Position numbers and translations under genes: made by a program. Of a DNA stretch of 64,000 nucleotides, positions 1 through 64,000 are shown piece by piece. Each line of letters opens with the position of its first letter. Position 1 is the first letter of the stretch. Below the pieces are notes generated by a model. It was not told where the DNA came from and searched no databases. It worked only from the letters and a program-made list of their open reading frames with translations. Source of the stretch: Muribaculum sp. An289 (GTDB lineage Bacteria > Bacteroidota > Bacteroidia > Bacteroidales > UBA932); assembly GCF_002159555.1 (NCBI RefSeq), contig NZ_NFIV01000004.1, positions 1 through 64,000 on the forward strand, read 5' to 3'.

Positions 1-109
1 TCTCGGCTTCTGCGTATATTTGGCCTGACGGCCAGAAATACTGTTCACGCCTCGGCATAGCAAATTGAATAAATTCATTTGCTCTGCTCTCGGCTTCTGC
101 GTATATTTG
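1..109. repeat. 22-bp direct repeat and interrupted inverted repeat upstream of the glucosaminidase gene
   Basis: A 22-base sequence beginning TCTCGGCTTCTGCG and ending in TATATTTG occurs twice, at 1-22 and 88-109, identical in both copies. Each copy ends in a Bacteroidota -7 box. Between them lies an inverted repeat, arms 59-70 and 73-83 (AGCAAATTGAAT against ATTCATTTGCT, one bulged base), which overlaps the -33 region of the second copy. The first copy begins exactly at the window edge, so the repeat unit may be longer. It looks like a duplicated promoter with a possible operator or leader hairpin between. Confidence 0.75.
79..109 (+). promoter_or_regulatory. Bacteroidota-type promoter of the glucosaminidase-mltG operon
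   Basis: The -33 TTG is at 79-81 and the -7 TATATTTG at 102-109, with a 20-base spacer. The box ends four bases before the ATG at 114, so the transcript from this promoter would be leaderless or nearly so. A second identical -7 box lies at 15-22. Confidence 0.6.
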
Positions 110-113
110 CAGA

Positions 114-1040
114 ATGAAAAAAATTTCTGGCATATTCATCTTTTTTCTCGTTTTTCCCGCGCTTATGTATTCGCAGGAAAAATATACACGCGGAGCCTAT
201 ATTGAAAAATACTGGCGCGTGGCGGTGGAGGAGATGCACAAATCCGGCATCCCTGCAAGTATAACGCTCGCCCAGGCCTGTCTGGAATCGGATAACGGTA
301 ATTCTTATCTGGCCGTCAAGGGGAACAACCATTTCGGAATCAAATGCCACGGCTGGGACGGCAAGTCGATAAGGAGGGATGATGACAGGCGCAATGAATG
401 CTTCAGAAGTTACGGGAATGCAATCGAATCTTTCCGCGATCACAGCGATTTTCTTGTAAGCAGGTCGCGTTATTCAAAACTCTTCGATTTGGAGCCTACC
501 GATTACGAGGGCTGGGCATACGGGCTTTCCGAAGCGGGCTATGCCACCGACCCGAGTTATCCGCAGTCCCTGATCAGAATCATCGAAACCCATAATCTGA
601 TGAAATACGACAGGATAGGCGCTGCCGAAACCCTGTCTTACGTGGCTCCTTATGCAGAGGGGCTGGAAGAAGGTTTTTACGGATTCAGGTTGACACGCGA
701 GCTTGAGGACGTGAACGGCCTTGCGTATATCGTTACTTCGGGTGAAGAAAGCATACGTTCCATCGCTAAGGAATTCAACCTTACCAACCGCGAGCTTAAA
801 AGGTACAATGACCTGAAAACGGGTTCACGGAAACTCCTTGACGAAGGAATGAAAATTTATCTCGTGTCAAAAAAAAGGAAGGCCCCGAAGGGTACTGCCT
901 CTTCCCATGTCGTGGAGGGCCGGGAAACCTTGTGGGACATATCGCAGAAATACGGTATAAAGCTTAAAAGCCTGTGCAGGATGAACGGTCTGGAAGCGGA
1001 CGGCAAGGTAGGGCCGGGCGATGAAATAAAACTCAGATAA
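114..1040 (+). CDS. Secreted GH73 glucosaminidase with two LysM repeats
   Basis: A 308-residue peptidoglycan hydrolase. Residues 1-20 form a signal peptide ending in SQ. Residues about 25-165 match the GH73 (endo-beta-N-acetylglucosaminidase) fold, with the catalytic-type motif QACLESDNGNS and the NNHFGIKC segment typical of Bacteroidota members. Two LysM modules follow: a divergent one at about 203-255 and a clearer one at 263-308 (HVVEGRETLWDISQKYG), which should anchor the enzyme to glycan strands. The start is set by the signal peptide. The stop is followed three bases later by mltG, so the two cell-wall enzymes are probably co-transcribed. Family assignment is firm; the exact bond cut (glucosaminidase) is by family. 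Confidence 0.9.
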   Translation: MKKISGIFIFFLVFPALMYSQEKYTRGAYIEKYWRVAVEEMHKSGIPASITLAQACLESDNGNSYLAVKGNNHFGIKCHGWDGKSIRRDDDRRNECFRSYGNAIESFRDHSDFLVSRSRYSKLFDLEPTDYEGWAYGLSEAGYATDPSYPQSLIRIIETHNLMKYDRIGAAETLSYVAPYAEGLEEGFYGFRLTRELEDVNGLAYIVTSGEESIRSIAKEFNLTNRELKRYNDLKTGSRKLLDEGMKIYLVSKKRKAPKGTASSHVVEGRETLWDISQKYGIKLKSLCRMNGLEADGKVGPGDEIKLR

Positions 1041-1043
1041 ACC

Positions 1044-2096
1044 ATGTCACGGATTAAAAAAATCTCTGTCGCGGTCCTCTCGGTAGCCGCTGCCGTGTTC
1101 TCTGTGGCTGCATTCATGGCGGTCCGTTATTATGTGGACAATAAGGTGTCCAATTTTACAAAAGCATACGTGCTTTATGTGGACGAAGGCATGGACGGGC
1201 AGGCCGTTCTTGATTCGATTGTACGCAATGCCGGGGTGATAAGGCCCGGAAGCCTTGAGCGGATGGCCGTGAAAGAAGGGCTCGATGCCTCCATGAAAGA
1301 AGGCCGTTACGAGATAAAGCCGGGAATGTCGTCCGTGTATGTAATCAGGATGATAGTTAACAACTGGCAGACAGAGGCCAGACTTACCATATCGGGCTAT
1401 ATCAGGGACAAGGGCAGGCTTGCGGCGGTGCTGGCAAGGCCGTTGCAAATCGATTCCGCCGATATCGCACCCCTGCTTTATGATGACGGGTTCCTTTCGG
1501 AATTCGGCTTCGATTCCGAAACCGTGCTCGGGATGATATTGCCGGACACCTATCATATTTTCTGGACTGCTTCTCCGGAGGAAGTCATCAGGAGGCTCGG
1601 AACCGAATACGGACGTTTCTGGGATGAGCGCCGCCGTTCCGAGGCCGCCGCCATAGGCCTGACACCTTTGGAGGTGAGCACACTTGCCTCCATAATCATG
1701 GAAGAGTCGAATGTCGCGGACGAATATCCTGTAATAGCCGGTGTCTATCTGAACCGTCTGCATAAGGGAATGAAATTGCAGGCCGACCCTACGGCGAGAT
1801 TCGCCTCCGGCGATTTTACGCTCACGAGAGTGCTGAAGTCGCATACAAGGATTGATTCGCCATACAACACTTACATGTATCACGGCTTGCCGCCCGCACC
1901 GATAAATGTAGCCTCAAAAGCTGCAATAGAGGGTGTCCTGCACGCACAGAAGCATGATTATCTGTACTTTTGCGCCAGGCCCGAATTCGACGGAAGGCAC
2001 AATTTCGCCGCTACATATTCCGAGCATCTCCGTAATGCCGCCGCTTACAGGAAAGCCTATAAGGAATGGCTCTCCTCCAGGTCTGAAGCCGTTTAG
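1044..2096 (+). CDS. mltG: Endolytic murein transglycosylase MltG
   Basis: A 350-residue YceG/MltG protein. One N-terminal transmembrane segment (about residues 8-28) puts the rest in the periplasm. The conserved YceG core is clear: LPDTYHIFW (167-174), the active-site helix ASIIMEES (about 215-222), then YPVIAGVYLNRL, LQADPT and the SPYNTY...GLPPAPI block. MltG cuts nascent glycan strands and is thought to set their length. In many members the active-site helix reads like IVEKET; here Met replaces the first acid and the two glutamates are E220 and E221. It follows the GH73 glucosaminidase after three bases and is followed by a terminator at 2127, so the two form a short operon. Confidence 0.92.
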   Translation: MSRIKKISVAVLSVAAAVFSVAAFMAVRYYVDNKVSNFTKAYVLYVDEGMDGQAVLDSIVRNAGVIRPGSLERMAVKEGLDASMKEGRYEIKPGMSSVYVIRMIVNNWQTEARLTISGYIRDKGRLAAVLARPLQIDSADIAPLLYDDGFLSEFGFDSETVLGMILPDTYHIFWTASPEEVIRRLGTEYGRFWDERRRSEAAAIGLTPLEVSTLASIIMEESNVADEYPVIAGVYLNRLHKGMKLQADPTARFASGDFTLTRVLKSHTRIDSPYNTYMYHGLPPAPINVASKAAIEGVLHAQKHDYLYFCARPEFDGRHNFAATYSEHLRNAAAYRKAYKEWLSSRSEAV

Positions 2097-2126
2097 TAAA
2101 CGTTTGTAGACGTTTGAAGATTCCGG

Positions 2127-2159
2127 AAAAGGATATTTTTTCGCGAAATATCCTTTTTT
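2127..2159 (+). terminator. Rho-independent terminator after mltG
   Basis: A perfect 12-bp stem (AAAAGGATATTT 2127-2138 with AAATATCCTTTT 2146-2157), a 7-base loop, and a T run to 2159. It lies 31 bases after the mltG stop. Confidence 0.85.
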
Positions 2160-2184
2160 GAGCATTTTATCGGTCGGCGGACAT

Positions 2185-2192
2185 TAGTTTTG
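2185..2192 (+). promoter_or_regulatory. -7 box TAGTTTTG before the HhH protein gene
   Basis: Matches TAnnTTTG and ends 16 bases before the ATG at 2209, just downstream of the mltG terminator. No convincing -33 TTG at 19-22 bases was seen, so this is a moderate call. Confidence 0.45.
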
Positions 2193-2208
2193 CCGAAAAC
2201 GATTCGAA

Positions 2209-2790
2209 ATGAAACGACCAGCAAAATCCGTCATGACCGGCATAGCGGCCCTTATACTTTTATTGACCGGTTTTCAAGTGGCCCTGTTGCTTGCAGGGAA
2301 TATTTTCAATCCGAGGAAGTCGGCTCTTCCCCATAAGGACGGGCTTGCAGGGGATGCCGATACGCTCGAACTCTCCCAGGAATATTTCGCCCCCATTCCC
2401 ATCAATCTGAACAGGGCGGATTCGCTTGCCCTGTTGGATATCCCCGGGGTTGGACCCTACTATGCTTCCCGCATACTGCGTTACAGGGAACGTCTCGGTG
2501 CCTTCGCCGTCAAGGAACAGCTGATGGAGATACGGGGCATCGATTATGAAAAATATAAGAGGATGGCCCCGGAAATCGTAATCCTTCCTGAAGATGTCTG
2601 GACTCCCGACATCTGGGAGCTTCCGGCGGATTCCATCAGCAGGCATCCCTATCTGGATGCGTATTCGGCAAGGGCCATCGTCATATTCAGGGAAAACCAT
2701 CCGCGTTCCGCATGGAAGATAGACTCCCTTGTGAAGGAGGGGATTATTTCCGAACGCAGTGCGGCGGGGCTGAAACTCTATTTTGAATGA
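2209..2790 (+). CDS. ComEA-like helix-hairpin-helix protein, membrane anchored
   Basis: A 193-residue protein with one N-terminal hydrophobic segment (about 9-30) and a ComEA-type helix-hairpin-helix module. The hairpin is clear: INLNRADSLALLDIPGVG (about 65-82) followed by a helix and a second hairpin-like stretch (EIRGID...). A second degenerate copy may sit near HPYLDAYSARAIVIFRENH. Such HhH proteins bind DNA non-specifically and in competent bacteria take part in DNA uptake; Bacteroidota often carry one without other competence genes nearby. It stands alone between a terminator and a new promoter. Role in DNA binding is inferred. Confidence 0.75.
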   Translation: MKRPAKSVMTGIAALILLLTGFQVALLLAGNIFNPRKSALPHKDGLAGDADTLELSQEYFAPIPINLNRADSLALLDIPGVGPYYASRILRYRERLGAFAVKEQLMEIRGIDYEKYKRMAPEIVILPEDVWTPDIWELPADSISRHPYLDAYSARAIVIFRENHPRSAWKIDSLVKEGIISERSAAGLKLYFE

Positions 2791-2805
2791 GAAGCTTCTG
2801 AAATA

Positions 2806-2837
2806 TTTGAAAATTAAAGGCCGATACCCTATATTTG
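2806..2837 (+). promoter_or_regulatory. Promoter of the ABC exporter and downstream genes
   Basis: A -33 TTTG at 2806-2809 and a -7 TATATTTG at 2830-2837 are separated by 20 bases, the same geometry as at 79-109. The expected transcript start is near 2842, about 24 bases before the ATG at 2866. Confidence 0.65.
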
Positions 2838-2865
2838 TGTCCGCAAATCTGATTTGGAAATTTTT

Positions 2866-3813
2866 ATGGGTATTATTACATGCAAGGGTATTTCCAAGAC
2901 TTTCGGGACTTATAAGGCGCTCGATGATATCAACTTGGATATCCCAGAAGGCCGTATCTTCGGTTTGTTGGGACCGAACGGTGCAGGCAAGACAACCTTG
3001 ATCAGGATCATAAACAGGATTACCATTCCCAATTCCGGAGAGATATTTTTACAGGGAAGGCACATGACCGATGCCGATGTCGAGAAGATAGGCTACATGC
3101 CTGAAGAGCGCGGGCTTTACCGCAAGATGAAGGTCGGGGACCAGGTGCTCTATCTTGCGCGGTTGCGGGGCATGTCCCACAGCGATGCCATGACGGAACT
3201 GAAGAAGTGGTTCAAGCGTTTTGAAATAGAATCATGGTGGAACAAGAAGATTGAAGAGCTTTCCAAGGGAATGGCGCAGAAAGTCCAGTTCATCACTACG
3301 GTGGTGCACCGTCCGAAGCTGGTAATAATGGACGAGCCCTTCAGCGGTTTCGACCCTGTCAACGCCCAGCTCATAAGGGATGAGATGCTGAGGCTTAACG
3401 AGGAGGGGACGACCATAGTCCTGTCCACGCATAACATGCAGTCTGTCGAGGAGTTGTGCCATGGCATAGCCCTTATAAACAAGTCTCATTTAGTGGAGAG
3501 CGGGGATATAAATGCAATAAGGCATAAATACGGTACCGACAATGTGGAAGTCGTGTATGCCTCGGAGGAAAACAGGCCTATTCCGGAAGGCAGGGCCTAC
3601 AGGGTGATATCGGATGTGGAGGAATCCGGACTCCGTACTGCCGTGCTTGAAAGGGCGGACGGGGTTTCTTCCGGTGAACTGTTGTCCGAAATCATCCCGC
3701 ATGCGAACATTGTCTCGTACAGGGAGCTGCTGCCGCGCATGAACGATATTTTCATAAAGATAGTAACAGGCCGTGACAATGCGGCAGATGGAGGAAAGGA
3801 GGACAGGGCATGA
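2866..3813 (+). CDS. ABC transporter ATP-binding protein (NatA-like)
   Basis: A 315-residue ATPase with Walker A GPNGAGKTT (36-44), a signature motif LSKGM (132-136), Walker B LVIMDEP (152-158) and the H-loop histidine at 189. The C-terminal 80 residues resemble the extension of NatA/ABC-2 exporters. An earlier in-frame TTG at 2854 exists, but the ATG at 2866 gives the usual family N-terminus and lies better relative to the promoter. The stop overlaps the start of the permease gene by four bases (ATGA), so the two make one exporter. Substrate is unknown; NatAB systems are described as sodium or drug exporters, and that cannot be read from the sequence. Confidence 0.9.
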   Translation: MGIITCKGISKTFGTYKALDDINLDIPEGRIFGLLGPNGAGKTTLIRIINRITIPNSGEIFLQGRHMTDADVEKIGYMPEERGLYRKMKVGDQVLYLARLRGMSHSDAMTELKKWFKRFEIESWWNKKIEELSKGMAQKVQFITTVVHRPKLVIMDEPFSGFDPVNAQLIRDEMLRLNEEGTTIVLSTHNMQSVEELCHGIALINKSHLVESGDINAIRHKYGTDNVEVVYASEENRPIPEGRAYRVISDVEESGLRTAVLERADGVSSGELLSEIIPHANIVSYRELLPRMNDIFIKIVTGRDNAADGGKEDRA

Positions 3814-5168
3814 ACTGGAAAAAGATAGGTGTGGTAATAGGGCGCGAATACGCCATGAGGGTCAAGAAAAAATCTTTCCTCGTAATCACATTCGTGACCC
3901 CGCTTCTCATGGCGCTTCTCATGGTCCTTCCGACGATAATCATGCTTTACGGTTCTTCGGAGGAGAAAGGTCAGGAAGTAGCCGTTACGGATGATTCCGG
4001 AATAGTGATGGGATATCTCGGAAGCGATGAATATGTTTCATTCACCGATTGTACCGGAGAGGACAGTGAATATCTGAAAAAACATCTTGACAGCCTCGGA
4101 TACAAGGCCCTCGTGACGATATCCGCCATCGATTCTTCAAAGGGCGTTTCTGTTTTCTCGTATTCCTACGAGCCTCTCGGGTCGGATATTTCCGACCGTG
4201 TAAAGGATGCCGTGGACGAGGCCGTAGAGGACTACAGGGTGCGTTCCTATAATATCGAAGGGCTCGAAGACATGATTTCCTCAATCAGTTATTCTTCTTC
4301 GATAACCTCGTATACGATCGGAGAGGACGGGAGCGAGAAGGTTACCGTTACTGGCATATACAGGGCGATTGCCATAATATTTTCCATCCTGATATACATT
4401 TTCGTATATTCTTTCGGAGGCATGGTCATGTCTGCCGTAATCAACGAAAAGACTTCGAGGGTGGTGGAGGTCATGGTCTCCTCGGTAAAGGCAATCGACT
4501 TGATGATAGGGAAGATACTTGGAATCGCCGCCGTGGCGCTTACCCAGTTTTTCCTGTGGATTGTGCTTACGCTACTGATTGTCGTAGGAGTCAATTCCTT
4601 CATCGGAATGGACAAGATGATGCAATCGCCGGAAGCTACGGAACAGCTTATGGAAATGGCCGGGGGCCAGGGCGACATGGTGACGGATATGGTCGGGACT
4701 GCCGCCAACTCGGAATTCGCGGCCGTCATGTCCACCCTTTCCCAGATAAACTTCCCGCTGGTAATCGGTTCGTTCCTCCTGTTCTTCGTCTTCGGGTACC
4801 TGCTGTATTCATCGATGTTCGCGGCGATAGGAAGCGCGGTGGATAATGAGCAGGATACAAACCAGCTCGTGATTCCTGTCACGATTCCGATACTTGCTGC
4901 GTTTTTCATAGCGTTTTCAGCGATAGACAATCCGTCGAGCCCGCTGCTTGTCTGGGCGTCCTATATTCCGTTTACTTCCCCGATATGCATGATGATGCGT
5001 GTCGTGAACGGGATTCCTTCATGGGAAATGTGGACTTCATTGGCGATATTGGTAGTGACTACGTTCCTGATGATGTACCTGTCTGCCAAGATTTATAAGG
5101 TCGGCATACTTATGTTCGGCAAGAAGAGTTCCTTTAAGGACATGTGGAAGTGGTTGAAATACAAATAA
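3810..5168 (+). CDS. ABC-2 family transporter permease (NatB-like)
   Basis: A 452-residue membrane partner of the preceding ATPase. It starts inside the ATPase stop codon region (ATGA overlap). The topology is that of ABC-2 type permeases with a large extracytoplasmic domain: one membrane segment at about 25-47, a soluble domain with many Ser/Asp/Glu to about 185, then five or six membrane segments to about 435. An acidic, Met-rich stretch (about 268-305) interrupts the membrane part. The gene ends nine bases before the secreted nucleotidase domain gene, so all four genes from 2866 to 6790 may share one transcript. Substrate unknown. Confidence 0.88.
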   Translation: MNWKKIGVVIGREYAMRVKKKSFLVITFVTPLLMALLMVLPTIIMLYGSSEEKGQEVAVTDDSGIVMGYLGSDEYVSFTDCTGEDSEYLKKHLDSLGYKALVTISAIDSSKGVSVFSYSYEPLGSDISDRVKDAVDEAVEDYRVRSYNIEGLEDMISSISYSSSITSYTIGEDGSEKVTVTGIYRAIAIIFSILIYIFVYSFGGMVMSAVINEKTSRVVEVMVSSVKAIDLMIGKILGIAAVALTQFFLWIVLTLLIVVGVNSFIGMDKMMQSPEATEQLMEMAGGQGDMVTDMVGTAANSEFAAVMSTLSQINFPLVIGSFLLFFVFGYLLYSSMFAAIGSAVDNEQDTNQLVIPVTIPILAAFFIAFSAIDNPSSPLLVWASYIPFTSPICMMMRVVNGIPSWEMWTSLAILVVTTFLMMYLSAKIYKVGILMFGKKSSFKDMWKWLKYK

Positions 5169-5177
5169 AAATTGGTA

Positions 5178-5957
5178 ATGAAACGATTTTCGGTATATTG
5201 CGCCTGCGTGGCCTTGTCGTTAGCCTTCCAGGCGGAAGTCTTTTTCCAGGCAGAGGCGCAGGATTTCAAGTATGACTGGAGCGTGATTCCGGTGACTGAC
5301 AAATACGATTTGCCGGCCGGGACTCCGGTTGCGGAGATTGTGGCGGAAGCACGCAAAGGCATGGAATATCTGAACGAAGTTGTGGCGGTTTCGGCTTGCG
5401 AAATGGCTGTTGCGAAACCTGAAAGCGCGCTTTCGAACCTTACCGCCGACATGATATACGACCGTGCCGAGGTTCTGACGGGGATGGAAGTCGACTGTGC
5501 CCTGTACAATATGGGCGGCATCAGGATTACATTGCCCGCAGGCGAGATAACGCTGGGCGATATCGTGAGCTGTTATCCTTTCAACAATACGCTGATAGTC
5601 GCCGAAATCAAGGGTGACAGGCTGGCGGAGTTTTTCAAGGACTTTGCGGCCATGAACCAGCCCGAGGCGATAAGCGGAGCGAAGATGGAGGTCACTGAAG
5701 ACGGCAACCTGCTTTCGGTTACGGTAGGAGGGAAAGAGATAGATCCGTCGAAGACGTACCGTCTGGCATCGATAAGTTTCCTTGTTTCCGGCGGAGACGG
5801 GTTTTATTTGGAAAGATATGCGGACAGGATTGTCGATACCGGAGTGCAGGTCAAGGATGCCGTAATCGCCTATTGCAAGGAGTCGTACAAGGCCGGAGTG
5901 AAACTTTGCTCCGGTATCGAGGGACGTTATGTAATTGTAAATAAAGAAGGAAAATGA
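5178..5957 (+). CDS. Secreted 5'-nucleotidase C-terminal-domain protein
   Basis: A 259-residue exported protein consisting only of the substrate-binding (C-terminal) domain of the 5'-nucleotidase/UshA family. After a signal peptide (to about residue 28, AEAQ) come the family landmarks SNLTADMI, ALYNMGGIR, EITLGDIVSCYPFNNTL and FLVSGGDGF. The ATG at 5178 is preferred to the upstream TTG at 5172 because it begins the signal peptide. The catalytic metallophosphatase domain is encoded by the next gene, which overlaps by four bases, so the enzyme is split and the domain order is reversed relative to UshA. The two are expected to associate after export. Confidence 0.85.
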   Translation: MKRFSVYCACVALSLAFQAEVFFQAEAQDFKYDWSVIPVTDKYDLPAGTPVAEIVAEARKGMEYLNEVVAVSACEMAVAKPESALSNLTADMIYDRAEVLTGMEVDCALYNMGGIRITLPAGEITLGDIVSCYPFNNTLIVAEIKGDRLAEFFKDFAAMNQPEAISGAKMEVTEDGNLLSVTVGGKEIDPSKTYRLASISFLVSGGDGFYLERYADRIVDTGVQVKDAVIAYCKESYKAGVKLCSGIEGRYVIVNKEGK

Positions 5958-6790
5958 AAAAAAACATACTTCGCTTATCCGTATCCGTCCTTGTTTTTCT
6001 GGCTGTTTCGCTGGCAGCCGTCGCGCAGGACCTGGTGATACTCCATACCAATGATACCCATAGCCAGATTGATGTCCAGAAAAGCGGCGAATATGCAGGG
6101 CTCGGAGGAGTTGAAAGGCGCTACAATCTGTTTCAGGAAGTAATAAGCAAATACGGCAGGGAGATAGTGCTGATACTCGATGCCGGGGATTACAACCAGG
6201 GCAGCCCGTATTTTACCGAATATTCCGGAGACCTGGAGGTCAGCCTGATGAATGCCTTGGGCTATGATGTCACCACCCTCGGCAACCATGAATTCGACAA
6301 CGGGATAGACGAACTGGCCCGCAGGCTTTCCATGGCCGAATATCAGACGGTATGCTGCAATTATTCTTTCCGCGGCACCCCTCTCGCCCGGTATGTCAAG
6401 CCGTATACGGTCATTGTGAAGGGCGACAAGACGATAGGAATCATCGGGGCGACTACGGATTTGGAGCGGGTGAGCGACAAGGGGATAACCGACGGGATAA
6501 AGCAGCTGGATGCGGTGAAGTCCATTAACAAATACGCCCGCAAGCTGGCCCGCAAATGCGATTTGATCATATTGCTTTCACACCGCGGTTACGATACCGG
6601 TACGGCCTCCGGGACGGATCTCGAGATTGCCGGAAAACTGAAGAATGTGGATTTGATTATCGGCGGGCATTCACATACCTTCCTGACAGAGCCAGTGGAG
6701 ATGGAAGATGCCGACGGACAGCGGATTGTAATAGTCCAGGACGGTTGGGGCGGAGTGAATGTCGGAATGATGGTAATCAAGGATTTGTAA
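5954..6790 (+). CDS. Secreted metallophosphatase, catalytic half of a split 5'-nucleotidase
   Basis: A 278-residue exported calcineurin-like phosphoesterase corresponding to the N-terminal domain of UshA-type 5'-nucleotidases. Signal peptide to about residue 24 (AVAQ). All metal-site motifs are present: HTNDTHSQ, DAGDYNQG, GNHEFDNG, LSHRG and GGHSH. It lacks the C-terminal nucleotide-binding domain, which is the product of the overlapping upstream gene. Likely substrates are nucleotides in the periplasm. Its 3' end overlaps the convergent DUF4293 gene by 14 bases. Confidence 0.9.
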   Translation: MKKNILRLSVSVLVFLAVSLAAVAQDLVILHTNDTHSQIDVQKSGEYAGLGGVERRYNLFQEVISKYGREIVLILDAGDYNQGSPYFTEYSGDLEVSLMNALGYDVTTLGNHEFDNGIDELARRLSMAEYQTVCCNYSFRGTPLARYVKPYTVIVKGDKTIGIIGATTDLERVSDKGITDGIKQLDAVKSINKYARKLARKCDLIILLSHRGYDTGTASGTDLEIAGKLKNVDLIIGGHSHTFLTEPVEMEDADGQRIVIVQDGWGGVNVGMMVIKDL

Positions 6791-7220
6791 TTTCCCCGTC
6801 CTCTTTTTTCTTCCCCCTTGTCCTTATTGCCGTAAAGACGGCTATGTCATCGGTGATGATGGCCCTGAATGCAAGGAAATCGAGTATAGAGGCTACGAGA
6901 GGGAAGGCCATGCTTATCGAGAATACCAGTTGGTCGTCAGCCCTGAAGAAATGATATGCCAGATATATCTGGAGGGCGAGGCAAACCAGTGCCGCCGTGC
7001 TTGCAAGTCTCATCTGGAGAAGCCTGTTCTTGTATGTGAAGACTGCCACCCCGTTTGCGCAAAGGGCCGACAGCATCAGCAGGGCCGTAGGTGTCATTTC
7101 ATAATACATTATGTCCTCTTCGCCGTCAGGTGCGACTACGGTGGCGAATTTCATGAAAAACATCGCGGCTATGAGCAGCGCGGCAAGGGCCAGATAAAGG
7201 GTATGGATTCTTCTCCACAT
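6777..7220 (-). CDS. DUF4293 family membrane protein
   Basis: A 147-residue protein with four predicted membrane segments (about 6-26, 46-62, 74-92, 98-122) and a basic, charged C-terminal tail (RTRGKKKEDGE). Length, the opening MWRRIHTLYLALAALL and topology match the DUF4293 family, which is confined to Bacteroidota and has no known function. It is convergent with the nucleotidase gene (14-base overlap) and divergent from the nucleoside phosphorylase gene. A minus-strand TATTTTTG at 7252-7259 is a plausible -7 box. Family name is from memory. Confidence 0.75.
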   Translation of the reverse strand: MWRRIHTLYLALAALLIAAMFFMKFATVVAPDGEEDIMYYEMTPTALLMLSALCANGVAVFTYKNRLLQMRLASTAALVCLALQIYLAYHFFRADDQLVFSISMAFPLVASILDFLAFRAIITDDIAVFTAIRTRGKKKEDGEITNP

Positions 7221-7272
7221 AAATTTTGGTATTTCTGTTTTGTCAATGATGCAAAAATAGGCAAAATATGAT

Positions 7273-7280
7273 TATTTTTG
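7273..7280 (+). promoter_or_regulatory. -7 box TATTTTTG before the nucleoside phosphorylase operon
   Basis: Matches TAnnTTTG, 28 bases before the ATG at 7309. The region 7221-7308 is divergent; the matching minus-strand box (7252-7259) would serve the DUF4293 gene. No clear -33 element. Confidence 0.45.
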
Positions 7281-7308
7281 TTCCTATGAACAATTAAATG
7301 ACAGTATT

Positions 7309-8190
7309 ATGGCTATAGCAGCTTCAGAATTGATAATAAATGACGACGGTTCCGTATTCCACCTCCACATCAGGCCGGAGGAACTTGCGGACAAGATATT
7401 GCTCGTAGGGGACCCGGGAAGGGTTGCCCTGGTCAGGTCGTTTTTCGATGCGGGCTCGATAGAGGCCGAGCACAGTTCGCGTGAATTCGTTTCCGTGACA
7501 GGAAAATACTGCGGTGTGCGCATGACCGTGCTTTCAACGGGAATCGGGTGTGACAACATAGACATAGTGATGAACGAGCTCGACGCCCTTGCCAATATAG
7601 ATTTCAGAACCCGCGAAATCAAGGAGGAGAAGAAGAGCCTTGAAATACTGAGGCTCGGCACCTCCGGGGCGATACAGCCCGACATACCCATCGGCTCATA
7701 CGTGTTTTCGCGTTATTCCGTCGGATGCGACGGACTTCTTAACTGGTATGCGGATAGGGAAAAGATTACGGATGTCGAGCTTGAAAACGAATTCATGCGC
7801 CAGGTAGGCTGGAACGTACATCTGCCTACCCCATATTTCGCAAGGGCTTCGCAGGAAATCGAGGACAGGTTTGCCGGGAACTGCATCATGGGATGTACGG
7901 TATCGGCCGGAGGGTTCTACGGGCCGCAAGGCAGGGTGTTGAGGATGCCTCTCGCCTTGGATAACATGATAGACAGATTCGAACGTTTTTCGTACAAAGG
8001 GCTGAGGATTACGAACTTTGAAATGGAAGGCTCGGCCATAGCCGGCATATCGGGACACCTCGGGCACAAGGCGGGGACGATATGCTGCATCATTGCCAGC
8101 CGTTACGCCGGCACCAGCAATCCCGATTACAAGGCGGACATGAATGATTTTATAAAATTCGTATTGGACCGTTTTTGTGGAATATCATGA
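7309..8190 (+). CDS. Nucleoside phosphorylase (uridine phosphorylase-like)
   Basis: A 293-residue PNP/UDP-family phosphorylase. Visible landmarks are the phosphate-binding LVGDPGRV (about 31-38), STGIGCDNIDIVMNEL (about 80-95), RLGTSGAIQPDIPIGS (about 121-136) and FEMEGSAI, the ribose-binding Met-Glu pair. It should cleave nucleosides by phosphate to base and ribose-1-phosphate in the cytoplasm. The closest match in layout is uridine phosphorylase, but base specificity is not certain. Its stop overlaps the next start (ATGA at 8187), beginning a three-gene coupled operon. Together with the 5'-nucleotidase upstream it suggests local nucleotide salvage. Confidence 0.88.
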   Translation: MAIAASELIINDDGSVFHLHIRPEELADKILLVGDPGRVALVRSFFDAGSIEAEHSSREFVSVTGKYCGVRMTVLSTGIGCDNIDIVMNELDALANIDFRTREIKEEKKSLEILRLGTSGAIQPDIPIGSYVFSRYSVGCDGLLNWYADREKITDVELENEFMRQVGWNVHLPTPYFARASQEIEDRFAGNCIMGCTVSAGGFYGPQGRVLRMPLALDNMIDRFERFSYKGLRITNFEMEGSAIAGISGHLGHKAGTICCIIASRYAGTSNPDYKADMNDFIKFVLDRFCGIS

Positions 8191-9014
8191 GCATATCGCA
8201 ACAATTGAAGGCAATAGTCGCACTGCTTGAAGATACGGACGGCGTTGTGAGTGAAAGCGTCGATTCGTATCTCAGGGAGCATTTTGATGAAGTGTCTGCA
8301 CAATTGCCTGATATTGCGTATGCCCGGAATCAGGATGGCGGTTGGGCCTTGCTTGTCGGCAAAATGCGCTCGCTGAACAGCGAACTGACCCTGAAGGAAC
8401 TGGAGCAGGTGGTAAAGACGGACGGGGAGAACTATATTTACGAGTGGTTCCTGATGAACAAGCTGATTCTGTTCCCGGCGGACTACAGTTCCATGTACGC
8501 GACCCTGCTCACGATGTCATACAAGGTAGAATCCCAAATTTCCCCGGGAGCGTTGCCGGCCCATAAGGTAGACGCAATCAACCGGGTCTTTTTCGAGGAG
8601 TTCTCCATGACCGCCCTCAGGGATGAGGACATTCCGCTGGAAGCGCTGCTTCCCGTTTCTGTACTGGAAACGAGGCACGGGATATCCCTCGTCATCGATA
8701 TGCTGTATGTCTTTCTTGCGGATTTGCTGGATTATCCCCTCAAAGTTTTCGTGAGCGACATGGGGTTCATCCCGGTATGGGTGGACGATGACGGCAGTCC
8801 CCTGTTTTTCATAAATTTAGGGGAAAAGGGCAGGATGATTTCCATCTCAGACGTGCTTGACGGCGACGATGACGTTTCCAATCTGTATTTCGACGATGTA
8901 AGCTCCCTTCTCGATATCTATGCGGCGGTGCTGTCGGATATTTTTTCGATTTCGGGAGAAGGGGAAAGAAGCAAATTGATGATGAAGGTCCATACCATTT
9001 TGCAGAGAAGATGA
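8187..9014 (+). CDS. SirB1/transglutaminase-like domain protein
   Basis: A 275-residue cytoplasmic protein with no signal peptide. The middle (about 150-230) resembles the transglutaminase-like core 2 (SirB1) domain: a segment around ETRHGISLVIDMLYVFLADL followed by GFIPVWVDD and FFINLGEKGR. The usual catalytic Cys is not evident, so it may be non-enzymatic. The start is the ATG overlapping the phosphorylase stop, not the in-frame TTG at 8175. It is coupled by another ATGA overlap to the permease gene downstream. Function unknown; the domain call is moderate. Confidence 0.6.
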   Translation: MSISQQLKAIVALLEDTDGVVSESVDSYLREHFDEVSAQLPDIAYARNQDGGWALLVGKMRSLNSELTLKELEQVVKTDGENYIYEWFLMNKLILFPADYSSMYATLLTMSYKVESQISPGALPAHKVDAINRVFFEEFSMTALRDEDIPLEALLPVSVLETRHGISLVIDMLYVFLADLLDYPLKVFVSDMGFIPVWVDDDGSPLFFINLGEKGRMISISDVLDGDDDVSNLYFDDVSSLLDIYAAVLSDIFSISGEGERSKLMMKVHTILQRR

Positions 9015-10222
9015 AAGGCATATTTTTCATATCCCGCAGGCTTTCTGCAAAATCCGGCCTCGCTGTCGTTTCAGTGGCGATAAGCGCGGTAGTGATGCTC
9101 ATAGCGCTTTTTGTGTCCTCGGGATTCCGTTCGGCGATACAGGGGTCCATATCCGCCGTTTCCGGCGACATGGCGGTGCTTTCTCCGTATATGGACATTA
9201 TGAGTGAAAAACATTATGTGCGCTGTACGGACGAGTATAAGGACCTGATAAGCGGATGCCCGGGAGTGAAAAGGGTCTCGCCGTCAATATACAGGGCCGG
9301 CATAGTCAAAAGCGGTACGGGCATTTCCGGCGTGGTTTTCAAGGGTGTGGACTCGACATACGATTTTTCCATGCTGTCGGGACGTCTTGTGGAAGGCTCT
9401 TTCCCAGTATTGCGCAAAGGGCGCATTTCGACCGAGGCCGCAATACCACTTTCGCTTGCGCAGGAGGCCGGTATAGGTCTCGGAGATACGTTTCTGGCCT
9501 ATTTCATAGGGGAGGAAGTAAAGGCGAGGAGGTTCCGTGTCTGTGGGATATACCGTTCGCCCATAGAGGAGCAGGAGGGCAATTTTGTCTTTTCGGACCT
9601 GGAAAATCTCCGGCGGCTGAACGGATGGGATGAAGAGTCCGTTTCCGCGATAGAGATTTTTCTGAAAAAAGGGGAGGAGCCTTCGGAGGTTTCCGGAGAG
9701 GTTTCGTTTACCGTTTTCAGTTATTCTTCGACGGACGATCCTTCGGCCATAGTCTACGAGACGAGGAACCGTTTTCCTTCGATTTTCGACTGGCTGGATT
9801 TGCTCGACTTCAATCTGTACGCCGTGCTTGTGCTGATGTTTGCGGTTTCGGGCTTCAATATGGTTTCCGGAATATTGATAATACTTTTCGAAAACATGTC
9901 GTCCATAGGCCTTTTCAAGGCATTGGGCATGAAAAACAGGGAAATAGCGAAGGTATTCATGGCAAAGGCTTCCTCCATAGTGCTCAAGGGGCTTGCCATA
10001 GGGAATGTCATAGCGTTTGCCTTGGGAATATTGCAGGACAGCACGCAGTTTATAAAACTCAATCCCGAAAATTATATAGTCGATTCTGTTCCGGTGGCTT
10101 TCAATCCGGCCGGCATAGTGCTGCTCGATGTCTGTGCCTATGCCGCCATAATGATAGTGCTCCTGATTCCGTGCCTGTTCATTTCAAAAGTGGATCCGGC
10201 AAAGACAGTCAAGATGCTTTAG
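9011..10222 (+). CDS. LolE/FtsX-family ABC transporter permease
   Basis: A 403-residue inner-membrane protein of the LolC/LolE/MacB permease family. One N-terminal membrane segment (about 17-40), a periplasmic MacB-PCD-like domain (about 45-245) and three C-terminal membrane segments in the FtsX domain (about 268-292, 315-340, 372-395), ending in the family-type DPAKTVKML. In relatives these proteins move lipoproteins to the outer membrane with a LolD ATPase. No ATPase is encoded beside it, so the partner must lie elsewhere. It begins in the stop of the preceding gene and its 3' end overlaps the convergent mltF-like gene by 14 bases. Confidence 0.85.
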   Translation: MKGIFFISRRLSAKSGLAVVSVAISAVVMLIALFVSSGFRSAIQGSISAVSGDMAVLSPYMDIMSEKHYVRCTDEYKDLISGCPGVKRVSPSIYRAGIVKSGTGISGVVFKGVDSTYDFSMLSGRLVEGSFPVLRKGRISTEAAIPLSLAQEAGIGLGDTFLAYFIGEEVKARRFRVCGIYRSPIEEQEGNFVFSDLENLRRLNGWDEESVSAIEIFLKKGEEPSEVSGEVSFTVFSYSSTDDPSAIVYETRNRFPSIFDWLDLLDFNLYAVLVLMFAVSGFNMVSGILIILFENMSSIGLFKALGMKNREIAKVFMAKASSIVLKGLAIGNVIAFALGILQDSTQFIKLNPENYIVDSVPVAFNPAGIVLLDVCAYAAIMIVLLIPCLFISKVDPAKTVKML

Positions 10223-11261
10223 TGTCCGGTTTTCTGTATTCTTCGTATTTTGAAAGGACTTTCTCGACATAGTTCAGAGTTTCTTTTGCGTTGAAGCGCC
10301 CTCTTTTCACGCATTCCATGCTGTAATATTCCTTTTGGGACATGAGAGGCATCACTTCCACGATGTTCTCCCATTCATCCGGATTTTTACCCAATGCGGA
10401 TGCGAGCGCGCGGCAGTCCTCGATTCTGCCTTCCCCGGCATTGTAGGCTGCGAGCGTGAATCTTACCAGGTCGGTCGAATCCTGTATGCCCTCTCTTTCG
10501 AGCAGCCTTTCAAGGTATCTCAGGTGCCTGGTCCCGGCATCGATGTTGCTTACCGGCGAGGAAAGGTCGTATATGCCGTATGCGGCCCCGGTGCTCGGTT
10601 TTATCTGCATGAGGCCGATGGCCCCCTTACGGGAGGACGTGCCGTTTATGAACATCGATTCGCTGTATATTATGGCGGAAACAAGTTTCCAGTCCCAGCC
10701 GAGCCTTTTGCTGAAATGCTTTACAATCCTGTCGTAAGGGGATATTTTGCCGGCATCTCCCTTTCCGAAAAAATTGTCGTACAGATGTTCGTAGCTTCCG
10801 TCGCTCTTGATTCTGGCAATCCATCCGGACATGGCGCGGAATACGTGCAGGTCATCGGTCCCCGCAGCCCATATCGATTCATCCGAAAGTCTGGCTACCA
10901 ACAGCAGTCCTCCGTTTCTGCCGGCAATGCTGTCCATTTCGGAATTCGTTATTATTATATCGTATTTTCCTCCGTTAGAGGCCAGAAATGATGAGTCTTC
11001 CCTGTTGAGGCCCCGCTTTGCGTTTACTATGTGTACGGTGCAGCCTTCATCCTTTTCAAGCATGTCGGCCAGGGCATAATTGAATCCGCTGTCTTCGGCC
11101 TCGTACCTTGCGCTTTTTATGTCCATCAGGCATACGAGGGTGTCTCCGGCGAATCTCCTTTCCGGTTCAGGCAGTAAGGACGGGCTCCGGTCTATGGCTG
11201 ACAGGCATGACAGTACGGCCGTAATAATGGCTATTATGATGACTTTCAGAGGCTTGTTCAT
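10209..11261 (-). CDS. MltF-like lytic transglycosylase lipoprotein
   Basis: A 350-residue protein with an N-terminal hydrophobic segment and a possible lipobox (VLSC, Cys19). Residues about 40-160 look like the remains of the periplasmic solute-binding domain of MltF; residues about 180-320 are an SLT transglycosylase domain with the catalytic glutamate in SAIIYSES, then GAIGLMQI and the LAAYNAGEGR motif. It should cleave murein between MurNAc and GlcNAc at the outer membrane. It overlaps the porin gene upstream by four bases (ATGA) and the permease gene at its 3' end, so expression is tied to the porin. Confidence 0.85.
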   Translation of the reverse strand: MNKPLKVIIIAIITAVLSCLSAIDRSPSLLPEPERRFAGDTLVCLMDIKSARYEAEDSGFNYALADMLEKDEGCTVHIVNAKRGLNREDSSFLASNGGKYDIIITNSEMDSIAGRNGGLLLVARLSDESIWAAGTDDLHVFRAMSGWIARIKSDGSYEHLYDNFFGKGDAGKISPYDRIVKHFSKRLGWDWKLVSAIIYSESMFINGTSSRKGAIGLMQIKPSTGAAYGIYDLSSPVSNIDAGTRHLRYLERLLEREGIQDSTDLVRFTLAAYNAGEGRIEDCRALASALGKNPDEWENIVEVMPLMSQKEYYSMECVKRGRFNAKETLNYVEKVLSKYEEYRKPDTKAS

Positions 11262-13918
11262 TTCGTTGGAGGCGGAGTGTATTCGCTTTTCGGAATCTTC
11301 TTGTAAGGCTGGGTGTAGAACGGCCAGAATATTCCGACCTTGAATGACATAGGGCTGCGGATATATCCGTATGTGGCGAAATAATCGCTTCCGTGTTTGT
11401 TTTCACCGACATTGAGCACTTTGATGAAGACACAGGCGCGTTTCCACTGGACATTGAGGAAAACGTTTATGTAAGGGTCCGTGCCTCCAATCAGTTCCTT
11501 GTTCTGGCTCTGGAACGTGCCTAAGGCCGGGTTGTATGCCGGAGAATACCATTTTGTGTTGAATGTGGCTTCGGCTCCGAGCTGTATGTTCATGACGTTC
11601 CTGACTACAGGAAACTCCAGATAATACCTCAGATTGAGTGCCAGTAGCGGGAGAGGAAGGACATTGTTGTCTGAAGACAGCTGGAACAGAATCCTGTTGT
11701 CCAAGTGGAATTTCCATATCCTGAAATCTTTCCTTAGGTACGCACTCATTACGCTTATCGGCCTGTCGTGCTGCCTTACAATGCCGAGAGTGTCATAATA
11801 TATGTCATTGGCAATCAGGCTGTATCCGAAAAATGCCTGTAATTTGTATTTCGGTATGTCAACGTAGCCTTCGATTCTGGTTTCCGAGCGTTTTGAAAAA
11901 TTGTTGCTCCACCTGTAGTGGTTCGAATTGTAGTACTGCTCGTAAAACCAAGGCTCTTTGAGGGTCTGTGAAAACCTTGCTGTCAGGGAAATAGGGGACG
12001 ACTTGTCCTTGAACGGGTAGAACGCTACTTCTACATTTGCCCTTACGTCCAAATCGTTGCTGGTGTAACCGGCGAAGTTGTATTTTGCGAATGCATCCCA
12101 TTTAAGGTATTTCCTGTATGAACCCTCGGCTCCTGCGTAGAAGTAGAAAGTGTTGAACGTGGTGCTCGAAGGGCCAGTCACATAGTCTTTTTCATCGAAA
12201 AGATAATACTGGGACAGCTTGTATCCCAAGCCTCCGCTTATTTTCGACACAATGGCGTCTTCGGCCCATGGCTGTATCCTGATGTAAATCTTATTGTCGA
12301 ATTTCGCGACCCTCATCGAATCGTAGGTAGTCGTCGGGTTGAGGTAGAAGGCATTGTTGTAGAATCCTCTCTGCTCAGTGTCGCTAAGGGAAATTTCATC
12401 CCTGTAGGTACGTCTGTAAGCGGTGTATTCGTTGCTCATGCCTATGAATGCGGTTGTCACATCCTCATGTACGCCGATTTGTACCGTGCTGTCGGTTTCC
12501 GCGCTGTCCGCCACTGCCATTCCGCTGTCAGTCGCAACTGCCGATGTGCTGTCCGCAGCCATTGCCAATGTCGTGTCTGCTGCCGTTGCGGTTGTGTCTG
12601 CCGTCGCAAACGTGCTGTCGGTCATGGCTGCCGACTCCGAAACCTTTTCACGTTTTTTGCGTTTCAGCCTGTCTATGAATCCGAAAGGAATCCTTATGGA
12701 CTGGTCGATGAAGACGGTGTTTTTCCTTGTTTCCGAGGATGCCGAATTGAGCCAGACTGCTATTTCCCTCGGTTCCACCATGGTATCCCTTATCAGCCGG
12801 CTGTCTTTCAATCCTCCGTTTTCAGTCCTTTTCGTCCGGTTGAATATGTAGCCGGCATGCATTACGTACTTTTTCCCGATGTAGTTGCCGGAAATCACGG
12901 CCGTGCGGTTGTCCGTATCCTCGTTCATCAGCATTCCGTTGCCACCGAAGCGTTTGTATTCCAGCATGATATTGAGCTCGGGAGTAATGTTCTGGGTCGC
13001 AAGCACCTTCACATTGGCCTCCTCCTTGTCCCTGTTTGCCAGCAGCGTTCCGGTGTATTGCAGCTCGACGTAAGGGGTCTTCGTGTTATACATCGGCAGG
13101 GATTCAGGAGTGTAGGTGTAAGGAATATAGTAGTCGAAGAACCTGGCATCCTCATCGGTCTCCCTCTTGAAATAATTCGTCCGCATTACAGGCGAGCCGA
13201 AGACTCCGAGGAAGATTCCGTCCACATCGTCTTTAAGGAAAGGCAGGTCGTAATAATGATAATTGTAAGTGGTGTCGAGCCCGACCATGTGGATGTCGTT
13301 GAAATCCCTGTCGTGTGTCCATAACAGAATCCTTTTGTACCACAGCGAATCCGGGATTACGTATGTTTCGAGTATTCTCGGGGTGTTCTGTATGATACTG
13401 TCCTTTACGGCCCTGATGCTGTCCCTGCGGAACATTCGTATCTCTGCCTTGGAAAGCACCCTTCCTGTCGGTATTGGCATTCCCAACGAATCGAGGGAAC
13501 GTCCGAGGGAGTCTATCGAATGTCCCAAGGTATCTATGAACCTTCCTATCGAATCCCTCATCGGTATTCCGAGAGTGTCCCTCATGAGTTTTGCGGAATC
13601 TACCGGCGGGGCGTATGCCGGTGCCGGAGCGGTTCCTGACCTTGATGAATCCGCGGCAGTGCTGTCTGCTACGGAAGCGGTTCCGGACGTGTCCGACACA
13701 AAGGACACGGTGTCGGAGCTGTCAGCGACAAAACCGACGGTATCGGAACTGTCGGCGACGGCAGAAGTGTCGGTCGCCGGTCTGAAAGACACGGAATCAC
13801 TGGCGGTCCCGAAATATTCGCGGCGGAAATTTTCCCTTGCTTCTATGCCGGTTATGTTTGCCGCGACGGCGATTACCGCCGCCACAGCTATGGTTATGAA
13901 TACTTTCTCTGTTTTCAT
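11258..13918 (-). CDS. Large putative porin (Bacteroidota family)
   Basis: An 886-residue outer-membrane beta-barrel protein. The ATG at 13918 begins a signal peptide (to about residue 28); the TTG at 13930 is an unlikely start. Residues about 35-100 are low complexity, with repeated ASP-SER-(SER/ASP)-Thr-Val blocks, followed by a heptad-like run of DSLG/DSIG repeats (about 115-140). A second Ala/Asp/Ser/Thr-rich repeat lies near residues 430-475, apparently in a surface loop. The rest has alternating aromatic strands and ends in the barrel segment FWPFYTQPYKKIP. Matches the family annotated as putative porin. mltF follows with a four-base overlap. Solute is unknown. Confidence 0.8.
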   Translation of the reverse strand: MKTEKVFITIAVAAVIAVAANITGIEARENFRREYFGTASDSVSFRPATDTSAVADSSDTVGFVADSSDTVSFVSDTSGTASVADSTAADSSRSGTAPAPAYAPPVDSAKLMRDTLGIPMRDSIGRFIDTLGHSIDSLGRSLDSLGMPIPTGRVLSKAEIRMFRRDSIRAVKDSIIQNTPRILETYVIPDSLWYKRILLWTHDRDFNDIHMVGLDTTYNYHYYDLPFLKDDVDGIFLGVFGSPVMRTNYFKRETDEDARFFDYYIPYTYTPESLPMYNTKTPYVELQYTGTLLANRDKEEANVKVLATQNITPELNIMLEYKRFGGNGMLMNEDTDNRTAVISGNYIGKKYVMHAGYIFNRTKRTENGGLKDSRLIRDTMVEPREIAVWLNSASSETRKNTVFIDQSIRIPFGFIDRLKRKKREKVSESAAMTDSTFATADTTATAADTTLAMAADSTSAVATDSGMAVADSAETDSTVQIGVHEDVTTAFIGMSNEYTAYRRTYRDEISLSDTEQRGFYNNAFYLNPTTTYDSMRVAKFDNKIYIRIQPWAEDAIVSKISGGLGYKLSQYYLFDEKDYVTGPSSTTFNTFYFYAGAEGSYRKYLKWDAFAKYNFAGYTSNDLDVRANVEVAFYPFKDKSSPISLTARFSQTLKEPWFYEQYYNSNHYRWSNNFSKRSETRIEGYVDIPKYKLQAFFGYSLIANDIYYDTLGIVRQHDRPISVMSAYLRKDFRIWKFHLDNRILFQLSSDNNVLPLPLLALNLRYYLEFPVVRNVMNIQLGAEATFNTKWYSPAYNPALGTFQSQNKELIGGTDPYINVFLNVQWKRACVFIKVLNVGENKHGSDYFATYGYIRSPMSFKVGIFWPFYTQPYKKIPKSEYTPPPTK

Positions 13919-13927
13919 CGTAACCGG

Positions 13928-13935
13928 CAAATATA
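13928..13935 (-). promoter_or_regulatory. -7 box of the porin-mltF operon
   Basis: Minus-strand TATATTTG ends nine bases before the porin ATG at 13918, giving a leader of only a few bases. It lies in the 31-base gap after the pncB-pncA stop at 13950. No clear -33. Confidence 0.45.
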
Positions 13936-13949
13936 CAAATTATTACGGA

Positions 13950-15959
13950 TTAAAGCATTTTTATCCCCATCCCGTCCATTTCGGCGATGGCTTTTTCATG
14001 GCCTTCTTCGTCTACGTATGCTAAGGCATCGGTAAGCAGGTATACCTCATAGCCTGCCGCGAGCAGGTCGGTGCAGGTGGCCTTGATACAGTATTCCGTA
14101 GCTATCCCGCTTACGTAGACCCGTCTCGCGCCGAGCTCCTGTAGCTTGTCATCGAGGCTTTCTCCCATATTGTTGGTGCCTTCGAAGCCGGAATACTGTT
14201 CCGTATCCCTCTCCCTGCCTTTGTAGAAGGTCATTTCTTCGCAGGCGAAGGCGGCAAGGCCTTCTTCGATTTCCGCGCCTCTCGTCCCCTGTATGCAATG
14301 GGCGGGCCATATTCCGCCGTTCTCCTTGAACGACGAATGGTCTGCCGGATGATGGTCGCAGACGAAGAGCACAGGCATTTCAGGATGCGCCTTGATGAAG
14401 CCGCGGGCGGCCACTGCTGCCTTGTTCCCGTTGTGGCATGCCATCGTGCCGTCTATGAAATCATATAACATGTCCACCGAAACGTGGGCGGAGATGGCCT
14501 TCGATTCGATTTCCTTCTGTATCTTGTCCAGAAGGCCCATTTTCGTATCATAAAGGGTGTCGGAAATGTCCACCTTGTAATAATGCGGGTTCACGAGCCT
14601 TTTCTCGCTTGCCCCGAGACGGGAGAGGTTGTCGAGATAGTACTGGCGCTTCCCGTCAAGTGAGATTTTTTCGGAAACGTCCTTTCCTGCCGCCATTACT
14701 TCGGTCTGCAACGCCCTTGCCTTGTACGTACCCTTGTAGAAGGTGGTGTATTTGTCGCTGTCGAATTCGTCCCTGATGGTAATGGTTTCGCCGCGCTCGA
14801 TTTTCCTGCTCAGGGCGTCGCCCCTTATGCAGGTGACGTCCGCACGGAAAAGCCCGGCCTTGACTATGCGGTAGGTAATCTGGAATCCCGGATTTATGAG
14901 TTTGATTTTGTCTTCCGACCTTTTCAGCACCGGTTCATGGTCTATTTCCACGAGTTTGTACACGTTCCCGAAGCAAGGGTTGTTCTTGGAAGTCGCGATT
15001 GCGTCCCCCACGCCGTAACAGTCTATGCGCGCCCCCTGTTTTTCGAGGTCGGAAATCAGGTATTCGTCAAGCGAATTTGTCGCGAAAATCTTGCATTCCG
15101 TCAGTCCGGCCCTGTCGAGCATCTTGCGGCACTGTGTGGAAAGGTAGGCGAGGTCCCCGCTGTCGAGCCTGACCCCGTAACCGTATGGGTAGCTGTTGTC
15201 TATCCCGTTGGCCTTGAATGCCTTTATCGCGTTCCTGATTCCGCATCTGAGCGTATCGTAAGTGTCAATCAGAAGGGTAAGGCCCTCGTTCCTGTGGCTT
15301 TTGATATATGTGTCGAAGGCCTGTAACTCCCCGTCCACGCTGCATCCGAATGATGAAACGAAGCTGTGGGCCATTGTCCCTGTCGACGGTTTCCCGTAAA
15401 GGATTTCCGTAAGGACATTGGAAGTGCTTGCGCATCCGGCTATTACCGCTGCCTTCGCGCCGTATGTTGCAGCCCACGGACCGTGTGCGCGCCTCGAACC
15501 GAACTCGCTTACAGGTTTGGACGTAGCCCTTGTGACCCTCGACGCCTTTGTGGCGACGGCCATCTGGTGGTTCATGATGCAAAGCATCGGGGTTTCGAGC
15601 ACCTGCGCCTGTACGAGAGGTGCCTCGACAATGATTACCGGCTCTTTCGGGAAAGCTATCTCGCCTTCCCTCATGGCATATATGTTTCCGGTGAACTTCA
15701 TTGTGGACAAGTATTTGCGGAATCCGGCATATTCGTCTCCCGGAAGGAATTTTTCGAAGAAACTTTCCGGCATGTTCCCGAGATTCCCGACCATTTCGAT
15801 GACTTCATCGACTCCGCTCACCACCGCCCAGTTGTTGTTTTCCGGGGCCGTGCGGTAAAACAGATTGAAAACGGCGCGTCTTTCGGCATTCCCGCTTTCA
15901 AGAAAAGATTTTCCCATCGTATATTGGTACTTGTCCGAACAATAAGCGTTGTTAAGCAT
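13950..15959 (-). CDS. Nicotinate phosphoribosyltransferase-nicotinamidase fusion
   Basis: A 669-residue cytoplasmic protein joining two consecutive NAD salvage enzymes. Residues 1-485 are nicotinate phosphoribosyltransferase: the opening MLNNAYCSDKYQYTMG, FGSRRAHG (153-160), TMAHSF with His198 at the phosphorylated-histidine position, and the LDSGDL and GVGDAIATS phosphate-site motifs. Residues 490-669 are an isochorismatase-fold nicotinamidase with the full set: Asp496, Lys580 and Cys623 as the triad and Asp535, His537 and His554 as metal ligands. Nicotinamide would be deamidated and the nicotinate converted to its mononucleotide. The start at 15959 is chosen over longer in-frame options because it gives the family N-terminus and follows the promoter. 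Confidence 0.92.
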   Translation of the reverse strand: MLNNAYCSDKYQYTMGKSFLESGNAERRAVFNLFYRTAPENNNWAVVSGVDEVIEMVGNLGNMPESFFEKFLPGDEYAGFRKYLSTMKFTGNIYAMREGEIAFPKEPVIIVEAPLVQAQVLETPMLCIMNHQMAVATKASRVTRATSKPVSEFGSRRAHGPWAATYGAKAAVIAGCASTSNVLTEILYGKPSTGTMAHSFVSSFGCSVDGELQAFDTYIKSHRNEGLTLLIDTYDTLRCGIRNAIKAFKANGIDNSYPYGYGVRLDSGDLAYLSTQCRKMLDRAGLTECKIFATNSLDEYLISDLEKQGARIDCYGVGDAIATSKNNPCFGNVYKLVEIDHEPVLKRSEDKIKLINPGFQITYRIVKAGLFRADVTCIRGDALSRKIERGETITIRDEFDSDKYTTFYKGTYKARALQTEVMAAGKDVSEKISLDGKRQYYLDNLSRLGASEKRLVNPHYYKVDISDTLYDTKMGLLDKIQKEIESKAISAHVSVDMLYDFIDGTMACHNGNKAAVAARGFIKAHPEMPVLFVCDHHPADHSSFKENGGIWPAHCIQGTRGAEIEEGLAAFACEEMTFYKGRERDTEQYSGFEGTNNMGESLDDKLQELGARRVYVSGIATEYCIKATCTDLLAAGYEVYLLTDALAYVDEEGHEKAIAEMDGMGIKML

Positions 15960-15981
15960 CACAAATAATTTTAATGAGGTG

Positions 15982-16015
15982 CAAATATAGCGAAATAAAA
16001 CGTATATTCGCCAAA
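15982..16015 (-). promoter_or_regulatory. Promoter of the pncB-pncA fusion (divergent region)
   Basis: Minus-strand -7 TATATTTG at 15982-15989 and a -33 TTTG at 16012-16015, spacer 22. It would give a leader of about 18 bases. On the plus strand, TATATTCG at 16003-16010 is a one-mismatch -7 for the divergent kinase gene at 16030. Confidence 0.5.
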
Positions 16016-16029
16016 TCAATGTTTTTGTG

Positions 16030-17478
16030 ATGGATGAGTTGGAAAAATTAAAGAATCTGTATTCGCGGTGGGCGGGAAAGGCCCCGGTTTCGTGTGGGAG
16101 GCTTCCCGGTGCCGGGAGCGGAAGGAAATATTTCAGGCTGGCCGGAGAGAACGGAATTTCCGCCATAGGGACGGTAGGTGAAAGCGCTGATGAAAACAGG
16201 GTTTTCATTGCGATGGCCTTGCATCTCCGGTCGAAGGGTATCCGGGTGCCGGAGATTTATGCCGTAAGTGAAGACTCTTCCGTGTATCTTCAGGAAGATT
16301 TGGGAGATATGAGCCTCTTCGGTTTTCTGTCTCGAGGAAGGACATCCGGAAAATACGGAGCGGAAGAGGCCGGACTTCTCGAAAATTCGATAAGGAGGTT
16401 GCCGGCGATAGCGGTGAAAGGGGCGGAGGGCTTCGATTTTGCCAGGGACTGCATGTATCCAGCTTTCGGACGGCGGACGGTTTTTTATGATTTGAATTAT
16501 TTCAAATACTGTTTCCTGAAACTGAAGAATATGGTCTTCGATGAAAACAGGCTCGAAGACGATTTCGAAGCCCTGGCCGGGCAGCTGCTCGCCGCGGACG
16601 GAAAATATTTCATGTACAGGGATTTCCAGGCGCGGAACGTCATGCTGAAGGACGGTTGTCCGTATTTTATAGATTTCCAGGGCGCGAGACCGGGTCCTCT
16701 TGAATACGATGTCGCCTCTTTCGTCTGGCAGTCGAAGGCCGGATACGGGGAAGAGCTGCGCAAGAGGCTTGTGGAGGCTTATCTGGAGGAACTCGGACAA
16801 TTAATCCCGGCGGACCGGATGGTTTTCATTGCAAGACTCCGGGTTTTCGTGTTCTTCAGGATGCTCCAGGTGCTCGGGGCATACGGTTATCGCGGCCTGT
16901 ATGAGCGGAAGCCCCATTTCATGACGAGCATCCCTTATGCGCTGGACAACATCGAGTCCCTGTTTTCGGGAACATTTCTCGGCCATGATACCGGAGACCT
17001 CAGGAAGATTCCGGGCGGCGATCTGGAAGGGGCTGTGCCTTATCTTCGCGGCCTGTTGCATTCCATCTGGCATTCAGGCGCCGTTCTGGAAGTGGAAATA
17101 TACAGTTTTTCATATAAAAAAGGCATACCGGAGGACGGAAGCGGGAACGGCGGAGGTTACGTGTTCGATTGCAGGGGCATACTGAACCCCGGGAGATTCG
17201 AGGAATATGCCGCCCTTGACGGGCGTGACGGGGCAGTGGCGAGGTTTATAGAGGAAAAGACTGAGATGCCCGTTTTCCTTGAAAATGTCTTCAATATTGT
17301 AGACATGCATGTCGAGACATTCATTTCAAGGGGGTTCTGCCATCTTTTCGTTGCCTTCGGATGCACTGGGGGAAGGCACAGGTCTGTATACTGTGCCGAA
17401 AGGCTTGCCTCCCATCTGTCAGGAAAATACGGGGTGCGCATAAGGCTCGTACACCGTGAACTGGAGGCCGGACGATGA
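16030..17478 (+). CDS. AmgK-like sugar kinase fused to a RapZ C-terminal domain
   Basis: A 482-residue fusion. Residues 1-345 are an aminoglycoside-phosphotransferase-type kinase like AmgK, which phosphorylates MurNAc/GlcNAc at the anomeric position. The catalytic loop reads YRDFQARN with Asp198 and Asn203, and Tyr196 where many kinases have His; the metal loop is DFQ (215-217). Residues 353-482 are the RapZ C-terminal domain, with FGCTGGRHRS (443-452), the phosphosugar-binding signature; in enteric bacteria this domain senses glucosamine-6-phosphate. The N-terminal RapZ ATPase domain is absent. The ATG at 16030 is preferred to the GTG at 16027. The stop overlaps the MurU-like gene by four bases. 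Confidence 0.88.
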   Translation: MDELEKLKNLYSRWAGKAPVSCGRLPGAGSGRKYFRLAGENGISAIGTVGESADENRVFIAMALHLRSKGIRVPEIYAVSEDSSVYLQEDLGDMSLFGFLSRGRTSGKYGAEEAGLLENSIRRLPAIAVKGAEGFDFARDCMYPAFGRRTVFYDLNYFKYCFLKLKNMVFDENRLEDDFEALAGQLLAADGKYFMYRDFQARNVMLKDGCPYFIDFQGARPGPLEYDVASFVWQSKAGYGEELRKRLVEAYLEELGQLIPADRMVFIARLRVFVFFRMLQVLGAYGYRGLYERKPHFMTSIPYALDNIESLFSGTFLGHDTGDLRKIPGGDLEGAVPYLRGLLHSIWHSGAVLEVEIYSFSYKKGIPEDGSGNGGGYVFDCRGILNPGRFEEYAALDGRDGAVARFIEEKTEMPVFLENVFNIVDMHVETFISRGFCHLFVAFGCTGGRHRSVYCAERLASHLSGKYGVRIRLVHRELEAGR

Positions 17479-18242
17479 AGGCCCTGGTCTTTGCGGCCGG
17501 TCTCGGAACCCGCCTGAGACCTTTTACGCTGCATGCCCCGAAGGCCCTGTATCCTCTGTGCGGCAGGCCTTTGCTCTACTGGACTGTGCTGAAACTCAAG
17601 CGCTCAGGCCTTGTTGACGGCATAACGGTCAATGTGCATCATTTCGCCTCGATGATAGAGGAATACCTCGCTTCGGAAGATTTCCTTTCGATGTCGCAGG
17701 GCCTGGATATCAGTGTTTCCGATGAGTCCGGCTGTCTGTTGGAGACCGGTGGCGGGATGTTGTTTGCGGAAAAACATCTGTCGCGAGGGCCTTTCATTAT
17801 GCACAATTCGGACATCGTTTCTAACGCGGACCTTACGGCACTTGCGACCGCGCACGACTGCGGCAGTATGGCCACCCTGCTTGTCAGTGAAAGGGAATCT
17901 TCCAGATATCTGCTGTTCGACAGCGGCAAGTATCTTTGCGGCTGGTACAATGCCTCTACGGGCGAAGTCCGTTCTCCTCTGGGGAAAATCGACCCGCGGG
18001 ATTTCAGGATGCTGGCCTTTTCGGGCATACATACGGCATCTCCGGGCATCTTCGACTGTGCCCGCGACCTTGGTTTTTCGGGAAAATTTTCCATCGTCGA
18101 CTTGTATGTAAGCGCCTGTGCTTCATACAGGATAAAGGCATTCGTCCAGGAAAATCTCGTACTTGCAGATGCCGGCAGGCCGGATAATATGCGGAAAGCG
18201 GAACAGATTGTCGAAAAATATTATAATTTTGTGGAGGAATAA
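17475..18242 (+). CDS. MurU-like sugar-1-phosphate nucleotidyltransferase
   Basis: A 255-residue nucleotidyltransferase with the N-terminal signature FAAGLGTRLRPFT followed by PKAL (residues about 5-26), LLETGGGM near 91 and a metal-binding HNSDIV near 112. It resembles MurU, which couples MurNAc-1-phosphate with UTP to make UDP-MurNAc in peptidoglycan recycling. The gene starts inside the stop of the AmgK-RapZ fusion, exactly the kinase expected to supply its substrate. Other sugar-1-phosphates cannot be excluded from sequence. A DUF4491 gene follows after ten bases. Confidence 0.85.
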   Translation: MKALVFAAGLGTRLRPFTLHAPKALYPLCGRPLLYWTVLKLKRSGLVDGITVNVHHFASMIEEYLASEDFLSMSQGLDISVSDESGCLLETGGGMLFAEKHLSRGPFIMHNSDIVSNADLTALATAHDCGSMATLLVSERESSRYLLFDSGKYLCGWYNASTGEVRSPLGKIDPRDFRMLAFSGIHTASPGIFDCARDLGFSGKFSIVDLYVSACASYRIKAFVQENLVLADAGRPDNMRKAEQIVEKYYNFVEE

Positions 18243-18252
18243 TTTTGAGAAG

Positions 18253-18576
18253 ATGGATCTGAATTATTGGGGACTGATAGTCGGTGCGGCCACCTTTGTC
18301 ATAATAGGGGTTTTCCATCCGATAGTCATAAAGGCCCATTACTATTTCGGACTGAAGTCCCGGTGGTGGTTCCTGGCGGGCGGAATCGTGCTTTCGGCCG
18401 TCGCCTTGCTGGTAAGGGATTTGGTGTTTTCGATACTGTTGGGAGTCGTGGCCTTTTCCATGTTCTGGAGCGTGAAGGAAATAAAGGAGCAGGAAAAACG
18501 GGTGGAAAAAGGCTGGTTTCCGGAAAATCCGCGGAGGAAGAATGGAGGAAGAAAATTGAATGATAATAATAAGTAA
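18253..18576 (+). CDS. DUF4491 family small membrane protein
   Basis: A 107-residue protein with three hydrophobic segments (about 6-24, 37-54 and 57-73) and a basic C-terminal tail of about 30 residues. The opening MDLNYWGLIVGAATFVIIG and the FHPIVIKAHYYFG motif match DUF4491, a Bacteroidota family of unknown function. It lies ten bases after the murU-like gene and ten bases before the next, so it is probably in the same operon. Family name is from memory. Confidence 0.75.
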   Translation: MDLNYWGLIVGAATFVIIGVFHPIVIKAHYYFGLKSRWWFLAGGIVLSAVALLVRDLVFSILLGVVAFSMFWSVKEIKEQEKRVEKGWFPENPRRKNGGRKLNDNNK

Positions 18577-18586
18577 GAGGTTGATT

Positions 18587-19300
18587 ATGAAACTAAAATT
18601 TACAATGACGGCCGTCATCTCGCTTGCCGCATCCGTTTTTCCGCTTATGCTCGTTGCGCAGAGCCAGACGATAGATTATTCAAAAGGACAGGTGCTGGAA
18701 GACGCCCTTTCGGATACGGTGGCTTTCGCTTTGCCTGAATTCGTAGACGGAAAAATCTTTTTCGAGGATTTCAGTTCTTCGTCGGCCAGGCTGAACATAT
18801 CCAATATAGACCAGTGCGTGAAATTCATAGACACTTCCGGCGATACCCTCAGTCTCGTCAAGGAGAACGAGGTAAAGTATGTGGTGGCCGCCAACAAGAC
18901 GTTTTACAAGACACAGTTCGGTTATGCCCAGGTGCTCAGGTTCGAGGGGGACTGCTCCTTCTGTTTCGTGAAGGACGTAATCGTGGAGCAGTTGCAGGCC
19001 ATGACTTCCTACGGCAGGCTCCCGGCCACTTCCACTGCCAAGACTGTCAATGCCTTGCCTGACATGGGCGGTACGATGAATACGAGCAATGTCGGAAAAT
19101 ACATGGAGCTGGAATATGACATGACCGTAAGGCCGGTATTGGTCAAAGGCAACAAAATAATGCTTTCTTCCAAAAAGAACTTCATGAAAGTCTTCCCGGA
19201 AAAGAAAGATCTGATTAAAAGGCTTGCGGATGAAATGAAAACCGATTTTTCGGATGTCAGAAGCGCCTACGAATTTTTCAACGCTATAACGGCGAAATAG
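18587..19300 (+). CDS. Secreted protein of unknown function
   Basis: A 237-residue exported protein; signal peptide to about residue 25 (MLVAQ). The start at 18587 is preceded by an AGAGG-like ribosome site and begins the signal peptide, unlike the in-frame ATG at 18560. Residues 35-120 look like a small beta-rich domain with two cysteines close together in GDCSFCF; the C-terminal 60 residues are Lys-rich and predicted helical, with a motif NKIMLSSKKNFMKVFP. I do not recognise a family. It is last in the AmgK-MurU-DUF4491 gene run and is convergent with a TonB-dependent receptor gene after 15 bases. Confidence 0.7.
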   Translation: MKLKFTMTAVISLAASVFPLMLVAQSQTIDYSKGQVLEDALSDTVAFALPEFVDGKIFFEDFSSSSARLNISNIDQCVKFIDTSGDTLSLVKENEVKYVVAANKTFYKTQFGYAQVLRFEGDCSFCFVKDVIVEQLQAMTSYGRLPATSTAKTVNALPDMGGTMNTSNVGKYMELEYDMTVRPVLVKGNKIMLSSKKNFMKVFPEKKDLIKRLADEMKTDFSDVRSAYEFFNAITAK

Positions 19301-19315
19301 CAGGCCATCAGTACG

Positions 19316-21709
19316 TTACAGTTCGAGTTTCACACTTATGCCGTATCTTGCAGGGAGCCCTTCCTGAAGGAAGGCGTTCCCTACGGATTCGAAATAGAAT
19401 GTCGCATATTCGGTGGAAGTCAGGTTCTTGCCCCATAGTTCGACCGAGAATCCCTTGAAAACGAGTTCCACGGAAGCATTCAGGAGGGCATAGAAGGGCT
19501 GTGCGAGGCTGTTTTCCTCATTCCACCGGATTTTCCCGAAAGCCTTCGTGTTTACATTGAAATCTATGCTTTTGAGGAAATTCTTTCCTGTTTTCAGCGA
19601 GTAGAAAGCCGAAGCGGACAGGGTATTTGCCGGTATGTACGGGACATATTTTCCCGAATAATCGTTCTGGCCGTCATCGTATCTTACGAATCTCGCATCG
19701 GTGAACCCGTAATCGATGTCGATGGACAATTCCCCGTACCGGTAGTTGAACGAGGCTTCCATGCCCATGCTGCGGCTTCTTCCGGCATTTGTCATCATCC
19801 TTCCCGTTCCCTTTTCGGGGAAGACGGTCAGTTGCTGGTCGATGGTTTCGACAAGGAAGGCCGTGATGCCTCCACGGAAAACGGATTTCCCGTATTCGAA
19901 ACTTCCGGATGCCCCGAGTTCGAAGTTCCAGCATTTTTCCGGCTTGTATGTTATCAGTCCGGCAATGTCCTGCGTGCCGTCGCCGGAAGGCATTCCGAGA
20001 CCGGCCATCATGTCGGAGGAAAGTTTGTTGCGGAGTATGTCGGAAAACAGCTGCGTGTTGAATCCTCCGGCCTTGTAGCCTTTGGATACGGCAAAATAAA
20101 GGTTCCGCGCTTCGGTTCCGTACTGTATTGCCAGGCGCGGCAGGACTTCGATGTAGTCGAGAGCATTCCGTCCGTCGAGCCGGCTTTCAAGGTGTCTGAA
20201 GTCATCCATGGTAAGCGTGAACATGTAATCTATCCCGGTGCCCGAGGCGTAATCGAAACCGATATGTTCATAGTCTATTCTCAGGCCTGCTTCGAAAATC
20301 CATTTGCCTGTCTTGTAATAGGATGTGTGGTACAGGGCCGCACCGGCGGAGCGGGTGGTGAAGTCGCTTTCCATTACAAAACTGTCCTGTTCGATTTTTA
20401 TACTGTGCCCGGGGAATACCGAGCCGATTCCGGCGTTGGCGGCCCCGAGTATCAGGTCGTCTATACCGTCTTTCAGGAATGTGACCGGGGCGGACATGAC
20501 ATTGTGTTTGTAGAAAAGCGATATTCCTGAAATCCAGTCCCAACCGGTTTCGGGGCTTTCGCTCCTTTTCAGTACCAGTTCCTGTGAGGCGGAGTGTTCC
20601 CGCTGTGCCTGTACGAGGGTGAAGTACGATAGCGGAAGATAGTCCTGGTCCATGTCCATCCTGTCTTTCCCGTATCTGTAGGATGTCGTGCCGGACAGAG
20701 ACAGGCCGCCGAGTCTGAACCTGTAACTCAGGCCTTCGGTTATGTTGAGCCGTTCGTATCCGCAATAACCGTTGTAATTTATCGCCTGCCCGGGCATCCT
20801 GTACGGGAATCCTCCCTGGCGCAGCCAGCCGGCAGTGAGGGTGTTGTCGAATTCGGCCCTGTCGCCGGCCTTCCATTCCGCCCTTATCCTTCCTCCGGCC
20901 TCATCGCTCCAGTCGCAGAGTGCAGGGTCAGCCCATGCCCCGCTGCCGTATTCCTGAAGCCATTGCGGATGTGTACGCACATATTCGTTTTCATAAAAAC
21001 CGTCGCTGTGCCTGTAATATCCTCCGGCCCCTATGCCGAAATTGTCGGACAGTTTTGCATAATGCGACAGTTTCGCTTCAAGGCTGTTCCCGTTCCCGTA
21101 GCCTGCCGAGGCGCGCGTGCCCTGGTAGGAAAGTGGCGACAGGGTGGTTATGTCGATGATGCCTCCTGTGGTGTTCCTTCCGAAAAGCGTTCCTTGCGGT
21201 CCTCTGAATACTTCAATGGAACGTATGTCGAAAAACTCCATGTCGAAGTCGTTCTTGTTGAAGTAGCCTATCCCGTCCACGTAAAGGCCCATCACGGGGT
21301 TGTCTATCCTCGTGCCGAGCCCGCGTATGTATATTGATGAGGTCATCTTCGAACCGTATTCCGGAATGAACAGATTGGGTACGGTTGCGGACAAGTCCTT
21401 GTAGTTCATTATCCTTTCGCTTTCAATCCTCTTCATGTATACCTTCGTGGCCGGAACGGTGCGGCCTTCGTTGAGGAAACTGATTCTGGCGGTTCCCGTT
21501 ATTGTGCTTTGTCTGAGTGTATCTTTGCTGATGGACTCCTGCTTGTCGGTGTATTCCTGCATGTCCTTGCCTTCCGGAATGCCGGGGCCTTCAGAAGAGC
21601 CGTCCGCGCCGGCTGCTGGTATGGCGATGGCCATTGCCAATATGCTGACTGCCACTGTTATGGCTGTCGGTATCGATGCCGGCCGTGTCTTGAACAGAGT
21701 GTTTTTCAT
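19316..21709 (-). CDS. TonB-dependent outer-membrane receptor
   Basis: A 797-residue receptor with a signal peptide (to about residue 36), a plug domain (about 70-190: NYKDLSATVPNLF, SIYIRGLGTR, FRGPQGTLFGRNTTGG) and a 22-strand-type barrel to the C-terminus. It lacks the carboxypeptidase-regulatory N-terminal domain and SusD partner seen in polysaccharide systems, and its plug resembles siderophore or vitamin receptors common in Proteobacteria. The substrate is unknown. The nearby META lipoprotein gene is divergent. A -7 box ends four bases before its ATG. Confidence 0.88.
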   Translation of the reverse strand: MKNTLFKTRPASIPTAITVAVSILAMAIAIPAAGADGSSEGPGIPEGKDMQEYTDKQESISKDTLRQSTITGTARISFLNEGRTVPATKVYMKRIESERIMNYKDLSATVPNLFIPEYGSKMTSSIYIRGLGTRIDNPVMGLYVDGIGYFNKNDFDMEFFDIRSIEVFRGPQGTLFGRNTTGGIIDITTLSPLSYQGTRASAGYGNGNSLEAKLSHYAKLSDNFGIGAGGYYRHSDGFYENEYVRTHPQWLQEYGSGAWADPALCDWSDEAGGRIRAEWKAGDRAEFDNTLTAGWLRQGGFPYRMPGQAINYNGYCGYERLNITEGLSYRFRLGGLSLSGTTSYRYGKDRMDMDQDYLPLSYFTLVQAQREHSASQELVLKRSESPETGWDWISGISLFYKHNVMSAPVTFLKDGIDDLILGAANAGIGSVFPGHSIKIEQDSFVMESDFTTRSAGAALYHTSYYKTGKWIFEAGLRIDYEHIGFDYASGTGIDYMFTLTMDDFRHLESRLDGRNALDYIEVLPRLAIQYGTEARNLYFAVSKGYKAGGFNTQLFSDILRNKLSSDMMAGLGMPSGDGTQDIAGLITYKPEKCWNFELGASGSFEYGKSVFRGGITAFLVETIDQQLTVFPEKGTGRMMTNAGRSRSMGMEASFNYRYGELSIDIDYGFTDARFVRYDDGQNDYSGKYVPYIPANTLSASAFYSLKTGKNFLKSIDFNVNTKAFGKIRWNEENSLAQPFYALLNASVELVFKGFSVELWGKNLTSTEYATFYFESVGNAFLQEGLPARYGISVKLEL

Positions 21710-21713
21710 TCGG

Positions 21714-21721
21714 CAAAGATA
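21714..21721 (-). promoter_or_regulatory. -7 box of the TonB-dependent receptor gene
   Basis: Minus-strand TATCTTTG matches TAnnTTTG and ends four bases before the ATG at 21709, which would make the message leaderless. No clear -33. Confidence 0.45.
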
Positions 21722-21853
21722 GGAAGTTGTTTTGAATTTTATGCCCGGTAATTTTTCCGGGTCTGGAAAATTCCGTATTTTAGCACCTGCATCCGCAGCG
21801 GATGTCTGGGATTTTCAGAAACGTTTTAATTTTAATTTTAAATATCAGAAGTC

Positions 21854-22276
21854 ATGTATAAGATTGTTTTGGCTGTTTTGGCGGCTGCGTTTTTTGCAGG
21901 TTGCGCCAGTGAGAAAGCAGGTGTGTGGACCGAGCTTCAGGGAGAATGGAACGTAGTTGAAATCGACGGTATGCAGGTTGTCGCCGATTCTCTGGAAAAC
22001 AGGGCGTATATCGGTTTCTCCCCCGCCGATACTTCCATCTTCGGCTGTGCAGGATGCAACAGGCTCGTAGGGCGTATCGGACTCGGGGATGATGCCACGG
22101 TAGCGGATTTTTCGACAATAGGCACGACGATGATGATGTGTGCCGACATGTCGGTGGAAAACGTCTTCCTCCCTGCATTGCGTGAAGTGAAGAGCTACTA
22201 CGCTGTAAGTGAAAGTCGTATGGAATTCCGCGATTCCGAAGGGAAAGTCCGTATGGTTCTCGAAAAGGCTTTGTAG
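21854..22276 (+). CDS. META-domain (HslJ-like) lipoprotein
   Basis: A 140-residue lipoprotein; lipobox FFAGC with Cys17. The mature part is a META domain: ELQGEWNVVEIDG, FGCAGCNRLVGR and the characteristic IGTTMMMCADM followed by ENVFLPAL. HslJ-like proteins are linked to heat, motility and antibiotic tolerance phenotypes, but the molecular role is unknown. It stands alone between two minus-strand TonB-dependent receptor genes; a TATTTTAG at 21776-21783 is a weak -7 candidate. Confidence 0.85.
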   Translation: MYKIVLAVLAAAFFAGCASEKAGVWTELQGEWNVVEIDGMQVVADSLENRAYIGFSPADTSIFGCAGCNRLVGRIGLGDDATVADFSTIGTTMMMCADMSVENVFLPALREVKSYYAVSESRMEFRDSEGKVRMVLEKAL

Positions 22277-22283
22277 CCAAGGC

Positions 22284-24785
22284 TTATAGTCCTGCCGGTG
22301 ACGTGTTCCCGGCCGTGCCGGCAGGATTGTTCCCTTTTGTGGATGATTCGAGGATGTCATCGTTCACAATGCTTCTTTGTGTTTTCTTGACAATCTGTTT
22401 CATGTTTCCGAAATTGTAGGAAATGCCTATCATGAAATACCTGTTGTCGAAAACCATGCTGTCGGTGCTCCTGAGGTATGGCGTGTGGGTCGTATTGCTC
22501 ATTTTCATGCGTGCCTCGAAAAAATTGACCGCGCTGAGGGAAATGTCGAGTTTCCCGTCGAGGAAGGACTTGTTCAGGGTAAGTCCGTAAAAATAGCTCC
22601 CGTATCCTTTTCCTTGCAAGCTGATGTTGGGGAAGAAATAACCTCCGTTGGCGCTCAGCCTGAATCCGTATTCGAAACTTTGTTGCGCACCGAGGAAGAT
22701 GTTCCCTGTCCATCCTTCGTTTTTCAGATTCTCGGTATATATGCTGGCCGCACTTCCGGAAAAACGTATCCAGCTTACATTTCCGTTAAAATAAATCCGC
22801 GTGTTGTTGCTCGGGTTCCAGTAGGCGTATGCCATGAGGCCGACATTCCTGTTTTTCCCGATGTTGCCGTAAGTATTGTTCAGCACTCCCTCGTCGTCCA
22901 TGAACTGGAAATGGCTTATGCTGTTGTTGGTGAACCCGTAGCGCAATGAGGCGTTGAGCCCGTATTTTGTTGAAAAAAGGCTGTAGTTCAATGAGACGGT
23001 ATGGTTCTTCTCGGAAACGATGTCAGGGTCTCCATAGGTTATCTCGGCCGTGCCGATGCTCTGTATGAACGGGTTGAGGTATGTGATGCCCGGGCGGCTT
23101 ATCCTCATGTTGTATGTCAGTTGCAGGCTTTCCATCGGTGTCGGCGACCATAATATGGAAGCCGAAGGCACTATGTCGGTGAATGAGGAGTTGAACCGTT
23201 GCTCCTGCGGGGCGGTAAAACTTATCGTTTGCATGGTATGTTCGGCCCTTACCCCTGTTTTTATCCCGAATTTTCCGAGAGTCAGGGAATAATCGGCATA
23301 CAGGGCGATTATATGCTGTTCGTGCCTGTAGCGCTGGGATGGATATTCGGGATTTTCCGACCATTCCGAATCCCCTGCTGACTTGATGAGGTTCTGTCCG
23401 TCGCTGCCGTTCAGTCTGAAAATGTATTTGCTTCCGGCTTCGATTTTGTGTTTCCCTGCAAAAGGAAGTACATAGTCTATCTGTCCGGTATGCTCCTGCG
23501 ATGATGCCTTGTTAGTTATCCTTGTATAGTCGAAAACCGTTATCATTCCACGGTCTCCGGTAAAATCTTCGAGTGCGTATTCCGAATTGAGCCCGCTCGG
23601 GCTGTTGCTGTACATGTAGGAAAGTGTGAGCATTTCTCCCGGACGTTTGCGGAACAGGTGCTGGTAGTCGGCGCTTATGCTTCCGGAACCGGCAAGCGTA
23701 CTGGCCGTCCCGTTTTGCGTATAGCTGTATATGGGTGAGGCGGAGGACATGGAACTGCTAAGATTGTAGCCGGCCGAAACATCGGCAAGATACAGGTTGC
23801 CGGACAGGGTAAGCAGATTGAGCGAATCTATATCGTAGCTCATTTCCAAAGCACCGAAATGCATGGGCGCACGGTTCGTTATGGCCTGTTCCGAAGATGA
23901 GTGGAAGCTGTTGCCCCCTGACTGGAACTCCCTTTCGCTCTGCGTGGTTATCAGAGGATTGTTCATGTAATTGAAGCCGTAATTGGCGGATATGGAGAAT
24001 TTTCCGATTTTTACGGCCCCGTATGCCCCGGCATTGGCGTTCCTGTTGCCTCCTCCGGCATTCAGGCTAACATTATATCCGTCGGCGCGTTTGGTGTTCA
24101 TGACTATGTTGAGTATTCCTCCGACTCCCTCGGCATCGTATTTCGCGCCGGGGTCGCTTATCACTTCGACCCTCTTTATGCTCTCAGCCGGCATGCCTTT
24201 CAAGATTTTCCCCGGTTCGGAAGTGAACATGTTGGAGGGTTTTCCGTTGACATATATCTTAAAACTCCCCTGGCCGTTTACCATGATGTTGTCGTCGGCA
24301 TCCACCGTCACCCTCGGAACCTTGCGGAGCATGTCGAGGGCGTTGCTCGTCTGTGAATCAGGGTCCTCTGAAATCTTGTAGGTCAGTTTGTCCACTTCGG
24401 TCTTTACGAATGGTACCTGTGCGCTGACGGTCGCCGCCTCAAGGAAATCAGCATCGTTTTCCATGAATATTTTCCCGAAATCGGCCGAAGGTTTTCCGTC
24501 GTCCACAGAAAATTCCAGGATTTTCTCCTTCCGTCCCGTCGAGCTTATCCTGAGGGTGTATTCCCCCGGAGCCGGCAGGCTTATTTCGAATCTTCCCTCC
24601 ATGTCTGTCGTCATTACGATGTCGTCGCCCATGGGGCCGCTGATTATCAGGGTGGCCATCGGTTCTCCCGCTCCTGAAATCTGGTCCGCTACTGTGCCGA
24701 GGACTTTGTAAGGTGTGTCCGCGAATGCCGGAAATGCGGCAATGACGATGCAGAAAAATAATGCAATGCTGATTTTCGTTTTCAT
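22284..24785 (-). CDS. Outer-membrane beta-barrel receptor with carboxypeptidase-regulatory-like and plug domains
   Basis: An 833-residue protein of the TonB-receptor-like outer membrane beta-barrel family. After the signal peptide (to about residue 22) comes a carboxypeptidase-regulatory-like domain (about 26-105), a plug (about 115-220: YKISEDPDSQTSNALDMLRK, VNGQGSFKIYVNGKPS, GAKYDAEGVGGILNIV) and a barrel. Such proteins are often controlled by neighbouring two-component systems, and one is encoded divergently just upstream. The ATG at 24785 is chosen over that at 24806 because it starts the signal peptide and the -7 box lies only two bases from 24806. Ligand unknown. Confidence 0.85.
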   Translation of the reverse strand: MKTKISIALFFCIVIAAFPAFADTPYKVLGTVADQISGAGEPMATLIISGPMGDDIVMTTDMEGRFEISLPAPGEYTLRISSTGRKEKILEFSVDDGKPSADFGKIFMENDADFLEAATVSAQVPFVKTEVDKLTYKISEDPDSQTSNALDMLRKVPRVTVDADDNIMVNGQGSFKIYVNGKPSNMFTSEPGKILKGMPAESIKRVEVISDPGAKYDAEGVGGILNIVMNTKRADGYNVSLNAGGGNRNANAGAYGAVKIGKFSISANYGFNYMNNPLITTQSEREFQSGGNSFHSSSEQAITNRAPMHFGALEMSYDIDSLNLLTLSGNLYLADVSAGYNLSSSMSSASPIYSYTQNGTASTLAGSGSISADYQHLFRKRPGEMLTLSYMYSNSPSGLNSEYALEDFTGDRGMITVFDYTRITNKASSQEHTGQIDYVLPFAGKHKIEAGSKYIFRLNGSDGQNLIKSAGDSEWSENPEYPSQRYRHEQHIIALYADYSLTLGKFGIKTGVRAEHTMQTISFTAPQEQRFNSSFTDIVPSASILWSPTPMESLQLTYNMRISRPGITYLNPFIQSIGTAEITYGDPDIVSEKNHTVSLNYSLFSTKYGLNASLRYGFTNNSISHFQFMDDEGVLNNTYGNIGKNRNVGLMAYAYWNPSNNTRIYFNGNVSWIRFSGSAASIYTENLKNEGWTGNIFLGAQQSFEYGFRLSANGGYFFPNISLQGKGYGSYFYGLTLNKSFLDGKLDISLSAVNFFEARMKMSNTTHTPYLRSTDSMVFDNRYFMIGISYNFGNMKQIVKKTQRSIVNDDILESSTKGNNPAGTAGNTSPAGL

Positions 24786-24807
24786 ATATAAATTACGTTT
24801 TACCATG

Positions 24808-24815
24808 CAAAAGTA
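24808..24815 (-). promoter_or_regulatory. -7 box of the beta-barrel receptor gene
   Basis: Minus-strand TACTTTTG matches TAnnTTTG. It would start a transcript near 24802, giving a leader of under 20 bases to the ATG at 24785 and arguing against the ATG at 24806. Confidence 0.45.
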
Positions 24816-24890
24816 TTTGCGCTACTTTAATTCTTCCTTGAACTCTCCTTATTTTTACCTTAAAAATTTCAAACAGCTTCCAAGAATTCC

Positions 24891-24898
24891 TAAATTTG
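24891..24898 (+). promoter_or_regulatory. -7 box of the response-regulator/umuDC gene run
   Basis: TAAATTTG at 24891-24898; a TTTC at 24867-24870, spaced 20 bases, may stand in for the -33 TTTG. The predicted start near 24904 gives a leader of about 54 bases that contains the short upstream ORF and the G9 tract. Confidence 0.5.
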
Positions 24899-24913
24899 CA
24901 AGAAAATCGGAAA

Positions 24914-24960
24914 ATGACAATGCAACGGAAAATGCCACGGGGGGGGGTAGTTGGATAATG
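24914..24960 (+). promoter_or_regulatory. 14-codon upstream ORF with a G9 tract, overlapping the response-regulator start
   Basis: An ATG at 24914 opens a 14-codon frame that ends in TAA at 24956-24958, sharing its last base with the response-regulator ATG (TAATG). Nine consecutive G residues occupy 24939-24947 within it. With ten G residues the upstream frame would run in phase into the regulator, adding a 15-residue N-terminal extension; with nine it stops at the regulator start. This suggests translational coupling that could be switched by tract length. Confidence 0.5.
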
Positions 24961-25659
24961 GATTCTAATCTGGATTTGCTGAAGATGCGCAAGGTCTTCA
25001 TCGTGGAAGATGAACCGGTCCTGCGGGACACTTTGTCCGGGATTTTCAGGGATTCCGGCTTTAAATCTGTGTTCGTCGCGGGAAGCGTGGCCGAGGCCCT
25101 CAGGGTATATGGGGAAAATCTTCCGGACATAGCCTTGCTGGACGTGAACCTGCCTGACGGAGACGGATTTTCCCTTATGCCGCAATTGAAAAGCATCAAG
25201 GACGTTCCCGTGATTTTCCTTACGGCAAGGGATGACCCCGATGATATCGTTGCAGGTTTCGAAGGAGGCGGTGACGATTACATTACCAAGCCATTTATCC
25301 CCAAGGAACTGGTGGCAAGGACAATAGCGCTTTTGAGAAGATGTTACCGTGAAGACGGGAGGATAGTGCAGCTGGACGGAGCGGCGGTCGATTTTTCACG
25401 TGCCGAAGTCTTAAAGGGAGGTGAGAGGATTCCGCTTACCGGAAAGGAGCATGACATCCTGCTTATGTTATATAACAATGCCGGCCGGGTAATTTCCTTA
25501 GACAGGCTTTGCGAGGCGGTCTGGGGCGACAACCGTTACGGTTATGAAAATTCGCTGATGGCCCATATCCGCCATATCCGTGAGAAAATCGAGAACGACC
25601 CTTCACATCCCGTATCGCTGATAACGGTGAAAGGGTTGGGTTATAAATTGAAAATTTGA
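24958..25659 (+). CDS. OmpR/PhoB-family response regulator
   Basis: A 233-residue two-component regulator. The receiver domain (about 11-125) has the acidic pair in VEDEP, the phospho-acceptor Asp62 in LLDVNLPDGDG, Thr89 and Lys111 in YITKPF. A winged-helix DNA-binding domain follows (about 135-232) with LTGKEHDILLML and the recognition region ENSLMAHIRHIREKI. A longer reading frame is open upstream, but the receiver begins just after the ATG at 24958, which also overlaps the small upstream ORF. The cognate kinase is encoded ten bases downstream. Confidence 0.9.
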   Translation: MDSNLDLLKMRKVFIVEDEPVLRDTLSGIFRDSGFKSVFVAGSVAEALRVYGENLPDIALLDVNLPDGDGFSLMPQLKSIKDVPVIFLTARDDPDDIVAGFEGGGDDYITKPFIPKELVARTIALLRRCYREDGRIVQLDGAAVDFSRAEVLKGGERIPLTGKEHDILLMLYNNAGRVISLDRLCEAVWGDNRYGYENSLMAHIRHIREKIENDPSHPVSLITVKGLGYKLKI

Positions 25660-25669
25660 ACTTCGAGCC

Positions 25670-27019
25670 ATGCCCGGGAGAAAAAGGATGTTGGAAAATA
25701 TAGAAAACCGTCATTTGCGGAAAGAATTCATGCGGATTTTCGTCCTGATTCTGGCGGTTTTCATCCTGAATGTATGTTTGTACATGACTCTGTCCATAAG
25801 TTTTTCCAATATGTATGTAAACGACAGGCATGTTCCCGGAAATTTTGCCGATGAAATATCGTCGGGAATCGGCCTGGGAGGGAATTACAGCGCCAGTGGA
25901 GATATCGGGCGGAGGATGGATTCCCTCGGAGTATGGGCCATGCTGGTTTCCGATTCCACCGGAGATGTGGTATGGAGCCGCAATCTTCCCCGGGAAGTCC
26001 CCCTCCATTACAGGTTCGGGGACTTTGACAGCCTTTCCACTCTGAATCTGTGCGGTTATCCTATTTTTACCGCTTCGCATCCGGAGGGCCTCGTGATAAC
26101 GGGCTATCCCCGGGATTCATATATAAACGTCCTGGTTTCGCAGCCTTACAACAATATAAGCAGGATAAGGAATATCACCCTGTCATTTATAATTATCAGC
26201 ATCCTTTTGCTGATTGTCGTGAGTTTCGGTTACGGCTGGACTTCCTACAGGGCTCTCAAGGGCATTGTAAAGGGCATCGAGGACCTGTCTTTGGGAAAGG
26301 CCGTGCATCTGAAAACCACTGGGCGTTTTTCGGCCATAGCCACTTGTGTCAATGCGGCCTCTGACAGGCTCCAGGGCTATTCCCAGCACAGGAAGAAATG
26401 GATAGCCGGAGTATCGCATGATATCCGTACCCCTCTTTCGATAATCCTCGGGAAAGCGGACAAGACGGGCGATGAAGATATAAAATTCCAGGCCGTGAGG
26501 ATAAGGGAACTCATAAAGGACCTGAACCTGTATTCGGCTCTGGAGTTCAGCGAAGCCCTCGACAAATCCCGTTTCAGGGCCGCAGCTTTCGTGAGGAATA
26601 CGGCTACGGATTTCCTCAATGCCCTCCCTTCCGGATATTCATTGTCGGTATCGGTTGCGGAAAGCGCCGAAAACAAGTATGTATACGGTGACAGGCATTT
26701 GTTGGAAAGGGCGCTTTACAATCTGCTGTATAATTCCATCGTCCACAATGTGTCAGGTTGCGATATCTCCATATCCCTCGGCATGGCGGGCAAGAGACTC
26801 CGGCTGACGGTTTCGGACAACGGAACGGAGATTTCTCCAGAAATGATACGCGAGTTGAATCTGAGGACTTTGCCCGGGGCTACGGCTCCCGATGAGAATA
26901 TCCGGGGAGCGCACGGTCTCGGTCTGTATATAGTGGTGGAAATCATAAGGCTCCACAAGGGGACGGTGGTTTATTCAAATGTGTCTCCGAGGGGTTTCAG
27001 TACGGAAATAATATTGTAG
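25670..27019 (+). CDS. Membrane sensor histidine kinase
   Basis: A 449-residue sensor kinase. Membrane segments at about 22-45 and 168-190 flank a periplasmic sensor domain of about 120 residues. The HisKA helix carries the phospho-accepting His250 in AGVSHDIRTPLS; the ATPase domain has the N box (LYNLLYNSIVHN, about 343-354), VSDNGTEI and GAHGLGLYI. It pairs with the response regulator encoded just upstream. The next gene, umuD, begins 18 bases after the stop, with no terminator seen, so kinase and mutagenic polymerase may be on the same transcript. Signal unknown. Confidence 0.88.
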   Translation: MPGRKRMLENIENRHLRKEFMRIFVLILAVFILNVCLYMTLSISFSNMYVNDRHVPGNFADEISSGIGLGGNYSASGDIGRRMDSLGVWAMLVSDSTGDVVWSRNLPREVPLHYRFGDFDSLSTLNLCGYPIFTASHPEGLVITGYPRDSYINVLVSQPYNNISRIRNITLSFIIISILLLIVVSFGYGWTSYRALKGIVKGIEDLSLGKAVHLKTTGRFSAIATCVNAASDRLQGYSQHRKKWIAGVSHDIRTPLSIILGKADKTGDEDIKFQAVRIRELIKDLNLYSALEFSEALDKSRFRAAAFVRNTATDFLNALPSGYSLSVSVAESAENKYVYGDRHLLERALYNLLYNSIVHNVSGCDISISLGMAGKRLRLTVSDNGTEISPEMIRELNLRTLPGATAPDENIRGAHGLGLYIVVEIIRLHKGTVVYSNVSPRGFSTEIIL

Positions 27020-27037
27020 ACGGTAATAATATTGAAG

Positions 27038-27478
27038 ATGGTCATGGACGGTTCAGACAGGATAGAGATAATGGTTCCCGACAGGGACAAGGAACTCGGA
27101 CTTCCGTATTCGGAAGGCGGGGTAAGGGCGGGTTTTCCGTCTCCGGCCGAGGATTTCATGCCGAGGCATATTGATTTGAACCGCGAACTTATAAAGCATC
27201 CTGCCTCTACGTTTTATGCCCGTGTCTGCGGGGAAAGCATGACGGGGGCCGGGATAGGGGACGGGGACCTTCTCGTCATCGACAGGGCAGTGGAACCATA
27301 CGACATGTGCGTGGCGGTATGTTTTCTGGACGGGGAATTTACCCTAAAATATGTCAAAACCGGTCCTGACGGCCTGACCCTGTTGCCGGCGAATCCATCG
27401 TTCAGGCCCATAAAGGTATCTCCCGAAGACCAGTTCACCCTTTGGGGAGTCGTGAGGTACGTGATAAAAAAACTGTGA
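27038..27478 (+). CDS. umuD: UmuD-like self-cleaving S24 peptidase
   Basis: A 146-residue LexA/UmuD-family protein. The cleavage site is Ala31-Gly32 in VRAGFPSPAEDF; the catalytic Ser67 is in CGESMTGAGI and the Lys104 in FTLKYV. In E. coli, RecA-stimulated self-cleavage yields UmuD', the accessory subunit of DNA polymerase V. The start at 27038 is one of two close ATGs (27044 is also possible); the TTG at 27032 is unlikely. It precedes umuC by 24 bases. No LexA-like operator could be recognised upstream; the gene follows a two-component pair directly. Confidence 0.9.
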   Translation: MVMDGSDRIEIMVPDRDKELGLPYSEGGVRAGFPSPAEDFMPRHIDLNRELIKHPASTFYARVCGESMTGAGIGDGDLLVIDRAVEPYDMCVAVCFLDGEFTLKYVKTGPDGLTLLPANPSFRPIKVSPEDQFTLWGVVRYVIKKL

Positions 27479-27502
27479 TTTTTCGGGCAGGAGGGTTGAA
27501 TC

Positions 27503-28762
27503 ATGTACGGGTTGGCTGACTGTAACAATTTTTTCGTTTCCTGCGAAAGGCTTTTCCGTCCGGACCTGAACGGGAAGGCGGTCGTGGTGCTGAGCAACAA
27601 TGACGGCTGCGCCATCGCGAGGAGCAATGAGGCCAAGGCCCTCGGGATTAAGATGGGCCAGCCGCTGTATCAGTTTTCCAATCTCGTGTCTTCCGGCAAG
27701 GTAACCGTGTTTTCTTCCAATTTCATGCTTTACGGGGACATCAGCCACAGGGTGCATGCCACGTTGCGTGAAGCGGTTCCTGTAATAGAGATTTATTCGA
27801 TAGACGAGGCCTTTCTGGATTTGACCGGGATACCGGATGACCGGCTCGACAGTCTGGGACACAGGCTGAACCGTATGTGCATGAGGAATGTTGGGGTTCC
27901 GGTGAGCGTGGGCATATCGCATACCAAGACCCTTGCAAAGGTAGCCTCGAAACTCTGCAAACAGTATCCCCGTCTCGATGGGGCGTGCCTGATGAAGAGG
28001 CCCCAGGATATTGAGAAGGTATTGAGGAAGTTTCCTGTCGAAGACGTATGGGGGATAGGCCGCCGTTATGCCGCAAGGCTGCATTTGCACGGGGTGTCGA
28101 CTGCTTTTGATTTCGCATCGCTTCCGGAAGAATGGGTGAAGGCCCGGATGGGGCTTACCGGACTCCGTACCTGGCTTGAACTGCACGGCGTGCCTTCCAT
28201 AAGTTTCGGTGAAGACCCGGAGCCGAAAAAGCAGATTTGCGTGTCGCGGAGTTTCGCGCATGAGATTACCGACAAGGAGGAACTGTACGAGCAGCTTTCC
28301 CAGTTTGTTTCCATGGCTGCCGAGAAACTGCGCAAGCAGGGGAGTTTGGCTTCCGAGATGGATATTTTCCTGCTTACAAACCGTTTCAAGGATACCGACA
28401 GGCTTTACAGCCGCAACCGCCTCGAAAGGCTCGAACCTCCCACGTCCGACACATTCGCCATATTGAAGACCGCCCGTTATGCTTTCGAGCAGATTTACGA
28501 CAGCAGGGTGCGTTTCAAGAAGGCCGGCGTGACGTTTTCCGGGATAATTCCTTCCGAAGGCATGCAGATGTCGCTTTTCGATGGCGGTGAAACCCGGGAC
28601 AACGGGAAATTGATGTCGGTAATTGACAGTATAAACAGGAAAGAAGGCGCCGGGAGCGTGGTTTTCGCTTCCCAAGGATTCGGCGGTGTGAAAATGAACC
28701 GAGGCCATCTTTCGCCACAATACACCACGAAATTCGACGATATTTTGAAAATAAAAGTGTGA
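27503..28762 (+). CDS. umuC: Y-family DNA polymerase V catalytic subunit
   Basis: A 419-residue translesion polymerase. The palm carries the metal ligands in LADCNNFFVSCE (Asp6) and YSIDEAFLDL; GISHTKTLAKVASKLCK and the helix-hairpin-helix VWGIGRRYAARL are also typical of UmuC. The C-terminal little-finger region and the DUF4113-like tail (FASQGF...MNRGHLSPQYTT) are intact, so the gene looks functional. It copies past lesions with low fidelity when bound to UmuD'. It lies in the umuD-umuC pair downstream of the two-component genes. Confidence 0.93.
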   Translation: MYGLADCNNFFVSCERLFRPDLNGKAVVVLSNNDGCAIARSNEAKALGIKMGQPLYQFSNLVSSGKVTVFSSNFMLYGDISHRVHATLREAVPVIEIYSIDEAFLDLTGIPDDRLDSLGHRLNRMCMRNVGVPVSVGISHTKTLAKVASKLCKQYPRLDGACLMKRPQDIEKVLRKFPVEDVWGIGRRYAARLHLHGVSTAFDFASLPEEWVKARMGLTGLRTWLELHGVPSISFGEDPEPKKQICVSRSFAHEITDKEELYEQLSQFVSMAAEKLRKQGSLASEMDIFLLTNRFKDTDRLYSRNRLERLEPPTSDTFAILKTARYAFEQIYDSRVRFKKAGVTFSGIIPSEGMQMSLFDGGETRDNGKLMSVIDSINRKEGAGSVVFASQGFGGVKMNRGHLSPQYTTKFDDILKIKV

Positions 28763-28792
28763 TTTAAGAAGCTGTTAAAAATAAGTTTGGTT

Positions 28793-29371
28793 ATGGCTAA
28801 GGAAAACTGGAAGCCGGGGACTATGGTATATCCCCTCCCTGCGGTCTTGGTGAGTTGTGGGGCCTCGCGCGAGGAGTACAATCTGATAACGGTGGCGTGG
28901 ACTGGTACCGTATGTACGGAGCCCCCGATGTGCTATATATCGATGCGTAAGGACAGGCATTCGTACGGCATAATCTCCCGCACCGGAGAATGTGTTATCA
29001 ATCTGACTACGGAGGCGCTTGCCCGGGCGACCGACTGGTGCGGTGTGAACTCCGGCCGCGACCATGACAAATTTGCCGAATGCGGGCTTACTCCGGAGCC
29101 TTCCGCGGTAGTTTCCGCTCCTTCTTTGGCCGAGTCCCCTGTCTCGATAGAATGCCGGGTGAACAGAATCATACCGCTCGGTTCGCACGACATGTTCCTG
29201 CTCGATGTGGTGAACGTGGCAGCAGACCCTAAATATATCGATAAATCCGGTCGCTTCGATATGCGGGCCGCCGGTCTGATTTCCTATTGCCACGGTGAAT
29301 ATTTTTCATTGGGAAAAGTCCTCGGCTTTTTCGGCTGGTCGGTCAGCAAACGCAAAATCTCCCGCAGGTAA
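28793..29371 (+). CDS. Flavin reductase-like FMN-binding split-barrel protein
   Basis: A 192-residue member of the flavin reductase family. The features are the opening KPGTMVYPLPAVLVSCG, NLITVAWTGTVCTEPPM and the region SYGIISRTGECVINL, all in the FMN-binding barrel. It probably binds FMN and reduces flavins or acts in redox chemistry; the partner is unknown. The ATG at 28793 is used rather than a TTG two codons upstream. It follows umuC after 30 bases; a TAAGTTTG at 28782-28789 could be a -7 box of its own but sits only three bases from the ATG. Confidence 0.82.
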   Translation: MAKENWKPGTMVYPLPAVLVSCGASREEYNLITVAWTGTVCTEPPMCYISMRKDRHSYGIISRTGECVINLTTEALARATDWCGVNSGRDHDKFAECGLTPEPSAVVSAPSLAESPVSIECRVNRIIPLGSHDMFLLDVVNVAADPKYIDKSGRFDMRAAGLISYCHGEYFSLGKVLGFFGWSVSKRKISRR

Positions 29372-29846
29372 GGCCGGCCTCGTGCCCTCCGGCGCTTCCG
29401 GTTTTTGTAACGGCGGGCACATACGACATCTGGCTGGCATCTGGACATGGCCTGTGGCATGCGCTTCAGGTTCTTGTTGCAGCGAGCACACAAAATGCGG
29501 GATTTTCTTGTGTAAGTTACTGAAAGTAAGCGTTTTAGTAAAAATGTACCTGTGGATTACAGCAGTTTTTTTTCTGCTCTCATCCACAAATTTTGTCTCT
29601 GTAAAGTGGGGTAATATATTGAATATCAACAAGATAAATAAAAACGCCCTGTGCCCGCCGGAACCATATCTGAAGCCGGCCGCCTTACTTAAGCCAAGCG
29701 TGAACAGCCATCAGCCGGGCAATATCCGTGGCCTGAATAAAAAAAAACGGCCCCGGGCCGTAATGGTTTCCGGAAGCCGCCTTTTGTTAAATTAGTTTTT
29801 AAATGGACATCATATTGTGTGACTGTGTCCAGTATAAAGCCGTTAG
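29372..29846. other. Gene-free 475-base region between convergent genes
   Basis: No credible gene. The reading frame at 29295-29795 is a chance extension of the flavin reductase antisense context and is rejected. The region holds an imperfect hairpin (TGTGGAT 29551-29557 with ATCCACA 29582-29588 and an inner stem 29561-29565 with 29574-29578, closed by a T8 loop) and the terminator at 29741-29761. The centre is more A+T rich than the flanks. No tRNA or promoter pair was seen. Confidence 0.6.
29741..29761 (-). terminator. Terminator of the surface lipoprotein operon
   Basis: Read on the minus strand, a G+C-rich stem (ACGGCCC paired with GGGCCGT, 29747-29761) is followed by a run of seven T residues (plus-strand A7 at 29741-29747). 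It lies 86 bases after the stop of the 1051-residue lipoprotein gene. Confidence 0.75.
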
Positions 29847-32800
29847 TTATCTGGCAAACCAACCAAGTCTGCTGTACCAGGCTGTAGTTGACTGGTTTAA
29901 GCAAGTTATTACAATGTCGGTGTAGCTTACATTGATTTGTTCTCCATTGGTGTCGAGTCCGTTCAATGTGATGTTGCATGTATACAGCACGTCTCCCCAC
30001 TCATTCGATCCAGTATCGGTTACATCTATAGTAAGCGTTCCGCCGTTGATTGTAGCGTATGTACCGGTATTTCCTGCATTGACCATATCAAAGTATACTG
30101 TACCCCAGTAGTCATAGTCTGAACCATTGGCGTAGATGGCTCCGGCAAAGAATGTTCCGGCTTCTCCAGTGTTGGAGCAGGTGTATGTGCCGCTGATGTC
30201 AGAACCGAAAGTAAGGTCCTGAGGAACTATGTCGAAGTACAGGGCAGGTCCCTGGTTTCCGTATGTAGGGCCGACATTGAAGCGGTAGCAATCGCTTTGC
30301 CCATATCCGTTTGCATTGACATCCCCGTTGTATGAAGCATCTACCGGTCCGGTAACTGTAGACTGTGCGGTAGGGAAACGGAAGTTGTCAGTGATGTCTG
30401 TGTAAGGAAGGGAACCGCTCCATGAAGCTGTCACTGTAGAGCCGCCTGTTACCGTCACATTCATCTCGATTCCGGAGCTGGAAACTGTTACTGTACCGCC
30501 GGTTATCTGGGCGTTTGTTTGATTCCAGTCCAGGTCGGTGTAGTTGCAGTAGCTTCTGTCTTCTCCTATGAGGAGTGTGAACTCTTCTGCATTTTCACCT
30601 GCATTGTATGTGCCGTTGGCGATGTGTCCGTCTGCATCGAGTTTGGTTACGAGGTCGAGATATGCGTTGTAACCGCTGCCGTTGAAGTCGTTCAGTTCAA
30701 TGCGGAAGCAATAGAGGTCACCCCTGATACCCTGATAACCGTTACTATAGTCGAAAAGTCCCATAATGGTGTTAGAAAGCATTGTTATGTCGTTCTCAAA
30801 TCCCGTAGGAGGAGTGACAGGACCTTTGTTTTCAAGTACAATGTCTCCATAATAGTTGACGTAGTGTGTAACTCCGTCTATTACGAATTCAAGACTAATG
30901 TCATGATAACTGCCATAATAGTATGTGATATTGAGTGTGCCGGACGTAAAGGCTTTCTTTTCAATGCCTTCTGTCAGGTTTGAATAATATGAGTTTGCAG
31001 AGTAGAATGTGTTGTATTCATCCTGGGTTTCGCTCATAGTGTACGTAGCGCTCTGGATGCCGATGCTGCTGCCGTCGTTAGGCCACTCTTTTCCGTAAAT
31101 GTCGATAGTGTAAGTATGTCCTTCGGCTTCATCGGTAAATACAACCTTGTAATTGGCATTTTCGCTGTCGGCCGTTCCCCAATATTCCCCTTCGACTTTT
31201 GTTATTGATGGATATAATTCAGTAATTGCTTCGCCGCCGTGGGAACCGAAACCGGTCAGGTCGTCCATGTCGAGGGTTTCCCATTCATCAGGATTATATG
31301 TCGCTGTAGGGGCTGTTACGGTAGAGAGACGTCTGAGGGTAACATCTTTTGCAAAGTCCGCATTGCTCCCGATGGTGCCGAGGATATCGGTAATCTCGTC
31401 GTTGCAGATGATGGCTATCGGGTCGTTGCCATTGAAATTGATTACGTTGTCATCTATGGCTTCGGCTTCTACACCGTCAGGGAGGGTGGCATCGGCTCCG
31501 CTGTTTTTGTATACTTTGGATGCCCCGGCAGCAAGGGTGCCGCTAAGTTGTACCGGGCGTGTGTTGCTTTCGTCGCCGTTGGTGTAAATCCTGAGCAGGT
31601 ATGCGGAAAGGTCGATGTCCTTGTCCGATATATTGGTTATTTCCAGGAATTTGTTATAACCTGTGCTTTCGGAGTATTCGGAGATAATCAGGGCAGTAGG
31701 GTCTCCTTCAGGGATTTCCGGCTGTTCAGGCCTTTCGTGGCTTATATAATATGCCGGGGTTGTACTGCCGCCTCCCTGGGCTTCACCATTGTGTTCCCCG
31801 CGGACGGTAGCCAGCGTAACAATATCGTTTACCTGAAGTCCGAGTCCGGCGAACGACTTGTCGTTACCGTCCTGTTTGGTTGCAGTCAGTCCGTAAATGT
31901 ATACGCTGCCGGTCTCGTCTTTGATTGTGAAGTTTCCGTAAGTAGAGTTCGCGATATTGGTTATGGTTCCTGTCAATTTGTACCATGTGTCGGTGCTTGT
32001 TTCTGCTGCGAGGAATTCGGCTATGGTCGCTTCGACGAGCTCGCCCGGCTGAGGGTTTTCAGGGTCGATAAGTATAGGGTCGATATTCACGGTAATGTCA
32101 ATACCGTCGGTAAAGAGCGCACCCCTCAGATTTGTCCTGTAGTTCTGTAAAACAGGGAAGTTGTCATATCCGCCGGTGGAAATGGCGATTCCGTTGTTCT
32201 GGAACTCGTATGTGAAGTTCAGGAGGGTCTGGTCTGTTCCCACGTTTGCAAAGATGTAGTCGAAGCTTGCACGCGCCTCATCGGCCGGGGTTTCCCCTAC
32301 GGCAGGGAAGTCTACCGGTACGGAGAATGAAACAGGGTCGATGACTGTACGTTCCTCAGTGATTTCCCCTGTAAGTGCGTTGAATCCGGCAGGTACTTCC
32401 GTGAAGCCTACCTTAACGGTAATGTTCGAAAAGTCGAAGTCGGAAGGGAGCGACGTGAGGTCAGTAGCAACCAGATTCACCTGTCCGGAAGGCCTCCTGA
32501 GTGTGAAGTTGAGATCTTCGGCGCTGGTGATGGTCTTGCTTTCTGTCAAGTAGAATGCATCCCTCTCGTCATTGTTGTTCACGTATTCGTCCGTAATCAG
32601 CTTGATGTCCGAAAGCCCGTTCTCTGTGTTGTAATAGAGTTCGGTGTATCCGGTCTCGGCGGAACCTTCGGCATGGTCGGCCCAGAAAACGAAAGTATAG
32701 GTGTGGTCGGTAACGAGCCTTGCCGAGAACTGTGCGGTCAGGGAGCCAGGAGTAATGTCCGCGTACATCCTTTCCCCGTAGAGTTCGTCGTTTTCATATA

Positions 32801-33002
32801 TTTCGAGGATGCAACGGTTTACCAAAGTACCGTCGCCTGGATTCTCTGCGCTTCTGACAGTAGGAGCGTTAGGAACTACAACGGAGATGGTGACTTCACC
32901 GTTTGTCCCGTTGTCTTTGAGGTCATCCCTCTGGCATGATACCACGCTGAGGGAGATTGCCGTTAATGCTAACAGGCAATAGGTTAAAATTTTGTTTTTC
33001 AT
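29847..33002 (-). CDS. 1051-residue multidomain surface lipoprotein
   Basis: A very large lipoprotein; lipobox VVSC with Cys23. Residues about 30-310 are a fimbrial-type domain resembling DUF6562 (landmarks CILEIYENDELYGERMY, TYTFVFWADHAEG, LRRPSGQVNLVATDL), shared with the next gene. Residues about 330-410 look like an OB-fold (LVEATIAEFLAAE, YKLTGTITNI, NFTIKDETGSVYIYGL). Residues about 430-590 contain a lamin-tail-like domain (ALIISEYSESTGYNKFLEI and LRIYTNGD). The remaining 450 residues are beta-rich, Asn/Gly/Thr/Tyr-rich repeats of about 100-150 residues with the motif pattern of TYTxSxT and DITDNFRFP. It is last in a four-gene operon. Probable role: adhesion or binding at the cell surface; inferred. 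Confidence 0.8.
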   Translation of the reverse strand: MKNKILTYCLLALTAISLSVVSCQRDDLKDNGTNGEVTISVVVPNAPTVRSAENPGDGTLVNRCILEIYENDELYGERMYADITPGSLTAQFSARLVTDHTYTFVFWADHAEGSAETGYTELYYNTENGLSDIKLITDEYVNNNDERDAFYLTESKTITSAEDLNFTLRRPSGQVNLVATDLTSLPSDFDFSNITVKVGFTEVPAGFNALTGEITEERTVIDPVSFSVPVDFPAVGETPADEARASFDYIFANVGTDQTLLNFTYEFQNNGIAISTGGYDNFPVLQNYRTNLRGALFTDGIDITVNIDPILIDPENPQPGELVEATIAEFLAAETSTDTWYKLTGTITNIANSTYGNFTIKDETGSVYIYGLTATKQDGNDKSFAGLGLQVNDIVTLATVRGEHNGEAQGGGSTTPAYYISHERPEQPEIPEGDPTALIISEYSESTGYNKFLEITNISDKDIDLSAYLLRIYTNGDESNTRPVQLSGTLAAGASKVYKNSGADATLPDGVEAEAIDDNVINFNGNDPIAIICNDEITDILGTIGSNADFAKDVTLRRLSTVTAPTATYNPDEWETLDMDDLTGFGSHGGEAITELYPSITKVEGEYWGTADSENANYKVVFTDEAEGHTYTIDIYGKEWPNDGSSIGIQSATYTMSETQDEYNTFYSANSYYSNLTEGIEKKAFTSGTLNITYYYGSYHDISLEFVIDGVTHYVNYYGDIVLENKGPVTPPTGFENDITMLSNTIMGLFDYSNGYQGIRGDLYCFRIELNDFNGSGYNAYLDLVTKLDADGHIANGTYNAGENAEEFTLLIGEDRSYCNYTDLDWNQTNAQITGGTVTVSSSGIEMNVTVTGGSTVTASWSGSLPYTDITDNFRFPTAQSTVTGPVDASYNGDVNANGYGQSDCYRFNVGPTYGNQGPALYFDIVPQDLTFGSDISGTYTCSNTGEAGTFFAGAIYANGSDYDYWGTVYFDMVNAGNTGTYATINGGTLTIDVTDTGSNEWGDVLYTCNITLNGLDTNGEQINVSYTDIVITCLNQSTTAWYSRLGWFAR

Positions 33003-33055
33003 AATTGAAGTATTAATAAAAATGGTTGTATAATTAATGGGTTTTATTTTTAATT

Positions 33056-33976
33056 TTAAATCCCGTTTCCGGTGAGCAGGGCTCCGGTCACATTGGATTT
33101 AACGTTGGCCTGGATGCTGATACCGCTTTGGAACCTGTATGGATCTATAAGCACCATTCCGTCAGCATCAAAGAAGTTCATATCAAATGTCGGAAGTTCG
33201 TAAGGGGTATCGTCCGGAGCGAAGATGTAGCAGAATCCGAGGTATGCACCTTTGTCGTCCGTTGCCACAGGCAGGGCAGACGGAAGGGATGTCACAATCT
33301 CTGTGCTGTACTCTATTTCCCCGGTGTGTAGATTCATTCCGACAGGCAGGCCGGCATCTATAAATGAGAGCGATGTGCTGTGCGGTATGGCTTCCGCTTC
33401 GCCGTAATCGGTAGCGAACAGGTTCAACTGCCCGAAAGGTCTTTTAAGCGTAACGTTGATTGACTCCGGAAGCCCGTTTTCCCTGTCAATATCATAAATT
33501 CCGAAAAAACCGTCACAGCGGTCGTCGTTGACTGTAATCCTATTACTGAAGATCCTTACATCGGGAAGTTCCGAGGTATTGTATATGAAATCGCCCAACC
33601 CGGCTTCGTCATCGGTGCAGTCCGCCCAGAAAATGAGCCTGTAGTCCTGGCCCCCGAGCAGGTGGATGTCGTTGAATGCCGCTGTCTTGTCGGATACCGC
33701 CACCGTCACTTTTTCGCCGAAAACGGCGAGCGTGCCGTCTTCCGCTACGGTGAAGGCCTGCATGACACATCTGTTGATATATGCACCGTCTCCCGGAGTC
33801 TCATCGCTCCTGGTTTCCGGAGCAAGGCTTACGGAAATCGTGATTGAGGATTCTTCCTTGTCGGGAATATCTGTGCCGTTGTCCTTTTCGCATCCCGGCA
33901 TGAGCGCCAATGTTCCTGCGGCGCAAATGAAATATGAAAATATTTTCATCAGTCTGTCCATCATGTTATTCTCCAT
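33056..33976 (-). CDS. DUF6562-like fimbrial-type lipoprotein
   Basis: A 306-residue lipoprotein with lipobox LMPGC (Cys29). The body parallels the N-terminal domain of the downstream 1051-residue protein: ETPGDGAYINRCVMQAF, YRLIFWADCTDDE, a DERDAF-like NDDRCDGFFGIYD segment and VTLKRPFGQLNLFATD. The C-terminal end (QANVKSNVTGALLTG) is the family-type terminal strand, suggesting a donor-strand-like pilin or tip fold. Two nearby ATGs (33976 and 33961) are possible starts. It sits in the middle of the surface operon. Confidence 0.75.
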   Translation of the reverse strand: MENNMMDRLMKIFSYFICAAGTLALMPGCEKDNGTDIPDKEESSITISVSLAPETRSDETPGDGAYINRCVMQAFTVAEDGTLAVFGEKVTVAVSDKTAAFNDIHLLGGQDYRLIFWADCTDDEAGLGDFIYNTSELPDVRIFSNRITVNDDRCDGFFGIYDIDRENGLPESINVTLKRPFGQLNLFATDYGEAEAIPHSTSLSFIDAGLPVGMNLHTGEIEYSTEIVTSLPSALPVATDDKGAYLGFCYIFAPDDTPYELPTFDMNFFDADGMVLIDPYRFQSGISIQANVKSNVTGALLTGNGI

Positions 33977-33979
33977 TTG

Positions 33980-35014
33980 TTAGTCAGGCAATGGAATGTT
34001 GATTTCATCTTCGAAGCCGGTGTCGATTCCGATTCCCGATTTGTTGCTGGTAGTCAGAAAGTCGCCTCTGATGACGGAAGTCTCCCCTTTGTTGATTTCG
34101 GCGGTAAGGCCGGAGTAGGAGTTGAGGATTTCACCGGTTTCCTTGTCCACGAGGCTGAGGGTGATGTTGACCCTTGTCCTGTCTCCGTTTACGAATACAT
34201 AGTCATAGCCCATCAGCACCTCGTTATCGCTAAGCGGTGTCATTTCCGATAAGAACATGATTCCGGTCTGGGCATCCGTAGGAACTCCCGTGAAGGCGTT
34301 GTATTTCGTAGGGAAATAAAGGGCGTAGTCCCATCTTGCCTTATATCCTTCCCACATTTGTTCCTCTTCGGTTTCTATCCCGCTCTTGGAGAGCAGTTCG
34401 GCCTGCTTCGTCAGGAATTCCTTCGCATCTTCGGCGATGATTTCAACCCTGCCTACAGGCGGTTCGAGGGTTCCCGATAGGGTTTTCTCTCCGAGCCATT
34501 CGTCGTTAGGCAGGTCTATGTCCATTCGCAGGTCGTAGCATTCCTTGAGGTCTGTAGAACCGGTATATTCTTCATTGGCGAAGACTATGCCTCCCAAATC
34601 AGTCATGTCGTAGTGGCTTCCGTTTCCCTGTTCGTCTTCAACGCATGTCGCGAATGCCGCCAGGCGGTATTTCCCTGCATTGAGGGATGTGTTCAAAACA
34701 ATGGATGCGGAACCGTCTTCATTCTTCGGTGCGCTTGCCTCGTGCCTCAGTACAGGCTTCCCTCCAAAATCTTCCTCGTATATTTCCACGACAAACCACA
34801 CGTAAGGTGCGGTGTTCGCGCTCTTTGAAAATACGGATGAGGCGTTTATCTTAGGATTGGTGGTAAGTTCGACCGTAAGGGATATCCGGGTAGGGTCTAT
34901 CCCCTTGCCGTCGTCCGGATATTCGTGTACGCATGAGGCAATCGTGAGCGCCGCGGCAAAAAAGGCGAATGATTTCAATGCGGCCCCTGTTATCGTTGAT
35001 ATCGATGTTTTCAT
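33980..35014 (-). CDS. Fimbrial-type (FimB/Mfa2 or DUF6562-like) lipoprotein
   Basis: A 344-residue lipoprotein with lipobox TIASC (Cys28) and short acidic linker. The body has the layout of Bacteroidota fimbrial anchoring proteins: PTRISLTVELTTNP, a helper strand YVWFVVEIYEEDFGG, LNAGKYRLAAFATCVE, LEPPVGRVEIIAEDA and a terminal strand VIRGDFLTT. It is less similar to the two downstream lipoproteins than they are to each other. It has an unusually strong ribosome site (35021-35030). Three bases separate it from the next gene. Confidence 0.72.
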   Translation of the reverse strand: MKTSISTITGAALKSFAFFAAALTIASCVHEYPDDGKGIDPTRISLTVELTTNPKINASSVFSKSANTAPYVWFVVEIYEEDFGGKPVLRHEASAPKNEDGSASIVLNTSLNAGKYRLAAFATCVEDEQGNGSHYDMTDLGGIVFANEEYTGSTDLKECYDLRMDIDLPNDEWLGEKTLSGTLEPPVGRVEIIAEDAKEFLTKQAELLSKSGIETEEEQMWEGYKARWDYALYFPTKYNAFTGVPTDAQTGIMFLSEMTPLSDNEVLMGYDYVFVNGDRTRVNITLSLVDKETGEILNSYSGLTAEINKGETSVIRGDFLTTSNKSGIGIDTGFEDEINIPLPD

Positions 35015-35020
35015 GTTGTC

Positions 35021-35030
35021 GCCTCCTTAT
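35021..35030 (-). promoter_or_regulatory. Strong Shine-Dalgarno site of the lipoprotein gene at 35014
   Basis: Minus-strand ATAAGGAGGC sits six bases before the ATG at 35014 and overlaps the upstream stop codon. Such full SD matches are uncommon in Bacteroidota and mark this gene for efficient re-initiation. Confidence 0.7.
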
Positions 35031-36412
35031 AGTTTATATATTAATGAAATCCCGACCCTCGTGATTCCGAAGTAGTTCTTCGTGTCGGTAGCGAATGGTG
35101 CCCCGTTTTCTACGTTGTAGAACGTCTGGTACTTCGTCCAGAGGTATCCTACTCCGATATTGAATTCCATTCCCCAGTGGCGCGAGAACTTGAGCGCATA
35201 TCCGTAGTCGATTCCGGCGCCCCATACTCCGTCGGTATCCTGGTAGCGGAATTTGTCGTCGACCGCTATGTTGAAGGCGCCTCCTGTGAGGTGGACTCCG
35301 AAGAAGTGCCCTTTCATCTCAGGCTTGAGCCAGTACCTTACGCTCGGCTGTATCGCGAGTACCCTGAAACAGTATGAGTTAGCGACGGTGAAAGGCGAGT
35401 AGAATACGGGGATGTCGAGCGACCAGTGGTCGGCAAGCCTTACTTCGGCGGCGATGTTAGGCACGACGAGGCCCCAGTAAGGGATGTTCGTCTTGAGCCA
35501 TATTTTCGATGTCTCCCAGAATTCTTCCCTTTTCATCCGGCTTTTTTCCGTTGCGGCTGCTGTTTCCGTCACAGCTGTTTCAGTTGCTGCCGGTGCAGGC
35601 TCGGATATGGTTTCAGGCTCGGCTGCGGCATCCGTCTCCGCAGGCTCTTGTGTCACTGTTGCCGGCGTTTCTTGCGGTACTGTGGCCGGTGCCTCTTCCG
35701 TTGCCGGAGCCGTGGCCGGAGCTTGTTCCGTAAATGTTATGGGCTCCTGTTCGGAAACAGGTGCGGTTATCGAGAAGGTCGCCAAAGCGTACCTCATTTT
35801 TTCGAAGAAATGCTCCCTCATGTAGGCGAAAGCCCTTCCGCCACTGATTTCCATGAGTTGTTTTTTCTTTCCTCCGATGACTTTCCCCTCACTGTCGAAA
35901 ATCCATACTGGGGTGTCGGACAGTGTTTTAAGTACGTTGTTACGTCCCGGTACGTCCATATCGTCCCGGACAAGTCCGGCAAGCGTATCCCAGCCGATGC
36001 CGGTCTGCTCTATGTGTACGAATCGTGAAGGAATGCCGGAATTGGCGATGATGTAGTCTGCGAGGCTCTGGGCCCTGCGGTGTGCAACATTGTTGCAGCT
36101 GAGGCTCGTGCCGATGAGGCATGAGTAGGCGCGGATTTCTATCTTCTTCAGTCTGCCGGAGGCGTATGCTTCTTTCAGGGATTCGATGAAGGAAGCGGTT
36201 TCTTCATGGTTCTGTTCCATGTAAGGACGTACGTCCGTCTGGTCCAAGGAAAAATAGATTAGGATTGAGTCTCCGGCGGTACAGGCGTTTTCGTCCGCAT
36301 CATGCTGTTGTGTGTCAGGCACGGCAGCAAATCCAAATCCCGGAGGAGCGAACACCGATACTAAAAAGAAAAGTACCAGCGCAAGGATTGCGATATGTTC
36401 CCTGTTTTTCAT
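35027..36412 (-). CDS. OmpA-like/DUF3575 outer-membrane protein with a Pro-Ala-Thr linker
   Basis: A 461-residue protein and first gene of the surface operon. Signal peptide to about residue 30. Residues about 45-200 resemble an OmpA-C peptidoglycan-binding domain (RLKKIEIRAYSCLIG and NVAHRRAQSLADYI), followed by a Glu/Pro/Ala/Thr-rich linker of about 60 residues made of APAT, PATV and EPA repeats. Residues about 285-461 are a DUF3575 beta-barrel (TNIPYWGLVVPNIAAEVRL, HWSLDIPVFYSPF, FFGVHLTGGAFN, VGISLIYKL). In other Bacteroidota, DUF3575 proteins accompany fimbria-like gene sets and may be the outer-membrane base. The ATG at 36412 is preferred to the upstream start. Confidence 0.85.
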   Translation of the reverse strand: MKNREHIAILALVLFFLVSVFAPPGFGFAAVPDTQQHDADENACTAGDSILIYFSLDQTDVRPYMEQNHEETASFIESLKEAYASGRLKKIEIRAYSCLIGTSLSCNNVAHRRAQSLADYIIANSGIPSRFVHIEQTGIGWDTLAGLVRDDMDVPGRNNVLKTLSDTPVWIFDSEGKVIGGKKKQLMEISGGRAFAYMREHFFEKMRYALATFSITAPVSEQEPITFTEQAPATAPATEEAPATVPQETPATVTQEPAETDAAAEPETISEPAPAATETAVTETAAATEKSRMKREEFWETSKIWLKTNIPYWGLVVPNIAAEVRLADHWSLDIPVFYSPFTVANSYCFRVLAIQPSVRYWLKPEMKGHFFGVHLTGGAFNIAVDDKFRYQDTDGVWGAGIDYGYALKFSRHWGMEFNIGVGYLWTKYQTFYNVENGAPFATDTKNYFGITRVGISLIYKL

Positions 36413-36479
36413 AATGATTGTTGGTTTAGCGAAAATCGGTCTCAACAGGTTAGAAACACGAAAATCAATACATCGCCTA

Positions 36480-36510
36480 CAAATTTATAACAAAAAATCG
36501 GGGAATCAAA
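36480..36510 (-). promoter_or_regulatory. Promoter of the surface lipoprotein operon
   Basis: Minus-strand -33 TTTG (36507-36510) and -7 TAAATTTG (36480-36487) with a 19-base spacer, the best promoter in the window. The predicted leader is about 65 bases to the ATG at 36412. Confidence 0.75.
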
Positions 36511-36575
36511 ATTTTTTTACAATTATTTTCCTTATGATGAACGATTTTACATATATATTAATCTGTCAGCGGCGC

Positions 36576-37421
36576 TTATTTTGTCTCTCCGAGGTTCTGG
36601 AGATCGCTGTCGCTGCGAATCTTGTCGATGATTTTCGTGACTATCCCGTATAACGGGGCTTCCTTCCGGTAATCGGCCGGGGCCATGAAGTTTACGCGCT
36701 TCTGTCTGAATAGTTTCGCGGCCGTTTTCTCCTTGTCCCTGTTTTCCGGATTGAACGTGGCTATGGAGTGTCCGCCGAACATTTTTACAATCTTCATGCA
36801 CGGTACGTCTGTTTCGCCGTCACCTATATATATCATATTGCTGAACGGAATCCTCTTGCGGTCATCGGCCCAGCTTTCGTTGACGAGGACGGCATCGGCC
36901 ACGCTGAGGATGCCCTTGTTTATTTTGAATATGAACTGTGTCTTTCCGGTATAATCCACTGCGACGGCGGGCCAGATGGCATCCCCGTTGCTGTCATACA
37001 TGAAGGAGCAGGCGAATATTTTCTTGAATTCCTTGGCTATCTCGCTTCCTTCAATCATTTCGACGAGCCCCGATGAGTTGATGTAGTGCTCGATGATGAC
37101 CCCTTTGGACTTGCCGTAGGCGTTTACCATTCCGAACCATTCCCGCACCCCTTCGAACAGCTCGATACGGCTTCCGAACTCCCTGAATGATTCCCGTCTG
37201 AGTCTCACTCCGCTCGCTTTGGCAGCATCGAACATCTGTTTCATGTAGCTGAGCACGTCGCTGGCATCCTGTCCGGAGGCAATCCGGTTGCTTTCTTCCC
37301 AGAACTCCATGGGCGAAAAACCTACGGACTGTATGAATCCGAATTCCTGCATGTTCCCCGGTGAAAGTGTCCCGTCGAAATCGTAGATAATGGCAACTAT
37401 GGGCCGTTTGTCGCGTTTCAT
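36576..37421 (-). CDS. HAD-superfamily phosphatase
   Basis: A 281-residue hydrolase of the HAD superfamily. Motif I is IIYDFDGTLSP (Asp14 and Asp16); the cap domain follows (about 25-120); motif II is likely IEHYINSSG; motif III is the Lys in the YTGKTQFIFKINKG region; motif IV is IYIGDGETDVPCM. The order matches phosphoserine-phosphatase-like members of type I caps. Substrate unknown. The start is the ATG at 37421 rather than a TTG two codons earlier. It is monocistronic, between the surface operon promoter and the divergent sensor gene. Confidence 0.85.
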   Translation of the reverse strand: MKRDKRPIVAIIYDFDGTLSPGNMQEFGFIQSVGFSPMEFWEESNRIASGQDASDVLSYMKQMFDAAKASGVRLRRESFREFGSRIELFEGVREWFGMVNAYGKSKGVIIEHYINSSGLVEMIEGSEIAKEFKKIFACSFMYDSNGDAIWPAVAVDYTGKTQFIFKINKGILSVADAVLVNESWADDRKRIPFSNMIYIGDGETDVPCMKIVKMFGGHSIATFNPENRDKEKTAAKLFRQKRVNFMAPADYRKEAPLYGIVTKIIDKIRSDSDLQNLGETK

Positions 37422-37490
37422 CCTCAATCTTTTTTATTCGGGCATTAAAATTACAAAAATTATACGTATTATTGCATAATGTACTAAAAA

Positions 37491-38333
37491 ATGTGCATGA
37501 TGGATTTAAAAAGGCGTGTCAAAAGATTCTTCGGGAAGAGGAAAATGGGGATGCGGGGCAGGATAGTGCTCGGTTTCTCGCTTCTGGTACTGATACTCTT
37601 CCTGTCGAGCATCATTGCGGTATTCGAATACCGCCACATGAGCAATTATGTGTCAGAGATGATTGCCGAGAACATCAAAAGCATCAATACGGCGCACAAG
37701 CTGCTGAGCTCGTGCGACAATTACAACATGACACTGCTGACTGCAATCAGCGATGACAGCGTGAAGGTGCTTCCGGGCTTCGACGAGGAGCAGTTTGCCG
37801 ACGATTACGAGTATCTGCGCGGTGCGGTGAGCGGGCAGTCGGCCCTGAGCATGGCGGATTCGGTCAGGTATGCCTATTCGGCCTACCTTCTGGTTGCGGG
37901 AGAGATTGAGGCGGTGTGGCTCGCAGATTTTTCGGACAACAATACGAGGGACTGGTATTTCAACCGTCTGCAACCTATCTATTACAGACTGAAAGGATAT
38001 ATCGACAGGCTGTCGGACTATTCGTACAATGCCCTCCAGGCCAACTCGGAGGCCCTTCAGGAGAGTTTTTACCGCAGTATAATGCCCGAGGTCATCGCCG
38101 TATCTGTCGGGATACTGATTGCCTTCCTGTTCATGTTTTTCATAGTGTCCCGTTATGTCTCTCCGATACGGAAGATGTTGTCCAATATCCATGATTATGA
38201 AAGATTCGACAAGACATATACCTATACGTTCGAGGGCGGGGACGAGCTCTCCGAGCTGAATGAGGAGGTAAAGGACATAATTGAGCAGAATATCTCGCTG
38301 AAGCGTCATTATAACTCAAACAGGGAAGACTGA
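37491..38333 (+). CDS. Membrane sensor-like protein with HAMP region and no output domain
   Basis: A 280-residue protein: a basic N-terminus (KRRVKRFFGKRK), membrane segment about 24-46, an extracytoplasmic helical domain of about 150 residues like the four-helix sensors of chemoreceptors and kinases, membrane segment about 200-222, and a HAMP-like cytoplasmic stretch (about 223-278, RYVSPIRKMLSNI then DELSELNEEVKDIIEQ) after which the protein stops. No kinase, cyclase or methyl-accepting domain follows. Three ATGs (37491, 37497, 37500) are possible starts. It ends two bases before the TrkH gene, so the two are almost certainly co-expressed. Confidence 0.75.
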   Translation: MCMMDLKRRVKRFFGKRKMGMRGRIVLGFSLLVLILFLSSIIAVFEYRHMSNYVSEMIAENIKSINTAHKLLSSCDNYNMTLLTAISDDSVKVLPGFDEEQFADDYEYLRGAVSGQSALSMADSVRYAYSAYLLVAGEIEAVWLADFSDNNTRDWYFNRLQPIYYRLKGYIDRLSDYSYNALQANSEALQESFYRSIMPEVIAVSVGILIAFLFMFFIVSRYVSPIRKMLSNIHDYERFDKTYTYTFEGGDELSELNEEVKDIIEQNISLKRHYNSNRED

Positions 38334-38335
38334 AA

Positions 38336-39784
38336 ATGAATATAAATGTCATATCAAGGTATCTCGGTATCGCGCTTCTGGCCAATTCGATATTCATGTT
38401 CCTGTCTGCCGGAGTGTCGGCGATAAACGGTTTCGATTCGGCTTTCGTCCCTTTGGTCATCAGCGGCATCATAACTTTTGCGGCCGGCATATTCCCCATG
38501 ATATTCGTAAGGGACAACCATGCCCCTTCTATCAAGGAGGGTTTCATAATAATCATCCTTGCGTGGTTCCTGTCGTGTATCTTCGCGATGCTTCCGTATC
38601 TCATGTGGGGCGGGGAATATACCCTGGTAAATGCCTTTTTCGAGAGCGTGTCGGGGCTTACGACTACGGGTGCCACGATACTGACGGATGTGGAGGCCCT
38701 TCCCAAAGGGCTCCTGTTCTGGCGTTCGTCCACACACTTCATCGGAGGTTTGGGAATAGTGGTGTTCATCCTGCTCGTGTTGCCGGAGATGAGTTCCGTG
38801 AGGTTCAAGCTGTCGAAAATGGAGGCTTCCGAGGTTTCGCGTGAAGACTTCAAGTTCCGTTCGAAGGACAAGGTGTATGTGATACTGTCCGTATATATGA
38901 TATTGGTAATCGCCAATACCCTTGCGCTGTGGATTGCCGGGATGTCGTTTTTCGATGCGGTAAACCATGCTTTCAGTACGGTTGCTACCGGAGGTTTCAG
39001 TACGAAAAACGCATCGATAGCCGCATACGACTCTCTTGCCATTGAGTTGATATGCGAGTTTTTCATGATTATCTCGGCCATTCATTTCGGAATGCTGTAT
39101 ATGCTGATTTTCAACAGGTCGTTGCGGATTTTCCGCTCTCCCGTAGTGAGATATTATCTTATGACTATATTCGTGGCGACTGTGGCGATAAGCCTGAATC
39201 TCGTCGCTTCCGGGACTTATTCGAGCTTTCCAGAGGCACTGCGGCAGGCGTTCTTCAATGTGGCTTCAGTGATAAGTACCACCGGTTTCGCGACTGTGGA
39301 TACTTCGGTATGGCCCGCGTTTTCCATCATGATACTCATATTCCTGCTTTTCCAGTGCGGCTGCTCCGGTTCCACGACAGGCGGTATAAAGAGCGACAGG
39401 ATGTGGATATTCTTTTGCGGGGTAAAGAAACAGTTGAAGCAGCTTCTGTATCCAAACGCCGTCGTTACGGTCAAGGTCGGAGGCAGCGTTGTGAACAGTT
39501 CGGTGCTTTTTCCTGTCGTGCTTTTCATAGCCCTGTACCTTTTCATCGCTTTCGTTTCGACCTTGCTTCTGACCCTTTGCAATATGGATCTTACGGAAGC
39601 CTTTTCCGGGACAGTTACGATGATGTCCAATGCGGGACCTGGCTTCGGAAGCATTTCTTCTGTTTCAAATTACAATCATATCCCGACGATGGGGAAGGTC
39701 GTTTTTTCAATCGACATGCTGCTCGGGCGTGTCGAGCTATATCCTTTGCTTTTGTTGGTGTCCGGGATATTTTCAAGAAAATAG
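38336..39784 (+). CDS. trkH: TrkH-family potassium uptake channel subunit
   Basis: A 482-residue membrane protein of the Trk/Ktr family, with four P-loops visible by their filter glycines: GLTTTGATI, FSTVATGGFST, ISTTGFATVD and NAGPGFGSI. About ten membrane segments. In Trk systems the channel is gated by a cytoplasmic TrkA regulator, not encoded in this window. The gene is coupled to a HAMP-type sensor-like protein upstream, suggesting sensory control of potassium uptake; this is inference. A RecD2-like helicase gene follows after 36 bases. Confidence 0.9.
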   Translation: MNINVISRYLGIALLANSIFMFLSAGVSAINGFDSAFVPLVISGIITFAAGIFPMIFVRDNHAPSIKEGFIIIILAWFLSCIFAMLPYLMWGGEYTLVNAFFESVSGLTTTGATILTDVEALPKGLLFWRSSTHFIGGLGIVVFILLVLPEMSSVRFKLSKMEASEVSREDFKFRSKDKVYVILSVYMILVIANTLALWIAGMSFFDAVNHAFSTVATGGFSTKNASIAAYDSLAIELICEFFMIISAIHFGMLYMLIFNRSLRIFRSPVVRYYLMTIFVATVAISLNLVASGTYSSFPEALRQAFFNVASVISTTGFATVDTSVWPAFSIMILIFLLFQCGCSGSTTGGIKSDRMWIFFCGVKKQLKQLLYPNAVVTVKVGGSVVNSSVLFPVVLFIALYLFIAFVSTLLLTLCNMDLTEAFSGTVTMMSNAGPGFGSISSVSNYNHIPTMGKVVFSIDMLLGRVELYPLLLLVSGIFSRK

Positions 39785-39820
39785 ATTTTTCGGGAAAAAC
39801 GTTTTACAGAAAAAAGGGAC

Positions 39821-41233
39821 ATGGGGGTCGGCGATTATTTGTACAAACAGTTTCTGTCGGGGATGCCTTTCCGGCCGACAAGCTGCCAGGACGGTCTTTT
39901 CCGTATGCTGGCCGGCTATGTGGTGGGGGACGGGGGTGATATCTTCGTGGTGAACGGCTATGCAGGCACCGGGAAGACGACGGCCGTGACTTCTTTGGTA
40001 AAGGCGTTGAAGGCCCATGGCAGGCAGTTCCGCCTTATGGCGCCGACAGGGCGGGCCGCAAAGGTACTTGCGCATTATACCGGAGAGAAGGCTTATACCA
40101 TCCATAAGACGATATACAGGCAGGCTTCCATGAAGGACGGCATAGGCAGCTTCACCCTTTCCCCGAATAAGGACAAGGATACTGTTTACATAGTCGACGA
40201 GGCTTCGCTGATTGGGACGGACGGCGGCGGAAATTCGATTTTCGGGAGCGGGAATCTCTTGGACGACCTTCTGTCATATCTGCGTAACGGTATGGATAAC
40301 AAATTGATACTCATCGGGGATTCCGCACAGCTTCCTCCGGTGGGTATGGATTTGAGCCCGGCTTTGGACATGGATTATATTTCGATGCTCGGAGGAGGGG
40401 AGTTCTGCGAACTGAAGACTGTCGTAAGGCAGGCTGAGGAGTCCGGAATACTGTATAACGCCACGATTATCCGCAATCTTATAAATTCCATGTCGCCGGA
40501 GTCCCTGCATCTCGAACTCAAAGGTTTTTCCGATATCAGCGCAATCAAGGGCGGGGAGCTTATCGAGTGCATTTCCGATGCGTATTCGCAATACGGGATG
40601 GATGAGACGGTGGTACTGTGCCGCAGCAACCGCAGGGCGAACAGGTACAATGCCGGCATACGGGCTACCGTGAATTTCAGTGAAGAGAGACTGGTGCGCG
40701 ACGAACGTCTGATGATAGTGAAAAACTGTTACCAGTTTCTGGACGGGCTCGAAGACATAGATTTTATCGCCAACGGCGATTTGGCGCGGCTCGAAAGGAT
40801 TTACAGGTACGAGGAGCGTTACGGGCTCCATTTTGCGACCGCCGAGCTCTCCCTTACGGATTACGGGGAGGCGGAAATGACGGCCAAGGTGATTCTGGAT
40901 ACCCTTGAAAGCGAGACCGCGTCGCTCGGGGCCGGGCAACAGGAGATGCTCTTCCAGGGCCTCAATGAAGACTACTCGGATACGCGCTCCAAGGCGAAGC
41001 GGTACAAGCTGATACGCGAAGACCCTTATTACAATGCCCTGCAACTGAAATACGCATACGCGATTACCTGCCACAAGTCCCAGGGAGGACAGTGGAAATG
41101 CGTGTTTATAGACAATATGCTGTGGAACGAGCCCACTGTTGACGACTTGAAATGGCTTTACACGGCAATCACCCGTGCCGTGGAGAAAGTATATCTGGTT
41201 AATTTTCCGGAAGAATATTATTCAGCGGACTGA
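39821..41233 (+). CDS. RecD2-like SF1 DNA helicase
   Basis: A 470-residue helicase related to RecD2/Pif1-type SF1B enzymes and to the alpha subunit of exonuclease V. Walker A GYAGTGKTTAV (about 44-54), MAPTGRAAKVL (about 72-82), Walker B VDEASL, LIGDSAQLPP, the TCHKSQGGQW motif and YTAITRAVEKVYLV near the end are present. It lacks the N-terminal extension and RecB/RecC partners of long RecD proteins. It likely unwinds DNA in repair or replication. Its 3' end overlaps the convergent lipoprotein gene by 16 bases. Confidence 0.9.
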   Translation: MGVGDYLYKQFLSGMPFRPTSCQDGLFRMLAGYVVGDGGDIFVVNGYAGTGKTTAVTSLVKALKAHGRQFRLMAPTGRAAKVLAHYTGEKAYTIHKTIYRQASMKDGIGSFTLSPNKDKDTVYIVDEASLIGTDGGGNSIFGSGNLLDDLLSYLRNGMDNKLILIGDSAQLPPVGMDLSPALDMDYISMLGGGEFCELKTVVRQAEESGILYNATIIRNLINSMSPESLHLELKGFSDISAIKGGELIECISDAYSQYGMDETVVLCRSNRRANRYNAGIRATVNFSEERLVRDERLMIVKNCYQFLDGLEDIDFIANGDLARLERIYRYEERYGLHFATAELSLTDYGEAEMTAKVILDTLESETASLGAGQQEMLFQGLNEDYSDTRSKAKRYKLIREDPYYNALQLKYAYAITCHKSQGGQWKCVFIDNMLWNEPTVDDLKWLYTAITRAVEKVYLVNFPEEYYSAD

Positions 41234-41637
41234 GCCTCCGGTTGGGACGGTTCTGCCGACTGCCGTACTTTCACGGCCCTGTCGAGCCTTTCCGCTATGG
41301 ACCCTGTCTTCTTCCCTTCACGGAATACGGACACAATGATTTCCCCTTCCCTTTCGGCTCCGGTCGTGTTTTCCTTGACATCTATGCTCAGTATCTTCAT
41401 CGAAGCGTCGTCCGGTGAAATGAAAATCTTCGTCTCTATCCAGTCGCATTCTTCGTTCGCTTCGGCCCAGCTTCCCACAAAACAGAAATTAATCTGTTCG
41501 TTTCCGCCTTCCGCTCCGAAACCGACTTCATACGTGGATACGGTGAGGTGCAGCGGAATCACTTCCTTCGTGCATGATGAGAGTGCGAAAACGGTTGCTG
41601 CGGCCATAATGGCGTATGATAAAAATTTTCCTTTCAT
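41218..41637 (-). CDS. Small BACON-like lipoprotein
   Basis: A 139-residue lipoprotein; lipobox LSSC (Cys22), preceded by a hydrophobic signal. The ATG at 41637 replaces an earlier in-frame start at 41670. Residues about 35-115 show a BACON-like beta-sandwich pattern: LHLTVSTYEVGFGAEGGN, then CDWIETKIFI and EREGEIIVSV, a domain often tied to carbohydrate binding or mucin contact. The last 25 residues are Gln/Ser/Glu-rich. The partner is unknown. Convergent with the helicase gene. Confidence 0.65.
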   Translation of the reverse strand: MKGKFLSYAIMAAATVFALSSCTKEVIPLHLTVSTYEVGFGAEGGNEQINFCFVGSWAEANEECDWIETKIFISPDDASMKILSIDVKENTTGAEREGEIIVSVFREGKKTGSIAERLDRAVKVRQSAEPSQPEAQSAE

Positions 41638-41687
41638 TTTCAATCGTGTTTGTAAATAAATAAAAATCAATTTATGAAAACCGGCTG

Positions 41688-41695
41688 CAAATATA
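41688..41695 (-). promoter_or_regulatory. -7 box of the BACON-like lipoprotein gene
   Basis: Minus-strand TATATTTG, 50 bases before the ATG at 41637; a TTTCG 22 bases further upstream may be a degenerate -33. Confidence 0.45.
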
Positions 41696-41744
41696 GTGTT
41701 TTTCCGCTTCTTTTGTGCGAAAAAGAATATATAAATGGTGCTTC

Positions 41745-43904
41745 TTACTTGCGTTTACGGCGGGAAATGGCGGCAGCGGTGATGATGACCGCGATGCAGC
41801 AGAGGACCACATACATCCAAGTGCGGTTGCGTGGCTCTTTGTCGAGGAAGGCAAAATGGTCTTCCCCGAGATATTTGCCCTCCGAGATAAGCCGCAGGGC
41901 TTCGTCCAATACGATGTCGTTTCCGGCGGTATAGAGCTCCTCATAACTGAGAGGTACAGGGTAGTCCGGCATCAGGCCCCTTCCGGCAGGGGTGCGCGGC
42001 GTGACCGCGGTGTCGAACACTTCCTTTACCAAAGGGATGTTTATCATGATGTAGGAGTTTGGCAGGCGTATCTGTGCGAATTTCAATGCCGTCATGAAAT
42101 GATAGCCGGAAGCTGTCTCCCTTCCTACGGTTACCGCCCTGTGGTTGCGCACAAGCGTGGCCGGAAAGGCCGATGCGGCGGATATCGATGTCTCGTCTGT
42201 AAGTACATACAGTTTCCCTTTGTAATTCAGGAGCGAGTCCGGCATTATCCTGTCGTTGGAGGTTATCTCGCCTGTTACGAAATAGCCTTCTCCGTTTTCA
42301 TCTTTTACTGCATCAGGGAAAATGATTTGGGAAGTGTCGTAGTTCATGGAATATTTAAGGTACTTGAAACCGCCGGTTTTGTTCACGTACGAATAGGAGT
42401 CTGTTTCCCGCGACGGCCCGTTGAGAAACCATGTGAGCAACTTACGTTCTATCTCTACATGGCCTCCGCTGTTGTTCCTCAGGTCGATTATCATATAAAG
42501 GTAGGAAAAATATTTTCCAAGGGAATCGGCGAGGGTTTCTGTCTGTGTTTCGTCTAAAACGAAGGTGGACAGGCCGAAATATGCCGTGGAATCGTTTAAG
42601 GCTTCGAAAACGTATGGGGTGTCTTTGTATTTTTCCCGTTTTTCATAATATTGCACCCCTTTTTTTGTCATCGAGGGAGTGACTTTGCGGATTTTTGTGC
42701 TCGGAACCCATTCGTCAGTGAATTTTTCACCGTCACTGAATTCGAGTACGGTCGTTCTCGGCTCGAATATTTTGTGCCCGTACATGAGGTTCCAGTTGTA
42801 TGCCATATAGAAGTCCCTGATGCTTTCGTTTCCCGTGTCGTAGCCGGTAATGAGTTCTTCTATCGACCGGATATAACTGTCTGCCGGGATTCCGTCCACG
42901 GATACGATACATTTTCCTGTCATGTTTTCATAACCTTCCTGTACGTATGTGACTGTAAGCGAGTCGCCGAATTTGCCGAACATGATGTGCGGGGCGTAAA
43001 ATGTCCTGTAGGACTCGAAACGGGGATCCGGTGTAAGCATGTTTAGATGGCTGTCGTGTATGAAGGCGACGGTTCTCCATGCGATGTCATAAAAATCCTG
43101 GTAGCTTATCTTGTCCGAGCTTCCGATGCGGACCCTCATTGTAGAGTCGAATGCGGCAAGCTGCCCGGGAGTTACTACGTCATAAACGGACGGGAACAGT
43201 TCTTCGATGGAACCGATGAGAATATCGAAGTCTTCCAATGCCTTTTCCCGTGTAAGTGTTTCGGGTATGACGAGCTTTTCAGGGGCGATGAACGTGCTTG
43301 TCAGTCCGAATGGTGCCATCGGGTCGGAAACGGTACCTTTCCGGGTAGAGATGCTGAGACGGATATGGGATTTCTCGATTTCCTTGTAGGCATAGCCGGC
43401 TGTCCCTAAATATTCGCCTCTCCTGATTTTCATTCCGGTCTTGTATTCCTTGTCGCCTTCAATGCCTATAATGTTTATTGTACTGCCGTCATCGATTCTT
43501 ATGGACACATATCCGGTAACGTATTTCTTCGGCACGGAATACGAGTTTTCCGGTTTTCTCGCATCTTCGAGGAAAGCGTCGAGGGTAGGGGATTCCGCCC
43601 TGCATCCCACTGTGGACATGGAATTAATGGATGTCTTGATAAGAATGCCGTAGGAAATCACGGTTCCGTCGGCTGGTGCGATGATAGTGTCTCCGAATGC
43701 GGCCCCGATGTAAAGGTCGCCGAAATTGAGTTCTCTCCCGATGTATTCCTGAGGCCGGTAGATTATGTCTTCTCCGGCAGCCTTGCCTTTTACGGGCCAT
43801 GACAGAAGTTGCTCTTCCTTCGGCGTTCCATCCGTGGCCTGGATGCTTGTCGCCAGTGCCGATATTGCCAGCAGGGCCGATAATGCGATGATGATTTTTT
43901 TCAT
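41745..43904 (-). CDS. LytM-like (degenerate)/S41 protease fusion with C-terminal membrane anchor
   Basis: A 719-residue exported protein with three parts. After the signal peptide, residues 30-205 have the shape of an M23/LytM domain (YIGAAFGDTIIAPADGTVIS, KSHIRLSIS) but lack the zinc-binding His and Asp residues (no HxxxD, and HIR in place of HLH), so it is probably a binding domain. Residues about 220-660 are a tail-specific S41 protease, with an unusual site DETSISAASAFP; Ser575 is the likely nucleophile. A membrane segment at about 694-714 and a basic end (RRKRK) close the protein. It lies divergently from the THUMP-like gene. Confidence 0.8.
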   Translation of the reverse strand: MKKIIIALSALLAISALATSIQATDGTPKEEQLLSWPVKGKAAGEDIIYRPQEYIGRELNFGDLYIGAAFGDTIIAPADGTVISYGILIKTSINSMSTVGCRAESPTLDAFLEDARKPENSYSVPKKYVTGYVSIRIDDGSTINIIGIEGDKEYKTGMKIRRGEYLGTAGYAYKEIEKSHIRLSISTRKGTVSDPMAPFGLTSTFIAPEKLVIPETLTREKALEDFDILIGSIEELFPSVYDVVTPGQLAAFDSTMRVRIGSSDKISYQDFYDIAWRTVAFIHDSHLNMLTPDPRFESYRTFYAPHIMFGKFGDSLTVTYVQEGYENMTGKCIVSVDGIPADSYIRSIEELITGYDTGNESIRDFYMAYNWNLMYGHKIFEPRTTVLEFSDGEKFTDEWVPSTKIRKVTPSMTKKGVQYYEKREKYKDTPYVFEALNDSTAYFGLSTFVLDETQTETLADSLGKYFSYLYMIIDLRNNSGGHVEIERKLLTWFLNGPSRETDSYSYVNKTGGFKYLKYSMNYDTSQIIFPDAVKDENGEGYFVTGEITSNDRIMPDSLLNYKGKLYVLTDETSISAASAFPATLVRNHRAVTVGRETASGYHFMTALKFAQIRLPNSYIMINIPLVKEVFDTAVTPRTPAGRGLMPDYPVPLSYEELYTAGNDIVLDEALRLISEGKYLGEDHFAFLDKEPRNRTWMYVVLCCIAVIITAAAISRRKRK

Positions 43905-43989
43905 GATATTGCGTTTTTTTTATAAATGCCCGAATGTCTGTGCAATTTTAAAAAAATCAGTGTTATATGCAAATTTTCAATACAAATCA

Positions 43990-44023
43990 TTTGGGAATTT
44001 TTCGGGATAAATCGGTAACTTTG
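43990..44023 (+). promoter_or_regulatory. Promoter of the THUMP-like methyltransferase gene
   Basis: A -33 TTTG (43990-43993) and a -7 TAACTTTG (44016-44023) with a 22-base spacer. The leader to the ATG at 44067 ends in a purine-rich ribosome site (AGAGAGGAAAA). Confidence 0.55.
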
Positions 44024-44066
44024 TCTCGCATTAAGCCTGTATGAAGGACGGAAAGAGAGGAAAACG

Positions 44067-45383
44067 ATGGGAAAAAATGAAAATATTCTGGAACGGACGG
44101 CCGCTTTCGCCTCGGAGCACGCCGGGGACGATTGCGACCGTCTTCTTTTCAATGCCGCGAAATATCCCGGAATAGACATGCGCCTTGCCGTTGATACCAT
44201 ATCGGGAAGGAAACGCTTGTCGCGCAAACTTCCTGATTTTGCGGCGGTGGATGGACTTCTGTATCCGGGCCGCCTTTGTACGGAGCAGTGCAGTTCGGGC
44301 GCATGTGCGGCTTATAAGGCCTCTCTCGTGCAGTCCCTCGTTCCCGGAGCCGTCGTTGCGGATATTACCGGAGGGCTCGGGGCCGATGCCTGCCGAATGT
44401 CCCGGGTCTGTTCCCGTGTGGTTTGTTTTGAAAGGAATGCCTTGCTTGCGGATTGCGTGAGGCACAATTTCAAGGTGCTCGGCAGGGATAACATAGAAGT
44501 CCGCAACGAGGAGGTTTCGCAGGAAAACATCGGGCTTTTGCTTTCCGCATCGGAACCGTCTTTGGTGTATGCCGACCCTGCCCGGAGGAACAGCGGGGGA
44601 GGCAGGACGTTTTCCATCAGGGATTATGAACCCGATATAACGGCCTTCGTCGGGGATGTTTTCAGGCATTGCCGTTATTTTCTCGTGAAGATTTCGCCTA
44701 TGGAAGACCTGGACTCGGTGTTCGAATCGCTTCCGCAATGCCGTGAAATCCATGTGGTTTCGTACGCAGGAGAATGCAAGGAGCTTTTGCTCGTATTGGA
44801 CAGGGACTGGCCCGTGCCCGTGGCGGGCAAGGAAATGCAAGGCGCTGTGGAGAGAAGCCATGTCGCCGTGGAAAAGAGAAAACGGGTGGCTGTTTCGCTT
44901 TCCGATGACGGCATAACTGATATTTTCGGGTTTTCCAAGGAGGAAGAAGCGTCCGCATCGCCGTATTTTCTGGAATCCGCCGATGAAATCAGGCCGGGGA
45001 TGGTCCTGTACGTGCCTTCGCCTGCAATCCTCAAGGCCGGGGCCTACAACCTTTTCGCTGAAAAATTTTCCCTGACGAAGCTGGATGTGAGCACCCACCT
45101 TTATTTGGGACGTTCCGGCGAAGACGGAGAGGTTTCCGGAAGGTTGTGCGGAATCCCCGGAAAGGCGTATGGAATCATCGATGTATTTTCTTTCGATAAA
45201 AAAGGCATTGCGGAGGTCTCTGATAAAATAAAGGGACGTGCCGATGTCACAGCCAAAAACATCCCTCTGTCATCGGAAGAACTTGCCCGCCGGCTGAAAA
45301 TCAAATCCGGCGGAGGGCTCCATGTCTGGGGATGCCGTGCCGCCGGAAAAAATATATTGTTTCTTGCTGAAAGGCTTCAATGA
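44067..45383 (+). CDS. THUMP-like domain class I methyltransferase
   Basis: A 438-residue protein found across Bacteroidota. An N-terminal helical region (1-95) precedes a Rossmann methyltransferase core (about 96-210): VVADITGGLGADACRMS as SAM motif I, VVCFERNALL, and the catalytic-type YADPARRN. The C-terminal third contains the THUMP-like domain (about 370-438). RNA modification is probable, but substrate and position are unknown. A purine-rich ribosome site precedes the ATG, which is supported by the promoter upstream. It is convergent with the DPP-IV-type peptidase, 28 bases away. Confidence 0.82.
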   Translation: MGKNENILERTAAFASEHAGDDCDRLLFNAAKYPGIDMRLAVDTISGRKRLSRKLPDFAAVDGLLYPGRLCTEQCSSGACAAYKASLVQSLVPGAVVADITGGLGADACRMSRVCSRVVCFERNALLADCVRHNFKVLGRDNIEVRNEEVSQENIGLLLSASEPSLVYADPARRNSGGGRTFSIRDYEPDITAFVGDVFRHCRYFLVKISPMEDLDSVFESLPQCREIHVVSYAGECKELLLVLDRDWPVPVAGKEMQGAVERSHVAVEKRKRVAVSLSDDGITDIFGFSKEEEASASPYFLESADEIRPGMVLYVPSPAILKAGAYNLFAEKFSLTKLDVSTHLYLGRSGEDGEVSGRLCGIPGKAYGIIDVFSFDKKGIAEVSDKIKGRADVTAKNIPLSSEELARRLKIKSGGGLHVWGCRAAGKNILFLAERLQ

Positions 45384-45394
45384 TGCCTGGAAGC

Positions 45395-45412
45395 CGTTTG
45401 AAACGGTTTTTC
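45395..45412 (+). terminator. Weak terminator-like hairpin
   Basis: CCGTTTGAAACGG (45395-45407) followed by T5 (45408-45412) in the 28-base gap between convergent genes. The loop is tiny, so this is a low-confidence call. Confidence 0.35.
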
Positions 45413-47514
45413 TACATGTCCTTGAGCCATTTCAGCCAGAAGAACTTGTTGGCCGCATTGAAATGTTCCGCCTGGTAACCGCGGTATCCGTGTTTTCCTT
45501 CCGGATAAATCATCATCTCGAAGCGTTTGCCCTCTTTCTGGAGCAGGTCCACCAATTGCATCGTCTGCTGGAAATGCACGTTGTCGTCCGCCGTTCCGTG
45601 GGTGAGTTTCAGCATGTGGGTAGGCTTGGACATGTCGATGCCGTGCCCTGATGCAGGCTCTCCGTCCGTGCCGCCCGAGACTGTCTTCATGTATTCGGTA
45701 GGATACATGTCCGCATAGTTCAGTACCTTGTCGGCATATCCTTCCGGATTCCTTTCCGGAGTATCCATATAACGTTCGGTGTAGTGTGAATCGTACAGCA
45801 TCCAGTCGTATACCCCGCCTCCGGCTATTCCGAAATTGAAATGTTCATGTCCCTTGGTAAGGCACATCACCGTCATCGTGCCTCCGAATGAAAATCCTTC
45901 GACACCTATCTTGTTGCCGTCCACGTGTGGAAGAGACTTGAAATATTCGGACCATGCTATGAAGTCCTGCAACTCGTAGTTCATGAGGTTCCGGTAAATC
46001 ATGTCCAGACCCTTTCTTCCGCAGCATCCCGAGGCGCGGTTGTCCACGATTACCTCGATGATGCCGTTGTTAGCCCACCACTGGGTGGCATCGTTTATCC
46101 CTCTCCATCTGTCGCGTACCATCGGAGTGTCCGGGCCGCCGTAAATATCGAAGTGGACAGGATATTTTTTCGAAGGGTCGAAATCGACAGGATAGAAAAT
46201 CAGCCCCGGAAGGATAAAGCCGTCTTCGGTTTCGAGATACACTGTTTCCGGCATGGCGATGGCATAACTGTTGAATCCGCTTCCTTTCATGTCGGCGATT
46301 ATTTCCTCCTTAAGGCTTCCGTCGCGGTTGTATTTACCTGTGCGGAAAACGGAGACTTTCGGAGGAGTGACCGCGTTGGAATAAGTCGCTGCAAACTGTT
46401 TGAAATCATCTGAAAATACGACCTTGTGCACATCATAGTCTTCATCCGTGAGGGCCGTGATGTTCCCATCCGTGTCGGCCTTGTAAAGCGCACGCCTTAT
46501 TCTTGAAGCGCGCATTGCAAGAAAAAAGATGTCGTCGTTCTTCGGATCCACGCCGACAAGGGATATGTCCCAGTTTTCCCCCGAGGTAATCCTTTTTACC
46601 CCGCTTCCGTCATACGGCAGGAAATATATCTGCTGCCAGCCTTCGAAATCGCGCACCATGTAAAGTCCGTCCTTCTCGAAGATTATTTCCTGCATCCAGT
46701 TTATCCATGTAGGGTAGGATTCCTCGTAGACGAGGCGCTTCTCCCCGTTTTCCGCGCTGACGGCATAGAGGGTAAGCTCGTTCTGAACCCTCGGCATGTG
46801 CGCTATGTAAAATTCCCTGCTGTCGTCGCCCCAGAAAGGTATTCCGAAATACTGGTCAAGTTTTTCATCGAAATCGGCCCATACGGTTTCAGGTTCTCCG
46901 GAAGATATGTCGGCCATCCCGATTCTTACCTCGGGATTCCTGTCACCGGCTTTCGGATAATGGTAGCTGAACAGTTCACCGTGCTGTCCGTCGGACAGAT
47001 AAATCGGGAAAACCGGCACTCCGGTGTTGTCGAATCTGTAGAACCCTATTCTCCGACTGTCCGGAGACCACCAGAAAGCCTTGTAATTCGTGGCACGTCC
47101 GAGTATTTCCTCATAATATACCCATGAAGCGTATCCGCTGGTAATCATGTCGTTGCCGTCATGGGTAATCCTGATTTCCTTCCCGTCTGCGACATTGTAT
47201 ACATAAAGGTCCCCTCCCTTCGTATATGCTATCTTCGTACTGTCCGGAGAGTAGGTCGGGTTTACTGCCCCGGCCGGCATGTTTTCGGGGAAGACGGTCT
47301 TCTTTGCAGGTTCTTTCGAGAAAACGAATTTCCTGCCGTTCCAGTAATATTCCTGCGGTATGTCGTTGAGGATGCCTTCCGGCAGTTTTCCTGAAATGTT
47401 TTCCTCGGTGAGACGGATTTTTCCGGTATTGTCGGGAAATTCTTCTGCGTGGGTAGTCCCTGAAATCAGCAGTGCCGCCGTTATCGCGGCGAGAACGAGA
47501 CCTGAATGTTTCAT
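45412..47514 (-). CDS. Secreted dipeptidyl peptidase IV-type S9 peptidase
   Basis: A 700-residue exported prolyl dipeptidase. Signal peptide to about residue 23. Residues about 45-440 are the beta-propeller, including the N-terminus-binding double Glu in YYEEILG; residues 460-700 are the alpha/beta hydrolase with the nucleophile in GFSFGG, the Asp in HGTADDNVH and the His in GKHGYRG. It should remove N-terminal X-Pro dipeptides in the periplasm. It resembles the DPP IV used by asaccharolytic Bacteroidales for peptide nutrition. Divergent from the phosphohexomutase gene. Confidence 0.92.
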   Translation of the reverse strand: MKHSGLVLAAITAALLISGTTHAEEFPDNTGKIRLTEENISGKLPEGILNDIPQEYYWNGRKFVFSKEPAKKTVFPENMPAGAVNPTYSPDSTKIAYTKGGDLYVYNVADGKEIRITHDGNDMITSGYASWVYYEEILGRATNYKAFWWSPDSRRIGFYRFDNTGVPVFPIYLSDGQHGELFSYHYPKAGDRNPEVRIGMADISSGEPETVWADFDEKLDQYFGIPFWGDDSREFYIAHMPRVQNELTLYAVSAENGEKRLVYEESYPTWINWMQEIIFEKDGLYMVRDFEGWQQIYFLPYDGSGVKRITSGENWDISLVGVDPKNDDIFFLAMRASRIRRALYKADTDGNITALTDEDYDVHKVVFSDDFKQFAATYSNAVTPPKVSVFRTGKYNRDGSLKEEIIADMKGSGFNSYAIAMPETVYLETEDGFILPGLIFYPVDFDPSKKYPVHFDIYGGPDTPMVRDRWRGINDATQWWANNGIIEVIVDNRASGCCGRKGLDMIYRNLMNYELQDFIAWSEYFKSLPHVDGNKIGVEGFSFGGTMTVMCLTKGHEHFNFGIAGGGVYDWMLYDSHYTERYMDTPERNPEGYADKVLNYADMYPTEYMKTVSGGTDGEPASGHGIDMSKPTHMLKLTHGTADDNVHFQQTMQLVDLLQKEGKRFEMMIYPEGKHGYRGYQAEHFNAANKFFWLKWLKDM

Positions 47515-47592
47515 ATTTATGAAAATATCTTTATTTTAAAACAATTTTCCTGCAAAATAAGCATTAATTTTTCTTCATGCCAAGAAAATCGG

Positions 47593-47600
47593 TAAATTTG
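47593..47600 (+). promoter_or_regulatory. -7 box of the phosphohexomutase gene
   Basis: TAAATTTG at 47593-47600, 56 bases before the ATG at 47656. A T-rich TTTTTC run around 47568-47573 lies at about the -33 spacing but is not TTTG. Confidence 0.45.
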
Positions 47601-47655
47601 AAGGATGTTATTATTGGAAACAGTTTCGAAAAAACGGACTAAAAAATATTCGATT

Positions 47656-49365
47656 ATGGAAAGGGATTACAGGGCTGTCGCCCAGAGCTGGCTCGACGGC
47701 GGTTACGATGAGGCTACGAAACAGGAAGTAAGGGCGTTGATGGCAGGAGACCCTGCCGCGCTTGAAGATGCGTTTTACAGGAACCTCGAATTCGGTACCG
47801 GAGGACTCCGCGGGATAATGGGTGCCGGGACGAACAGGATGAACCGCTACACCGTGGGCATGGCTACGCAGGGCCTTGCCAATTATATCAGGAAGCACCA
47901 TCCGGTTGTAGGTACCTGTCTCTGCATTTCGCACGACAACCGCAACCATAGCCGCGAATTTGCGTTGATAACGGCGGATGTGCTTTCGGCTAACGGTTTC
48001 GATGTGTATATATTTGATAGCCTGAGGCCTACTCCGGAACTGAGTTATGCCGTAAGGCTGAAAAAGGCCGTGGCGGGGGTGATGATTACGGCTTCCCACA
48101 ATCCGAAAGAATACAACGGCTATAAGGTGTTCTGGTCCGACGGGGGGCAGGTGACTTCTCCGGTAGACAAGGAAATCGTGGCGGAGGTAAACCGTATCGG
48201 CAGCCCGGCCGAAGTCAGGTTCGTCCCGGGAGAAGGTGCCGGAATTATCCGCACGATGGGCGAGGATGTGGATTCGGCTTATCTGAAGGACATACTCTCG
48301 CTGACACTTTCTCCGGAATCCGTCGCACGTCACAATGATATCAGGATTGTCTACACTCCTTTGCACGGGACCGGTGTCAGGCTCGTGCCGCGTGCCCTTG
48401 ACATGCTCGGCTTCAAAAACGTTTTCCATGTGCCGGAACAGGATGTGAACGACGGGGATTTTCCTACCGTGAAATCTCCTAATCCTGAGGAGCCGTCGGC
48501 TTTGAAAATGGCTCTTGAAATGGCGGAGAGCAACAATGCCGACATAGTCCTTGCAACGGATCCCGATGCCGACAGGGTAGGGGTGGCGGTACGTGACGGC
48601 AACGGTAAGATGATATTGCTGAACGGCAACCAGACAGCCTCCATACTGACATATTACATACTCACCCGCTGGAAGGAACTCGGGAAACTCTCCTGTCGGA
48701 ACCCGTACATAGTCAAGACTATCGTAACCACCGGGCTGCTGAAGGCCATAGCTTCTGATTTCGGAGTCAGGACCTACGATGTGCTTACGGGTTTCAAATA
48801 TATCGCCGAGGTAGTGGAGGAAAACGAAGGGCGTGCGGTCTTCGTGTGCGGAGGCGAGGAGAGTTACGGTTTCAATGTCGGAGAATTCGTGCGCGACAAG
48901 GATGCGGTGATTTCCTGTTCCATGGTAGCCGAAGCCGCTGCATGGGCGGCGGACAGGGGCAAGACACTTTACGGCCTGCTTGAGGAGATTTATTCGAAAT
49001 ACGGCTATTACCGTGAAAAATTGCTTTCATATACAATGAAGGGAAAATCCGGGCTTGAAAAGATAGCTTCTCTCATGGCGGAGTTCCGTGCCGCTCCTTT
49101 GAAATCGGTAGGAGGTGCTCCTGTCGCGCGTGTCATCGATTATGCTGAACCCGAAAAGACAGGCCTGCCTTCATCGAATGTGCTCCAGTATGTTGCGGAA
49201 GACGGTACCGTGCTGACAGTCAGGCCTTCGGGTACCGAGCCCAAAATCAAGTTCTATATCGGGCTTTCCGAAAAAGCCGACGGCTGTTCCCTGACCGATG
49301 CCGCCGTCCGTGCCGACGAAAGGATTGCCGCCATCGAGAACGAAGTAAATGCTATGGTGAGCTGA
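47656..49365 (+). CDS. Phosphoglucomutase/phosphomannomutase
   Basis: A 569-residue alpha-D-phosphohexomutase. Landmarks in order: FGTGGLRGIMG (about 44-54), the phosphoserine loop MITASHNPKEYNGYKV (Ser near 145), the metal loop DPDADR (about 304-309), GGEESYGF and the phosphate-binding RPSGTEPKIKFY near the C-terminus. It interconverts hexose-1- and hexose-6-phosphates. The length and the early FRNLEFGTGG match the phosphomannomutase/phosphoglucomutase group of Bacteroidota. The ATG at 47656 is preferred; an earlier in-frame start at 47605 adds 17 residues not seen in the family. Confidence 0.92.
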   Translation: MERDYRAVAQSWLDGGYDEATKQEVRALMAGDPAALEDAFYRNLEFGTGGLRGIMGAGTNRMNRYTVGMATQGLANYIRKHHPVVGTCLCISHDNRNHSREFALITADVLSANGFDVYIFDSLRPTPELSYAVRLKKAVAGVMITASHNPKEYNGYKVFWSDGGQVTSPVDKEIVAEVNRIGSPAEVRFVPGEGAGIIRTMGEDVDSAYLKDILSLTLSPESVARHNDIRIVYTPLHGTGVRLVPRALDMLGFKNVFHVPEQDVNDGDFPTVKSPNPEEPSALKMALEMAESNNADIVLATDPDADRVGVAVRDGNGKMILLNGNQTASILTYYILTRWKELGKLSCRNPYIVKTIVTTGLLKAIASDFGVRTYDVLTGFKYIAEVVEENEGRAVFVCGGEESYGFNVGEFVRDKDAVISCSMVAEAAAWAADRGKTLYGLLEEIYSKYGYYREKLLSYTMKGKSGLEKIASLMAEFRAAPLKSVGGAPVARVIDYAEPEKTGLPSSNVLQYVAEDGTVLTVRPSGTEPKIKFYIGLSEKADGCSLTDAAVRADERIAAIENEVNAMVS

Positions 49366-49477
49366 AACCCGCGGGGGTATTTTTGTGTAGCGCGTTTTTG
49401 TGCGGGGGATTTTTCCACCCGATGTCCATCTGTTAATTGTGTAATATATTAATAATCAGCATTTTATAAAAATTGGA

Positions 49478-49525
49478 GCTGTCTTTGGGTATGTCAGAAA
49501 GTACCCAAAGACAGCCCTGTTTTTG
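49478..49525 (+). terminator. Long perfect hairpin with T run after the phosphohexomutase gene
   Basis: A 14-bp perfect stem (GCTGTCTTTGGGTA 49478-49491 with TACCCAAAGACAGC 49502-49515), a 10-base loop and T5 at 49520-49524. It is 112 bases past the stop, so it may be a terminator or an element of the repeat cluster. Confidence 0.6.
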
Positions 49526-49717
49526 CAAGTTATTGATTATCAGCTGCTCCAGAAAAGAAGGCTGGCTGTGGGGTGGAAAATTTGCCGACAAAATCCGATT
49601 TTCCTCCTTCGTCCCTCTTCCAGCCAATTCGTCATCTGAGATGCAGGTTCCCTGGCCGCCCGAAAAAGTTTAGAGCGAGTTGTGTTTTGTTAAGTTATTG
49701 ATAATCAGTTGATTGTT

Positions 49718-49774
49718 AAAATTTAACTCGCTTTTGAGGGGTATGCGGACATGGTCAAAAGTGAGTTAAATTTT
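49718..49774. repeat. 20-bp inverted repeat around a 17-base centre
   Basis: Left arm 49718-49737 (AAAATTTAACTCGCTTTTGA) pairs with 49755-49774 (TCAAAAGTGAGTTAAATTTT), with one G-T mismatch. It could be a transcribed hairpin or a palindromic mobile unit. Confidence 0.7.
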
Positions 49775-49889
49775 ATTAAATAATTGACAATCAGTTACTT
49801 GTAAATATTTTACTCGCTCCCGACGTTGAAAAATCAGCTCCGCAAATCCATGCCCCGCAAATCCATCGCCCTATCACTCTGCAAATCCT

Positions 49890-50708
49890 TCACTGCTTTC
49901 TGTAACGAGCTATTCCGCCAGCTATGGTGTTTATAATGATGTATGCCGTGGAGAATGTGCAGATGCCTCCTGCCAGTGCGTGGAGGAAGCCGTCTGCGAG
50001 GAAGGTGAGGAGTACCGCGATGCCGGCAACAATCGGAGTGGCGAAAATGGCAATCAGTGCGGCCCGTGAGCCGTATGGCTGCTGTCCGGAAGCCCCTGCT
50101 TCATCCTGTGCCCCGTCCCGTGTCCCGTTGCCCTGTGTCCCGGAAGCTTTGGAAAAGCTTTTCAGCGAGGCCATCGGAACGCGACTCAACATCAGCCTGC
50201 AAGCTATGTAGACTATGGCCGGCATGGCTATGAAGCTCCTTGCCATCAGGTTGTGAATCCAGCCGATTTCATATAAATCCATAATTGCTGCCACCGAGCC
50301 GATGAACATTGCGGCGGCCGGTACAGGGAGGCCCCTGAAGCCGTGTGCCTGCGTTTCGTCGGTGTTGAATTTGGCCAGTCTCAATGCGGCGCAAGGCACG
50401 AGCAGCAAAGGTATGTAGGTGAACCATAGCGGCCCTATGAAGTTTTCCTGCATCATGTAGAAGAGCATCAGCGCCGGAAGGGTGCCGAAACTTACGAGGT
50501 CGGCGAGGGAATCGAGTTCCTTGCCTATGGCCGAGTAGGCTTTGAGCCCGCGTGCGGCCGCGCCGTCGAGCACATCGAACAAGGCTGCCGCGAGCATCAG
50601 CACGAAGGCACAGCCGATATCGCCTTTAGCCGCGTAAATAATACCGAACACTCCTGAAACAAGGTTCAGGAGTGTTATCGTATTTGGTATATGTCTTGAT
50701 AATCCCAT
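49890..50708 (-). CDS. pssA: CDP-diacylglycerol-serine O-phosphatidyltransferase
   Basis: A 272-residue CDP-alcohol phosphotransferase. The catalytic signature D-x2-DG-x2-AR-x8-G-x3-D-x3-D is present between about residues 45 and 70 (DVLDGAAARG and GKELDSLADL), and the SFGTLPALMLF segment after it is typical of phosphatidylserine synthase. About seven membrane segments. A hydrophilic Gly/Gln/Ala-rich insert (about 192-217) lies between membrane segments, longer than in most relatives. It makes phosphatidylserine, the precursor of phosphatidylethanolamine. The upstream C1 peptidase gene is 23 bases away. Confidence 0.9.
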   Translation of the reverse strand: MGLSRHIPNTITLLNLVSGVFGIIYAAKGDIGCAFVLMLAAALFDVLDGAAARGLKAYSAIGKELDSLADLVSFGTLPALMLFYMMQENFIGPLWFTYIPLLLVPCAALRLAKFNTDETQAHGFRGLPVPAAAMFIGSVAAIMDLYEIGWIHNLMARSFIAMPAIVYIACRLMLSRVPMASLKSFSKASGTQGNGTRDGAQDEAGASGQQPYGSRAALIAIFATPIVAGIAVLLTFLADGFLHALAGGICTFSTAYIIINTIAGGIARYRKQ

Positions 50709-50731
50709 GGATTGCAGTTTAATGCCTTACC

Positions 50732-51910
50732 TTATTTGATACCGAGTTTCTTCTTGATATCCTTAGGAATGGCGTCCTTGTGGACGATGATGTTCATGGT
50801 CTTGTACCTTACGAAGGCATCGGATGCATACCATATCCCGTGGTATTTTCCTGCATCACCCCATGAGTTCTTCACCATGAAGTACCTGTTGCCGTCCTGG
50901 TCTTCGGCGATACCGTAGATGAGCATTCCGTGGTCATCGGTTGTAGTCTTGTTGTCATAACCGATCTGGCGGAGTTCCTGGGTGATTTCGAGCTCGGCAG
51001 GGAGGAGTTTTTCAGGCTGTGCCTCTTCCGATTTTCCTACCCATTTTTCCTGGTCGGAACCGGCTTTCTTCGCCGCTTCGTCGACTACAACGGCGATACC
51101 GTCACGGGTAAAGCCCCTTTCGCTCACATCCGAACCCCATGCGATGGTGTATCCCTTGTCGATGGAGTTGTACATGATTTCCATCATGTCATCGAGAGGT
51201 ACGTTGTATGAGAAATCCCATCTCCAGTTGTCGCATATTTCGAGAACGAACTGGGAGTAGAACGGATGATGGTTGTATGATGTAATGGATACATAGTCGT
51301 CAGGATTGATTCCGAGGCTTTCTGCAAAACTCTTAGGGGTATATTCCTGTCCCTGATATGTGAAGGTTTCAGGATATTCTCCGAAATAAGCCGCAAGGAT
51401 ACCGTCGAAACCGCGCTTCCATGCAGTCGAGAGCTTGCCGTTAGGGCGTTTTGCGATTTCCTGGACGTATGCCAGTGTCACGGCGTCGATTTCACCGTGT
51501 ACAGGCAGTTCTTCACCGTAATTGAATCCCGGCATGGCTTCCTGCGGCACGATGCCGTAGTCATTGATTACATGGAGCACGTCTTCGCATGAAGAACCGG
51601 CTGAAAAATTGAATTTGCCGTCCATGCGTACATATTTCACGGCCCTGTCCGAGTATGAGTGGGAAACGACGAACATTTCTGAAAGGTCATGCTCTCCCTT
51701 GCCCATCCTGATGAGCTCTGACTCTATGAATGCAAGGCCGGAAAAACACCAGCAGGTGCCGGACATGTACTGGTTCTTGATAGAAGTGATAGGAAGTTCC
51801 TTGATGGTAGTGAACTGATATTCAGGTTCTCCCTTTTGCGGCTCCTGGGCCATTGCACCGAAAGAAATTGCCGACAGTAACGCGGCTGCGGTAATCGATT
51901 TCAAATACAT
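50732..51910 (-). CDS. Secreted C1B (bleomycin hydrolase-type) cysteine peptidase
   Basis: A 392-residue exported papain-fold peptidase of the C1B aminopeptidase family. Signal peptide to about residue 21 (AMAQ). The Cys is in MSGTCWCFSG, the His in DDHGMLIYG and the Asn in VKNSWGD. Relatives in Bacteroidales digest peptides in the periplasm. It precedes pssA with a 23-base gap. A minus-strand -7 box at 51993-52000 gives a leader of about 75 bases. Confidence 0.88.
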   Translation of the reverse strand: MYLKSITAAALLSAISFGAMAQEPQKGEPEYQFTTIKELPITSIKNQYMSGTCWCFSGLAFIESELIRMGKGEHDLSEMFVVSHSYSDRAVKYVRMDGKFNFSAGSSCEDVLHVINDYGIVPQEAMPGFNYGEELPVHGEIDAVTLAYVQEIAKRPNGKLSTAWKRGFDGILAAYFGEYPETFTYQGQEYTPKSFAESLGINPDDYVSITSYNHHPFYSQFVLEICDNWRWDFSYNVPLDDMMEIMYNSIDKGYTIAWGSDVSERGFTRDGIAVVVDEAAKKAGSDQEKWVGKSEEAQPEKLLPAELEITQELRQIGYDNKTTTDDHGMLIYGIAEDQDGNRYFMVKNSWGDAGKYHGIWYASDAFVRYKTMNIIVHKDAIPKDIKKKLGIK

Positions 51911-51992
51911 TTCAAATGTTTTTTAAAGTTATTATAATTCAAATTGTCAAAATTTTAACGGTAAACCTTATGAAATATTCCATTATATCCGA

Positions 51993-52021
51993 CAAATATA
52001 AGCATTATTTTTGTAAATTTG
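51993..52021. promoter_or_regulatory. Divergent promoter region between the C1 peptidase and the antiporter
   Basis: Minus-strand TATATTTG at 51993-52000 faces the peptidase gene. On the plus strand two -7 candidates, TATTTTTG (52006-52013) and TAAATTTG (52014-52021), lie one after the other, 33 and 25 bases before the ATG at 52047. No -33 element is clear for any. Confidence 0.45.
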
Positions 52022-52046
52022 TCGTCCTCACAAATAAAAAACCAAG

Positions 52047-54374
52047 ATGTATTTGACAGCCGGTAATTTCATTCTCATAGCTTCGATAATAATTTTTGTG
52101 GCCTTGCTCGCGAGTCGTGCAAGTTTCAAATTCGGTGTCCCCGTCCTCCTTCTTTTCCTTTTTACGGGGATGCTGTTCGGGTCGGACGGACTCGGACTTC
52201 AGTTCAACGACATGAACCTTGCCCAGTTCATCGGAATGGTCGCCCTGAGCATCATCCTGTTTTCCGGCGGAATGGATACGGATTACAAGAGCATCAGGCC
52301 GGTGCTAGCCCCAGGTATCGCCCTGTCTACCGTAGGGGTCCTGCTCACGACGTTAATCACCGGAGTTTTCATCTATTTCCTCTGCAACAGGCTTTTCGAC
52401 ATGGCGGGATATACTCTGGTATTCTCGCTGCTGCTTGCCGCCACCATGTCGTCCACCGATTCCGCCTCCGTCTTCAATGTGCTCAGGAGCAGGAAAACAG
52501 GGCTGAAGCACAATCTGAAGCCTCTCCTGGAGTTCGAGAGCGGCAGTAACGACCCTATGGCCTATATGCTGACAATCGTGCTGATACAAATACTTTTGGG
52601 TGACAATTCCTCTTTCGGCTCGATTGTACTTACCTTCTTCGCCCAACTCGCCATCGGCGCGCTGGCCGGTTTCGGCATGGGAAAGGCGGCCGTGTGGATT
52701 ACAAATAAAATCAACCTGCATTATTCGTCGCTGTATCCCATACTGATGCTCTGCATCATATTTTTCACCTTTTCGATTACGGATTTGATTAAGGGCAACG
52801 GCTATCTCGCGGTCTACATAGCCGGCATGGTCGTGGGGAACAATCCTTTGGTAAACAAACGGGAGACGACGAAATTCCTCGATGGCATGACCTGGCTGTT
52901 CCAGATAGTGATTTTCCTCACCCTCGGCCTGCTCGTGAACCCGTCGGAGATGCTTCCGATAGCCGTGCCGGGCCTGCTGATAGCCATTTTCATGATTGTC
53001 GTGGGCCGTCCGCTCAGCGTTTTCCTGACAATGCTCCCGTTCAGAAAATTTTCTTTCAAGAGCAAGCTCTATGTTTCATGGGTCGGCCTGAGGGGTGCGG
53101 CTCCGATAATTTTCGCGACATATCCTGTCATAGAGGACGTCCCGGGAGCCCGCAACATATTCAATATCGTATTTTTCATAACCCTCGTCTCGCTGCTTGT
53201 CCAGGGCACTACCGTGAATTATTTCGCGAAGACGTTGAAACTTACCGCCGCGACTCCGAAAGAGGGGAATGACTTCGGGGTGGAGCTGCCGGAAGACCTG
53301 AAATCCAAAGTCTGGGACATAACGGTGGACGAAAAAATCCTTTCGAACGGGCCTCTGCTGATGGACGTCGGCTTCCCGAAAGGGGTACTTGTCATCATGG
53401 TAAAACGCGGGGACGATTATAAGGTGCCGAACGGGGACATGAGCCTTGAGGTGGGGGACAAGCTGCTCATGCTTTCAGCCGACGAGCAGTTCATACCGGA
53501 TAAGGAAAATATTTCTCCGGAGGCTATAGAAAATTATATGAGAATTTTCCCGGAAGGCCAGTTCTGCCCTCTCGATACGGTAGAGCGTCAGCGGCCTGAT
53601 AGGGATTATTACGTCATCCTTTACATACACGGTATGGGAGGGGGAGGAGACAGCCGTATTCCGTCCATACTTTCCGAAGAATTGCCGCAGGACAGGTACC
53701 ATGTAGTCGTAAGGACTTATTCCTTTGATCCGGACGAGGCCTACGGCCAGATTGCTTCATGGATGGAAGAACTCAAGCCGGACCTCATAGTCGGCGAGTC
53801 CCTCGGGGCCGTACAGGCTATCCGCATCAAAGGTTTGCCGCATATTCTTGTTTCCCCGTCGCTCAATGCCCCTCTGTATCTTTATGCGGCCTCTTTCCTC
53901 GTATGGATTCCGGGACTGCGACTGTTGCTGGAAAAGATTTACAGGCCCAAGCCGGGAGACCGTCAGGAGCTGCATTTCAAGGCGAAGATACTGCATTCGT
54001 ACCGCGATCACCGGGCACGCGCGCTCATGCGTTCGCCGAAAATGCTCGGAGACCGTGCCGATTACTTCTTTGCATTTTTCGGGAAGAAAGACCACTACCG
54101 CCGCAGCGGGATAGTATCAATCGCGACTTACGAAAAATATTTCTTCCATAGCCGTAAATGCCGGTGCCTCGTCCCTGACCGTGATAACGCCGGAGGAGGG
54201 GCGGCTTATCCGACTTATGCGATATATCCGGGAGGGCATTTCATGGAAGAAGAACATGTCCGTACGCTTCTTGCTCCGAAAATCATGGAAGTGCTTTCCG
54301 GCTTTGTCACCGGTTCATCCGATCACTCGGGTTCCAGTCACTCGGATTCCAATCACTCAGAACGGGAACAGTAA
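52047..54374 (+). CDS. CPA1 sodium(potassium)/proton antiporter fused to TrkA-C and an alpha/beta hydrolase
   Basis: A 775-residue fusion. Residues 1-395 are a CPA1/NhaP-type antiporter with about 12 membrane segments and the ion-site motif FESGSNDP (163-170). Residues about 405-485 look like a TrkA-C (RCK-C) domain. A linker follows. Residues 520-755 are an alpha/beta hydrolase: YIHGMGGGG (527-534) as oxyanion loop, the nucleophile Ser585 in VGESLGA, a likely Asp682 in FFGKKDH and His731 in PGGHFMEEEH. The hydrolase resembles YqiA/UPF0227-type esterases. The C-terminal tail is a Ser/His repeat. The 3' end overlaps the convergent SLC13-type gene by 18 bases. Reading frame is open throughout, so the join is not an obvious frameshift artefact. 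Confidence 0.82.
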   Translation: MYLTAGNFILIASIIIFVALLASRASFKFGVPVLLLFLFTGMLFGSDGLGLQFNDMNLAQFIGMVALSIILFSGGMDTDYKSIRPVLAPGIALSTVGVLLTTLITGVFIYFLCNRLFDMAGYTLVFSLLLAATMSSTDSASVFNVLRSRKTGLKHNLKPLLEFESGSNDPMAYMLTIVLIQILLGDNSSFGSIVLTFFAQLAIGALAGFGMGKAAVWITNKINLHYSSLYPILMLCIIFFTFSITDLIKGNGYLAVYIAGMVVGNNPLVNKRETTKFLDGMTWLFQIVIFLTLGLLVNPSEMLPIAVPGLLIAIFMIVVGRPLSVFLTMLPFRKFSFKSKLYVSWVGLRGAAPIIFATYPVIEDVPGARNIFNIVFFITLVSLLVQGTTVNYFAKTLKLTAATPKEGNDFGVELPEDLKSKVWDITVDEKILSNGPLLMDVGFPKGVLVIMVKRGDDYKVPNGDMSLEVGDKLLMLSADEQFIPDKENISPEAIENYMRIFPEGQFCPLDTVERQRPDRDYYVILYIHGMGGGGDSRIPSILSEELPQDRYHVVVRTYSFDPDEAYGQIASWMEELKPDLIVGESLGAVQAIRIKGLPHILVSPSLNAPLYLYAASFLVWIPGLRLLLEKIYRPKPGDRQELHFKAKILHSYRDHRARALMRSPKMLGDRADYFFAFFGKKDHYRRSGIVSIATYEKYFFHSRKCRCLVPDRDNAGGGAAYPTYAIYPGGHFMEEEHVRTLLAPKIMEVLSGFVTGSSDHSGSSHSDSNHSEREQ

Positions 54375-56216
54375 CGGCAGTACGAAGACCATGACTATGC
54401 CCATGATGATTTGCAGCGGAAGCCCGACTTTGATGTAATCCATGAATTTGTATTGTCCGGCAGGCATGACGAGGGCATTTGGCGGTGTGGAGAACGGCGA
54501 AGCGAAGCACATGCTTGCTCCGACCGCTACCGCGAAAAGGAGGGGCACAGGGCTTATGCCCATCTGTGCGGCACTCTGCATGGCTATCGGGGCGAGCAGT
54601 ACGGCTGTCGCCGTGTTGCTGATGAACATTGTCATCAGTGATGTCGTAAAATAAATCCCCGCCATCAGTGCGATGGGGCCGTAGCTTCCGAGCCCCTGGA
54701 CAAGGGTGTTCGAAATCCAGGCCGAAGCTCCGGTCTTTTCGAGTGCGAGCGACATGGGCATCATGGCGGCAATCAGCACGACACTTTCCCAGTTGATAGT
54801 CTTGTATGCCGCTTCCACATTGCGTATGCAGCCGGTAAGTACCATGAGGATGGCGGCAATCATGACAGCCGTTACCGGTTCCACAGGGATGAAGTCGAAT
54901 ACCATCATGGCCACCATTAGCAGCATTATGACACCTGCTACCGGCGCCTTGTAGTCGAGGGTCACTTTCGCGGCTTCTGCGAGTGGCTGGCCGAGAACGA
55001 CCCAGTCCGCATCCTCTTTGTTCAGTCTGGCTATGTTGGCCCAGCTACCCTGTACGAGCATGACGTCACCTCCGTGGACCTTTATGTCTCCGAGGTCGTG
55101 CAGGAGGTATTCGCTCTTTCGCCGTATGCCCAATACGTTGATATTGAATTTTCCCCGCAGGTCTATGTCCTTGATGCTTTTGTTTATGAGTCCCGAAGTC
55201 GGCACGATGATGATTTCCGCTATGCCTATCTCATAGAAATCCAATGAATTGCCTTCCTGAATCTTCACGGCTTCTTCGGTATGGTGTCCGTCAAGGATGT
55301 CAAGCTTGCACTCCCCCGCAAATCTCCTTACTTCATCGAAATTTCCGGATACGTACAGTATGTCCCCGTTTTCGAGTGTAGTCTCCGGGGAGGTCAGCTG
55401 GGTGATTGTTTTCAGGAAGCGGTAGCGGGACGAGTCCCCCCTGCGGATTTCCATTATGTTCAGTCCGAATCTTCGGCGTATGTCGAGTTCGATGATGGAT
55501 TTCCCTATGACGGTGGAATCGCTGCACACCTCGACCCTGAACAGGTTGCTTGCAAGCCCGTATTCCTTTACAAGCTGCTGGAGGCTCTTGCCTCCCGTCC
55601 CGGCATTCTTTTTCTTCTTGCCGCTGAGGAATATCTTGCTTAGCGGCATCAGCACGAGGATTCCTACGGCCACGCATATGAGGCCTACGGGCAGGAACGA
55701 GAAGAACGAAAGCCCTTCGAGGCCTGCCGAAACGAGGGTGTCATTGATTACAAGGTTGGGAGGAGTACCGATGAGTGTCATCATTCCTCCCATGCTGCTT
55801 GCAAAGGCCAGCGGCATCAGGAAACGGCTCGGGGACACATTCGCGCTTGCGGCGAGGCTCACAACTATAGGGAGCATCAGTGCCACTGTACCGGTATTGC
55901 TTACGAATGCCCCTATGGCCGATGTGACGAGGATGACCAGAAGGAACAGCCTTGTCTCGCTCTTTCCGGCAAGCCGTAATATCTTGGAGCTTATCATCTT
56001 GGCCAGTCCCGTCTGGAAAATCGCCCCTCCGACCACGAACAGTCCTATCATCATTATCACGACCGAGTTGGAAAATCCGGACAGGGCTTCTTCCGGTGTC
56101 AGTATCTGGCAGACAAGCAGCGCGACAAGGGCGCAGAGTGCCACCAGGTCCGAGCGGATTTTCCCGTTTACGAAAAAAATCGCTGAAAGTACAAGTATGC
56201 CGATTGTTATCCACAT
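54357..56216 (-). CDS. SLC13/DASS-type permease with two TrkA-C domains
   Basis: A 619-residue transporter. Two membrane halves (about 1-195 and 410-619) enclose two RCK-C/TrkA-C domains (about 215-305 and 320-400). Each half has a family motif: VSNTGTVALMLPIV and MTLIGTPPNLVINDT in the first, FISNTATAVLLAPI and ASPFSTPPNALV in the second. Members move dicarboxylates, sulphate or other anions with sodium; the substrate is unknown. TrkA-C domains suggest gating by a cytoplasmic ligand. It is the last of a minus-strand run reaching back towards hut genes and its end overlaps the antiporter gene. Confidence 0.88.
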   Translation of the reverse strand: MWITIGILVLSAIFFVNGKIRSDLVALCALVALLVCQILTPEEALSGFSNSVVIMMIGLFVVGGAIFQTGLAKMISSKILRLAGKSETRLFLLVILVTSAIGAFVSNTGTVALMLPIVVSLAASANVSPSRFLMPLAFASSMGGMMTLIGTPPNLVINDTLVSAGLEGLSFFSFLPVGLICVAVGILVLMPLSKIFLSGKKKKNAGTGGKSLQQLVKEYGLASNLFRVEVCSDSTVIGKSIIELDIRRRFGLNIMEIRRGDSSRYRFLKTITQLTSPETTLENGDILYVSGNFDEVRRFAGECKLDILDGHHTEEAVKIQEGNSLDFYEIGIAEIIIVPTSGLINKSIKDIDLRGKFNINVLGIRRKSEYLLHDLGDIKVHGGDVMLVQGSWANIARLNKEDADWVVLGQPLAEAAKVTLDYKAPVAGVIMLLMVAMMVFDFIPVEPVTAVMIAAILMVLTGCIRNVEAAYKTINWESVVLIAAMMPMSLALEKTGASAWISNTLVQGLGSYGPIALMAGIYFTTSLMTMFISNTATAVLLAPIAMQSAAQMGISPVPLLFAVAVGASMCFASPFSTPPNALVMPAGQYKFMDYIKVGLPLQIIMGIVMVFVLPLLFPF

Positions 56217-56253
56217 GGCCGGAGGGGTGTTTATTGTCGTTTTAAAATAAAAA

Positions 56254-57420
56254 TTATTTTGTGCCGATAAGTTCTTCTATCATGGCGTTTATTGCGGTCT
56301 TGTCGCATTCTTTCATCGAAGAACGGATTGTGACCGAATTTTCGCAGATAGTGATGTTCTTCATTCCTTCAAGGGCGGCGCGCATTGTCCTTCCGGCGCT
56401 CGGAGCCCAGGAACCGTTTTCGACTATCGCGACCTTCCTGTTCTGGAAATTCTTCGCCCTCAGGTGGTTGAGGAATTTTTCCATAGGAGGGAAGACTCCG
56501 GCATCGTATGAAGATGCGGCAAGAATCATCATGTCGAATCTGAAGGCATCGGCAACGGCCTTGTGCATGTCGTCGCGGGCAAGGTCGGAAACCGCAACGG
56601 TCACACCTTTGGACCGCAGTTCGTCGGCTATGTAGCGTGCCGTTTTCGCCGTGTTTCCATGAATCGAGGCAAAGGCGACGAGGACTCCTTCCTCTTCAGG
56701 ACGGTAGCTGCTCCAGATGTCGTATTTTTCAATATAATGGCCGAGGTTTTCTTTCAGGATAGGGCCGTGGAGAGGCGCTATGGTTTTGATATCGAGGGTT
56801 GCGGCCTTTTTCAGCAGCGCCTGTACCTGCGCACCGTATTTTCCTACGATGTTGATGAAATATCTTCTCGACTCGTCATCCCAAGGCTCGTCGGCATCCA
56901 TCGCTCCGAATTTTCCGAATCCGTCAGCCGAAAACAGAATTTTTTCAGTGCTTTCGTAGGATACCATGACTTCCGGCCAGTGTACCATCGGGGCCATGAC
57001 GAAGGTCAGTACGTGCTTGCCGAGTGCCAGCGTTTCACCTTCGGAAACCGGTTTGAGGCGTGCGGGAACGATGTTGTCGAAAAACTGGCCTATCATTCCG
57101 GCTGCCTTGTTGCTCAGTACAATGACTGTTTCCGGATATCTTTCCGCAAATACCGCTATGCTTCCTGCATGGTCCGGTTCGAGGTGGTGTACCACGAGAT
57201 AGTCCGGCTGCCTTCCGTCGAGGGCCTTTCCGAGGTTCGCGAGCCATTGGTCGCAGCGCCTCATGTCCACGGTGTCGAGCACGGCCGTCTTTTCGTCTAA
57301 AATCACGTATGAGTTGTAGGTGACTCCGTTCGGTACTTTGTACTGGCTTTCAAACAGGTCTATGTCCTTGTCGTCTACGCCGATGTATTTGATTTGAGGT
57401 GAAATGTAAGTGTCGTTCAT
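56254..57420 (-). CDS. Flavodiiron protein (A-type flavoprotein)
   Basis: A 388-residue FprA-type protein. The metallo-beta-lactamase domain (1-235) keeps all diiron ligands: His79-x-Glu81-x-Asp83-His84 in VHHLEPDHAG, His147, Asp166 and His218. A flavodoxin domain (about 240-388) binds FMN, with VLVAFASIHGNTAKTA as phosphate loop. Such enzymes reduce oxygen to water or nitric oxide to nitrous oxide and protect anaerobes. It lies between the GNAT and SLC13 genes, with gaps of 47 and 37 bases. Confidence 0.93.
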   Translation of the reverse strand: MNDTYISPQIKYIGVDDKDIDLFESQYKVPNGVTYNSYVILDEKTAVLDTVDMRRCDQWLANLGKALDGRQPDYLVVHHLEPDHAGSIAVFAERYPETVIVLSNKAAGMIGQFFDNIVPARLKPVSEGETLALGKHVLTFVMAPMVHWPEVMVSYESTEKILFSADGFGKFGAMDADEPWDDESRRYFINIVGKYGAQVQALLKKAATLDIKTIAPLHGPILKENLGHYIEKYDIWSSYRPEEEGVLVAFASIHGNTAKTARYIADELRSKGVTVAVSDLARDDMHKAVADAFRFDMMILAASSYDAGVFPPMEKFLNHLRAKNFQNRKVAIVENGSWAPSAGRTMRAALEGMKNITICENSVTIRSSMKECDKTAINAMIEELIGTK

Positions 57421-57467
57421 GTCTTTTATGTGAAATTTTGTTTAATAATAAAAATAATTGTTTCCGT

Positions 57468-58004
57468 TCAGTGCGTTTTCACCGGTGACGTGGCAGAATA
57501 GACTTTCCTGCGGATTTCCTCCGCCCAGCGTTTTTCGTAGCCTTTGTCGGTCATGATGAACATCGGTACCGGACTGCCTCCTTCCGCGTATGGGGGCTGG
57601 AGATAGTCCCTGTCGCTGATTTTCAGTCCGAGGCGCTCGTAGAAGCCTATCCTTCTCATGGCCATTTCGTTGTCCGGGCGTTCGACTTCGATGACATGCG
57701 GCCTTTCGCAGGATGAAAGTATTTCCCGGAAAATAACGGCTCCGTATCCTTTGTTCCTTGCGGACGGGGCTGTGGCAAAATGTTCCATATAGATGAAATC
57801 GGTAAAATCCCATCCGGTGATGAACCCTACCAGTCCATCTTCCGCGTATGCCGCCTTGAGCCAGAAAGAGCCTTCACCGGCAAGCAGGCCTTGCACCTGT
57901 TTCCAGTCGCGTCTTTCCTCCGGAGGGAAAGCTCCCGTGTATATGTCCCGGATTGTATCCAGGTCTTTTTCAGGTAGTTGCAGTCCGTCAATCAATCTTA
58001 TCAT
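57468..58004 (-). CDS. GNAT-family N-acetyltransferase
   Basis: A 178-residue acetyltransferase. The fold is recognised from the acetyl-CoA loop APSARNKGYGAVIF (about 78-91) after a beta-strand YMEHFA, and the terminal AMRRIGFYERLGLK. Substrate unknown. The gene begins 16 bases after the hutI stop and could be in the same transcript as the histidine genes. Alternative roles, such as antibiotic or polyamine acetylation, cannot be chosen from sequence. Confidence 0.82.
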   Translation of the reverse strand: MIRLIDGLQLPEKDLDTIRDIYTGAFPPEERRDWKQVQGLLAGEGSFWLKAAYAEDGLVGFITGWDFTDFIYMEHFATAPSARNKGYGAVIFREILSSCERPHVIEVERPDNEMAMRRIGFYERLGLKISDRDYLQPPYAEGGSPVPMFIMTDKGYEKRWAEEIRRKVYSATSPVKTH

Positions 58005-58020
58005 GGCCTTATGTCGTTTT

Positions 58021-59259
58021 TCAGAGCACGTCCCCTTTTACTATGACCTTCCTTATCAGCGGGGTCTGGTAGCTGTAAGGGAGGAACGCCAGTGAATTCA
58101 TCGGCGCGGTGACGAGGAGATTGGCAATCTTTCCCTTTGTCACCGAACCGGCCATATCGCTTATGCCCATGGCGTATGCCGTGTTGAGCGTGCAGGCGTT
58201 CAGTGCCTGGTTTGGTGTCAGCTTCATCTTGATGCAGCCTAAGGCCATTACGAAACGCATGTTTCCGCTCGGTGAAGAACCTGGGTTGTAATCCGAGGCC
58301 AATGCCACTCCGAGCCCGGCCTTGATATAGTCTTTCGCCGCACCGTAAGGCATTCCGAGGAAGAATGATGCGCCAGGAAGCATGGTAGGCATCGTGCCAG
58401 AGCCTTTCAGGGATTCGATTTCAGCCTGTGTCGTGCGTTCCAGATGGTCTACGGACAGTGCGTTGTGGCTTACCCCGACCTGTACTCCTCCCGAGACGGC
58501 AAGCTCGTTTGCATGGATTTTAGGCCTGAGGCCGTATTTCGCCCCGGCTTCCATGATGGCCGCGGTTTCTTCGGTAGTAAAGAATCCCTGGTCGCAGAAC
58601 ACGTCCACAAATTCGGCGAGCCCTTCGGCGGCCACTGCCGGAATCATCTCCGAGCAGACAAGTCTGACGTATTCCGCCTGCCTTCCCCTGTATGCCCTGC
58701 CTACGTCATGGGCGCCCAGGAAGGTGGCCTTTATGATGATTGGCACGTTTTCTTTTATCCGCCTTATGACACGGAGCATCTTCAGCTCGTCTTCGGTCGT
58801 AAGGCCGTAGCCGCTCTTGATTTCGAGGGCCCCTGTCCCCATGCGCATGACCTCGCGGACCCTTTCCACCGACTGGCGGTAGAGTTCGTCCTCGGAGGTG
58901 TTGTGGAGCAGGTCCGCCGAGTTGAGTATCCCGCCTCCGCGCCTTGCAATCTCTTCGTAGGACAGGCCGTTTATCTTGTCGAGGAATTCCCCGTCACGGC
59001 TTCCCGCATAGACTACATGCGAATGCGAGTCGCAGAAAGACGGGAGCACGAAGCCTCTCCCGGCATCGATGACAGTGTCGAAGGCGTTTTCATCCGGCAT
59101 TTCCTCCGAAGGTCCGTAGCCTGCAATTTTCCCGTCTTCGATTGTCAGGTATGCGTTTTCAAGGGTACCGACGGCATCCATGGCGGTTCCCTCTTTGCGT
59201 AGGGAACCGTCTTCAAGGATACCGGCAAGAGTGCCTATGTTTTTAACCAGGTGTCTCAT
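58021..59259 (-). CDS. hutI: Imidazolonepropionase
   Basis: A 412-residue amidohydrolase and third step of histidine degradation, opening 4-imidazolone-5-propionate to N-formiminoglutamate. Metal residues are visible in DSHSHVVYAGSRDGEF and ATFLGAHDVG, and in the HANELAVSGG and NPGSSPSG segments; the metal-dependent TIM-barrel layout is complete. It begins two bases from the hutH stop, so the two are translationally close. Confidence 0.93.
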   Translation of the reverse strand: MRHLVKNIGTLAGILEDGSLRKEGTAMDAVGTLENAYLTIEDGKIAGYGPSEEMPDENAFDTVIDAGRGFVLPSFCDSHSHVVYAGSRDGEFLDKINGLSYEEIARRGGGILNSADLLHNTSEDELYRQSVERVREVMRMGTGALEIKSGYGLTTEDELKMLRVIRRIKENVPIIIKATFLGAHDVGRAYRGRQAEYVRLVCSEMIPAVAAEGLAEFVDVFCDQGFFTTEETAAIMEAGAKYGLRPKIHANELAVSGGVQVGVSHNALSVDHLERTTQAEIESLKGSGTMPTMLPGASFFLGMPYGAAKDYIKAGLGVALASDYNPGSSPSGNMRFVMALGCIKMKLTPNQALNACTLNTAYAMGISDMAGSVTKGKIANLLVTAPMNSLAFLPYSYQTPLIRKVIVKGDVL

Positions 59260-59261
59260 TA

Positions 59262-60737
59262 TTATTTTCTTATGAATTCAATCGATTTCTCGATGAGCGG
59301 GTGCATGTACCTGTCTTCGTCGACAAACGGCACTTCCTTGCGGTAGTCGCCGAATATCTTTTCGATGGCAGGTGAGGATTTCAGCGGACGGCGGAATTCG
59401 AGGGCCTGTGCCGAGTTGAGCAGTTCGATTGCAAGCACCCTTTCGGTGTTCAGAACCACTCTTACGAGTTTGGTCGCGGCATTCGCTCCCATGCTCACAT
59501 GGTCTTCCTGTCCCTGTGATGAAGGTATGGAATCTACGGATGCCGGCATGCAAAACCCTTTGCTCTGGCTTACGATGGAAGCGGCCGTGTACTGCGGAAT
59601 CATGAAGCCGCTGTTCAGGCCCGGTTTCGCAACGAGGAACTTAGGCAGCCCCCTCTCTCCGGAAATCAGCAGGTAAATCCTCCTCTCGGAGATGTTGGCG
59701 AGTTCGGCAAGGGCGATTGCGAGGAAGTCCATGGCCAGTGCGATAGGCTGTCCGTGGAAATTACCGGCAGAGATAATGAGGTCTTCGTCAGGGAAGACGG
59801 TAGGATTGTCCGTCGCGCTGTTGATTTCGGTTTCTATTACTGAACGGACGTATGCGATAGTGTCCTTGGTTGCTCCGTGTACCTGTGGTATGCACCTGAA
59901 CGAATAAGGGTCCTGTACGTGGGTCTTAGGCTGCTTTATGAGTTCGCTGCCTTCCAAAAGTTCGCGGAAACGGTCGGCTGTGGCCATCTGGCCCTTGTGT
60001 GCCCTTACCCTGTGTACCTGAGGGTAGAAAGGCTCGATTCTTCCGTCAAAGGCTTCGAGGGACATGGCGCCTATCCTGTCGGCCCACTCGCTCAGCCTGT
60101 CGGCCTGAATCAGCGACCACACTCCGTGCGCGCTCATGAACTGGGTTCCGTTCAGGAGGGCGAGGCCTTCCTTGGACTGGAGGCGGATAGGTTCCCATCC
60201 GAATTTTTTCCATACTTCGCAGGACGGCTGTACCTTTCCTTCGTACTCGACTTCTCCCATGCCTATGAGCGGCAGGCAGAGGTGTGCCAGAGGGGCGAGG
60301 TCGCCGGATGCTCCGAGGGAGCCCTGCTGGTAAACAACCGGTATGATGTCGTTGTTGAACATGTCGATGAGCCTCTGGACCGTAATCAGCTGCACTCCGG
60401 AGTTGCCGTATGAAAGGGACTGGATTTTAAGCAACAGTATGATTTTTACTATTTCGGATGAAACCCTTTCCCCCGTGCCGCAGGCATGCGACATTACGAG
60501 GTTGTGCTGGAGTTGCGAAAGGTCGTCGGCGGGGATGGTTATGTTGCAGAGCGAGCCGAATCCGGTAGTCACTCCGTATACGGGGCGCCCTATGTCCTCC
60601 ATCTTGGTGTCGAGGTATTTACGGCATTTTTCGATTGCTGCCTTAGCCTCTTCGCCGAGGGCCAGCTTGTAGCCTTTTTCGATTATTTCGCGTACACGTT
60701 CTATCGTGAGCCGCTCGTGTGATATATGATGAATCAT
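59262..60737 (-). CDS. hutH: Histidine ammonia-lyase
   Basis: A 491-residue HAL that removes ammonia from histidine to give urocanate. The MIO prosthetic group forms from Ala143-Ser144-Gly145 in GSLGASGDLAPL; other family motifs are YGVTTGFGSLCN, SLSYGNSGVQL and the GNFHGQPIA loop. The ATG at 60737 is used because the upstream TTG at 60764 adds a Lys-rich leader not found in the family. Preceded by hutU with 66 bases, followed by hutI with two. Confidence 0.95.
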   Translation of the reverse strand: MIHHISHERLTIERVREIIEKGYKLALGEEAKAAIEKCRKYLDTKMEDIGRPVYGVTTGFGSLCNITIPADDLSQLQHNLVMSHACGTGERVSSEIVKIILLLKIQSLSYGNSGVQLITVQRLIDMFNNDIIPVVYQQGSLGASGDLAPLAHLCLPLIGMGEVEYEGKVQPSCEVWKKFGWEPIRLQSKEGLALLNGTQFMSAHGVWSLIQADRLSEWADRIGAMSLEAFDGRIEPFYPQVHRVRAHKGQMATADRFRELLEGSELIKQPKTHVQDPYSFRCIPQVHGATKDTIAYVRSVIETEINSATDNPTVFPDEDLIISAGNFHGQPIALAMDFLAIALAELANISERRIYLLISGERGLPKFLVAKPGLNSGFMIPQYTAASIVSQSKGFCMPASVDSIPSSQGQEDHVSMGANAATKLVRVVLNTERVLAIELLNSAQALEFRRPLKSSPAIEKIFGDYRKEVPFVDEDRYMHPLIEKSIEFIRK

Positions 60738-60803
60738 TTTACGTCCTTTTTTCTGCTTTTTCAATTGAAAATTTAAAAATTTTTATGTTTTAAAACCGGT
60801 CTC

Positions 60804-62834
60804 CTATTTGCCGAGGGCGTTCCGTACCAATTCCTCGTCGGCTATGTTAGGCATGGTGACTTTCAGGCCCGGAGTGCGTTCCATTTCCCTCTGTATAGAG
60901 AAGATGGCGCCTTCGTTGCGGGCCCAGCTGCGGCGGGCTATGCCGTTGTTCACATCCCAGAGGAGCATTTCGCGTATGTGCCTTTCCGAGTCGCTGCCTC
61001 CGTCTATCACCATTCCGAAGCCTCCGTTGATTACTTCGCCCCAGCCTACGCCTCCGCCGTTGTGGAGGGATACCCAGGTGGCGCCCCTGAACGAGTCGCC
61101 GATGACGTTCTGGACGGCCATGTCGGCGGTGAATGCGGAACCGTCATAGATGTTGGACGTCTCGCGGTATGGCGAATCCGTGCCCGATACATCGTGATGA
61201 TCGCGGCCGAGTACGATAGGGGCGGAGATTTCGCCTTTCCTGATGGCTTCGTTGAAAGCGAGGGCTATCTTTGTACGGCCTTCGCAGTCGGCGTAAAGTA
61301 TGCGGGCCTGGGAGCCTACCACGAGATGGTTCCTTCCGGCTTCCTTGATCCAGTGGATGTTGTCTTCCATCTGTCCGCGGATTTCTTCAGGTGCGGTGCT
61401 TGCTATTTCTTCGAGCACTCTGACTGCTATGTCGTCACTCTTTTGCAGGTCTTCCGGTTTTTCGGACATGCAGACCCATCTGAACGGGCCGAAGCCGTAG
61501 TCGAAAAACATAGGGCCCATGATGTCCTGTACGTATGAAGGATACCTGAATGTGCCGTCCGGCCTTACGATGTCGGCACCTGCACGGGATGCTTCGAGAA
61601 GGAAGGCGTTGCCGTAATCGAAGAAATACATGCCTTTGTCCGCCAGTTTGTTGATTGCTGCCGCCTGTCTGCGGAGGGACTCTTTGACACATTCCTGGAA
61701 CCTTTCAGGCTCTTCGGCCATCATTCTGTTCGATTCTTCGTATGAATATCCCACAGGATAATATCCGCCGGCCCAAGGGTTGTGGAGCGAGGTCTGGTCG
61801 GAGCCGAGGTCTACCTGTACCCCTTCTTCGGCAAGCCTTTCCCACAGGTCCACGATATTTCCCTGGTATGCGAGCGAAACGGCCTGTTTCTTCTCCCGCG
61901 CCTCCCGTATCCTCGGAAGCAGGGCGTCCAAAGAATCATATACTTCGTCTACCCAGCCCTGTTCGTATCTCTTTTGGGTAGCCTTCGGGTTTATTTCGGC
62001 GATAACGCTTACCACGCCCGAAATCACTCCGGCCTTAGGCTGTGCTCCCGACATTCCTCCGAGTCCGGCAGTCACGAAAAGCATTCCGTGGATGTTCTCG
62101 AAAGTAGGGGCGATGCCTCTCGCGCGGAGCTGTTTGCGTGCCGCGTTCATCACGGTGATTGTCGTCCCGTGTACGATTCCCTGAGGCCCTATGTACATGT
62201 AAGAGCCTGCCGTCATCTGTCCGTACTGCGAAACCCCCATTGCGTTGAAGCGTTCCCAGTTGTCCTGCGAAGAATAGTTAGGTATAACCATTCCGTTCGT
62301 GACGATTACCCTCGGCGCGTCCTTGTGGCTCGGGAAAAGTCCGAGCGGATGTCCCGAGTACATGACGAGTGTCTGTTCATCGGTCATTGTCGCAAGGTAT
62401 TGCATCGCGAGGCGGTACTGTGCCCAGTTCTGGAATACGGCCCCGTTTCCGCCGTAAGTTATAAGTTCATGCGGATGCTGGGCGACCCTGTAGTCGAGGT
62501 TGTTCTGTATCATGGCCATGATGGCTGCCGCCTGACGGCATTTTGCCGGATACTGGTCTATAGGCCTGGCGTACATCTCATAGTCCGGGCGGAAACGGTA
62601 CATGTATATGCGACCGTATTCGCGGAGTTCTTCGGCGAATTCCTTGGCAAGGATTTCATGGTATTTTTTAGGAAAATATCTCAAGGCATTCTTTATGGCG
62701 AGGACTTTTTCCCTGTCCGTAAGGATGTCCTTGCGTTTCGGAGCATGGTTTATGCTCCTGTCGTATTGTTTCGGTGCGGGCAGTTCGTCCGGAATGCCTC
62801 CGAGAATGTCTTTCTGAAATTCATTGAGATTCAT
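60804..62834 (-). CDS. hutU: Urocanate hydratase
   Basis: A 676-residue urocanase, the longer form seen in many Bacteroidota and in animals (UROC1 type). It hydrates urocanate to imidazolonepropionate using tightly bound NAD+. The NAD-binding and active regions are visible: TYGGNGAVFQNWAQYRL, GMSGAQPKA, DQTSLHNPWAGGYYPVGY, and the DHHDVSGTDSPYRETSN stretch. The start has a strong ribosome site at 62841-62849. It lies after ftcD by 16 bases. Confidence 0.95.
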   Translation of the reverse strand: MNLNEFQKDILGGIPDELPAPKQYDRSINHAPKRKDILTDREKVLAIKNALRYFPKKYHEILAKEFAEELREYGRIYMYRFRPDYEMYARPIDQYPAKCRQAAAIMAMIQNNLDYRVAQHPHELITYGGNGAVFQNWAQYRLAMQYLATMTDEQTLVMYSGHPLGLFPSHKDAPRVIVTNGMVIPNYSSQDNWERFNAMGVSQYGQMTAGSYMYIGPQGIVHGTTITVMNAARKQLRARGIAPTFENIHGMLFVTAGLGGMSGAQPKAGVISGVVSVIAEINPKATQKRYEQGWVDEVYDSLDALLPRIREAREKKQAVSLAYQGNIVDLWERLAEEGVQVDLGSDQTSLHNPWAGGYYPVGYSYEESNRMMAEEPERFQECVKESLRRQAAAINKLADKGMYFFDYGNAFLLEASRAGADIVRPDGTFRYPSYVQDIMGPMFFDYGFGPFRWVCMSEKPEDLQKSDDIAVRVLEEIASTAPEEIRGQMEDNIHWIKEAGRNHLVVGSQARILYADCEGRTKIALAFNEAIRKGEISAPIVLGRDHHDVSGTDSPYRETSNIYDGSAFTADMAVQNVIGDSFRGATWVSLHNGGGVGWGEVINGGFGMVIDGGSDSERHIREMLLWDVNNGIARRSWARNEGAIFSIQREMERTPGLKVTMPNIADEELVRNALGK

Positions 62835-62840
62835 ATACTG

Positions 62841-62849
62841 TTTCCTCCC
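62841..62849 (-). promoter_or_regulatory. Shine-Dalgarno site of hutU
   Basis: Minus-strand GGGAGGAAA, six bases before the ATG at 62834, in the 16-base gap after ftcD. A strong SD is uncommon here and supports internal re-initiation after ftcD. Confidence 0.65.
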
Positions 62850-62850
62850 G

Positions 62851-64000
62851 TTATTTTATCTTGCTTTCGACTATTTCGAGGATTCCGGCTTCTTCGCGGC
62901 GTGCATCCGCCGCTATTTTTTCGGCTTCACCTATTAGTTCCGCCGCTTTTGCCTTGTCTTTCAGGCTGCCGGCATTGATTTTCACGTTGAGGCAGGCTCC
63001 GAGTACGGCGCTTCTTGCCGCAAGCGCTCCCACTCCTGCATCGGAAACCGAGTTAGGGTTTCCTGTCTCGGCCATGGCGCGTATCACTTCGAAGGCTTTG
63101 AACGAAGCCTTCATTGTCCTTAAAGGAACTTCGGTCGCATAGAGGGTAGCGGTTTCCATGGCCTGGGCCCTTGCCGCCTTTTCCTCTTCCGTGCCCTTAG
63201 GCATTGCGAATACGTCCATTATCTTGTTGAAGGCGGCCGTGTCTTCGTCCACGAGGGCAAGCAGTTCCCTCATGATTGCCTGGCCTTTTTCGGCCCAGTC
63301 GGAAAATTCTTTCCATCTTTCGTCCCAGCCCGGTTTGTGTGCGGAAAGATTGGCTACCATGGTTCCGAGGGCTGCTCCGAGCGCTCCCATGTATGCTGAA
63401 ATCGAGCCGCCTCCAGGGGCAGGGGACTCGGATGCCGTCTCTTCTGCGAAACCTTTGCAGGTCATCCTTATAAGACGGCTCTTTGCTGCCTCCTCTTCTT
63501 CGCTTACCATCATGTATTCGATTACTTTCTCCTTAGGGTCGAACGGTTTCAGGTCATCGAGCCCCATTGATTTGACGGCGCACCTGATGATGCCTTCCTC
63601 GGTTATGCCGAGAGAACGCTGCTGTTTTCCGAGAAAATATTTTCCCGCTTCGATGAGTGTGCGCTTAGGGACGAGGCCGACGATTTCCGTGCCTGTCACC
63701 CTTATTCCCCTTTCGTGTGCCGCGCGGCATACTTCCTCGAATGCCACATGGAGCGGGGTGGCGTTGATGTCGGTTATGTTCATCGAAACCTGGGCTATGC
63801 CGTATTCATCTATGTACCAGCCTATGGCCTTGCAACCTTTCAGGGTGCCCGGTTTCATAACTGGGTTTCCGTTTTCGTCCTTTACAATCTTGCCGGTGAT
63901 AGGGTTCCCCTCACGTACCGGACGGCCTTTCTCCCTTACATCGAAGGCTATCGCGTTGGCCCTCCTTGTGGAAGTAGTGTTGAGGTTGAAGTTCACGGCG
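62851..64000 (-). CDS. ftcD: Glutamate formimidoyltransferase/formimidoyltetrahydrofolate cyclodeaminase, partial
   Basis: The C-terminal 383 or so residues of a bifunctional FtcD; the N-terminal part runs past the window edge, so the GTG at 63996 is not its start. The transferase tail shows NTTSTRRANAIAFDVR and VSMNITDINATPLHVAFEE; the cyclodeaminase domain (from about residue 190 of the fragment) shows SPAPGGGSISAYMGALGAAL and NPNSVSDAGVGALAAR. It completes histidine breakdown by passing the formimino group to tetrahydrofolate and releasing ammonia. It is the most upstream gene seen in the hut run. Confidence 0.92.
   Translation of the reverse strand, partial: AVNFNLNTTSTRRANAIAFDVREKGRPVREGNPITGKIVKDENGNPVMKPGTLKGCKAIGWYIDEYGIAQVSMNITDINATPLHVAFEEVCRAAHERGIRVTGTEIVGLVPKRTLIEAGKYFLGKQQRSLGITEEGIIRCAVKSMGLDDLKPFDPKEKVIEYMMVSEEEEAAKSRLIRMTCKGFAEETASESPAPGGGSISAYMGALGAALGTMVANLSAHKPGWDERWKEFSDWAEKGQAIMRELLALVDEDTAAFNKIMDVFAMPKGTEEEKAARAQAMETATLYATEVPLRTMKASFKAFEVIRAMAETGNPNSVSDAGVGALAARSAVLGACLNVKINAGSLKDKAKAAELIGEAEKIAADARREEAGILEIVESKIK

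Follow-up and report, generated by a model that had tools for sequence, protein, structure and literature searches.

A predicted potassium/proton antiporter and a putative YqiA-like hydrolase encoded as one gene in Candidatus Merdivivens

Introduction

Can an ion antiporter and an esterase-like enzyme be two parts of one protein, and if so, how did they come together and what may the enzyme do there? The question is raised by a 64,000-nucleotide stretch of contig NZ_NFIV01000004.1 (hereafter the window), where a single open reading frame at 52047-54374 of the plus strand runs from ATG to TAA over 775 residues. The combination of an antiporter with an RCK_C (TrkA-C) domain is of the known NhaP2/YcgO kind, and the esterase-like hydrolase tail appears from the sequence to be the new element. 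The locus is a clean natural example of a transporter gaining an enzyme tail, in which related genomes reveal where the enzyme gene originally lay, how it looks when separate, and that the fusion took place once. With it the YqiA-like enzymes, a neglected family, would be placed at the membrane and beside a phospholipid-synthesis gene, which gives a hint at the substrate. Should the two halves be coupled, one polypeptide would allow the study of an esterase controlled by ions, or of a gate formed by an enzyme domain; and if the RCK_C domain and the hydrolase do communicate, this would be a transporter-enzyme of a kind of which we know no description.

Results

Layout of the locus and the antiporter half

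The features of the locus are listed below with the basis of each assignment in brackets.

52047-54374, plus strand: fused gene, predicted CPA1 K+/H+-type antiporter, RCK_C (TrkA-C), linker and alpha/beta hydrolase (ORF, Pfam, NCBIfam, presence in congeners)
52095-53225, plus strand: transmembrane exchanger domain, residues 17-393 (Pfam, motif alignment)
53358-53477, plus strand: core of the TrkA-C (RCK_C) regulatory domain, residues 438-477 (Pfam, NCBIfam, alignment with relatives)
53499-53603, plus strand: linker, residues 485-519 (comparison with free antiporters and free hydrolases)
53604-54317, plus strand: alpha/beta hydrolase domain, residues 520-757 (alignment, model, Foldseek)
54300-54371, plus strand: Ser/His-rich tail, residues 752-775, species-specific (comparison with congeners, repeat search)
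50732-51910, minus strand: C1-family peptidase, divergent neighbour of the fused gene (Pfam, neighbourhood comparison)
49890-50708, minus strand: putative CDP-alcohol phosphatidyltransferase, pssA-like, in the conserved block (named from sequence)
54357-56216, minus strand: CitMHS/DASS-type transporter with TrkA-C domains, convergent to the fused gene (ORF, Pfam)
52006-52013 and 52014-52021, plus strand: two adjacent TAnnTTTG matches before the fused ATG

Residues 17-393 were assigned to Na_H_Exchanger by Pfam (E 7e-51) and residues 438-477 to TrkA_C with 27.1 bits, barely at the cutoff of 27. NCBIfam placed residues 6-481 in the potassium/proton antiporter family NF003716 (579 bits, cutoff 355), and the RCK_C region aligned with the corresponding region of antiporter relatives. 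Asn168-Asp169 (52548-52553) correspond in the alignment to the ND pair of MjNhaP1, and the exchanger domain retains its arginine motifs, GRP and LRG. The N-terminal part is thus a predicted CPA1 K+/H+ antiporter of the NhaP2/YcgO type; the exchanger and RCK_C domains of NhaP2/YcgO (CvrA), the PRK05326 group, are likewise present in it. Two archaeal NhaP exchangers of known structure, MjNhaP1 (4czb) and PaNhaP (4cz8), resemble the fused protein in transmembrane sequence and share its ND motif, but to our knowledge have neither RCK_C nor a hydrolase. Ordinary antiporter relatives in Bacteroidota have frames mostly of 480-540 aa, whereas the fused protein has 775. E. coli YcgO has a cytoplasmic C-terminal region with a putative RCK domain and, at the end, a putative CorC domain, the likely contact of unphosphorylated PtsN, an inhibitor of the antiporter (PMC11808508); in the fused protein RCK_C is followed by the alpha/beta hydrolase instead.

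The hydrolase half

Abhydrolase_6 was matched by residues 524-649 with 20 bits, under the Pfam cutoff of 26.3. The structure model of the hydrolase had pLDDT over 90 at 200 of 270 residues, and its Foldseek matches were esterases and lipases. Yersinia YqiA (4fle) came as the third match with a target-normalised TM-score of 0.72, the best among the matches listed, and other alpha/beta hydrolases were comparable to it by Foldseek E-value. With a confident model and such matches, the predicted alpha/beta fold of the C-terminal part can be regarded as confirmed with sufficient certainty.

An antiporter, a TrkA-C domain and a complete alpha/beta hydrolase in one frame, as proposed in the initial annotation, were therefore borne out by ORF analysis, Pfam, NCBIfam, the model and Foldseek. 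The triad it had called plausible, Ser585 (53799-53801), Asp682 (54090-54092) and His731 (54237-54239), was found invariant in 88/88 homologues. In the model the three residues lie at canonical positions after the expected strands, with the serine in a nucleophile elbow, as in alpha/beta-fold serine hydrolases. Fused and separate hydrolases alike have a hydrophobic lid helix, at about residues 606-629, and a variable loop is inserted at about 701-719 in the alignment. At residues 667, 700 and 730, the separate hydrolases have near-constant Gly, Gly and Thr, and all three fused copies have Leu, Phe and Gly; residue 730 adjoins the catalytic His.

Weak UPF0227 matches were obtained by Pfam for 17 of 75 homologues (best E 0.0026, the cutoff not being reached), and the window protein gave none. 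A PDB sequence search with the hydrolase profile returned chance FtsZ matches and one esterase at E 0.33, nothing else. We regard the domain as a putative, distant YqiA/UPF0227-type enzyme. Esterases of this type (YqiA/YcfP) are one-domain serine hydrolases of about 200 residues, and a compact YqiA-like fold is predicted here as well, but the sequence similarity of the fused-type hydrolase clade to them is weak, and the clade is marked by a HGMGGGGDSRIP motif of its own and by the hydrophobic lid. A Pseudomonas enzyme of the YqiA/YcfP family cleaves short p-nitrophenyl esters (PMC13230378).

Conservation in the genus

The genus sample consisted of three Candidatus Merdivivens (Bacteroidales) genomes with the window included, two of them being M. 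pullistercoris and M. pullicola. As the genus has three species at NCBI, the window would by elimination probably belong to the remaining one, M. faecigallinarum. The fusion was uninterrupted in all three, with lengths of 745, 751 and 775 residues, and each genome had one antiporter copy and one hydrolase copy, both in the fusion. Pairwise protein identity was 92-95% in the membrane domain and 82-87% in the hydrolase. Where computed, dS between species pairs was at least 1.0, so that synonymous sites are saturated or nearly so. The dN/dS values were 0.02-0.05 for antiporter pairs and 0.037-0.046 for the sole computable hydrolase pair, the window against M. pullistercoris (L061); values are lacking for the two other hydrolase pairs and several linker and RCK_C pairs, most likely because of saturation or a shortage of codons. 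The joint frame is old and under purifying selection, since it is conserved in three species with low dN/dS at high dS. A stop near residue 505 or a pair of separate genes in close relatives, both envisaged in the initial annotation, were not seen within the genus, and separate genes occurred in a different genus only.

The downstream convergent transporter and the next gene, FprA-like, are conserved in the genus as well. In M. pullistercoris (L061/L142), the peptidase-pssA block upstream of the fusion is inverted compared to the window and M. pullicola.

Separate hydrolases and the origin of the fusion

A search for the hydrolase in 399 genomes of the family gave strong matches only in the genus of the window and in one other, which judging by named loci and matching contigs would be Cryptobacteroides. 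The separate Candidatus Cryptobacteroides hydrolases (L063-L140) have 49-65% identity to the fused one, with the same triad and the same neighbouring genes. They are stand-alone genes of about 210 residues with their own start, likely an ATG that precedes the first strand by a few codons, just before LYIHGMGGGGDSRIP, whereas the fused hydrolase is the tail of an antiporter. Their gene order was pssA< C1pep< hyd> (arrowheads giving the direction) in 61 of 78 loci, and one more locus had the peptidase and hydrolase only; the median peptidase-hydrolase gap in these 62 loci was 83 nt. The window has the same order, pssA<, C1 peptidase<, antiporter-hydrolase>, with the antiporter exactly between the block and the hydrolase, and a peptidase-antiporter gap of 136 nt.

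None of the separate hydrolase loci fetched had an antiporter within 5 kb, which rules out adjacency of the two genes as the Cryptobacteroides state, and those antiporter loci that were fetched for other genera were without the hydrolase. In the 35 Cryptobacteroides genomes where both genes were matched, they were on different contigs (lists compared by eye). The count of fused against separate genes called for in the initial annotation thus gave 3/3 fused in Merdivivens and, in Cryptobacteroides, separate genes with no antiporter nearby. We also looked for the donor site of the antiporter by its conserved neighbours in other family members, none of which were common with the window.

In a tree of 64 sequences, the three fused hydrolases made up one clade with support 100 and a long stem. 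Since this clade is fully supported, the fusion arose once, before the species split. The antiporter would have landed between peptidase and hydrolase, because the separate loci keep the same divergent neighbours without it. These gene orders are most simply explained by insertion of the antiporter gene 5' of a hydrolase gene that had kept its ancestral place. We propose a single rearrangement in the Candidatus Merdivivens ancestor, which would have brought an NhaP2/YcgO-like gene into the short divergent region between C1 peptidase and hydrolase and removed the antiporter stop and the hydrolase start.

Rarity of the fusion

Sampling across the phylum comprised approximately 1,180 Bacteroidota genomes (399 for the family, 395 for the phylum and 393 for the order, partly overlapping), and no further antiporter-hydrolase fusion was found among them. 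The antiporter was present at E <= 1e-60 in 265 of the 399 family genomes, and the fused frames among the approximately 150 best matches listed were the three Merdivivens only. At E <= 1e-30 it was present in 54 of the 395 phylum genomes, where none of the other antiporters was fused to the hydrolase. Several longer frames were rejected. The long antiporter frame of G184 was on inspection a 427-residue ORF; those of G920 and G1015 had tails of about 100 residues without a Pfam family match, not a hydrolase; and the hydrolase frames of G379, G322, G306, G400 and G416 were read-through or had normal starts, no fused domain being seen. A literature search with narrow terms found no description of an antiporter-hydrolase fusion.

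Outside the family, hydrolase relatives in the 393 order genomes were, by eye, distant 200-residue proteins or fusions with other domains. Three distant YqiA-like frames from other Bacteroidales (L169, L173 and L178), of about 340-380 residues, appear by eye to have a HAD-type-phosphatase-like C-terminus ILYIDLDDTLVDF. In L168 (G478), a YqiA-like domain is followed by leucine-rich-repeat (BspA-like) sequence in a frame of 533 residues, also by eye.

Linker and internal starts

The linker of about 35 residues, which has low model confidence, matched no antiporter tail and no hydrolase N-terminus among the free proteins. It would be new sequence, because free antiporter relatives end at about residue 486-511 in the alignment. 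No start codon inside 480-530 was common to the three Merdivivens species: an ATG stands at codon 498 in the window species and GTG at 512 and 523 in L061, and L062 is free of ATG, GTG and TTG between codons 473 and 530. A complete hydrolase domain therefore cannot start alone there in L062, and at least in this species its separate production is unlikely. Since the three species have no internal start in common, the cell probably makes the hydrolase solely in the form of an antiporter tail, which would be anchored to the inner face of the membrane.

Discussion

We propose that the product is one bifunctional inner-membrane protein. Its N-terminal half would exchange K+ (or Na+) for H+ under the control of RCK_C. 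The C-terminal half, as an active YqiA-like serine esterase, would be tethered to the cytoplasmic membrane face through a flexible linker, with lipid or acyl substrates within possible reach of its hydrophobic lid. A fusion protein with largely independent antiport and esterase halves, derived from a single rearrangement, is the reading we prefer, with a probability of about 0.6. Both halves probably work, because the exchange-site motifs are intact and every catalytic residue is conserved. The cytoplasmic position of the hydrolase is suggested by analogy with E. coli YcgO. That the substrate is a lipid or an acyl ester is no more than a reasonable guess, made because the lid is hydrophobic and a phospholipid-synthesis gene lies in the ancestral neighbourhood. 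Independent activities are favoured over coupling because the enzyme arose apart from the antiporter and has its catalytic set complete. On the other side, the RCK_C score is just at the Pfam cutoff.

The domain after RCK in YcgO is a regulatory partner site (PMC11808508), which makes a different reading reasonable: the hydrolase domain could be a regulatory module behind RCK_C, gating exchange via an acyl or ester ligand or via its catalytic state. It occupies the place of the YcgO CorC domain, whose proposed contact with PtsN affects activity (PMC11808508), the linker is short, and the arrangement was kept through the divergence of three species. However, the full catalytic set includes residues that a mere ligand sensor does not need, and the separate homologue works elsewhere with no antiporter nearby; we hold such a module to be possible, at odds of about one in four. 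The full-length model was confident in the hydrolase and uninformative on domain contacts, the antiporter being poor because only three sequences covered it. Somewhat more tentative still is communication between RCK_C and hydrolase, by which cytoplasmic pH or K+ may set the hydrolysis of a membrane lipid or acyl compound, or that compound may gate exchange. The two roles put forward in the initial annotation, ion state coupled to ester hydrolysis and the hydrolase fold as a ligand sensor, are possible readings of this kind.

Cutting of the linker or use of an internal start would give two ordinary separate proteins. The low model confidence of the linker, its likeness to neither parent and the start codons in the window species and L061 are in accordance with this, but no protease site was identified, the species have no start in common and L062 lacks one altogether, so we consider it improbable compared with the bifunctional protein. 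That the hydrolase half is a dead passenger is very improbable: the inserted loop and the changes that every fused copy has at the three near-constant positions, Thr to Gly at residue 730 among them, could speak for decay, but dN/dS is about 0.04 in the computable pair, and the triad and other motifs are kept. An assembly or frameshift artefact, conceivable in a genus of draft assemblies of which the two named ones are metagenome-assembled, is ruled out by the two congeners, as the same join occurs in three species-level genomes assembled separately, with synonymous sites at or near saturation, and the exclusion of an assembly join, suggested as a check in the initial annotation, was thereby achieved.

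Tail and upstream matches

Residues 752-775 are found in the window species only and are absent from both congeners. A 15-bp tandem repeat of 2.7 copies at 54318-54358 extends the fused C-terminus into the convergent transporter gene, the two genes overlapping by 18 bp. The suspicion in the initial annotation that this Ser/His-rich tail is recent and overlaps the convergent transporter agrees with these observations, and the tail is recent sequence, probably without function. The matches to TAnnTTTG, the -7 element of Bacteroidota promoters, lie upstream of the ATG by 41 and 33 nt; in both congeners they were found at -40/-42 and -32/-34.
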